Shown here: positions 1 to 28,215 of the stretch, one piece after another
Position numbering within the stretch: the first letter of the stretch is position 1
Layout: each line of letters starts with the position of its first letter
Source: a virus
Length of the DNA stretch: 28,215 nt
IMG/VR virus record: IMGVR_UViG_3300029448_000309
Coordinates: 1-28,215 of that record
Direction: 5' to 3' (one strand)
Notes under the pieces: model-generated
Told to the model about the DNA's origin: nothing
Seen by the model: the letters and a program-made list of their open reading frames with translations, nothing else
Database searches by the model: none
Program-made: the position numbers and the translations under genes

Positions 1-45
1 CTGTAAGCATTCTGGACATAATGAGAACATTCTAACCTAAAGCAG

Positions 46-74
46 TTGACAAGTAAATATATTTATATTATTAA
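46..74 (+). promoter_or_regulatory. Sigma70-type promoter of the left early operon
   Basis: A perfect TTGACA (46-51) is followed after 17 bases by TATTAA (69-74), which matches the -10 consensus at four of six positions. It lies just upstream of a run of eight co-directional small genes that starts at 103. A host sigma70-type polymerase would use it, which fits the absence of a phage RNA polymerase in this window. Two CATTCT copies 20 bases apart (8-13 and 28-33) sit upstream and could be activator sites, but that is speculative. Confidence 0.65.
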
Positions 75-85
75 CTTTAGTTAAC
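71..85 (+). promoter_or_regulatory. Putative operator, copy A (TTAAC-repeat element)
   Basis: TTAACTTTAGTTAAC overlaps the -10 box and the likely transcription start of the left early promoter. It matches the element at 7170-7184 at 12 of 15 positions and contains the palindrome GTTAAC. Related elements occur at 6345-6359 (minus strand) and 7170-7184. A repressor bound here would block initiation. The Cro-like protein encoded at 6666-6878 is the natural candidate, but no binding has been shown. Confidence 0.4.
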
Positions 86-102
86 TATGAAAGGGGTTTA
101 TT

Positions 103-255
103 ATGGATAAAACTATAATGAAACTAGAAACTATTTTAGATTATTTATGTAGGATGACAGGTAGAGATATAACTATCTTCTATCCTACAAAGCAATCTGA
201 AATCGTGCCTTATCTTAAAAAAGAGATCAAGACTACATTGGAGTTGGTCAAATGA
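103..255 (+). CDS. Small early protein, 50 aa, unknown function
   Basis: This is the first gene of the left early operon. The ATG at 103 follows the purine-rich ribosome site GAAAGGGG (88-96) and the promoter at 46-74. The product is a mixed-charge helical protein that begins MDKTIMKLET and ends LELVK, with no membrane segment. I do not recognise a family. Its stop overlaps the start of the next gene in an ATGA arrangement (252-255), which indicates translational coupling. First-position small early genes of lytic phages often encode host-takeover inhibitors, but nothing in the sequence demonstrates that here. Confidence 0.6.
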   Translation: MDKTIMKLETILDYLCRMTGRDITIFYPTKQSEIVPYLKKEIKTTLELVK

Positions 256-422
256 TTAAGATGAGGATTAAAGGTAAATTGTACACAGGCCAATCTGTGT
301 ACGATTGCCTATGTCAAGCAGTACGTCAACCTATTAACATTCATGCTAAAATGGTTGATGTGCATAAACTAATCTCAAAAAAACCTATAACTAAAAAGGA
401 GGATAAAGATGGGATATACTAA
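252..422 (+). CDS. Small basic early protein, 56 aa, unknown function
   Basis: The ATG at 252 overlaps the previous stop (ATGA). The protein begins MIKMRIKGKL and is basic, with a lysine-rich C-terminus (ISKKPITKKEDK). The N-terminal part may form a short beta-rich fold followed by a helix (residues about 15-40), and two cysteines lie close together (C19 and C21). No family is recognised. The last 14 bases overlap the next gene, whose ribosome site AGGAGG lies inside this reading frame. That overlap and the tight coupling support it as a real gene. Confidence 0.55.
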   Translation: MIKMRIKGKLYTGQSVYDCLCQAVRQPINIHAKMVDVHKLISKKPITKKEDKDGIY

Positions 423-834
423 CTATTGGAAACAACCTACGGACTTTACTGACGAGCAATGGAGTAAGGTAAAAATGGAGGCCGACTATGTTCGTAGTTG
501 GTCTGAACTTCCACAGATTAAGAAAGTTTGTGAAGTTGAAATACATAAAGATGAAATCATCATTTATGGGCAATGCGAAAGTATGCATATTAATCGCTAT
601 GCTAAAACTAAACCCGATTACGAGGGGCAAGATATTACATTTAATTTTTGTAAAACCCGTGAGCAAGTCTATGATCTTGCCGTGTGGCATATGCTTGTCG
701 CTTGTGCTTTTGTAAAAGATGATTTTACGATTTCACGTGATAATCATAATTTTACGGAGGACACTCTCGCTAATGTAGATGAAATTGAGTTGACACCTAA
801 ATCACTACAGACAGATGAGGCCGTAAATGGGTAG
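409..834 (+). CDS. Conserved phage hypothetical protein, 141 aa
   Basis: The AGGAGG at 397-402 is well spaced before the ATG at 409. The N-terminus MGYTNYWKQ followed by FTDEQW (residues about 13-18) and the later stretch CKTREQVYDLAVWHML (residues about 81-97) are familiar to me from unannotated proteins of environmental and marine phages, where the function is unknown. The protein is acidic with no membrane segment or signal peptide. It is the largest gene of this operon and overlaps the following membrane-protein gene by eight bases. I infer a cytoplasmic early protein and cannot assign a reaction. Confidence 0.75.
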   Translation: MGYTNYWKQPTDFTDEQWSKVKMEADYVRSWSELPQIKKVCEVEIHKDEIIIYGQCESMHINRYAKTKPDYEGQDITFNFCKTREQVYDLAVWHMLVACAFVKDDFTISRDNHNFTEDTLANVDEIELTPKSLQTDEAVNG

Positions 835-982
835 CGGTAGAATAGCTTTGACTTGTGGGGGTTTATCCCTCACAGGTCTAGGGTGGTTTATGTCATATAA
901 CGCAGATCATACGCTTGGACTTATCCTTGCAGGTGGTGGCGTTATTTTATTAATAAGTGCTTTACCTAGAACGGAGGATTAA
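827..982 (+). CDS. Small two-helix membrane protein, 51 aa
   Basis: The ATG at 827 lies eight bases inside the end of the previous gene. The product has two hydrophobic glycine-rich stretches, at residues about 6-23 and 30-46, separated by the polar turn SYNADHT, and ends in a charged tail (LPRTED). It should be a hairpin inner-membrane protein. Its place in the early operon, far from the lysis genes, argues against a holin and would fit an early envelope-acting or superinfection-exclusion protein. That role is a guess. The GGAGG serving the next gene lies in its last codons. Confidence 0.6.
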   Translation: MGSGRIALTCGGLSLTGLGWFMSYNADHTLGLILAGGGVILLISALPRTED

Positions 983-983
983 T

Positions 984-1319
984 ATGGCGCAACATTATAA
1001 AATAGAAAGTTGGAGTAATGAAAAATGGTATCCTAAAATTATGAAAAGAATTAAATGGATACTCAAATACACAAGTGGCAATAGAAGTTATTATGGTAGT
1101 GATTATTATTTAAAAAGGTTAAGTATATTACCAAAAGAATATTGCACAGATGTGTTTGGTAATAATGAGGGTAATTTAGCTTTATCATACAAAACTACAA
1201 TTAATGACATTCTTGATAAAGATAATGATTACCCGCTTTCTGATTGTAATATTGAGATACATTCACAATCTAGGGGTTTAACACAAAACAAATATATACA
1301 AGCGTATATAGTTTTATAG
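984..1319 (+). CDS. Early hypothetical protein, 111 aa
   Basis: The start is set at the ATG at 984 because GGAGG (974-978) lies just upstream; an in-frame start at 957 has no ribosome site. The protein begins MAQHYKIESW, is basic and tyrosine-rich in its first half (KRIKWILKYTSGNRSYYGSDYY), and contains two cysteines (about positions 54 and 88). There is no signal peptide or membrane segment. I recognise no family. It is part of the co-directional chain of small early genes and ends just before the AGGAGG of its neighbour. Confidence 0.65.
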   Translation: MAQHYKIESWSNEKWYPKIMKRIKWILKYTSGNRSYYGSDYYLKRLSILPKEYCTDVFGNNEGNLALSYKTTINDILDKDNDYPLSDCNIEIHSQSRGLTQNKYIQAYIVL

Positions 1320-1329
1320 GAGGATAACA

Positions 1330-1623
1330 ATGACACACTTTGTAATAAAAAAATTGACTAATTGTGGTAATATAGACTTTGGTCAAAACCCCTATGAAGT
1401 CAAGTTTGGTACAAGTACACTTGTCAATATCAAACATAAAAAATTATCTAAATTAAAAGAGTTAATTAATGTTTATATTGATGAGCATGATTTGGGTGGT
1501 GGTAATTTTATACCGCCTAAAGTTTATAAAAATAAAAAGTATGTTGGTTATTTTTCTTATAATGCAAGATTTTGGCGAGAGAAATATCCGTATCCACATT
1601 TAGAAAAGGAGTATAAACTATGA
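1330..1623 (+). CDS. Early hypothetical protein, 97 aa
   Basis: A strong AGGAGG at about 1318-1323 precedes the ATG at 1330. The protein is basic and aromatic. It has a lysine-rich segment (KHKKLSKLKELINVYI, residues about 36-51), then a glycine-containing loop (DLGGGNF), and a tyrosine-rich C-terminus (YFSYNARFW). No family is recognised and no catalytic motif is visible. Its stop overlaps the next start (ATGA at 1620-1623), so the two are translationally coupled. Confidence 0.65.
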   Translation: MTHFVIKKLTNCGNIDFGQNPYEVKFGTSTLVNIKHKKLSKLKELINVYIDEHDLGGGNFIPPKVYKNKKYVGYFSYNARFWREKYPYPHLEKEYKL

Positions 1624-1856
1624 CACAAAGAGATGACGGCCACGATTATAGAGATAGTAAGAATAAGGCAGAAGCGCATAAAAAAAAGAAGTTTAGCGTT
1701 TCTATTGCAGGTCTTAATAATCAAATAAATAGGTTAAATGAACTAGATCCTACAAAGGATACTGCTATCTATACAAAACAACAACTATCAACTATAATAG
1801 ATGACTTAACAGACATACTTATAGATCTGAAAATAGAAACAGGAGTAGATGTATGA
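1620..1856 (+). CDS. Early helical protein, 78 aa
   Basis: The ATG at 1620 overlaps the previous stop, with AAAAGGAG upstream (1603-1610). The N-terminal third is highly charged (residues 3-24 rich in D, R and K). The rest alternates hydrophobic and polar residues as expected for two amphipathic helices (residues about 27-43 and 53-74). It could be a small oligomer or a partner-binding protein. No family is recognised. It shares four bases with the last gene of the operon. Confidence 0.6.
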   Translation: MTQRDDGHDYRDSKNKAEAHKKKKFSVSIAGLNNQINRLNELDPTKDTAIYTKQQLSTIIDDLTDILIDLKIETGVDV

Positions 1857-1975
1857 TTATATTTGGCAAGACACCTAAAGATTGGAAACGTGATTTAGGT
1901 AGTACAAGTCTATATTACAGAACTGAAATTATTTGTTTTGTTGTTGGTTTTGTGATAGGTGCAATCGTTTTATAA
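1853..1975 (+). CDS. Small single-pass membrane protein, 40 aa
   Basis: The ATG at 1853 overlaps the previous stop (ATGA). The product has a polar, positively charged N-terminal half and a C-terminal hydrophobic segment (IICFVVGFVIGAIVL, residues 26-40) that ends at the stop, typical of a tail-anchored membrane peptide. This is the last gene of the early operon; the terminator hairpin begins two bases after its stop. The function is unknown. Confidence 0.55.
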   Translation: MIIFGKTPKDWKRDLGSTSLYYRTEIICFVVGFVIGAIVL

Positions 1976-1976
1976 T

Positions 1977-2032
1977 GTTAAGGGAGGAAGCGAACAAAAT
2001 CGTATTCCTCCCTCAACTTCTTGTATTTTTTT
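1977..2032 (+). terminator. Rho-independent terminator of the left early operon
   Basis: AGGGAGGAA (1981-1989) pairs perfectly with TTCCTCCCT (2005-2013). The stem extends by GTT/AAC (1977-1979 with 2015-2017) after one A-C mismatch, and a T-rich run follows (2018-2032, including seven consecutive T). It lies at the convergence of the plus-strand early operon and the minus-strand replication operon, and the stem could also act on the minus strand although the T-run there is poor. Confidence 0.8.
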
Positions 2033-2059
2033 AATAACTTTTGATATTTAAGTTTCCAT
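1978..2059 (-). other. Three-codon ORF with strong RBS and out-of-frame 26-codon remnant
   Basis: On the minus strand a perfect AAAAGGAGG (2076-2068) stands eight bases before an ATG at 2059, yet that frame reads only Met-Glu-Thr-stop (2048-2059). In the adjacent frame, from 2058, 26 codons rich in lysine, leucine and tyrosine (WKLKYQKLLKKYKK, ending FVRFLP) run open to a stop at 1978-1980 inside the terminator stem. A one-base deletion, a +1 recoding event or a sequencing error after the ATG would join them into a coiled-coil-like peptide. It may be the frameshifted last gene of the replication operon, or chance. Confidence 0.3.
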
Positions 2060-2083
2060 GATGTACGCCTCCTTTTGTTAATT

Positions 2084-2230
2084 CTATTTCCCTTGTCCAC
2101 GATACTTCTTATAACTCCTACGTTTATTCTTATTCATTTTTGTTTTACTTGGATTTCTACCTATAGACGTTTTATGATGTATAGGTTCGTGTTCTACCTT
2201 TGAATATAATCCTTTACTCTTTTTTGCCAT
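2084..2230 (-). CDS. Tiny lysine/arginine-rich protein, 48 aa
   Basis: The ATG at 2230 reads MAKKSKGLYSK, then EHEPIHHKTSIGRNP, and ends KKYRGQGK. It is strongly basic with no hydrophobic core, so it is probably disordered or nucleic-acid binding. Proteins with this KGL-x(4)-EHEPIHHKTSIGR layout are familiar to me from marine phages, without known function. It overlaps the preceding gene of the replication operon by 17 bases, which supports it as real despite its size. A role in nucleic-acid binding is inference from composition only. Confidence 0.7.
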   Translation of the reverse strand: MAKKSKGLYSKVEHEPIHHKTSIGRNPSKTKMNKNKRRSYKKYRGQGK

Positions 2231-2501
2231 CTTCCTTTTTTAATAGTTTACTAATAGCATCTAATAAGAATGTAATCTGTTTATTACCTATAGATCTAAC
2301 AACTACAAACAACTCACGTTCTCTATCTGTCATCTTATCTATAAGTCTATGATCTTTATACTCACTAAAACCACTTTGTTGCATTTCTTCATCAAACTTG
2401 CTTATCCAATCCATAGGTACATTTAACATTGTATCTAGTTTTTCCTTTTCATAAGTATCTTTTGGAAATATTTTATCAAACTTATCGTAATCTAATGACA
2501 T
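2214..2501 (-). CDS. Helical hypothetical protein of the replication operon, 95 aa
   Basis: The start is placed at the ATG at 2501 because GGGAGGGG lies directly before it (about 2510-2503). A longer frame upstream would run deep inside the HNH gene without a better ribosome site. The protein begins MSLDYDKFDK and is charged and helical; the segment MTDRERELFVVVRSIGNKQITFLLDAI (residues about 56-82) could form a small helix-turn-helix or dimerisation unit. I do not recognise a family. It overlaps the HNH gene by 10 bases and the tiny basic gene by 17. Confidence 0.6.
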   Translation of the reverse strand: MSLDYDKFDKIFPKDTYEKEKLDTMLNVPMDWISKFDEEMQQSGFSEYKDHRLIDKMTDRERELFVVVRSIGNKQITFLLDAISKLLKKEDGKKE

Positions 2502-2803
2502 ACCCCTCCCTTGCAACAGTTGACTAACTCTATGTTTAATTTTAATAACTCTTTTTGTGTTCCCCATTTTTTTGTAAAATCTTTTGGACTAAAATGATAG
2601 CTTTCCTTTCCTTGCCTATGATGTGTAGGACAAAGCCCAATCACTTCATAATGACTAGATCTCTTACCCATACCTGTCTTATCTTTGATATGGTGTAGTT
2701 CACATGGAGTATCTGGATAGCCCATTTTATAACATATGATACAACCAAAGTCTGCAATCTTTTGCATATGTTCTTTCATGTGTTTAGTCTTTGTACGTGT
2801 CAA
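2492..2803 (-). CDS. HNH nuclease, Ref-like (RecA-dependent recombination nuclease family)
   Basis: A short HNH protein of just over 100 aa. It has a CxxC pair (GCIIC), then CELHHIKDK with the HH catalytic/metal pair, then GMGKRSSHY, then GLCPTHHRQGKESYH. The layout CxxC / LHHI / GMG-x-R / LC-x(2)-HH-x-G is that of the phage P1 Ref recombination-enhancing nuclease and related phage HNH proteins. It probably nicks or cuts DNA with a metal ion, possibly in recombination filaments. The start is uncertain: TTG at 2803 has AGGAGG nine bases upstream, TTG at 2809 is too close, and an ATG at 2779 is possible. It overlaps both neighbours. Confidence 0.8.
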   Translation of the reverse strand: MTRTKTKHMKEHMQKIADFGCIICYKMGYPDTPCELHHIKDKTGMGKRSSHYEVIGLCPTHHRQGKESYHFSPKDFTKKWGTQKELLKLNIELVNCCKGGVCH

Positions 2804-3092
2804 ACTCAAAATCCTCCTTTGTAAATTCTATAGATCCAACCTTTTTTATCTTCACTATGTTTTTATTATATATAATCATTTCTTCACCTATCTCATCTTC
2901 GGATATAGACATAAAAAAGTTATGACAATGTTTATCTTTTGATAATAAATAACCCTCCGTAAATGCTATTGCAGGTCTATCTTTCTTTGCTTCACTCATA
3001 GACTTCCATTGATTGTGTGATATGTGATCTATCCACCATACTTGGTACTTGTCAAACTTGTTAATAATTTCTAGTTTATTTTTTATTGCCAT
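2784..3092 (-). CDS. Hypothetical phage protein, 102 aa
   Basis: The protein contains KYQVWWIDHISHNQWKS (residues about 15-31), then a segment ending GYLLSKD, then alternating hydrophobic residues in the C-terminal half (EEMIIYNKNIVKIKKVG) suggesting a small beta barrel. Short proteins with a VWW-D-x(5)-W pattern occur in phage replication operons, as I recall, without known role. The start ATG at 3092 overlaps the end of the upstream gene by 17 bases, and the end overlaps the HNH gene. I infer a small cytoplasmic accessory factor and do not assign a function. Confidence 0.65.
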   Translation of the reverse strand: MAIKNKLEIINKFDKYQVWWIDHISHNQWKSMSEAKKDRPAIAFTEGYLLSKDKHCHNFFMSISEDEIGEEMIIYNKNIVKIKKVGSIEFTKEDFEFDTYKD

Positions 3093-3435
3093 AGTTTTTA
3101 TATTCCGCCATTTGATTTATAGTTTTAGTTTTCCAACTATCAAAATTAATCTGTACTAAATACTTTTCCCAGTTCAATTCTGCCTCTTTACCAACTGCAT
3201 CTGCAAGGTTGTCAATATGTGTTTTATATCTTTCATCTGCTCTTGCTTCTCGTTCTTGGGCATTTACACTATCCATTTTACCCGTATTAGAATTTATCAT
3301 TTTCTCTTTCATTATTACAGACAATAATATTTTACGGCCATGTTCTAGTTTTGTTAGGTTTTTCTTGGCATTTGCATGGTTTTTACCTAGTTGTCTTAAC
3401 TCATGCATTTTCTTTTCAATATATTCTTCACTCAT
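3076..3435 (-). CDS. Helical hypothetical protein, 119 aa
   Basis: This is a highly charged, almost entirely helical protein. Residues about 5-60 have heptad-like spacing (HELRQLGKNHANAKKNLTKLEHGRKILLSVIM), and QEREARADERYKTHIDNL (about 79-96) continues it, so a helical hairpin or coiled-coil dimer is likely. No catalytic residues are evident. It overlaps the helicase gene by eight bases at its start, which suggests coupled translation and possibly a helicase accessory role. The basis for that role is position only. Confidence 0.65.
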   Translation of the reverse strand: MSEEYIEKKMHELRQLGKNHANAKKNLTKLEHGRKILLSVIMKEKMINSNTGKMDSVNAQEREARADERYKTHIDNLADAVGKEAELNWEKYLVQINFDSWKTKTINQMAEYKNYGNKK

Positions 3436-4924
3436 AACTAAACTCCCTTATGTTTTTAGATTTTGCTCTACGTATATTTAGATGTTGTATGTACCCCATA
3501 ACATCTTTACCTGTAGCTACAGGAATTACTTTTTTAGAATGAGGCCAATGACCATACTTTTCTTTAAATGTATATGAAGCCCACCCCTCTTTGTATCCTT
3601 TTTGTTTTGCAAAATAGACAAGTTGTGCATAAAAGTTTTCTTTATCTTCTGCATTTGGTTTCATCTTCGGTAGTTCAACTAATCTACCTTGTTTAATTAA
3701 TATAACTTCTTCTTTCTTTGTAGGTATATGCCCACAATTAGGACATTCTGGACTATCTTTTATAGGTTTATAAACTGTATCACATTCAACACACGTAAAA
3801 GGTTGTTGATCTATAGGTTTAGGTTCTTTCTTTTTCTTCTCTTTTTCCTTGCTAGTTTTTAATGTCCAATCTGGTACATCCTCTGGAAAGCCATGTTCAT
3901 ACACACAGCCACTATGATCTATAATTAATGTATCTTTTTTATTAGGCGCAGGTCTTAAACTTCTACCTACCATCTGTAAATACAATGAATATGATTTAGT
4001 AGGCCTAGCTATAATTACACAAGACACCTTGGGCTGATCCCAACCCTCCGTCAAGACCATACAATTAGATAATACTTTTATCTCACCACTATTTAATTTT
4101 TCTAATTGTTCTTCACGTTCTATTTCTGCCATCTCACCATCTATGTGGCCACTAGGTACACCATTTTGTTTAAATATATTTGCAATGTATTTACTATGTT
4201 TGATTGATACACCAAAAACTACAGTTGGCCTTTGTTCACCATGTTGTATCCAATGTGATACAATATCACCAACTAATTTAGGTGTATTCATTTTTGTATT
4301 TAAAGTTTTCTTTTCATAATCACCTGCAACTATACGTATATCTTGTAAGTCTGGTATTGTAGGTGCAACTATTCTATTAGGTACAAGAAACCCTTGTCTA
4401 GTAAGATCTTTAATGTTGCCACCTTGTACAAGTTCTTCGTATATATTTCCTAAACCTTTACCGTCAGCTCTACAAGGTGTTGCAGTAAGGCCAATGACAA
4501 AAGCGTCTGGATATTCTTCTATTAATTGTTTAAATGATTTAGACGTAGATCTATGCGCCTCATCTATAATAATAACATTTGCATTTGGTTTTATAAAATC
4601 ATCTCTATCTTTACGTGATGTAAATGTTTGTATGGAAGCTATTTGTACATCTGCATAATGATTTGGTGTTTTACTCGCCATAATTACACCGTGTTTAATA
4701 TCAAAGTCAGCTAACTTACGGCTACATTGCATCACCAACTCCCTTCTATGGGCAACAAACAAACCGAAGTTCCCCCTTTCAATTATCTGTTCCAACATTG
4801 ATGATGCAATAACCGTTTTACCGCTACCCGTAGGGGCAACAAGTAAAATCTTTTTTTTGCCTTTAGCAAAATGATTTCTAATATTATTAATTGCCTGTTT
4901 TTGATATTCTCGTAGTAGGTTCAT
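3428..4924 (-). CDS. DEAH-box superfamily 2 helicase with C4 zinc finger
   Basis: This is a 498-aa SF2 ATP-dependent helicase. Motif I is APTGSGKT (residues 30-37), motif II is DEAH (121-124), motif III is GLTATP (145-150), and motif VI is QMVGRSLRP (317-325). A C-terminal treble-clef or zinc-ribbon finger uses C378, C381, C394 and C397 (CVEC and CPNC). The layout matches the UvsW/RAD25-like and type III restriction-like phage helicases that act in fork remodelling, initiation or recombination. It overlaps the primase gene by 38 bases, so primase and helicase are made together. In this window it is the only replicative-type helicase; no T7 gp4 or DnaB homologue is seen. Confidence 0.93.
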   Translation of the reverse strand: MNLLREYQKQAINNIRNHFAKGKKKILLVAPTGSGKTVIASSMLEQIIERGNFGLFVAHRRELVMQCSRKLADFDIKHGVIMASKTPNHYADVQIASIQTFTSRKDRDDFIKPNANVIIIDEAHRSTSKSFKQLIEEYPDAFVIGLTATPCRADGKGLGNIYEELVQGGNIKDLTRQGFLVPNRIVAPTIPDLQDIRIVAGDYEKKTLNTKMNTPKLVGDIVSHWIQHGEQRPTVVFGVSIKHSKYIANIFKQNGVPSGHIDGEMAEIEREEQLEKLNSGEIKVLSNCMVLTEGWDQPKVSCVIIARPTKSYSLYLQMVGRSLRPAPNKKDTLIIDHSGCVYEHGFPEDVPDWTLKTSKEKEKKKKEPKPIDQQPFTCVECDTVYKPIKDSPECPNCGHIPTKKEEVILIKQGRLVELPKMKPNAEDKENFYAQLVYFAKQKGYKEGWASYTFKEKYGHWPHSKKVIPVATGKDVMGYIQHLNIRRAKSKNIREFSYE

Positions 4925-5735
4925 ATCTTTTCCATATATCGTTTAGTTGAAATAAAACTTCGCTTTGTTCATCTGGTGGATTACAATGACTATTAAATTC
5001 TAATGCTTCTGTCTTTGCGTAATCATATGTTTCACCACGTAATCTTATTGATATTAACATCTTTACTAATTGTTCGTGCCTATCACCCTCACCACATCCA
5101 TAACGTAGTGTGCCTGTATATTGGCCTTGATACATAGATGGATCATGCTTGATTACTTTACGTTCTGGCCTTACTAATTTCAATCCATCTCTTATTTCTT
5201 TCATAGTGTATGGTTCATGTGCAGTACATTGTAATATTTTTACAGGATAAGGATTTTGTTTGTGATGATAAAAACCTGCAACACGCATTACACGTGGAAG
5301 ATCTTTTACTTTAGGATCTGAATTAAATCTTGTTGCAAGTGCTTCTTGGTATAATTCAAAACTTTCTAATGGCATATCTTTTACAATCCAATAACAATGA
5401 AACTTATTACGACTTGTATTAACAACTATGTTAGGTATGACATCAAACTTTGTAGGTAATGGAGTACCATCAAGATCAATAAATACTGCTCTTACATCTT
5501 TTATATTTTTTGTAGATCTACCACAAAGATCAGTTTTATTTACAGTAAAGTATACACCTGCGCCTTTGCTATTTAGTTCAGCAAGTTCATCAAAGTGTTC
5601 TTCAATAGTACCATGTAATTGTCTTATTAATTTTTTGTTTTTAATTTTGTCATCAAAAGTTTGAAATGTATGTGTCTGTCCAAAGTAATCTAAAAACATA
5701 CTGTAATGTGAGTTAGGTGTATATGTCATTCGCAT
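4887..5735 (-). CDS. RepB-type DNA primase (AEP fold) with primase C-terminal domain
   Basis: A 282-aa protein. GVYFTVN (residues 60-66), then VRAVFIDLDG (81-90) with D87 and D89 as metal ligands, KFHCYWIV (111-118) with H113, and LPRVMRVAGFYHHK (146-159) form the archaeo-eukaryotic primase core seen in RepB-like plasmid and phage primases. Residues about 215-272 (GEGDRHEQLVKML, then SEVLFQLNDIWKRY) resemble the helical C-terminal primase domain that contacts a helicase. It would synthesise primers at the fork. The start ATG at 5735 or the one at 5729 overlapping the upstream stop are both possible; AGGA lies just upstream. It overlaps the helicase gene. Confidence 0.88.
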   Translation of the reverse strand: MRMTYTPNSHYSMFLDYFGQTHTFQTFDDKIKNKKLIRQLHGTIEEHFDELAELNSKGAGVYFTVNKTDLCGRSTKNIKDVRAVFIDLDGTPLPTKFDVIPNIVVNTSRNKFHCYWIVKDMPLESFELYQEALATRFNSDPKVKDLPRVMRVAGFYHHKQNPYPVKILQCTAHEPYTMKEIRDGLKLVRPERKVIKHDPSMYQGQYTGTLRYGCGEGDRHEQLVKMLISIRLRGETYDYAKTEALEFNSHCNPPDEQSEVLFQLNDIWKRYEPTTRISKTGN

Positions 5736-5947
5736 CTATGTCCTATTACTAATTTGTTTCCGTCTTTTGTATAATAAGCTGAATGTTCCCATACACCTTC
5801 TTCATACCAATGGAATGTTGACATATCTTCTATAATTTTATGTGCATGGTCTGAACACCACTCATACTTTGTGTGGTCATACTCGTAATATAATCTTTCT
5901 AAATCACAAGTACTACAAGCCAATACAAATATAATTATCTTAACCAT
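5726..5947 (-). CDS. Small cysteine-containing protein with signal-like N-terminus, 73 aa
   Basis: The N-terminus MVKIIIFVLACSTC resembles a short signal peptide; LACS could even be a lipobox, although such a short one would be unusual. The rest is acidic and aromatic (YYEYDHTKYEW, TFHWYEEGVW) with cysteines at C11, C14, C31 and C72, so disulfides in the periplasm are possible. It sits oddly between a replication-initiation gene and the primase and overlaps both, so it is surely co-translated. Its function is unknown. A cytoplasmic metal-binding fold using the cysteines and histidines is the alternative. Confidence 0.6.
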   Translation of the reverse strand: MVKIIIFVLACSTCDLERLYYEYDHTKYEWCSDHAHKIIEDMSTFHWYEEGVWEHSAYYTKDGNKLVIGHRCE

Positions 5948-6335
5948 CTTCGCCTAATGTTTCATCACTCCATCTTTTTTTTGCGCCTAACTTTCCTGCA
6001 ATAGATCTTTTCTTTCTATTCTTTTCTTGTTCTTTACGTTCTTCTTCTGCCTGTATACAAACTAAAAATACTTTACCTTCTTTGTCTTTCTTTTCTTCAA
6101 ATAGATGTGATATGTTTTTCCAAATTTTTTCTAACTTATCAGTTCTGCAATTACACATTCTTGACATAACCTCTATGTCTTTTGGTATACGGAAACTACG
6201 CCAACAATGGCAATACAATAAAACATATGCGCCTTGTTCTTCTAATGACAACTTCATTCTGTTTGGATCTGAAATCCAATCACTTGCATAAAATTGAAAC
6301 GCAGGGCTTTGCTCGTCTGTTGTTGATTTTCTCAT
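5940..6335 (-). CDS. DUF1376-family putative replication-initiation protein
   Basis: A 131-aa protein. The segment PAFQFYASDWISD (residues about 11-23), followed by LSLEEQGAYVLLYCHCW (about 29-45) and a basic C-terminus SIAGKLGAKKRW, is the DUF1376 signature found in many phage replication proteins near the origin. The N-terminal part is predicted to form a winged helix. I infer an origin-binding or primosome-loading role, supported by its position as first gene of the replication operon beside a 330-base non-coding region. Its own promoter and a putative operator lie at 6345-6393. Confidence 0.82.
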   Translation of the reverse strand: MRKSTTDEQSPAFQFYASDWISDPNRMKLSLEEQGAYVLLYCHCWRSFRIPKDIEVMSRMCNCRTDKLEKIWKNISHLFEEKKDKEGKVFLVCIQAEEERKEQEKNRKKRSIAGKLGAKKRWSDETLGEDG

Positions 6336-6344
6336 TTTATAATC

Positions 6345-6393
6345 ATTAAGTTAGGTTAACATCAGTTTTACATTAAGAGAAACTTCCTGTCAA
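6345..6393 (-). promoter_or_regulatory. Promoter of the replication operon with putative operator, copy B
   Basis: On the minus strand, TTGACA (6393-6388) is followed after 17 bases by TAAAAC (6370-6365), a 4-of-6 match to the -10 box. Downstream, TTAACCTAACTTAAT (6359-6345) differs at one position from the element at 7170-7184 and ends nine bases before the ATG at 6335. A repressor bound here would block elongation or initiation, and might mask the ribosome site region. No strong Shine-Dalgarno sequence precedes 6335. Confidence 0.5.
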
Positions 6394-6413
6394 GTGTGTC
6401 TACTATCTTGTAT

Positions 6414-6462
6414 GTAGTTGTAGTTGTAGGTGTAGTTGAAGGTGAAGATGAAGATGAAGGGG
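6414..6462 (+). repeat. Strand-asymmetric hexanucleotide tract (GTAGTT then GAAGAT/GAAGGT)
   Basis: The plus strand reads as diverged tandem six-base units: GTAGTT, GTAGTT, GTAGGT, GTAGTT, GAAGGT, GAAGAT, GAAGAT, GAAGGG. It contains no cytosine at all on this strand over about 50 bases. Such tracts can act as unwinding elements or iteron-like binding sites, or may simply have expanded by slippage. Confidence 0.7.
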
Positions 6463-6546
6463 ATACTTTTGCCATTAGCAAAACGATACGATTTTATAAC
6501 AATGCTATAGCAATGCCATTCTTTATAACCATTCTAAAGAAGGGAG

Positions 6547-6595
6547 GTGGTGCGGAAACCTAAACTAAAATGAAAGAGGGAAAAAACCGCACCAC
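6547..6595. other. Inverted repeat with 9-bp perfect arms and 31-base loop
   Basis: GTGGTGCGG (6547-6555) pairs with CCGCACCAC (6587-6595). The arms are unusually G+C-rich for this genome, and the loop is AT-rich with six consecutive A (6581-6586). No T-run follows the stem on either strand, so it is not a standard terminator. It could be an origin hairpin, a single-strand origin-like element or a protein-binding inverted repeat. Confidence 0.6.
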
Positions 6596-6665
6596 AATAT
6601 AGCTTCCACTCTCGCTTTCACTATATACACGGTATACTTTTAACCTATTTGATAATGGTCTACGC

Positions 6666-6878
6666 CTACCGTTTAGGCGCAATCTCTAAATCTGGTCTTA
6701 TGTAACTTATATCATAATCACCTAATTGTGCAATCTGATATGCACGAAAAGGTGGTATTACTTGCCATTTAGATACGGCAGGATGTGAGATCCCCAGCAT
6801 ACGTGATAAATTTTTACCACCATATTTACCTACGATCTCTTTCTTACGTTCTTTTGCTAATCCTACCTTTTCTATCAT
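6666..6878 (-). CDS. Cro/YdaS-like helix-turn-helix repressor, 70 aa
   Basis: The segment GGKNLSRMLGISHPAVSKWQ (residues about 20-39) is a clear helix-turn-helix, and the continuation to PPFRAYQIAQLGDYDISYIRPDL has the layout of the YdaS/Cro family (Cro-like antitoxin or repressor), including the RPDL ending. It should bind short operators as a dimer. It overlaps the upstream coiled-coil gene by four bases (ATGA), so both are read from the promoter at 7110-7138. Candidate targets are the TTAAC-repeat elements at 71-85, 6345-6359 and 7170-7184. No CI-type repressor with a cleavage domain and no integrase is seen, which suggests a regulator of early timing rather than of lysogeny. Confidence 0.85.
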   Translation of the reverse strand: MIEKVGLAKERKKEIVGKYGGKNLSRMLGISHPAVSKWQVIPPFRAYQIAQLGDYDISYIRPDLEIAPKR

Positions 6879-7102
6879 GTTTCACCCTGTTGTATTTTTG
6901 CAACAGTAGTGTGTCTTAATTGCAACAGGTATTTAGACCTATCCTCACACTTTATTGCTTCATCTGTAAGCACTAATATATCATCAGCTTTGTTATAATG
7001 TTGAGGGATAACACTAGATCTGTCAAGATTAATAATTTCTTTATCAATCCTTTTTTGTTTAGCTTGTAATTCCTCTATAAGTTCATCTAATACACTTGCC
7101 AT
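6875..7102 (-). CDS. Small coiled-coil protein upstream of the repressor, 75 aa
   Basis: The start is taken as the ATG at 7102 (MASVLDELIEELQAKQKRID). An in-frame TTG at 7138 would add 12 residues but it coincides with the -35 box of the predicted promoter and has no ribosome site. Residues about 4-26 form an amphipathic charged helix likely to dimerise, and residues about 45-70 form a second helix (DEAIKCEDRSKYLLQLRHTTVAKI). The family is not recognised. The four-base overlap with the repressor gene suggests a functional partnership, for example an anti-repressor or co-repressor, but that is inference. Confidence 0.65.
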   Translation of the reverse strand: MASVLDELIEELQAKQKRIDKEIINLDRSSVIPQHYNKADDILVLTDEAIKCEDRSKYLLQLRHTTVAKIQQGET

Positions 7103-7109
7103 AATTTGT

Positions 7110-7138
7110 TCTATATTTGTTTTATTAACAAAAGTCAA
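7110..7138 (-). promoter_or_regulatory. Promoter of the repressor operon, predicted leaderless transcript
   Basis: On the minus strand, TTGACT (7138-7133) and TATAGA (7115-7110) are separated by exactly 17 bases. Transcription would begin about seven bases after the -10 box, at 7103-7102, which is the A of the ATG at 7102. No Shine-Dalgarno sequence precedes that ATG. The mRNA would therefore be leaderless or nearly so, as for lambda cI transcribed from PRM. Confidence 0.5.
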
Positions 7139-7147
7139 TCTATATAC

Positions 7148-7184
7148 TTGACTTACGTTAATATATCATTTAACTTAACTTAAT
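7148..7184 (+). promoter_or_regulatory. Rightward promoter with putative operator, copy C
   Basis: TTGACT (7148-7153) is followed after 17 bases by TAACTT (7171-7176), a weak -10 box. TTAACTTAACTTAAT (7170-7184), three tandem TTAAC/T units, overlaps it. The element is placed relative to the -10 box much as at 71-85. It lies between the divergent repressor operon (start at 7102) and the SSB/nuclease operon (start at 7215), the same geometry as the lambda PRM/PR control region. Confidence 0.45.
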
Positions 7185-7214
7185 CAATAATAAATTAGTG
7201 AAAAAAGGATATAT

Positions 7215-7820
7215 ATGACAAGCATAATAGCAAATGGTGGCAATGATACACCAAGTTATCCAACGGTATCTGTTGGTGTACATAAGGCCAGATGTGTAAG
7301 AGTAATAGATCTCGGTACACAGCAAAACGATTATCAAGGGCAGATTAGTTGGAAAAGACAGGTAATGTTGATATGGGAAGTACCATCTGAAACAGATAAC
7401 AAAGGTGAACCATTAACAATCAGTAAGTTCTATACGTTATCATTAAATGAAAAAGCAAATCTTGCTAATGATTTAGTATCATGGCGTGGTAGACCTTTTA
7501 CTGAAACAGAAAAGAAAGCGTTTGATATATCAAAGGTAGCAGGTAAACCGTGTAGTATAAATGTTATACTAAATCAAAACGGTAAACCAAAAGTATCAAC
7601 CGTTATGCCAATAGGTAAGAATGATGAGATTGCACAACAGTTTCATCCTAACATGGTATTTAGTATTACAGACTTTCAAGAAAAAAAGATGGAAGTGTTT
7701 AATCAATTACCCGAAGGCATAAGAAACATTATCTTAAAATCTAAAGAGTTAGAAGGTACGGAAAAACAAGATTTAGGTGATGAGAATAATGCACAAGATC
7801 TTGGTGATATTCCGTTCTAA
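7215..7820 (+). CDS. Single-stranded DNA-binding-like protein with canonical acidic tip
   Basis: A 201-aa protein with AAAGGA just before the ATG. The N-terminal domain has HKARCVRVIDLGTQ (residues about 23-36), then YTLSLNEKANLANDLVSWRGR (about 73-93) and later VAGKPCSINVILNQNGKP (about 107-124), the layout of a phage family often annotated as a DNA-binding replication protein. The C-terminus is acidic and ends GDIPF, matching the conserved tip of bacterial SSB proteins (DDDIPF in E. coli) that recruits partner enzymes. I infer an SSB that coats single strands and recruits the adjacent nuclease. Its stop overlaps the nuclease start (TAATG). Confidence 0.72.
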   Translation: MTSIIANGGNDTPSYPTVSVGVHKARCVRVIDLGTQQNDYQGQISWKRQVMLIWEVPSETDNKGEPLTISKFYTLSLNEKANLANDLVSWRGRPFTETEKKAFDISKVAGKPCSINVILNQNGKPKVSTVMPIGKNDEIAQQFHPNMVFSITDFQEKKMEVFNQLPEGIRNIILKSKELEGTEKQDLGDENNAQDLGDIPF

Positions 7821-8725
7821 TGAAAATAACAAATAGATCAAATCTACCAAAAGTTATTGAACGGGCTGTAATAAATGATCCCTATGATAGTAGTGGATCT
7901 AACATATCTGCAACCCGTTTGATTGCACCACCTAGAATAAGAGTACTAGAAATGCGTAACTGGGATCTTATTGAAGATGATGTATCAAATAGAATATTCT
8001 CTTTACTTGGTCAATCCGTACACCATATATTAGAGAGATCTAAACTAAAGGTAGATCTAGCTGAACGTAGATTGTTTTACAAAGATGATAAGATAACTAA
8101 TGGATGGACATTAAGTGGTCAGTTTGATTTGTTATCTAGACAAGGTGATCTAACAGATTTTAAAGTTACATCTGCATGGGCCGCACTTGATGCATTGACT
8201 AATGGTAAAGACGAATGGGAAAACCAACTTAATGTATTAGATTTTCTGTGTAGAAAAAATCAAAAGACATTGACAAGGTATAAGAAAGAAGTCAAAGTTA
8301 AATCATTAAACATAATGGCTATACTGCGTGATTGGTCAAAACTAAAAGTAATGCAATCAGACAACTATCCAAGAAAACAAGTTGTTATGATACCTATACG
8401 TAGATGGTCAGAAGAAGAACAAGAAAACTATGTACAGGCACGTATTAAATTACATCAAGATGCAGAAAAAACAGATGATCTTCCATTGTGTACAGCAAAA
8501 GAAAGATGGCGAAAAGAAGATAGTTATGCTCTTATGTTGGACAACAGAAAAACTGCAAAACGTGTATTACCTACAAGACAAGACATGGATAAATACATGA
8601 AAGATAATAAATATGTTGAAGGCCAAGGATGTAAGGTAGTATTCCGTGCAGGTGAAGATGTTAGATGTCAGCATTATTGTAGTGTTAATCAGTTCTGTAG
8701 TCATTTTATGAATGTGAGTTTTTAA
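7820..8725 (+). CDS. PD-(D/E)XK exonuclease, Cas4/RecB-like, possible Fe-S cluster
   Basis: A 301-aa protein. The core motifs are GQSVHHILE (residues 64-72), SGQFDLL with D103, DLTDFKV with D113 and K115, and Q136 in WENQLN, the order seen in Cas4/RecB-family exonucleases. Near the C-terminus C283, C287 and C293, with C271 or C224 as a fourth ligand, resemble the iron-sulfur cluster of Cas4/AddB nucleases, although the spacing here is CxxxC rather than CxxC. It would resect or trim DNA ends in recombination-dependent replication. It is coupled to the SSB-like gene before it and the small gene after it (both TAATG overlaps). No CRISPR array or cas1 is present, so a CRISPR role is not indicated. 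Confidence 0.82.
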   Translation: MKITNRSNLPKVIERAVINDPYDSSGSNISATRLIAPPRIRVLEMRNWDLIEDDVSNRIFSLLGQSVHHILERSKLKVDLAERRLFYKDDKITNGWTLSGQFDLLSRQGDLTDFKVTSAWAALDALTNGKDEWENQLNVLDFLCRKNQKTLTRYKKEVKVKSLNIMAILRDWSKLKVMQSDNYPRKQVVMIPIRRWSEEEQENYVQARIKLHQDAEKTDDLPLCTAKERWRKEDSYALMLDNRKTAKRVLPTRQDMDKYMKDNKYVEGQGCKVVFRAGEDVRCQHYCSVNQFCSHFMNVSF

Positions 8726-8958
8726 TGAATAAAAAACCTAAAATAATAAGACCTTTCATTGTTACAAAAGATCCCATGGTTCAAAACCTATTACATAAAT
8801 TTGCTAAAAGATCCGAAGATGGAATAAAAAAATACAATGTAACTATGGTACAAGCAAAGAAACCTATAGAAAAATGGATAGAAGATGCACAAGAAGAAGC
8901 ATGGGATCAAATTGTCTATCTTGAAAAAATCAAATCATTGTTAACCAAACTAAACTAG
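8725..8958 (+). CDS. Small phage protein, possibly MazG/diphosphohydrolase-related, 77 aa
   Basis: The start ATG overlaps the nuclease stop (TAATG). The C-terminal part, GIKKYNVTMVQ (residues about 33-43) followed by WIEDAQEEAWDQIVYLEKI (about 51-69), resembles the G-x-x-KYG...EE-x-x-D-x-x-YL pattern of small phage all-alpha nucleotide pyrophosphohydrolase-like proteins. The usual metal-binding EExxD set is only partly present (EEAWD), so catalytic activity is doubtful. It sits between nucleic-acid enzymes and the lysis region, consistent with nucleotide metabolism. I hold the family assignment at low confidence and the gene itself at high confidence. Confidence 0.7.
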   Translation: MNKKPKIIRPFIVTKDPMVQNLLHKFAKRSEDGIKKYNVTMVQAKKPIEKWIEDAQEEAWDQIVYLEKIKSLLTKLN

Positions 8959-9010
8959 CGATAACATTTATTATTTCTATTATCTTTTTAATCTGATAAA
9001 ATAACAGGTT

Positions 9011-9409
9011 ATGAAGATTAGTGATAATACATCTGTAGCTATGCCAATGCGTAACCTAATAGCAATAATAGGTGCTGTCGCTGTTGGCACTATGGCCTAT
9101 TTCAATATAGTAGAACAACTAAATAAACACTCTACTACGTTAGAGTTGATGGCAAAAGATCAAGAACATAATACAGAATTTAGAATAAAATGGCCACGTG
9201 GTGAGATGGGATCTCTACCTGCGGATGCTGAACAGTTTATGCTTATAGAAGATCTATATAAAACTGTAGAGAAGTTAGAAAAAAATCAAGAAATGAATAT
9301 GACTAACAAAGTCAATATAGAATTTTTACAAAAACAAGTAGAGAAGATGGCGCAAGATTTAGAAAAATTAAAAGACAAAGTTAGAGCAAATGGTAACGGA
9401 GGACATTAA
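9011..9409 (+). CDS. Membrane-anchored coiled-coil protein of the lysis region, 132 aa
   Basis: Residues about 13-34 (MRNLIAIIGAVAVGTMAYFNIV) are one transmembrane helix. A conserved-looking stretch WPRGEMGSLPADAEQFMLIEDLY (about 60-82) follows, and then a coiled coil (about 83-126) ending in a polar glycine-rich tail. An N-terminal anchor followed by a coiled coil is the layout of an inner-membrane spanin or a structural membrane protein, and similar proteins sit near holins in marine phages. No outer-membrane spanin lipoprotein is obvious beside it. The gap 8959-9010 is AT-rich and shows no clear promoter. The stop overlaps the next start (TAATG). Confidence 0.65.
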   Translation: MKISDNTSVAMPMRNLIAIIGAVAVGTMAYFNIVEQLNKHSTTLELMAKDQEHNTEFRIKWPRGEMGSLPADAEQFMLIEDLYKTVEKLEKNQEMNMTNKVNIEFLQKQVEKMAQDLEKLKDKVRANGNGGH

Positions 9410-9624
9410 TGATTGAAACAGTTATAGCATTATTAATGATAGTCAATAATGAAATACAAGAACATAGAATACAACCTTCTATGTCAGAATGTTTAAAAGG
9501 TAAGAGGGTTGCCGATAGGCAGTTAAAGTCTGGTGGTAATGTTAGATATCAATGTTTAAAATCAGAAGCAGAAATTGAAATATATTTAGATAAGAAACAT
9601 ATAAAAAAATTAATATTAAAATAA
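9409..9624 (+). CDS. Small secreted-type protein with two cysteines, 71 aa
   Basis: The N-terminus MIETVIALLMIVNN is a short hydrophobic segment that could be a signal or anchor. A polar region follows with SMSECLKGKR and VRYQCLKS (C28 and C49), consistent with a single disulfide in the periplasm, and a basic C-terminus (KKHIKKLILK). It resembles unannotated proteins of marine phages and has the same design as the gene at 9781-9999. Its place in the lysis region suggests an envelope role, which is inference. Confidence 0.6.
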   Translation: MIETVIALLMIVNNEIQEHRIQPSMSECLKGKRVADRQLKSGGNVRYQCLKSEAEIEIYLDKKHIKKLILK

Positions 9625-9625
9625 T

Positions 9626-9781
9626 ATGATAGACGAAGATAGGACATACGAAAACGAAGTTAGATATAACAATGATAGATTGGATAATAGAAAAGATAGG
9701 CAAAGTATCAAGATCAATATTCCATTGGACTTGGAGGGTACAGGTACACCGAAAGTATTACAGAAAGAAAAAGATAAATAA
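9626..9781 (+). CDS. Small charged hydrophilic protein, 51 aa
   Basis: The ATG at 9626 follows the previous stop directly. The product begins MIDEDRTYENEV, contains repeated N/D/R-rich units (YNNDRLDNRKDRQS, residues about 14-27), then a short hydrophobic stretch (IKINIPLDLEG) and a lysine-rich end. It has no signal or membrane segment and is probably partly disordered. The family is not recognised. Its stop overlaps the next start (TAATG at 9779-9783), and it fills what would otherwise be a gap in a tightly packed operon. Confidence 0.6.
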   Translation: MIDEDRTYENEVRYNNDRLDNRKDRQSIKINIPLDLEGTGTPKVLQKEKDK

Positions 9782-9999
9782 TGATTAAATTTATTTTAGT
9801 AATGCAATTATGTGTAAACGGTTTATGCTATCCACCATTACCTAATGATATATTTGATAGTTATAAAGGATGTATTATAGCAGGTTATGAAGAAAGTTTA
9901 ATATTTATAAATGATATGGATGAAGATAACTTAAATAAATCTAAACCAATAATAAGATTTTGGTGTCAAGAAGAAAAGCAAGAAGGTCTTGGTACATGA
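9781..9999 (+). CDS. Small secreted-type four-cysteine protein, 72 aa
   Basis: The N-terminus MIKFILVMQLCV is a short hydrophobic leader. Four cysteines (C11, C16, C31 and C62) and the conserved-looking stretches NGLCYPPLP, SYKGCIIAGYE and PIIRFWCQE suggest a small disulfide-bonded periplasmic domain. It is paired with the similar gene at 9409-9624 in the lysis region, and proteins like it are familiar to me only as unannotated marine phage products. It overlaps the following gene in an ATGA arrangement. Confidence 0.6.
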   Translation: MIKFILVMQLCVNGLCYPPLPNDIFDSYKGCIIAGYEESLIFINDMDEDNLNKSKPIIRFWCQEEKQEGLGT

Positions 10000-10220
10000 T
10001 AAAAACAAAGAAAAAAGCTGTTAGAAAAACTATCTCTCATAGTGTCATATCGTATAAATTAGATGAGATAAAACATTTAGTACACAAGAATTCCAAGGAT
10101 ATAGAAGAATTAAAAAAACAAGTAGCTATGGGTAAAGGTGGCATAAAAGCCATATTTGTGATAGGTTCTTTAGTAGCATTAATATTAGCATTATTAAAAA
10201 TGTTTACATTATGGAGATAG
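9996..10220 (+). CDS. C-terminally anchored coiled-coil membrane protein, 74 aa
   Basis: The start is the ATG at 9996 overlapping the previous stop (ATGA), rather than an upstream in-frame ATG at 9960 that lies inside the preceding gene. The N-terminus is basic (MIKTKKKAVRKT), residues about 18-45 are a coiled-coil-like helix (YKLDEIKHLVHKNSKDIEEL), and residues about 51-70 form one transmembrane helix (IKAIFVIGSLVALILALLKM). It stands immediately before the holin gene and could be a holin regulator (antiholin) or a spanin component. The sequence alone does not decide. Confidence 0.65.
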   Translation: MIKTKKKAVRKTISHSVISYKLDEIKHLVHKNSKDIEELKKQVAMGKGGIKAIFVIGSLVALILALLKMFTLWR

Positions 10221-10223
10221 ATT

Positions 10224-10604
10224 ATGGCATGGTTTAGTTTAGCAAAGATTGCAGTACAAGCAGGTACACATATATTTAAAAAAAGACAAGAAACAAAAAT
10301 GATGATGGCAGATGCACAATACAAACACGCCGAAAAGATGGCTAATGGATCTGCTGAATATCAAGGTAAATTATTAGAAGCCAGACAATCGGACTGGAAA
10401 GACGAGTTCATATTAATACTGTTAAGTATCCCTATCGTAATGTTAGGATTTGCGGTATGGTCAGATAATCCTGCACACATGGAAAAAATGAAATTATTTT
10501 TTGAGTATTTTTCACAACTTCCATTTTGGTATCAGACAATTTTTGTGGGCGTGATAGCATCTGTGTATGGACTTAAAGCAACCGATCTAATAAAAAGGAA
10601 ATAA
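10224..10604 (+). CDS. Holin, three-transmembrane (GTA-holin-like) family
   Basis: A 126-aa protein. The N-terminal segment (residues about 3-18) is moderately hydrophobic and probably amphipathic. The cytosolic linker MADAQYKHAEKMANGSAEYQGKLLEARQSDWKDEF (about 28-62) is characteristic of this holin family, and two transmembrane helices follow (about 63-79, LILLSIPIVMLGFAVW, and 103-119, TIFVGVIASVYGLKA). It would form the inner-membrane lesion that releases the lysozyme encoded 450 bases downstream. The PFW aromatic turn between helices is typical. I am confident of the family and of the role by neighbourhood. Confidence 0.8.
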   Translation: MAWFSLAKIAVQAGTHIFKKRQETKMMMADAQYKHAEKMANGSAEYQGKLLEARQSDWKDEFILILLSIPIVMLGFAVWSDNPAHMEKMKLFFEYFSQLPFWYQTIFVGVIASVYGLKATDLIKRK

Positions 10605-10605
10605 T

Positions 10606-10779
10606 ATGGCAAGTGATTATCATACTACTAAAAGTGGAAAGAAAGCAAAGAAAGGTTTATATTATTATATGAACCGTAAAAAGAAAGCTGGTACATCTAA
10701 CCCAAAATCTAAATCTACGGTTAGTGCAAAAGCATATAAAAACATGAAAGCTGGTTTTCCAAAATTTGGTAGAGCATAA
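10606..10779 (+). CDS. Tiny lysine-rich protein ending FPKFGRA, 57 aa
   Basis: The ATG at 10606 follows AAAAAGGAAAT. The protein is strongly basic (HTTKSGKKAKKG, NRKKKAGTS) with no hydrophobic core, and ends KNMKAGFPKFGRA. The FPKFG motif recurs in the small basic protein encoded at 12380-12541 on the other strand. It precedes another basic protein (DUF6321-like). A nucleic-acid-binding or genome-packing role is plausible from composition, but it could also be a minor virion component. Confidence 0.65.
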   Translation: MASDYHTTKSGKKAKKGLYYYMNRKKKAGTSNPKSKSTVSAKAYKNMKAGFPKFGRA

Positions 10780-10782
10780 TAT

Positions 10783-11055
10783 ATGGGTTACAGCAAGGAA
10801 CATAAAAATCCTAGCGGTGGTTTAAATGAAAAAGGTAGAGAATATTTTAAACGTACCGAAGGATCTAATTTAAAACCACCATTATCTAAAGGTAAGAGTG
10901 GCCGTAGAATATCGTTTGCGGCCCGTTTCGGGGGCATGAAAGGCCCAATGAAGGATGATAAGGGCAATCCTACCAGAAAAGCATTAGCGTTAAAAAAATG
11001 GGGGTTCTCGTCAGCCCAAGCGGCAACTAACTTTGCTAATAGAAATAAGGCATAA
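10783..11055 (+). CDS. DUF6321-like small basic phage protein, 90 aa
   Basis: The pattern PSGGLNEKGREYFKRTEGSNLKPPLS (residues about 10-35), then RRISFAARFGGMKGPMKDDKGNPTRKALALKKWGF (about 41-75), is a familiar short conserved domain (DUF6321) of marine and cyanophage proteins. The function is unknown. The strong basic charge and the RKALALKKW end would allow nucleic-acid binding. Its stop overlaps the lysozyme start (TAATG), so it is made together with the lysis enzyme. Confidence 0.8.
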   Translation: MGYSKEHKNPSGGLNEKGREYFKRTEGSNLKPPLSKGKSGRRISFAARFGGMKGPMKDDKGNPTRKALALKKWGFSSAQAATNFANRNKA

Positions 11056-11498
11056 TGGATTATAACGATTTAAAAGAACGTATTAAGAAACATGAAGGAT
11101 TTGTAAACAAGATATATAAGGATAGTCTTGGTTTTGCCACAATCGGATATGGCCACCTTGTAACAAAAGAAGATAGTTATGAAGAAGGTGTAGAATATAC
11201 AGAAGAAGAATTAAGCAAACAATTTGATAGTGATTTTACAAGAGCAGGATTAAATGCAGAAATGTTATTAAAAGATAACGAAGTATCTACAATACAATGG
11301 GATGCTAAATGTGTTCTAATTGAGATGGTATTCCAATTAGGTATAGGTGGTGTTGGTAAATTTAAAAAGATGTGGGCCGCACTACAAAAAGAAGATTATG
11401 GTGAAGCATCATTTCAAATGATGGATAGCCGTTGGGCTACACAAACTCCCTCACGTGCCAAGTCTTTATCTGAAATTATGAGAAGTTGCAAAAAGTAA
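11055..11498 (+). CDS. Endolysin, T4-type lysozyme (GH24 muramidase)
   Basis: A 147-aa protein. The catalytic triad is visible with the T4 lysozyme spacing: E14 in KKHEGF, D23 in YKDSLGF and T29 in ATIGYGH (T4: E11, D20, T26). The remainder, including FQLGIGGVGKFKKMWAAL (about 93-110) and SRWATQTPSRAKSL (about 125-138), fits the C-terminal lobe. It cleaves the MurNAc-GlcNAc bonds of peptidoglycan. There is no signal peptide, so it needs the holin at 10224-10604 for release. Its length is normal for the family. Confidence 0.93.
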   Translation: MDYNDLKERIKKHEGFVNKIYKDSLGFATIGYGHLVTKEDSYEEGVEYTEEELSKQFDSDFTRAGLNAEMLLKDNEVSTIQWDAKCVLIEMVFQLGIGGVGKFKKMWAALQKEDYGEASFQMMDSRWATQTPSRAKSLSEIMRSCKK

Positions 11499-11710
11499 CT
11501 ATTTCTAGTATACATTGCATAGTGTTAGTACTAGAAGATATAATAATTAATTATGAGAACAAAAGTGAAACACCTATTATTAAAGACGTACACATACATA
11601 ATGGTAAGTACACTTTCGTTGATCCTAATGAAAAACTTAAAAACCTAGAGGAGTGGATAGACGGTTCACCTGTTATAAAATATGACACACAAACGCATAC
11701 TCGTTATTAG
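11486..11710 (+). CDS. Hypothetical protein, 74 aa, TTG start
   Basis: The frame is open between the lysozyme and phosphoesterase genes and overlaps both. The likely start is TTG at 11486 (or GTG at 11522); the ribosome site is weak. The product has a hydrophobic beta-like N-terminus (VTISSIHCIVLVLEDIII) and the stretch IIKDVHIHNGKYTFVDPNEKLKNLEEW (about 31-57). I recognise no family; the alternation suggests a small beta-sandwich. The overlaps and coding-like sequence support it, but the exact start is uncertain. Confidence 0.5.
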   Translation: MQKVTISSIHCIVLVLEDIIINYENKSETPIIKDVHIHNGKYTFVDPNEKLKNLEEWIDGSPVIKYDTQTHTRY

Positions 11711-12383
11711 TGATCTTCATATACCATATCATCACAAAGATAGTTTTGAATTTTTACGTGAAATTAAAAAAGAATATAAGCCAGACTTCGTGGTTAATAT
11801 TGGTGATCTACTTGACTTCCATGCTATATCTATGCACTCTCACGATCCAGACTTATATTCTGCTGGACACGAATTAGATAAATCAAAAGAATACATAAAA
11901 CAATTAGAAGATATATTTCCTCAAATGGTAGAGGTAGAGAGTAATCATAGTAGTTTAGTATATAGACGTGCATTAAAGTTTGGTATGTCAAAACAATTCT
12001 TAAAAGATTATGGTGAGTTTCTAGGTACAAAGAAATGGAAATGGGTAGATGATCTTACTCTTACTATGTCAAATGGACAAAGATGTTTTTTTACACATGG
12101 TAGATCTGCGGATGTATTAAAGGTATCACAAACAATGGGTATGTCAGCAGTACAAGGTCATTATCATACAAAGTTTCTTGTATCTTGGTGGGCCAATCCA
12201 GATAATCTTTTCTTTGCTATGAATGTAGGATGTTTAATAAATCAAAAATCACAAAGTTTTGCATACGCTAAAAATTTTAAGACAAGATTTATATTAGGAT
12301 CTGCAATGATAGTTGACGGTTATCCTAAATTACTTCCAATGGTTCTTAATAATAAAGGTAATTGGATAGGTAAATTAGTTTAA
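11682..12383 (+). CDS. Calcineurin-like metallophosphoesterase
   Basis: A 233-aa protein. Metal-site motifs appear in order: SDLH (residues 10-13; D11 and H13), GDLLDFH (41-47; D42), SNH (87-89; N88 and H89), FTHG (137-140; H139) and GHYH (159-162; H160 and H162). This is the binuclear phosphoesterase fold. The second half has the ring of phage members near lysis genes, with SNH replacing the usual GNHE. The substrate is unknown: candidates are cyclic nucleotides, DNA ends, or signalling nucleotides. It is the last plus-strand gene and its stop interlocks with that of the convergent gene at 12380. Confidence 0.87.
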   Translation: MTHKRILVISDLHIPYHHKDSFEFLREIKKEYKPDFVVNIGDLLDFHAISMHSHDPDLYSAGHELDKSKEYIKQLEDIFPQMVEVESNHSSLVYRRALKFGMSKQFLKDYGEFLGTKKWKWVDDLTLTMSNGQRCFFTHGRSADVLKVSQTMGMSAVQGHYHTKFLVSWWANPDNLFFAMNVGCLINQKSQSFAYAKNFKTRFILGSAMIVDGYPKLLPMVLNNKGNWIGKLV

Positions 12384-12541
12384 GCGTAACTAGATTTTTT
12401 AGTACCAAATTTAGGAAATGACTTTTTCTTTTTAGATTTAGCCATAGCATTCTTAATAGCGTTACTTCTTTTTGTTTCGTAACCAGACATTTTACCATCT
12501 TTATTAAGATCCCCTTTGTTATGTGTTTTTCCGTGTGGCAT
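12380..12541 (-). CDS. Small basic protein with EF-hand-like calcium loop, 53 aa
   Basis: AAGGAG precedes the ATG at 12541. Residues 11-22, DLNKDGKMSGYE, match the EF-hand loop consensus: D at 1, N at 3, D at 5, G at 6, a hydrophobic residue at 8 and E at 12. The remainder is lysine-rich (KSKKKKSFPKFGTKK), and FPKFG is shared with the protein at 10606-10779. I know similar small proteins from marine phages without function. Its stop codon overlaps that of the convergent phosphoesterase gene (12380-12383), leaving no space for an intergenic terminator. Calcium binding is inference from the loop. Confidence 0.7.
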   Translation of the reverse strand: MPHGKTHNKGDLNKDGKMSGYETKRSNAIKNAMAKSKKKKSFPKFGTKKSSYA

Positions 12542-12550
12542 ATATACTCC

Positions 12551-13834
12551 TTAATATTGTAATGACACTCCTCTTATTCTAGCTTCTTTACTTCCACTAG
12601 CTTGGTTAGCAAAACTTATTTTATATTTTAAACTTGTTCCTGCTGTTACAGATAAGTCATTTACTTTTGCCATCTTAATTCCAGTAGCAAAATCTGGTAA
12701 AGCTGTCATTGTAGCAGTAGAATAATTTGAACCACCATCTGCTGAAAGTTGTAAAACTATATCTGTGTTCAAAGAATTTGTACCAGAAAAATCTTGATAT
12801 GTGATAACAGCCCCCATCTTGTTTGTTGATGATGCTGTAATATTGTTTCCAGTAAATGAGCCAGTTGCATTTGCAGTTAAACTGTATGTTGCAAAATTAG
12901 TATCTAACTCTGTAATTCCTGGATATGAATTTCCACCAGTATGGTGTGAAGTAGTAATCATAGCAAGTCTTTTAATTCCAATACTAGCACCATTAGATGG
13001 GTGTTGAATACCATTCCACCCATTAGAGTTTGATGCGTTTAAAACTGTACCATCTGTCCAAGATGAACCAGAAACGCCATCTCTACCATCTCCATTCCAA
13101 AAATGCCAAACATCACTTGTATCTTGATACATAAAATAGTGACCATTCACTCTGCCATCTGTATTAACTGAATACCATCTAAGATAACTACCTGGAATTA
13201 TTGCAAAGGTTGAACCACTATCAGCAACAAAATCAAGTATCATTGGTGAAACACCAGAAATATTACTAGAATAATTATAAGTAGTAAATTGATGAGGAGT
13301 TCCTGGTTTTGCTGAATAAGCACTACCACCCCAATAAGCCATTCCAGAATTTTGTGCTGTCTGACCATCAAAAAGTCTTAAAGAATTATTTGCTGCACCA
13401 TGTTGTCCAGGCATACCTGGTGTTGTTCTGCTTGTATTACCACTAAAATGACTATCTCGTTCTGCATTTGAGCCAATCGTTTCTGAAATTGTACTAATAA
13501 ATTCACTATCATTTCTAGCACAATTAGTCAGATTAGAAATAGCCGAGCTATCTTGGAATACATCAAAAGACGCAGAGTTAGAATTACTTGCATTAAGATT
13601 TTCTTGTGTGTGTACTCTTAATCCTAAAGTAGAAATATCATTAACAATTTTATTATCATCAAAAGATGTTGCGTGTTGAGAAACATTTGATGCCGCTATT
13701 CTAGCATCTGCAAAAGTACCAGATGTTATTTTAGATGCTGGAATATTTGGTATTTGTGCATCTGTTAATGTAGGTAAATCTGATACTGTAAATCCACCAC
13801 TAATTATGTTTGCTAAATCTCTTGCTTTAGTCAT
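12551..13834 (-). CDS. Tail fibre or receptor-binding protein, 427 aa
   Basis: The N-terminus MTKARDLANIISGGF, followed by PNIPASKITSGTFADARI (residues about 29-46), is a module familiar from marine phage tail fibres, where it attaches or trimerises the fibre. The rest is glycine-, serine- and asparagine-rich beta structure with aromatic patches (YLRWYSVNTDGRVNGHYFMY; DVWHFWNGDGRDG), typical of a receptor-binding tip, and the C-terminus (EARIRGVSLQY) resembles a beta-sandwich cap. It is the most distal gene of the virion block. The surrounding 12551-14780 region has no GATC site, unlike the rest of the window, which suggests exchange between phages. Confidence 0.78.
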   Translation of the reverse strand: MTKARDLANIISGGFTVSDLPTLTDAQIPNIPASKITSGTFADARIAASNVSQHATSFDDNKIVNDISTLGLRVHTQENLNASNSNSASFDVFQDSSAISNLTNCARNDSEFISTISETIGSNAERDSHFSGNTSRTTPGMPGQHGAANNSLRLFDGQTAQNSGMAYWGGSAYSAKPGTPHQFTTYNYSSNISGVSPMILDFVADSGSTFAIIPGSYLRWYSVNTDGRVNGHYFMYQDTSDVWHFWNGDGRDGVSGSSWTDGTVLNASNSNGWNGIQHPSNGASIGIKRLAMITTSHHTGGNSYPGITELDTNFATYSLTANATGSFTGNNITASSTNKMGAVITYQDFSGTNSLNTDIVLQLSADGGSNYSTATMTALPDFATGIKMAKVNDLSVTAGTSLKYKISFANQASGSKEARIRGVSLQY

Positions 13835-13838
13835 AGGA

Positions 13839-14108
13839 TTAAACTCCTACAAGTATGTTTGCTTCTTCTTCGGTCATAGCCTCACCAGCTATTAACTTTG
13901 CTTTAGCACTAGCTTTTAAATCTATTTTTGATTGAGCTTCATCTGCTATTGCTTGTTCTGCTTCGGGTATTTTTGCTTGAATATCTGCAACAGGAATAGG
14001 TGTAGTTCCATTTTCCCAAACAATAGAATTTATATCTTCTCCACCTACTGAAACTTCAGCATTAGGATTGATTAATTGTATCGCTTTTATTATTTTATTT
14101 GTTTGCAT
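13839..14108 (-). CDS. Small fibre-associated protein, 89 aa
   Basis: The protein begins MQTNKIIKAIQLINPNAEVSV and contains ENGTTPIPVADIQAKIPEAEQAIADEA (residues about 32-58), then an alanine-rich amphipathic helix (KASAKAKLIAGEAMTEEEANIL). Small proteins of this kind often stand between fibre genes in marine phages, and may act as a fibre assembly factor or minor tail component. That role is from position only. It is separated from the fibre genes on both sides by fewer than 15 bases and shares their lack of GATC. Confidence 0.65.
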   Translation of the reverse strand: MQTNKIIKAIQLINPNAEVSVGGEDINSIVWENGTTPIPVADIQAKIPEAEQAIADEAQSKIDLKASAKAKLIAGEAMTEEEANILVGV

Positions 14109-14120
14109 AATTATCTCCTA

Positions 14121-14813
14121 TTAAAATTCTAAATAATGAGTGTTTCCAGTTGATTCTCCACCAATGTAAGTAGTATTTCCACTTTGAGCTTTTATTTGGA
14201 AAGAATACGTTATGCTTGATGTCGTATTTGGACTATCTATAAAAACAATAGTACAAGGTTGTTCTGTTTGAAAACCACTACTACCTTGTTCATGAGTGAC
14301 AAACGAAGTTCCATTTGGAGCAAGATTTGTACTATCTCTAAAAATAGTAAGCCAAGACCTTGTAGATGTACCATTATTTCCAAAGTTTCCTGTAAAAGTA
14401 ATTAGAAACTTACTTGATGTTGAGGCTGGTGTGACAGTCAAATCTAACGTATTACTAGCTTTAGTAAATGATGTTGATGTTGTCGTTCTGCTTGTATTAT
14501 CATTAGCCGAACCAGTTGATATTATTCCTCCAGATGCATCTGCAAATTCAAGAGCATTAGCTCCAGAATTTACTTGCACTAGTTGTCCAGCAGTTCCTAA
14601 AGATAAACCAGCATTCCATATACCACCAGAACCAGCCGCAAATACATCCCAATGTGCTGTACTTGTAGGTGCATTACCAGTTGTAGCTTGTTTAGCAATG
14701 TAAGCATTACCGTTTGTTGAATAGTACACTACATCATTTTTTGCATAAGTTGTGCCAGAAGCATAGTCGCCTTTATGCGTAAATGAAAGTGATCCAATAT
14801 TTATTGTTGCCAT
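14121..14813 (-). CDS. Tail fibre/spike with carbohydrate-binding-like N-terminal module, 230 aa
   Basis: Residues about 13-59 (THKGDYASGTTYAKNDVVYY, then AYIAKQATTGNAPT and HWDVFAAG) have the W/Y and T-x-Y-x-x-x-D-V-V pattern of the small chitin-binding-like module (CBM5/12 type) common in phage fibres. The rest is threonine- and serine-rich beta structure with a likely beta-sandwich ending THYLEF. It probably binds host surface glycans. It is preceded by AGGATAACATATG, the same 13-base ribosome-site/start context as the gp15-like gene at 25561. With 12551-13834 it forms the receptor-binding cluster. Confidence 0.75.
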   Translation of the reverse strand: MATINIGSLSFTHKGDYASGTTYAKNDVVYYSTNGNAYIAKQATTGNAPTSTAHWDVFAAGSGGIWNAGLSLGTAGQLVQVNSGANALEFADASGGIISTGSANDNTSRTTTSTSFTKASNTLDLTVTPASTSSKFLITFTGNFGNNGTSTRSWLTIFRDSTNLAPNGTSFVTHEQGSSGFQTEQPCTIVFIDSPNTTSSITYSFQIKAQSGNTTYIGGESTGNTHYLEF

Positions 14814-14850
14814 ATGTTATCCTTATATATTTATTTTATCATATTTTCAA

Positions 14851-16878
14851 TTATATTGTAGCAATTAATTCACCATTAGATAAGCTAAAAGTAAAGCCAC
14901 TTGCCGCAAATATAACGTCATCAAAACTAGCATAAGTAGCGGCACTTATATTGTCTTGACCTTGATTTGTTGTTGTAACCTGTACATTATTGTTAAATGG
15001 TACTGGTGTATTAGCTGTACCACCCATACCGCTATGACTTGTACAATAATAGTATAATTGTGGTGCAGATGCAGGTACAACATAAGTTAATGTAGTAGCC
15101 CCCACGTTTCTTGTAACCCCTGTAGTATACTCACTTCCTCCACCATGTGAACCATCTGCCGTAGTACTTAATGCAAAAGGATGTGCCGCAGGATATGTAA
15201 ATACATACGTATTACCTTCTAATAATTCTAATGTTTTTTGTGGAGTACCTAAAATATGAAATCTATTAGCACCTGCATAAGATGCAGATGTTACTGTATA
15301 ATTAACTGTAGATGCTACAAAAGATAAATTAAATCCATATACTTCTGCGCTAGATGCGTTTGCATATTGTAATGCGTTACCTGCTGGATTTACAACTAAT
15401 GCCTGTCCTGCACTTCCTAATGTAGATAAACCTGTACCACCTCTTGTTGTAGGTAATGTTCCAGATGTTATTGCACTAGCGGCTATAGATGCTACGCTAA
15501 ACGTACCAAATGCAATACAATCTACTACATCACCGTTTGCTAATGCAGATGCAAAAACTATACTAGATCCAGATGTTACTGTAACGTCTGTTCCATTTAC
15601 CTGCTTAACTCCATTCAAATAAACGTCAATAAATCCTGCGTCATATGCTAAATTATTTCCGTTTGCATCATTACCTGTTAAAGTTGTAGGTGTACCTGTA
15701 ACATTATATGTAAAACGTGCAGATGTACCATTTACTGTAGAACCTGCTGATTGCCAACCAGAAGAACCATATACTTTTAATTGATTGCTTGACGTATCAA
15801 AATATAAATCACCACTATCTAATGCACTACCATCTGGATCTTGTGTAGGTGCAGAACCGCTTGGCCCTAAATATGTGTTAGCAAAACTGTTTATGCTAGT
15901 TAAATTATTACCAGCAGTAATTACAGATGATGCTGAACCTGCTAGTGTACCTAGTCCAGATATACCAGCAAGTGTGTTAACATTAGCAATATCACCTGCA
16001 ACTGTATTTACACTTCCTATTGATCCGCCTACATGATTTATATTAGTTGCATTTGCAACTGCCGCATCTATGTTTGTTTGTTGAGAAGATGTTGGTGTAA
16101 GTTGTTTCCATACTGTATTACCAAGATCATAGACCTTCATAACATTATTAGTTGTATCAAAATATAATGCACCGTCTGCTAAAGTATTGCCATCATTGTC
16201 TACTGATGGGTTACTAGATTTACTACCTAAAAAATCATCATCAAATGTATCTAAAGCCGCTTCTGCCGCATTCTTTGCATTTTCTGCTGATGTAGCACTA
16301 CTAGCCGCCGCCGTTGCGCTGTTAGACGCATTAGTTGCGCTGTTAGCCGCATTAGTTGCGCTAGTTGCAATACCTGTACCATCAATAGTAGCATCTAAAC
16401 TATTTCCAGTAGCATCAAAACCAAGTAATTTACCTGCTCTTGCAGATGCATCATTTGTTATTTCTGGTGTATTTAATGTTGTTGATCTAGATACTTTAAT
16501 AGATCTATCTAATTGTTCTTGTAATTCTTGTACTAAAGATATTGATTTATCAAATGCACCTTCTACTGTTTCTGCACTAAAAGGATCATTTTCTACTAAA
16601 TCTAAAGTTTGTGTTTGACCAGTATTTCTACGTATAATAACAGTTTCACCAGATGCAGGTATATTACCAGATGTAAATGTAACATTACCACCACTAGCAT
16701 TACCAGCACCACTAACCGTATAGTGTGTTGTTATTGTTTTTATTGTTTCTGTACCACTAGATGCTCTTATAATAACTTGTATTTCGCTATCTAATGATAT
16801 TTTAAATGTGTATTGAAAAACAGATGTACTTCCGTTTCCAGCATAACTGTTTTTAGTATTAGTTGTAGATATGGTCAT
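14851..16878 (-). CDS. T7 gp17-like tail fibre carrying a cupredoxin-like domain, 675 aa
   Basis: Residues 1-135 (SYAGNGSTSVFQYTFKI; then VIIRRNTGQTQTLDL and AFDKSISLVQELQEQLDR) match the N-terminal domain that attaches T7 gp17 to the tail. Residues about 168-210 are an Ala/Ser/Asn heptad-like coiled coil. Two copies of a DG-x(4-6)-LYFDT-x(2)-N-x(2)-KVY-x(4-6)-W repeat lie at about 228-257 and 348-375. TTRGGTG (477-483) is a common fibre motif. Residues about 515-622 are cupredoxin-like: H566 in AHPFAL, then YYYCTSHSGMGG with C612, H615 and M618 in the CxxHxxM spacing of amicyanin-type copper sites. Copper binding is inferred, not shown. Confidence 0.85.
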   Translation of the reverse strand: MTISTTNTKNSYAGNGSTSVFQYTFKISLDSEIQVIIRASSGTETIKTITTHYTVSGAGNASGGNVTFTSGNIPASGETVIIRRNTGQTQTLDLVENDPFSAETVEGAFDKSISLVQELQEQLDRSIKVSRSTTLNTPEITNDASARAGKLLGFDATGNSLDATIDGTGIATSATNAANSATNASNSATAAASSATSAENAKNAAEAALDTFDDDFLGSKSSNPSVDNDGNTLADGALYFDTTNNVMKVYDLGNTVWKQLTPTSSQQTNIDAAVANATNINHVGGSIGSVNTVAGDIANVNTLAGISGLGTLAGSASSVITAGNNLTSINSFANTYLGPSGSAPTQDPDGSALDSGDLYFDTSSNQLKVYGSSGWQSAGSTVNGTSARFTYNVTGTPTTLTGNDANGNNLAYDAGFIDVYLNGVKQVNGTDVTVTSGSSIVFASALANGDVVDCIAFGTFSVASIAASAITSGTLPTTRGGTGLSTLGSAGQALVVNPAGNALQYANASSAEVYGFNLSFVASTVNYTVTSASYAGANRFHILGTPQKTLELLEGNTYVFTYPAAHPFALSTTADGSHGGGSEYTTGVTRNVGATTLTYVVPASAPQLYYYCTSHSGMGGTANTPVPFNNNVQVTTTNQGQDNISAATYASFDDVIFAASGFTFSLSNGELIATI

Positions 16879-16892
16879 ATTTTATTTTACCA

Positions 16893-19800
16893 CTATTCCT
16901 TTTTACTTTCTATAGGATAATTGTCAGTTTCTTCTAAATATTTAATTAATTTATCTATCATTATTACACGTCTTTTTCCATCTTTTTCACCTATTATATC
17001 TCTAATTACTTCATTTGCACCTGCATTTTTAGATAATAAATCTAATGTCATTTTGTTAGTAAGCCATGATTGCCTTGTTTTTAGCGCTTCTATTTCTTTG
17101 TCAGATAATTTTTCATTTGTAAATAATTTAAGTAAAGCATTTTTAACTTCTATAGTTAAATTAGCATCTGCCTTGTCATAATTATCAAGACCATCTGCAC
17201 CATCTTTAATATATCCTGTAGCTGGATGATCGCCTATTTTTAAAAATCTACTTAATGGTTGTCCTACTATTGGAAAGTCTAATATTTTTTCTAATTCAGT
17301 TGTCATTTCACTATAATCATTACTTTTAAATTTATGAAATCCTGTACCAGAATAAGTATTAAAAAACCATTTTAGTATTTCTACTTGTTTTTGGAAACCA
17401 CCAGCTTTATCTAAATCTTTATCTATTGCTGATGTACCACGCCAATCATCAAATGGTGTAATACCTGTCATCCATGACATTAAATCTGTTAAAAGAGGTA
17501 TTATTGGGTTAATATCTGGTGTTCCACCTTTACCTAAATATCCTATCATATCTAAAGGTGTAGATAATACCTCACCTAAATTATCTTTATTAGGTAAATC
17601 CATTGCTTTGTATAAAAGACCATTAATTAATCTACTTGTTTCATCTTGTGGTATTCTAAAATAAACTGCTCTACCATCTGGTGTTGTTCCTAATACTATA
17701 GGAATATAATTTACTTGATCCCATTCTGATACACCATACTTATATAAGTAACCAATACCAGTACCAAATAATCCTAATGTAAATGCTTTTTGTAATATTT
17801 TAGGTGTTACGTTATATGCTATAAATTTTGTACCAACACTTGCTGGTGCTTCTTTAAATCTATTGTAGTCAGCCCTCCAACCTTCTTTTGCGGCATTAGA
17901 ATATAAAAATAGATTATTTGTTATTGTATGCATTTTACCTTGACGTAAAAAATTAGGTGATCCTATTTCACTTTGTATACGGATCATTAATTCTTTGTCA
18001 GTCATTTTTAATTTACCACGTGCAATTTGATCTTTTAAAAATAAATATCCTGCTATTTTAGGTGATCTTTCAAACATACGTGCAAAATTACCTAGTTTAT
18101 TAAATAATTGACCAAATGTTTTATCGTATAATTTATTAAGATTACCGTGCTGTTTAACTTCTTTATCTAATAATTTTTCAATCATAAAAGTATCATTATC
18201 AACACCACGTTTTATAGCTTTACTACCAGCTTGACCTCTATAACCTTCTACCATTGAAATTAAAAAACCTTCTCTTTCCATCCATCTAGTAAGTTCAGTA
18301 CCGTCTTTAAAAATAGATTTGTAAGCAGGTTTTATTGCTTTAAATAAATATTTAATATAACTGTTTTTTCCCGCACCAACTAAATCAAAATATCTTGCGT
18401 TAGGTAATAGTTTTACAGATCTGTTTATATCTCTAGCCATGTTAACAGGCCAGAAAGCAGGATTATATTCTGTAAATAATTTTCTAAATACATCTGCACT
18501 TAAAGTAACTTGTTTCATTGCATAAAATTGTGTTAATGGGTTAGCACTAAATGCATCTGCAATATGTCTATTAACAAAATATGTTTTTAATTCACCATTA
18601 ACCATATAATGAAAAGGTTTCATTCCTTTTGGTGGTGCTTCTATTTTTCCTTTACCTACCATTTTAGGTTTTTGTATTATTCTTTCTTTACCTTTTGTAG
18701 ATATATCTCTTAATTTCATGCCTTGACCAGTAAATGTTCTATCGTATTGTTCTAACCATGATTTATTGTCTTTTAACCAATCTACTGTCATACGCATTGT
18801 TCTATGTCTTTTAGCTTCTACTAATAAAATCATATCTTTTTCCATAGTTGCCGTTAAAAGATTTTGTATTTCACCTAGATAACCTTTTGATTTTTTTAAT
18901 GCTAATGTAGCTGTATTGTTAGATCCGTATTTTTCCATTCTTTTTAATAAATATTCTGCTACATTAAAAGTTCCATATTGATAATTATTTTCCATATTTT
19001 TAACAACTTCAGCATCATACATTTTGCTTTCTTTTATTTCTGGAATAATCATATCTTGTCTTATTCTATAAAATTCATCTGTTAATCTTATAAGATCTGG
19101 TTTTAGTTCTGCATAATATTTGTATAATTCTTCAACAGATCTTTCACCTAATTTAGCTTTTAATTCTGGTGCAAATTTTTGTATACCTAAAGAAGATAAC
19201 ATATTTTCTCTTTGTCCACTTTCTGATAAATTACGTAAAAACATCATTACACTTATGTCATGTATATCGTAACCTTTATCTAACGCAGGTTTAATAACGT
19301 GTCTGTTCATTTCATCTCTATATTGTTTTAACAAAGCGTGTCGGTATCTAAAATTATCTATAGCCCATTCTAAATTTTTTGCTTGTTCTGAATGCCATCT
19401 AGTTTCACCAGTTTTACCTGTTAATCTTCCTGTAATAAAAGAAAAGTGATCTACCATTTCATATTGTATTGTATCCATCATGTTAGGTTTGTATTCACCT
19501 TCCATTTTTTCTAGCATTTTTGCATCTACATCTCTAAACATTTGTTTAAGATCTCTAATAGGTTTACCTAATCTTACATTAGGGCCAGATGCTAAATCAT
19601 CTTGTATTCTATGCCAGATCTTCATTACTTCTGGTTTTGCATCTAAATAATAATGCCACATTTCAAATGTTTTAGGTGCATTGTGTTTTACCCATTGTGG
19701 CTTTAGTAACCATGCCATCATAAAATCTGCCATAAGTTCTCTAGGGCCATCTCTATATGCTGTATATTTAATACCTTCTTTATCTTTTCTTGTTCTATCA

Positions 19801-22800
19801 AATGGTTTCCATTTCATAGATAAACCTTTTAATTCTTTGTTTATCATTTCTACATTGACTAAACCTCTTTGTTTGATTTCTTTTTCAAACATTTCTTTAA
19901 ATATTGCGTTTGCTTCTGCATTTAGTTTAGGATCTACTTTTCTACCATTTACTTTGTCTGCTAATGCTTTTATGTGATGGCTCATCATTCCTTTTAGAGC
20001 ATCTTTAACTACTTCTTTTTTTAATGCGCCATCTAGTTTTACAAATGCATTATAAAATTCTGGATCTATTTTTTCTCTTGCTTTTGGATCTCTAAATATT
20101 TCTAATACTGTTTCTGGAGTTATTTTAAGTTCTTGCTCTATTTCTTTGTTAGTTTCTTTTTCTCTAGATTTAGCTATCTTTTCTGCTTCTTTTTTTATTT
20201 TAGCTATTTCTTTTGGATCTAATGGTTTTGCGCCGTCATTCTTACCAGCTATCCATTTGTTCATATAACCTTTTAATGTTGCTATAGAACCTAATATGTT
20301 ACCTCTTTTTAAAGTAGCATTTGGTAAATAGTCTATAAGATGGCCTAATTCATGTGCCATAGTCATAGTAAATTGTTCTGGATTTTTTTGTAATGCTTCG
20401 TTTATAACAATACGTGGTGCTTTCTTACCTTTAAATTGAAAGTAACCATTAAGACCTGCGGGTAATCTGTTAAGTTCTGGTGATTTTTCTACAAAAACTT
20501 TATACATTTCTACAAGATCAATTAAATCTATACCTCTTTCTGAATTATATAAGTCTTTCCATTTTGCCCCATTTTCGCCAAAGTTAGTAGTTGTTTCAGC
20601 ATATGGTTCATTTGGTATACCCCAGTTATCACCGCTTTTACTATTAGGTATTCTATCAAAATGCATACCATCCATATCTTCTTTAATCTTATGATTTTTA
20701 AAATATGATTGTGCTTGTGCTTCTATTGTACCACCTATTTTTACAGGCATAAGTAATGCAATAGTATTTTTTGTTTCTGGATGTACAAATACTAATGGGC
20801 TATCTTTACTATCACCTAATAATATAGCTTTCTTTTGTTTACCATTTTCTGTAAATTTTATTAACTCATTGTATGCTTTTCTATTAAATGCAACATACTC
20901 ATTTCTAATACGACCAATCATTACATCAGTTTTAAAACCAGAAGATCCCGCACCATCTACTCCAAATACTACAGATATTTTTTTATGTTTATTAGTTAAA
21001 CCTTTAAACACTCTAGTTTTTATTTCTTTAAATGATTTGTATTTACCAAGACCTTCTATGTCTTTAAATTTAGACATACGTTCTGCCATTTTAGGGTAAA
21101 ATTTATTTTTAATTAATATTGTTTTGTTAGTAGATGCACTACCATCTATTGTTGTAATTTTTTCTCTAGTTGCTGTTTCAGTTAATGCTTGTAAAGGTGT
21201 TGATTTATAAGAACCTCTATTATCTACAATAAATGCACCATCTTTATCTTTTGTAAGTTCAAATATATCTTCGTTAAATTCTTTGTTTGTTTGTCTATCT
21301 TTAAATGTTTTATCTGCTTTATTTGTTATAGTAATTTTTTCACCATCTATCTTTGTTTCTATTGGTAAAGGATCTGTTTTTCTAGCTTCACTTTCTAATA
21401 TTAATATTTTTTCACCGTTTGGTTTTAATACAACTAATGCATTTTCATTACCTATAACTTCTTTACTAATAACTTTACCTTGTTCTGTACCATTAACATT
21501 AATGTTTACTACTTCGTTATTTTTAAATTTAGGTTCTGGTAATAGTTGTATGTTTTTATTTTTTTCTAATCCTTGTAAAACTGTTTTAGAACCATTTACG
21601 TATATATCTGGTATTTCACCACTCATTATTTGTTGTCTATAATGTGCATCTTTTTGTGATAAATTTACAACATCTCTTGGATGTACAGAATAACGTCTGT
21701 ATAAAGTATGCATTCCCTTTAGACCTTGTATAGATCCATGTACACCAAATATTAATACTGCGGCGTGTGCAAAATCTCTTGCTGTAGGTACATGACCTTC
21801 TAGAGCCGCACTTAATGTAGTCATTGCTACAACTTCTGTACCTAGTCTAGCAGTTGTACTTCCTGTTACTTGTTTAACTTTTGCACCAGCACCAAATGTT
21901 ACACCACCTATTGTACCAGATTTTATAGCTGTCATTAATGTTTTTTGATCCATCCATAAAGATAGAAACTCTTTTACATCATGTGCTTCACCACTTTCTA
22001 TGGCTCTTATATAAACATCTCTCATAACTTCTGGTAAAGCAAAACCACCAGCACCACATACTACAGGGGCGGCTGGTATACCTGCGCCTAGTGTTCCTGC
22101 AACTACAGTTCCACCTGCCGCAAAACAACCTGCACCCATCCAAGGTAAATCATTTACTAATGTAACTGCACTAGATATAATCTCTTTATCAAATGATTGT
22201 TCTTGGTACATAAAAACTCTTTGTAGAGCTTCTTGTGGTGAAACTTTATCTTCTGTAATTAATTGATTGTATCTATCTATAAGACCATTAACAGATAAAG
22301 AATATCCATTACTAAATACGTTATATCTACCTTTACCACCAAATGCTTGTACTATCTTATCACCATAAGGTAATTTACCTATAGCTTTAGCAACAGTACT
22401 ATCTGTACCAAAAAATGCCATTTGTGGTGTTTCATATTCGTATATCTGCCCCCAGCTATCAAAATATTTATCTATACGTGCATCTAATGCAGGTAACTCT
22501 TTTAAATTATAATTAGCTTCACCAGCTACCATTGTCTTTTCATATGATGCGTGATGATAATTTCTATATAATGTTTTCATAGCATCTACATCACCAGCCA
22601 TTGCCGCTTTTACTAAATCATCACTACCTGCTCTATTTAATCTTTCACTAGGAGGCATTTGTAATATGTTTGCTATTGCTATTGCTCTTTGTAAATCAAA
22701 AGATAATGAAGTAAAATCACCACTATCATATGCATCTTCTATTTCTGGTGTAATAACAAAGTCTGGATCTACCCGTTTCATTATTGTTGTAAATCTATTT

Positions 22801-23717
22801 AACCCAGTTCTTTGTGTATTTTTAGTAAACTGCCATAAACCAGAAGCGCTACCATTTCTAGCAAATATATTTCTATTATCTGTTTCTAATGATGCCCAAA
22901 AACTAAACATTTCATTTAAGTTAGCAACAGCAAGATCATCTACTTTATAATAATCTTTTGCGTATTCTAACATTTGGTTAGTATATTTACCTGTTGTATA
23001 TGCAGTATTAAGAACCTTTACGTTTTTTTCTGATTGTTCTTTTATAAATTCTTCTTGTGATTTTTTAAGTAAAGCATCTTTGTCTGCTTCTAATAAACTT
23101 TCATTAAATAAATATCTGTTAGCTTCATTGTCATAACCCATTTTACCTAACAACACATCTCTAGCTATCTCATCATCTATTCTTGACGTATCAGTTTGTA
23201 CGTCATTAACAGCACTTTCTGCTACGTTAAGATCTCTATTAGAATAAAACTGTTTTTCATTATAAGGTACATTAGGATAATACTCATCCATCCATTGATT
23301 TATAAAACCTACACGACCTTCACCATCATCTTTAAATAATTTATATGCTTGATCTACTCTATTAATAATATTTTGTTGATCTGCGTCTTTTAACATATCA
23401 AATGTTTGTTTTTGTACATTACGTTGACTATATACTTTGTCTTGTATTGGATCTTTAGTAGAAGCATTATCTGCTTTGTGTTGTAATTGTGTTTTAGAAC
23501 CTAATAAAGTTTCAGATGCATATGATGTACTATCACCATCTTGCATATCAGTATTAAGTATTGATTTTGTTTTTATAGGTTTTATGCCAAATTCATCATT
23601 TATTTCTACATCAGAAAAACCAGCTTTTTTTAATATTGGTCTTTGTGTTTCTATAAATTGTACAACTGTATCTTCATCAAATCCAGCTTGTCGTAATTGT
23701 GTAGCAGTAAGTTTCAT
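16893..23717 (-). CDS. Giant gp16-like ejection protein: transglycosylase, zinc-protease motif, LPD38-like
   Basis: A 2,274-aa protein (T7 gp16 is about 1,320). Residues about 262-390 are a lytic transglycosylase domain: catalytic Glu likely E278 in SLETDNRN, then ASGLWQFT (291-298) and YHH (387-389). Residues about 515-670 are glycine- and alanine-rich and hydrophobic, a possible membrane-inserting segment. HELGH at 1122-1126 is a zinc-metalloprotease (HExxH) motif, with E1327 or D1331 in PRELMADF as candidate third ligand. Residues about 1752-1900, starting NPAFWPVNMARD, resemble large polyvalent protein domain 38. The start overlaps the gp15-like stop (TAATG). It probably enters the host with the DNA, cuts peptidoglycan, and may process proteins. 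Confidence 0.87.
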   Translation of the reverse strand: MKLTATQLRQAGFDEDTVVQFIETQRPILKKAGFSDVEINDEFGIKPIKTKSILNTDMQDGDSTSYASETLLGSKTQLQHKADNASTKDPIQDKVYSQRNVQKQTFDMLKDADQQNIINRVDQAYKLFKDDGEGRVGFINQWMDEYYPNVPYNEKQFYSNRDLNVAESAVNDVQTDTSRIDDEIARDVLLGKMGYDNEANRYLFNESLLEADKDALLKKSQEEFIKEQSEKNVKVLNTAYTTGKYTNQMLEYAKDYYKVDDLAVANLNEMFSFWASLETDNRNIFARNGSASGLWQFTKNTQRTGLNRFTTIMKRVDPDFVITPEIEDAYDSGDFTSLSFDLQRAIAIANILQMPPSERLNRAGSDDLVKAAMAGDVDAMKTLYRNYHHASYEKTMVAGEANYNLKELPALDARIDKYFDSWGQIYEYETPQMAFFGTDSTVAKAIGKLPYGDKIVQAFGGKGRYNVFSNGYSLSVNGLIDRYNQLITEDKVSPQEALQRVFMYQEQSFDKEIISSAVTLVNDLPWMGAGCFAAGGTVVAGTLGAGIPAAPVVCGAGGFALPEVMRDVYIRAIESGEAHDVKEFLSLWMDQKTLMTAIKSGTIGGVTFGAGAKVKQVTGSTTARLGTEVVAMTTLSAALEGHVPTARDFAHAAVLIFGVHGSIQGLKGMHTLYRRYSVHPRDVVNLSQKDAHYRQQIMSGEIPDIYVNGSKTVLQGLEKNKNIQLLPEPKFKNNEVVNINVNGTEQGKVISKEVIGNENALVVLKPNGEKILILESEARKTDPLPIETKIDGEKITITNKADKTFKDRQTNKEFNEDIFELTKDKDGAFIVDNRGSYKSTPLQALTETATREKITTIDGSASTNKTILIKNKFYPKMAERMSKFKDIEGLGKYKSFKEIKTRVFKGLTNKHKKISVVFGVDGAGSSGFKTDVMIGRIRNEYVAFNRKAYNELIKFTENGKQKKAILLGDSKDSPLVFVHPETKNTIALLMPVKIGGTIEAQAQSYFKNHKIKEDMDGMHFDRIPNSKSGDNWGIPNEPYAETTTNFGENGAKWKDLYNSERGIDLIDLVEMYKVFVEKSPELNRLPAGLNGYFQFKGKKAPRIVINEALQKNPEQFTMTMAHELGHLIDYLPNATLKRGNILGSIATLKGYMNKWIAGKNDGAKPLDPKEIAKIKKEAEKIAKSREKETNKEIEQELKITPETVLEIFRDPKAREKIDPEFYNAFVKLDGALKKEVVKDALKGMMSHHIKALADKVNGRKVDPKLNAEANAIFKEMFEKEIKQRGLVNVEMINKELKGLSMKWKPFDRTRKDKEGIKYTAYRDGPRELMADFMMAWLLKPQWVKHNAPKTFEMWHYYLDAKPEVMKIWHRIQDDLASGPNVRLGKPIRDLKQMFRDVDAKMLEKMEGEYKPNMMDTIQYEMVDHFSFITGRLTGKTGETRWHSEQAKNLEWAIDNFRYRHALLKQYRDEMNRHVIKPALDKGYDIHDISVMMFLRNLSESGQRENMLSSLGIQKFAPELKAKLGERSVEELYKYYAELKPDLIRLTDEFYRIRQDMIIPEIKESKMYDAEVVKNMENNYQYGTFNVAEYLLKRMEKYGSNNTATLALKKSKGYLGEIQNLLTATMEKDMILLVEAKRHRTMRMTVDWLKDNKSWLEQYDRTFTGQGMKLRDISTKGKERIIQKPKMVGKGKIEAPPKGMKPFHYMVNGELKTYFVNRHIADAFSANPLTQFYAMKQVTLSADVFRKLFTEYNPAFWPVNMARDINRSVKLLPNARYFDLVGAGKNSYIKYLFKAIKPAYKSIFKDGTELTRWMEREGFLISMVEGYRGQAGSKAIKRGVDNDTFMIEKLLDKEVKQHGNLNKLYDKTFGQLFNKLGNFARMFERSPKIAGYLFLKDQIARGKLKMTDKELMIRIQSEIGSPNFLRQGKMHTITNNLFLYSNAAKEGWRADYNRFKEAPASVGTKFIAYNVTPKILQKAFTLGLFGTGIGYLYKYGVSEWDQVNYIPIVLGTTPDGRAVYFRIPQDETSRLINGLLYKAMDLPNKDNLGEVLSTPLDMIGYLGKGGTPDINPIIPLLTDLMSWMTGITPFDDWRGTSAIDKDLDKAGGFQKQVEILKWFFNTYSGTGFHKFKSNDYSEMTTELEKILDFPIVGQPLSRFLKIGDHPATGYIKDGADGLDNYDKADANLTIEVKNALLKLFTNEKLSDKEIEALKTRQSWLTNKMTLDLLSKNAGANEVIRDIIGEKDGKRRVIMIDKLIKYLEETDNYPIESKKE

Positions 23718-25561
23718 TATTCATCTGTTACAAATAGATCACTAACATCTAGTGTTTCATTTGTATCCCCAGTTATAACACTTGGTAAACTATTATTAGT
23801 TTTTATTAACCCTTGTACTCTTTGTATATAACTAGAAATAGTTTCGTTTTCATTTCTTGCTGGTACTTGAATATTATTAAGAGAAGGTATTTTGCTAGTA
23901 AAATATTCACTTGGCATTATGTAGTATGTTTTAAATTTTTCTACATCACCTTGCATAGATTTACTCATAGTATTTCTCATACCATTTATTTGGCCTTCTA
24001 ATGCTTTAAAACTAGCATCATCTATTCTAGATTTATAAACATTGACTACATCATTTAATATGTAGTTTGGACTTCTTGGATTTGTAAGCATATTTTCATA
24101 ACTAAATCCATTTCTTTCACCTTCTGCTATAAGTTCATTCATATTATTTACAGCATTATATGCTTCTTGCGTAAGAGCATCAGAACCTAATAAACCTAAT
24201 AGAGCCGCATTTCTTTCTGATGGATCTGTTATACTTAATACATTTGATATTTGTTCACCTTTTGTATTTGCACCAACTTCTTTTAACAACATTCTTGTTG
24301 CACTTTTAATTAATTCTTTTTTATATGAATTCTTACTTTTAGAAAGTTCTATAGATTTATCAAAAAGTGTTGTTCCGTATTCTGGTTTTATATAACCTTT
24401 ATCAATCATACCAGTTATAATCATTCTTTCTTTATGTGTATCTATAGCACCAGATAAAACTAAATTAGTTAACAATGCTTTCATTTGTAAACCTTGTGGA
24501 CTATCGTATGATGCTTTACCACTTGATAAATTAGTTATTGTTGTATTGTAAGAAGATAAAAGAGATTTTTTTTCATCAGCATCAAGATCACTTGCTTGTA
24601 CATCATTTAAAAATGTTTTAGATGCTTCTATATCATCTTTATTACCAGCTTCCATACCTACTAATATGTTAGTAAATTTAAGCATAGTATCATCATCTTT
24701 TTTTTCTTTTTGATTATTAAATACAGCTATTTGATTATCATGTTTAGTTTTATGATCTTTAATTAATGCCTTACGTAAATCATCATCTGGTGATAATACA
24801 TTGCCATCTATATCTTTAATTTCAAATGCATTGTTTCTTAAATTTTTATATATTTGTTCATAATCAATAACTGCATCACCTGCTGGTGATATTGTTTTAG
24901 CACCTTGCATAACTTGAAACATTATATATTTATTATTAGTGTAATCTTTTGTGTTGTTAACTAATTCTTGGTAAACTTCACTATTATATAATTCAGTAGT
25001 TACACCTTTTTTTAATGTTAAATCTTTGTGTTGTGTATATGCAGATTTTATAGCAGATAAACTTGTAGCGTTTTCTACTTTAGACTTAAATAAATCATTT
25101 TCACCATCTAACGCAATCTGTGCATTAATTACTTTTTGATTTGCAATTTTATTAACAATAGCAGATTTTGTAGTAAAATAATTTTCATAAAAAGTTGGCA
25201 TAAACTCTTTAAATGTTTGCTCATCTAGTTGTTTTTTGTAATCTAATTCTTGTTTTTTAAAATTAGTTTCGTATTCATTTAACCAATTATCTGGTGTTAA
25301 ATAATCATCTCTACTTAATAAACCATCAACATACATTTGGTTACTACCACCAAATTGTGCATTAGATAAAGATACGTTAGTATTTATTTCTAACCTACGC
25401 ATTTTACTATCATAATTAGTTTTAGCATTTGCGTATTGAGTAACTGCATTAAGAGCAGTTTTACCAATTTCTACAATACCTTGGCTACTACCTATTCCTG
25501 TAGTTAATGATCTGCCACTACTTATATTTACATCTGTATCTTTATACCTTGGTATCTTCAT
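23717..25561 (-). CDS. gp15-like internal (ejection) virion protein, 614 aa
   Basis: An almost entirely helical, charged protein without catalytic motifs. It begins MKIPRYKDTDVNISSGRS and shows the SGRSLTTGIGSSQGIVEIGKTALNAVTQYANAK start (residues about 15-47) common in inner-core proteins of T7-like marine phages. The position, between the gp14-like and gp16-like genes, is that of T7 gp15 (about 750 aa), which forms the trans-periplasmic channel with gp14 and gp16. AGGATAACATATG precedes its start. Its stop overlaps the start of the giant protein gene. Homology to gp15 is by synteny and general character, not by a visible motif. Confidence 0.75.
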   Translation of the reverse strand: MKIPRYKDTDVNISSGRSLTTGIGSSQGIVEIGKTALNAVTQYANAKTNYDSKMRRLEINTNVSLSNAQFGGSNQMYVDGLLSRDDYLTPDNWLNEYETNFKKQELDYKKQLDEQTFKEFMPTFYENYFTTKSAIVNKIANQKVINAQIALDGENDLFKSKVENATSLSAIKSAYTQHKDLTLKKGVTTELYNSEVYQELVNNTKDYTNNKYIMFQVMQGAKTISPAGDAVIDYEQIYKNLRNNAFEIKDIDGNVLSPDDDLRKALIKDHKTKHDNQIAVFNNQKEKKDDDTMLKFTNILVGMEAGNKDDIEASKTFLNDVQASDLDADEKKSLLSSYNTTITNLSSGKASYDSPQGLQMKALLTNLVLSGAIDTHKERMIITGMIDKGYIKPEYGTTLFDKSIELSKSKNSYKKELIKSATRMLLKEVGANTKGEQISNVLSITDPSERNAALLGLLGSDALTQEAYNAVNNMNELIAEGERNGFSYENMLTNPRSPNYILNDVVNVYKSRIDDASFKALEGQINGMRNTMSKSMQGDVEKFKTYYIMPSEYFTSKIPSLNNIQVPARNENETISSYIQRVQGLIKTNNSLPSVITGDTNETLDVSDLFVTDE

Positions 25562-25724
25562 ATGTTATCCTATATTTAGCTGGGCTATATTCTGCTTTTT
25601 GTACAGCGCCATTACCATCTTTAACAACTGTCCATGCTTGAAAGTTTTGTCCTTCTTTTGGTATTCTTTTACTGTAACCTTCAAATATTAATGTATCCAT
25701 ATCCCAAACTCTTATTTTGTACAT
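25542..25724 (-). CDS. Small hypothetical virion-region protein, 60 aa
   Basis: The protein begins MYKIRVWDMDTLIFEGYSKRIPKEG and continues QAWTVVKDGNGAVQKAEYSPAKYRITYE, a predicted small all-beta domain. It overlaps the gp15-like gene by 20 bases at its end and begins eight bases after the gp14-like stop, with a weak ribosome site, so it is co-transcribed and probably coupled. No family is recognised. It could be a minor core component or an assembly chaperone; position is the only clue. Confidence 0.6.
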   Translation of the reverse strand: MYKIRVWDMDTLIFEGYSKRIPKEGQNFQAWTVVKDGNGAVQKAEYSPAKYRITYEDTKV

Positions 25725-25731
25725 TTGTTAA

Positions 25732-26166
25732 TTATAAACCTTTTGCGGCTAACTTTTGATTAGTTTGATAGGTATTATAATTTACACCTGCCTGTAGCAA
25801 TGTAGAACCCATTTTATATGTTTCACTAGCTATCATACCAGTAAGTTCTGCATTCATGGCCGCATTCTTAACAAACACTCCTTTCTCTAAAAAAAACAAA
25901 TCATTTTCAAATTCTTCTAAATCAGCTTTAGCAGTAAGTAATGGTGATCCTGTAAATTGTATACCACTTGCACCTACTCTTGCTCTTTTTTCACTAAATA
26001 ATTGTGCTTGTTTTTTAAACAATTTTTGTTTGTCGTATTCAAGCTGTAATGTACTTTCGTATCTTTTCCATGCGGCGTTGGCTTTCATATTTTTAATATT
26101 CTGCCTATGCCCCATAATAGTCATAGCAGTTGAAGCCGCCATCATTGCTGGTACAAACCACGCCAT
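25732..26166 (-). CDS. gp14-like internal virion protein, 144 aa
   Basis: The N-terminus MAWFVPAMMAASTAMTIMG is a hydrophobic segment. A charged helix follows (residues about 22-65), then the family-like stretch EKRARVGASGIQFTGSPLLTAKADLEEFENDLFFLEKG (about 59-96) and a helical C-terminus (MASETYKMGSTLLQAG). The RVGASGI-x(3)-GSPL pattern with a flanking helix is characteristic of T7 gp14-like proteins, which cross the outer membrane during ejection. It lies directly downstream of the nozzle gene, as in T7. T7 gp14 is about 196 aa, so this one is short. Confidence 0.78.
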   Translation of the reverse strand: MAWFVPAMMAASTAMTIMGHRQNIKNMKANAAWKRYESTLQLEYDKQKLFKKQAQLFSEKRARVGASGIQFTGSPLLTAKADLEEFENDLFFLEKGVFVKNAAMNAELTGMIASETYKMGSTLLQAGVNYNTYQTNQKLAAKGL

Positions 26167-26180
26167 ATTATAAATCCTTC

Positions 26181-28215
26181 CTAATCACTTGTTACTAATG
26201 TTCCCGTTATTCCCAAAACCGTCATAGGTAATGGTTGTTCTTGTAAAATTTCTATTTGTCCATCTCTATCCCATCCTAAATTAGTTACCCGTTTATCGCC
26301 AGTAAATTCTGGTATATTTTGGCCCATAGGAGTAGATGATGTTCTAAAAGGTAATTGATCCCCATTAATCTTAATACCAATAGTTTTATGTAATCTTACA
26401 ACTACTTCATTATACCTTTTTTTTCGTGCTTGTGCAGTACCCGCTTGTGAACCTGCTTCAATTCTCATAGTTTTTATTTTAGATATATAAGCAAGACCTA
26501 TCTCTATACTTTTAAAGCCAGATGTTGCTGTTAAATTAACAGATATAGCGCCATTTGTTACAGTTTGATTAGGAAATACAGCATCACCTATTAATATCTG
26601 TACTTCTTCACCTTCTAAATGATCTAGACCAGTTATACTACTACTAGAACCGTTTACTGTACCAGCTAATCCACTATCTATTCTTAACAAATCATCTAAA
26701 TATTCTACGTATTGTACAATATTACCATTTATTCTACGTCTAACTATAATGTAAGTTTGATTTTCACTAGCTTCTGATATTGTAGATACAGATTTTACTT
26801 GTGCTTGTGCTTTTACAGAATGATTAGCACCTACACCATCTGCTATTTGTATTATAGTTCTATCTATTGCTTGTTCATATGTTGATGCAAATTCAAAATT
26901 ATTAGCATCTTTTACAAAAACAAAATATTCTTTACCATCTACTAAACCTTGTATCTTTGTGCCTCCACCTGCACTATATGTAACTTTATCACCTGTAGAT
27001 AATCCATGTCCGCTAATATTTACAAAACCATTATTATTACTATCAGTTGTACTATCTGTAACATTAGATGCGCCATTAAATGTTAAAGTAAAAGATCCAC
27101 CAATAATGTGTCTATGCCAAGCAATAACATCTTCTTCTCTTTGATATGTCATACCTAATAATGCGCCATCTTTTCTTACAGCCCAATAAATACTATCTGG
27201 TTCTTGTGCATAATCTACATCAACAATACCTTTACCTGTTATGTGTTCTGCTAACAAAGTCATGTCTGGTGCTAAATATGCATCACTTTCAAATCTATAT
27301 GCAAACTCTCTAATTTTTTTTTGTTGTCTTTGTACAAACAAGACAGCATTACCTATTTGTATAGGTTGTGTAGTATAACCACCATATGTTGTTTGTTGTG
27401 TAATTTGTACATTGTCTGGTTTTAATGGTTCACCTGTTGGTCTACCTACTTTAAATTCACCACCAACTGTACCTACAATAAGATCACGTGCTGGTGCTAA
27501 CCATCTAATAACATTTACTTTATTAGCCGCTATAGTATAAATAAATGCATCTGCGGCGTTACCAGAACCTACATCAAATTCTTCGTACAAACCACTTTCA
27601 CTTGCAAATATAGTTTGTGGAAAAGTTGTTGTACCTGCAAAAATTAATCTTTGTTCAAAAAAAGATACAGATTTTGGAAAACCTTTTGTGCTTGTAAATG
27701 TACCTAATGACCAATCTGCTGTTCCTCCTGTACCACTAAAATTATCTGTTGTAGTTGCAGTAACTTGTGTTGCAGAAGAAAAGTTTGTAATTTTAGCATG
27801 ACCACTATTAAACTTAATTAATCTTCCAACGTCTGTAGCTACAAATGTACTAGAAGATGCTGTTATAGTAACACTACCAGAAGTACCACTAGGTGTCATT
27901 GTTGTGCCTGTAGTATTTTGATCTAAATATGGGCCACGTTTAAAATCTACTTCTGTCATAGTCCAACTTGTATGACCTGTTCTAGATAATTTTCTAGGTG
28001 CTACATCTTCATGTACTAAATACATAACATCTGCTGATTGTGTAAATGCTATTTCGTATAATTGACTTTCTGTAAATGGTGATGCTATTTCAAAAACATC
28101 TGCCGCAGTACCAGCAGAAGCATATGCAGTATATCCTGTACTGCTTACACCTTGTAATTCAAAAGTATTTGTTGTTGTATTTGCTATTCTAAATCTTCTA
28201 CCATTTACTTGTGTC
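26181..28215 (-). CDS. gp12-like tail nozzle protein (partial, N-terminus beyond the window)
   Basis: The frame is open to the right edge: codons before the first internal ATG at 28025 read TQVNGRRFRIANTTTN and later FTESQLYEIAFTQSADVM without a stop, so the gene starts outside and 677 residues are visible. The stretch TQSADVMYLVHEDVAPRKLSRTGHTSW, followed by KGFPKSVSFFEQRLIFAGT, is the typical core of podovirus nozzle (T7 gp12-like tubular) proteins. A beta-rich insertion, GHGLSTGDKVTYSAGGGTKIQGL and ANNFEFASTYEQA, is a repeated small domain common in marine phage structural proteins. The protein ends LGITGTLVTSD. It forms the lower tail tube; its full length should resemble T7 gp12 (about 794 aa). 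Confidence 0.85.
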   Translation of the reverse strand, partial: TQVNGRRFRIANTTTNTFELQGVSSTGYTAYASAGTAADVFEIASPFTESQLYEIAFTQSADVMYLVHEDVAPRKLSRTGHTSWTMTEVDFKRGPYLDQNTTGTTMTPSGTSGSVTITASSSTFVATDVGRLIKFNSGHAKITNFSSATQVTATTTDNFSGTGGTADWSLGTFTSTKGFPKSVSFFEQRLIFAGTTTFPQTIFASESGLYEEFDVGSGNAADAFIYTIAANKVNVIRWLAPARDLIVGTVGGEFKVGRPTGEPLKPDNVQITQQTTYGGYTTQPIQIGNAVLFVQRQQKKIREFAYRFESDAYLAPDMTLLAEHITGKGIVDVDYAQEPDSIYWAVRKDGALLGMTYQREEDVIAWHRHIIGGSFTLTFNGASNVTDSTTDSNNNGFVNISGHGLSTGDKVTYSAGGGTKIQGLVDGKEYFVFVKDANNFEFASTYEQAIDRTIIQIADGVGANHSVKAQAQVKSVSTISEASENQTYIIVRRRINGNIVQYVEYLDDLLRIDSGLAGTVNGSSSSITGLDHLEGEEVQILIGDAVFPNQTVTNGAISVNLTATSGFKSIEIGLAYISKIKTMRIEAGSQAGTAQARKKRYNEVVVRLHKTIGIKINGDQLPFRTSSTPMGQNIPEFTGDKRVTNLGWDRDGQIEILQEQPLPMTVLGITGTLVTSD

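Follow-up and report, generated by a model that had tools for sequence, protein, structure and literature searches.

Palindromes at the operon starts of a SAR11-related phage group as probable operators of a solitary Cro-like protein

A 14-bp palindrome, TTRAC-N4-GTYAA, recurs in a group of marine viruses that are relatives of SAR11 phages. Its copies are probably, at a rough probability of 0.8, the operators of a Cro-like autorepressor that would shut off the early and replication operons of a phage in which no CI is found. The stretch of DNA analyzed, referred to here as the window, is IMG/VR record IMGVR_UViG_3300029448_000309, positions 1 to 28,215 (28,215 nucleotides). One member of the group, Baldr (OQ414636.1), is recorded on Pelagibacter HTCC1062.

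A preliminary description of the window reported three copies, A, B and C, of a 15-base element composed of TTAAC direct repeats. The three 15-mers are present at 71-85 (plus), 6359-6345 (minus) and 7170-7184 (plus), B agrees with C at 14 of 15 positions and A with C at 12 of 15, and each is flanked by a TTGAC(A/T) box on one side and by the leading gene of an operon on the other. Their form was misread, as the unit in the relatives is the 14-bp palindrome. The plain 15-mer is not enriched in the window, where allowing as many as 3 mismatches gives 9 matches against 7.96 expected and 45 of 100 shuffled sequences reach 9. The direct-repeat reading was dropped because this count is at chance level, and the accompanying warning about coincidence in AT-rich DNA was apt for the raw element. 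TTAAC direct repeats peak at a spacing of 5 (55 copies in 79 loci), which is taken as a by-product because TTAAC-N4-GTTAAC, the palindrome followed by C, yields the same spacing.

The palindrome itself has a single preferred spacing. Four bases separate the arms in 225 copies, and each other spacing from 0 to 12 gives 0-14. This count was made in 79 of 92 loci, the window itself also being left out; the 13 loci dropped are 3 pieces of the window, 7 second pieces of the same contig and 3 distant helicase-only loci. The counts that come after it leave out the same loci and also those fetched later. Two 5-bp arms around 4 bp is the arrangement of P22-type Cro operators, and a dyad fits the expectation for a dimeric helix-turn-helix protein. 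Intergenic DNA, 12% of the sequence, holds 194 of the 225 palindromes. The motif was expected only in equivalent intergenic regions of relatives; it does fall at the same operon starts, but 31 copies are inside called coding sequence, 12 of these at the 3' end of an HNH gene. The palindrome is associated with the Cro-bearing group: its 19 records hold 70 sites in 653 kb, against 8 in 628 kb, close to background, for 14 further pelagiphages that lack a P22_Cro gene. The p of 5e-13 obtained in these counts overstates the case, the relatives not being independent.

The window contains five candidate operators rather than three: A, B, O1, O2 and O3. A, O1 and O2 are perfect palindromes (none in a backwards control), while copies B and C each have one weak half. 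O1 and O2 were overlooked in the preliminary description and lie in the divergent region between cro and a RecT-like gene. Operator A (TTAAC-TTTA-GTTAA, 71..84) is an exact match with the top score in the window, 21.3 bits, and occupies an equivalent place in L005, L010 and Baldr. The left-early promoter, predicted with its -35 at 46-51 and its -10 at 69-74, overlaps it at the -10; the promoters of A, B and O1 were assigned by eye from the sequence. Downstream is the left-early operon, whose first genes, orfA1-orfA4 (103..982, plus strand, from the ORF list), have homologues in some relatives only. Operator B (TTAAC-CTAA-CTTAA, 6346..6359, minus) differs from the palindrome at a single position, the inner base of one half, and is included for its conserved position. 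Relative to the replication promoter (predicted -35 6393-6388 and -10 6370-6365, minus) it runs from about -1 to +13. The replication operon (3428..6335, minus) encodes, according to PHROGs and Pfam, a DUF1376/primosomal protein, a RepB-type primase and a DNA helicase.

The cro-like gene (6666..6878, minus) encodes the 70-aa proposed operator binder. The orf upstream of it in the same operon (6875..7102, minus, assigned from the sequence) matches no PHROG or Pfam family over cut-off and probably starts at ATG 7102, not at TTG 7138, since the TTG lies in the -35/O1. O1 (TTAAC-AAAA-GTCAA, 7125..7138) is an exact match conserved in the alignment; its GTCAA half is the -35, on the minus strand, of the predicted cro promoter, which has its -10, TATAGA, at 7115-7110. 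O2 (TTGAC-TTAC-GTTAA, 7148..7161) is likewise exact and conserved, and its TTGAC half is the -35 of a predicted rightward promoter. O3, which is copy C (TTAAC-TTAA-CTTAA, 7170..7183), was assigned from score and alignment, has one weak half and overlaps the predicted -10 (7171-7176); it is perfect in some relatives, e.g. L013, L054 and L061. The recombination/lysis operon starts (7215..8725, plus) with the RecT-like gene and an exonuclease gene (phrog_2139) and runs to about 12383, including a lysozyme and a phosphoesterase (Pfam lysozyme, Metallophos). "RecT-like" is a working label and not a search result; the gene matches phrog_862, of unknown function.

As one-mismatch copies, B and C score only 10.3 and 9.7 bits, which places them fifth and sixth in the window. 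The score matrix was trained on perfect copies from 69 loci, none of them in the near-identical clade, and is therefore severe on one-mismatch sites. A coding match at 9433-9446 scores 10.7 bits, above B and C, about 1.55 matches of at least 10 bits being expected per window by chance, and some of the 9 loose 15-mer matches are also in genes; the preliminary description had noticed no comparable element within coding sequence. B and C are credible solely because their positions are conserved in the relatives.

The main operon starts of the relatives carry the palindrome at equivalent places. When lineages are thinned at 80% ungapped identity, the replication operon is preceded by a site with at most one mismatch in 29/29 lineages; the site adjoins DUF1376 in 24 and is located further upstream in the other five. 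The weak half of the B site is left or right depending on the lineage, which is compatible with a symmetric dimer. A perfect site is found within 110 nt in 27 of 31 divergent regions, with 0.05 expected. The four exceptions have one (L022), two (L080) or three mismatches (L075 and L078). L076 and L079 resemble them in the sequence of this region, yet have perfect sites nearer cro; no perfect site was found in the pieces of L022 examined near its genes.

The preliminary description assigned one clear helix-turn-helix protein to the Cro/YdaS family. The Cro part of this assignment stands, as the protein matches PF14549 (P22_Cro) with an E of 5e-10 and 39.4 bits (cut-off 30.2), whereas the YdaS toxin profile (PF15943) gives 22.7 bits, below its cut-off of 30. 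Gene families were searched in 16 of the 19 group records, and exactly one gene is over the P22_Cro cut-off in each; the other three (L011, L016 and L077) have the cro gene by tblastn. A PDB profile matches P22 Cro (1RZS) with an E of 2e-6. The predicted model is all helical (pLDDT 90.5). Foldseek places 1RZS in the first row, but with an E of 0.24, and in VIA-align Xfaso 1 Cro has a Z of 7.6 and 1RZS one of 6.9, unrelated rows scoring no lower. Covariation between protein and DNA is unusable because the recognition helix is nearly invariant across the group. Half-sites of Cro proteins are reportedly treated by Hall et al. in 2005.

Family searches for genes of lysogeny gave a tyrosine integrase in 0/16 records, some of which may be incomplete, a resolvase in 0/16, an S24-type repressor in 0/16 and HTH_3 over cut-off in 0/16; three records have weak HTH_3 matches, which in two cases fall on the cro gene. 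The partner repressor and integrase that characterize a lambdoid CI/Cro immunity region are thus missing from the matches in these 16 records. Because no CI is found, the regulator would form a one-protein timing or dosage circuit and not a lysis-lysogeny switch.

The earlier proposal, in which a single Cro-like regulator acts on the left-early, replication and recombination/lysis operons by a shared operator, is well supported by comparison of the relatives; the protein is predicted to bind this operator. After infection, host RNA polymerase would fire the sigma-70-like promoters. A Cro dimer, seated on two TTAAC half-sites, would cover the -35 of its own promoter at O1 and the -35 (O2) and -10 (O3) of the recombination/lysis promoter; at A it would cover the left-early -10, and at the weaker B the start site of the replication promoter. 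As Cro accumulates, its own operon would be damped along with the early operons, and the replication operon last, because B is the weakest site. Taken as single sites, B and O3 are weak, a point that counts against the operator reading.

The control of three operons is too narrow a scope, as relatives have a further site that would lie past the edge of the window. It is possible, though doubtful, that the lone 70-aa Cro runs the transcription programme in the manner of phi29 p4: besides repressing the cro, early and replication operons, it would activate the late structural operon, whose weak, leaderless promoter has the site ahead of it. A perfect site is located beside the late operon, behind a conserved C-rich element, in 22 distinct sequences of relatives and in L100. 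In 17 late-side regions hand-picked from these, a promoter-like signal is highest when the -35 is placed four nt past the operator (6.65, compared with a maximum of 6.12 in 300 resampled sets). A second hump at 13-15 nt, about one helical turn further, reaches 6.06 and is not above the resampled maximum; related sequences inflate both humps, and the -35/-10 calls of the late promoter are weak. We know of no case of activation by a lone P22-type Cro. A search of 1,401 late-side bases of L007 against Rfam gave no match up to an E of 5. The late-side site is upstream of the core promoter and not on it, a position that simple repression does not predict.

Alternatively, Cro might act as a master repressor that keeps the phage in a carrier or dormant episomal state, silencing it in part of the cells. 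Such a repressor would require sites on the main operon starts, as observed, but it is unlikely given the searches above, in which integrase, resolvase and S24 repressor are absent from 16/16 records. A genome scan from the Cro alignment, using two short peptide patterns, found no SAR11 prophage with this Cro and a single distant match (36%, Oceanospirillum).

It is very improbable that the sites serve a regulator of the host, whether CtrA (TTAA-N7-TTAA) or a different SAR11 protein. The sites are rich in TTAA, and CtrA sites in phages of Alphaproteobacteria are described in an excerpt of PMC9437464. The CtrA regulon arrangement is not seen, however: copies A, B and C read TTAA-N6-TTAA, TTAA-Nn-TTAAC has no peak at 7 (44, compared with 71 at 6 and 102 at 8), and the C/G arms are inverted rather than direct. 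The near-background count in the 14 other SAR11-strain phages, made in phage records only, also argues against any host factor. Coincidence in AT-rich sequence, which the raw 15-mer count would allow, can practically be dismissed in view of the sharp spacing peak, the intergenic placement and the conservation by place.

The preferred reading, a Cro-like autorepressor, bears on gene timing in pelagiphages without an RNA polymerase of their own. For this group, which includes a phage recorded on HTCC1062, one can now name a regulator together with its probable sites and target operons, and, if the reading is true, a Cro-type regulator has been retained without CI or integrase. No operators of pelagiphages were found by titles and the starts of abstracts in the open literature, most subscription papers being outside this scope. 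The excerpted Skadi paper describes promoters of host type and two regulators whose sites are not known (PMC10504331), and that on HTVC027P, also in excerpt, early genes all of unknown function (PMC12753301).

Three known systems resemble the proposed one in part. The CtrA sites of phages are intergenic and contain TTAA, as here, but differ in spacing and symmetry. The p4 protein of phi29 belongs to another protein family than the Cro of the window. With p6 it represses early and activates late promoters, according to part of the source (PMC3100819), and the logic of one early regulator would be common to both if the late activation hypothesis holds. P22, imm21 and ES18 also have a P22_Cro-family protein, and their divergent promoter region likewise contains several palindromes that serve as operators; the identical 5-4-5 geometry is seen in TTAAG-TCAT-CTTAA, part of the annotated O_R of ES18. 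In contrast to them, no c2/CI partner and no integrase are found here, the half-site is TTAAC instead of TTAAG, with the inner base swapped, and the sites stand over the main operon starts, including, in relatives, that of the late side.

The three 15-mers proposed in the preliminary description as one element shared by three operon starts (71-85, plus; 6359-6345, minus; 7170-7184, plus) are all present at those positions. With the 15-mer as the unit, the window holds 9 matches with at most three mismatches against 7.96 expected, a count so near expectation that the observation by itself would not stand. The phage-wide operator set is real in a corrected form, the mirror-symmetric site TTRAC-N4-GTYAA. 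Of 51 distinct sequences aligned upstream of the RecT-like gene (our working label), most have between one and three copies of it. The 28,215-base virus record has Pelagibacter phage EXVC032P Baldr as its nearest named relative (70.4% identity, 66% of the first 8 kb). Related loci were gathered by scanning viral contigs with a helicase query (23 loci) and with the Cro-like protein (69 loci), and the gene order is retained in most among those listed; a genome scan with the Cro-like protein gave one distant relative of that protein.

In 79 of these loci (913 kb, window excluded) there are 225 copies of the palindrome with its spacing of 4; any other single spacing (0-3 and 5-12) gives between 0 and 14 copies of the same half-sites. 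The half-site TTAAC has 103 copies at spacing 4, and the next highest of 30 permuted half-sites has 13. The sole inverted repeat, among all 5-mers tested, to exceed the palindrome in ratio to expectation is ATAGC-N3-GCTAT (59 copies), which seems to belong to the repeats between cro and the DUF1376 gene. Intergenic DNA, 12% of the loci, holds 194 of the 225 palindromes, and called coding sequence 31; a cruder gene call permitting TTG starts leaves 167 of 228, window included, between genes. The divergent region, between the cro operon and the RecT-like gene, holds 145, the left-early/late side 48 and the front of the replication operon 9; 12 of the 23 elsewhere lie in the 3' end of the HNH nuclease gene. 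These perfect copies, found in 12 loci (e.g. L060:10105-10118 and L049:7433-7446), are perhaps operators of an internal promoter; the window lacks a perfect copy at this place.

The window promoters were read by eye from the sequence. Operator A, a perfect palindrome (71-84), overlaps the -10 of the left-early promoter. The perfect operators O1 (7125-7138) and O2 (7148-7161) include the -35 of the leftward and of the rightward promoter, respectively, and O3 (7170-7183; one mismatch), the third of the original elements, overlaps the rightward -10. Operator B (6346-6359; one mismatch), the second of them, lies over the start region of the replication promoter. A scoring matrix trained without the near-identical clade ranks A, O1 and O2 as the top three in the window; a match in coding DNA at 9433-9446 scores similarly to B and O3. 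The sequence CAATARTAAAT (7185-7195), at the predicted rightward transcript start, is kept in many relatives, including some distant ones. In window 7102-7138, the probable start of the orf upstream of cro is ATG 7102, 7 nt past a TATAGA -10, which suggests a leaderless transcript.

In 27 of 31 lineages (0.05 expected) the 110 nt next to the RecT-like start include a perfect site; the 70 nt next to DUF1376 include one with no more than a single mismatch in 24 of 29 (0.52 expected). In the remaining five (L004, L018, L020, L054 and L083) the gap is longer and the site lies 0.2-0.5 kb upstream of DUF1376; another ATG follows it, which we read as a putative inserted gene. Of 23 one-mismatch B sites, 22 depart from the palindrome at the inner C/G of a single half, the left one in 5 and the right one in 17; weakening in either half suits a symmetric dimer. 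The left-early/late side carries one to three perfect sites in 19 of the 20 loci extending at least 5 kb beyond the helicase; the one exception, L022, has a differing gene order and no perfect site there.

On the late side of relatives, a perfect site adjoins the late operon, past a conserved C-rich element, in 22 distinct sequences and in the locus L100; the late-side operator of Baldr is at 233-246. The sites found in four other records (L096-L099) have other surroundings, which means that not all relatives share the layout. When 17 chosen late-side regions were compared with 300 resampled sets, a promoter-like signal with its -35 four nt past the operator exceeded all 300, and a second hump 10 nt further did not rise above them. 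An ATG follows the -10 by 5 to 7 nt in 13 of the 17 best fits, the same layout as in the orf upstream of cro. Activators commonly bind at such a position, just upstream of a weak promoter; the placing of the late-side operator is at most suggestive of activation of the late promoter by its binder. The C-rich element immediately before this operator (about 70-80 bp, CACCCCCCAAAAC...CAATGGATTAATCCGCACAGCGGTGGG; e.g. L007:13270-13370, L010:12955-13053, L004:150-246) is possibly a cos/pac site, an activator site or a leader; the L007 stretch containing it has no match in Rfam.

Ahead of the replication promoter, the gap between cro and DUF1376 (window 6400-6540) holds a candidate replication origin. 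It consists of a TTCATC/TTCACC/CCTTCA hexamer tract, present in 13 of 13 sequences compared, and of iteron-like GCATTGCTATAGCATTG repeats, seen by eye in most of them. In one relative (L075:1132-1592) what appears to be a tRNA-like sequence is inserted in this gap.

Judged from sequence comparison, the palindromes are most probably the operators of the single Cro-like protein (6666-6878, 70 aa). It matches the P22_Cro profile over the cut-off (E 5e-10), and P22 Cro, 1RZS, comes first in a profile search of the PDB (E 2e-6). Its structure model is confident and all helical; fold comparisons gave weak matches (Foldseek E above 0.001 throughout, VIA-align Z no higher than 7.6), a usual outcome for a domain of this size. 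Exactly one P22_Cro gene is present in each of 16 tested records of the group, and none in 14 other pelagiphages recorded on SAR11 strains HTCC1062, HTCC7211 or FZCC0015. Palindromes number 70 in 653 kb (19 records of the group) versus 8 in 628 kb (the 14 others), and at least two sites occur in 18 of 19 records versus 0 of 13, HTVC008M (147 kb, three sites) being set aside. This distribution, taken from phage genomes, speaks against a host protein as the binder.

Tyrosine integrase, resolvase and S24 were each found in 0 of the 16 tested records, some of which may be incomplete, and HTH_3 gave no match over cut-off in them, only three weak ones, two on the Cro gene itself. The same searches of 14 control genomes found integrase and HTH_3 in 14, and resolvase and S24 in 10. 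A Cro operator system without CI or integrase across the pelagiphage group did not appear in those parts of the literature that our search covered; Cro operators as a kind of system are known. ES18 and P22 have the same Cro across the 41 residues searched, and the annotated O_R of ES18 contains TTAAG-TCAT-CTTAA, which has the same geometry as the TTRAC-N4-GTYAA of the pelagiphage group but with the inner base swapped.

Follow-up and report, generated by a model that had tools for sequence, protein, structure and literature searches.

A conserved cupredoxin domain with a predicted type-1 copper site near the end of a marine phage tail fibre

Why should the tail fibre of a marine phage carry the ligands of a blue copper protein? 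Such domains are familiar as electron carriers, soluble or membrane-bound, and as parts of copper enzymes. The present case comes from a 28-kb viral record, IMG/VR entry IMGVR_UViG_3300029448_000309; by the window we mean the whole stretch analysed, 28,215 nucleotides. The window most likely belongs to a phage that infects SAR11 or a close relative. It shares its gene order with Pelagibacter phage EXVC032P Baldr: the fibre comes after a very large internal protein and is itself followed by small structural genes and then by lysozyme and phosphodiesterase genes.

The fibre and its predicted fold

The fibre gene and the parts of its product are laid out as follows.

14851–16878, minus strand: tail fibre gene, 675 residues (PHROG tail and tail fibre families, E to 1e-40; gene order as in Baldr)
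16489–16878, minus strand: residues 1–130, virion anchor (PHROG matches over 1–132; 59–75% identity in 21 Pelagibacter phage records)
15346–15738, minus strand: residues 381–511, globular block (381–460) and flexible linker ahead of the cupredoxin (AlphaFold2 pLDDT; block also in phage Greip)
14998–15345, minus strand: residues 512–627, cupredoxin domain (AlphaFold2 pLDDT; Foldseek and VIA-align matches)
15181–15183, minus strand: H566, the predicted N-terminal ligand to copper, where strand 568–571 begins (167/168 relatives; DSSP)
15043–15045, minus strand: C612, the predicted thiolate ligand, closing strand 608–612 (167/168 relatives; DSSP)
15034–15036, minus strand: H615, predicted ligand in the C-terminal loop (167/168 relatives)
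15025–15027, minus strand: M618, predicted axial ligand (163/168 relatives; Gln in four gammaproteobacterial copies)
15145–15147, minus strand: H578, a nearby histidine that by its conservation is no ligand (missing in 12/67 close relatives)
14854–14997, minus strand: residues 628–675, conserved C-terminal tail behind the cupredoxin (74% mean pairwise identity, 25 fibres; AlphaFold2 pLDDT about 58–67)

The first-pass annotation had described a T7-like tail fibre with a beta-rich domain at about residues 515–622, near the C-terminus. The T7-like assignment holds for the N-terminal anchor, which matches PHROG tail families over residues 1–130 and is common to 21 pelagiphages. The location of the domain also stands; its bounds do not, being 512–627 instead, and the domain is near the C-terminus rather than at it, with 48 further conserved residues behind it. 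Its base composition is unremarkable within the fibre gene.

Two neighbouring genes deserve mention. Directly downstream of the fibre (14121–14813, minus strand) lies a 230-residue protein with weak matches to a CBM5/12 chitin-binding module (E 0.057, below cut-off) and to a tail fibre PHROG; it may be a further host-contact protein. A 427-residue protein closes the structural operon (12551–13834, minus strand); it has no match in PHROG and, in Pfam, a sub-threshold one only.

What fold does the domain adopt? AlphaFold2, run on residues 512–640 with 66 relatives, gave an almost all-beta model (pLDDT 89.5, pTM 0.81). Cupredoxins are Greek-key beta sandwiches of seven to eight strands; the model has ten strands, and its structural matches are to cupredoxins. 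In a longer model (residues 381–675) the cupredoxin is again well folded, preceded by a flexible linker (residues 461–500, pLDDT 41–63; block 381–460, about 72–95) and followed by the poorly predicted tail. Foldseek matched the model, at E ≤ 1e-3, to 35 PDB chains; almost all are cupredoxins or multicopper proteins, among them rusticyanin, pseudoazurin, small laccases and a three-domain nitrite reductase. By VIA-align the best solved match is rusticyanin (Z 9–10, rmsd 2.4–2.6 over 92–94 residues, 22% identity). We are all but certain that residues 512–627 have the cupredoxin fold. Fold matches in BFVD included A0A481Z6J5, A0A481Z7Q7 and A0A481YVH3, small proteins labelled ‘beta-sandwich’ from metagenome genomes of Pithovirus and Marseillevirus.

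How are the putative ligands placed? H566, C612, H615 and M618 occupy exactly the positions given in the first-pass annotation; C612 is one of only two cysteines in the fibre, the other being C454. By DSSP of the model, H566 is just ahead of strand 568–571, C612 closes strand 608–612, and H615 and M618 are in the loop that follows, a placement that matches that in blue copper proteins. The alignment with rusticyanin runs across the ligand region and pairs model residue 114 with rusticyanin residue 155. Provided that the last strand is ungapped, M618 (model residue 107) would thus stand opposite Met148 of rusticyanin, the axial ligand of that protein. It is very probable that the four residues make up a single mononuclear site.

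Conservation of the ligands

The order of the ligands, H, C, H and an axial M or Q, with the last three in one C-terminal loop, is that of a type-1 site. Could it have arisen by chance? Among 20,000 shuffles of the fibre protein, C-x2-H-x2-M occurred at about 5e-5 per protein, and the same motif with a histidine 38–66 residues upstream did not occur at all. All four ligands are invariant in 67 distinct close relatives. A wider set of 169 distinct domains (median pairwise identity 48%) drew on phages, both metagenomic and isolate, on SAR11 single-cell contigs and on other bacteria and archaea. The three most conserved columns of this set, part of which came from patterns that include the C and the H, are H615, C612 and H566 (167/168 each). 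Since some relatives had been found by such patterns, the search was repeated with the ligand-free residues 512–563. This ligand-blind search yielded 33 distinct fibres; HP...CxxHxxM is intact in every one of the 29 that a contig end does not truncate.

The exceptions are instructive. M618 is kept in 163 of 168 relatives, and four of the rest, cellular copies from SAR92 and Porticoccaceae, have Gln in its place (CxxHARQGG). Gln is the natural axial ligand of stellacyanin. Each of these Gln-bearing copies ends a surface protein, and Ig-like domains are present in at least one of the proteins. In P-SSM7 a baseplate protein (L170_0_934) holds a decayed second copy (residues 550–672) beside an intact one, and in the decayed copy all four ligands are gone jointly. 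Judged from the sequences, the conservation, the change of Met to Gln and the joint loss are what one would expect of a working type-1 site and not of a bare scaffold. On the other hand, the first histidine is followed by Pro567 where most blue copper proteins have Asn, which counts against the type-1 reading; the proline is present in 160 of 168 relatives. Conservation, the AlphaFold2 model and the PDB matches together bear out the earlier claim of an intact H-C-H-M set within a cupredoxin domain on a host-recognition fibre.

Distribution and exchange

How widespread is the domain? A search with the family consensus found it in 353 phage records, whose names all point to marine hosts or seawater; this agrees with the YYYCxxHxxM-like segments that the first-pass annotation placed in marine phage proteins. 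The carriers are phages of Synechococcus, Prochlorococcus, Pelagibacter and Methylophilales, and at least 594 IMG/VR stretches encode the domain. Tail fibres, gp9 connectors, baseplate wedge proteins and structural proteins all carry it, in up to four places per genome; the carriers with gp9 and baseplate wedge copies are cyanomyoviruses. A search of plasmids returned none with the domain. Cellular carriers include SAR86, Woeseiaceae, Porticoccaceae, Photobacterium, Flavobacteriaceae and Poseidoniales. Several of the cellular copies form the C-terminus of surface-type proteins that also have collagen, Ig-like or cadherin domains and in some cases a lipobox-like signal. A scan of ten neighbours of cellular copies found no copper genes, a point against a copper-loaded domain. 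The location is extracellular or on the virion. A fibre with the domain also occurs on 13 contigs, up to 117 kb long, of Pelagibacteraceae genomes, which may represent infected cells or prophages.

Is the domain a fixed part of the fibre? Three phages, cultured or cloned, that are closely related to the window carry it: HTVC028P, Baldr and the fosmid phage S30-C28. No copy was found anywhere in the whole genomes of HTVC034P, HTVC010P, HTVC035P, Lederberg, Skadi-7, Greip and HTVC203P. HTVC028P, Baldr and all of these non-carriers except HTVC203P were isolated on HTCC1062. Since carriers and six non-carriers were isolated on the same strain, the domain is dispensable for infecting HTCC1062. Greip shares the block at residues 381–511 and then has a different terminal domain. 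In Skadi-7 and Greip, on the same anchor, this other terminal domain looks cadherin- or Ig-like by eye, which is the kind of domain fused to the cellular cupredoxin copies. By such comparisons of sequence the cupredoxin is an exchangeable module of marine phage tails. The first-pass annotation had thought it unusual on a fibre; as a recurrent module that close phages of the same host do without, it is less unusual than that.

Among carriers, a sample chosen by the domain, the cupredoxin ranks among the two most conserved fibre parts, at 72% compared with 52% in the anchor. This is unlike a typical fast-changing receptor tip, and counts against a role in contact.

Possible roles and known relatives

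What, then, might the domain do? The odds seem to us about even that residues 512–627, on the fibre of a pelagiphage-like podovirus, are an exchangeable, extracellular type-1 copper domain which makes contact close to the fibre tip and is loaded with copper after release. Taken separately, copper is the probable native metal of the predicted site, and attachment is a role that we would neither press nor discount. The fibre would fold in the host cytoplasm, which holds practically no free copper; filling of the predicted site would therefore be placed after lysis, with copper taken from seawater. Close to the fibre tip the copper-loaded domain might then serve as a rigid module for contact, much as the same domain caps surface lipoproteins of bacteria and archaea whose stalks are collagen-, Ig- or cadherin-like. 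By fixing the ligand loop and its surroundings, copper could favour attachment to the host envelope or to a neighbouring part of the virion; metabolic electron transfer is not the use that we propose. A stricter version, in which the tail domain takes up seawater copper and its loading decides host binding, strikes us as improbable.

The gp9 and baseplate proteins also carry the domain, and there host contact is less obvious. Because of these copies, the main rival to a contact module is a structural role in the virion, in which the cupredoxin, with or without metal, stiffens the particle or joins tail parts, as in the gp9 connector between baseplate and fibre; the ligands would then be kept because the metal gives stable folding and not for host contact. 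The occurrence in up to four places per genome suits such a role, as do the metal-stabilised fibres already known (T4 gp37 with iron, cited in PMC11705849). Yet seven related pelagiphages build fibres on the same anchor without the domain, and it is also present on cell-surface proteins where no virion is involved, and we regard the structural reading as rather unlikely. Little weight, too, can be given to a cupredoxin-shaped adhesin that has lost its metal. The first-pass annotation had offered a decayed fold used as mere scaffold, a suggestion that would fit the H-P in place of the usual H-N and the failure of the window copy to match the PF00127 family. It sits badly with ligands that form the most conserved columns and stay intact in 29 of 29 loci sampled blind to them, and with ligand changes limited to Met to Gln and the joint loss of all four.

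The remaining two alternatives give the copper a more active part. In the first, a copper ‘Trojan horse’, the loaded tip would mimic a secreted cupredoxin and dock on a copper-uptake receptor of the host; SAR11 and Prochlorococcus are known for few, if any, TonB-dependent receptors, and we hold this reading to be very unlikely. It has precedents in the iron version proposed for marine phages (cited in PMC11705849) and in the azurin–OprC copper delivery reported in Pseudomonas (PMC6907878), although a later study with functional OprC saw no OprC–azurin complex (PMC8610252). In the other, exchange between Cu(II) and Cu(I) with a redox protein of the host envelope would signal contact and help to start DNA ejection. 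The full type-1 ligand set would allow it, and the hosts include photosynthetic picocyanobacteria, which have plastocyanin; but plastocyanin is inside the cell, no obvious partner is common to the SAR11, SAR86 and Poseidoniales settings, and the window has no obvious redox gene beside the fibre. We consider such a trigger highly improbable.

A conserved, apparently intact copper-type domain is present on hundreds of marine phage tails and, in plankton such as SAR86 and Poseidoniales, on proteins of the cell surface, which suggests a possible copper link for marine phages, parallel to the iron link drawn from iron-bearing fibres. HTVC028P and Baldr on the one side and HTVC010P, HTVC034P, Greip and others on the other share one host strain, and the role of the module is thus directly testable. 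If attachment were copper-dependent, copper speciation would tune the infection of the ocean's commonest bacteria, and the phages would be a pool of protein-bound copper.

How does the domain compare with known copper proteins? A single-sequence search of Pfam and NCBIfam gave no match for the window cupredoxin, which falls short of the 21.2-bit cut-off of PF00127 (Copper-bind; plastocyanin/azurin). Cellular relatives pass it, at 24.9 bits, the best among the matches listed, and 24.0 bits, and 12 of 23 cellular copies match the family at E up to 1. Homology to the blue copper proteins is supported through an intermediate, because a Woeseiaceae copy that passes the cut-off is 47% identical to the window domain. 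Sequence searches of the PDB reached plastocyanin at E 0.26–1 only. Profile–profile alignment to pseudoazurins scored poorly and placed their histidine on the region of H578, not H566; we set this pairing aside, since H566 is invariant among 67 close relatives and 12 of them have no H578.

Amicyanin, pseudoazurin and plastocyanin, the proteins of PF00127, share with the window domain the cupredoxin fold and the ligand order H-C-H-M, with the first His just before strand 4, the Cys ending a strand, and the His and Met in the next loop. The window copy differs in being part of a virion fibre, without a known electron partner and below Pfam detection. Its ligand spacing had been likened to both amicyanin and pseudoazurin. 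The amicyanin loop is indeed C-x2-H-x2-M, as here; that of pseudoazurin and plastocyanin is C-x2-H-x4-M, and pseudoazurins from genomes that also carry the domain read CxPHxxMAM. Even amicyanin has Asn after the first His, where the window has H-P-F, and a shorter stretch from that His to the Cys. Rusticyanin, the closest solved structure, also lacks this Asn (H85–S86), but it is a free periplasmic electron carrier with a C-x4-H-x4-M loop.

Among phage proteins, a YHYH metal domain has been predicted in tails (PMC7824862). In the open literature searched, with subscription journals and preprints thinly covered, we found no description of a cupredoxin in a phage virion; marine phage tails are a new and widespread setting for a known fold and site. 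The fibres of T4 (gp37) and Alteromonas phage R22Y have iron sites formed from HxH motifs (PMC11705849), likewise on a tail fibre near its receptor-binding end. The histidines of the window fibre (52, 282, 541, 566, 578 and 615 only) form no HxH motif, and its site is predicted to be within one chain. The gp9-type connector of cyanomyoviruses (PHROG 677) has a homologous C-terminal domain with the same ligands (1.5e-12); it is a part of the myovirus baseplate, not a podovirus fibre, and the match is confined to this C-terminal domain.
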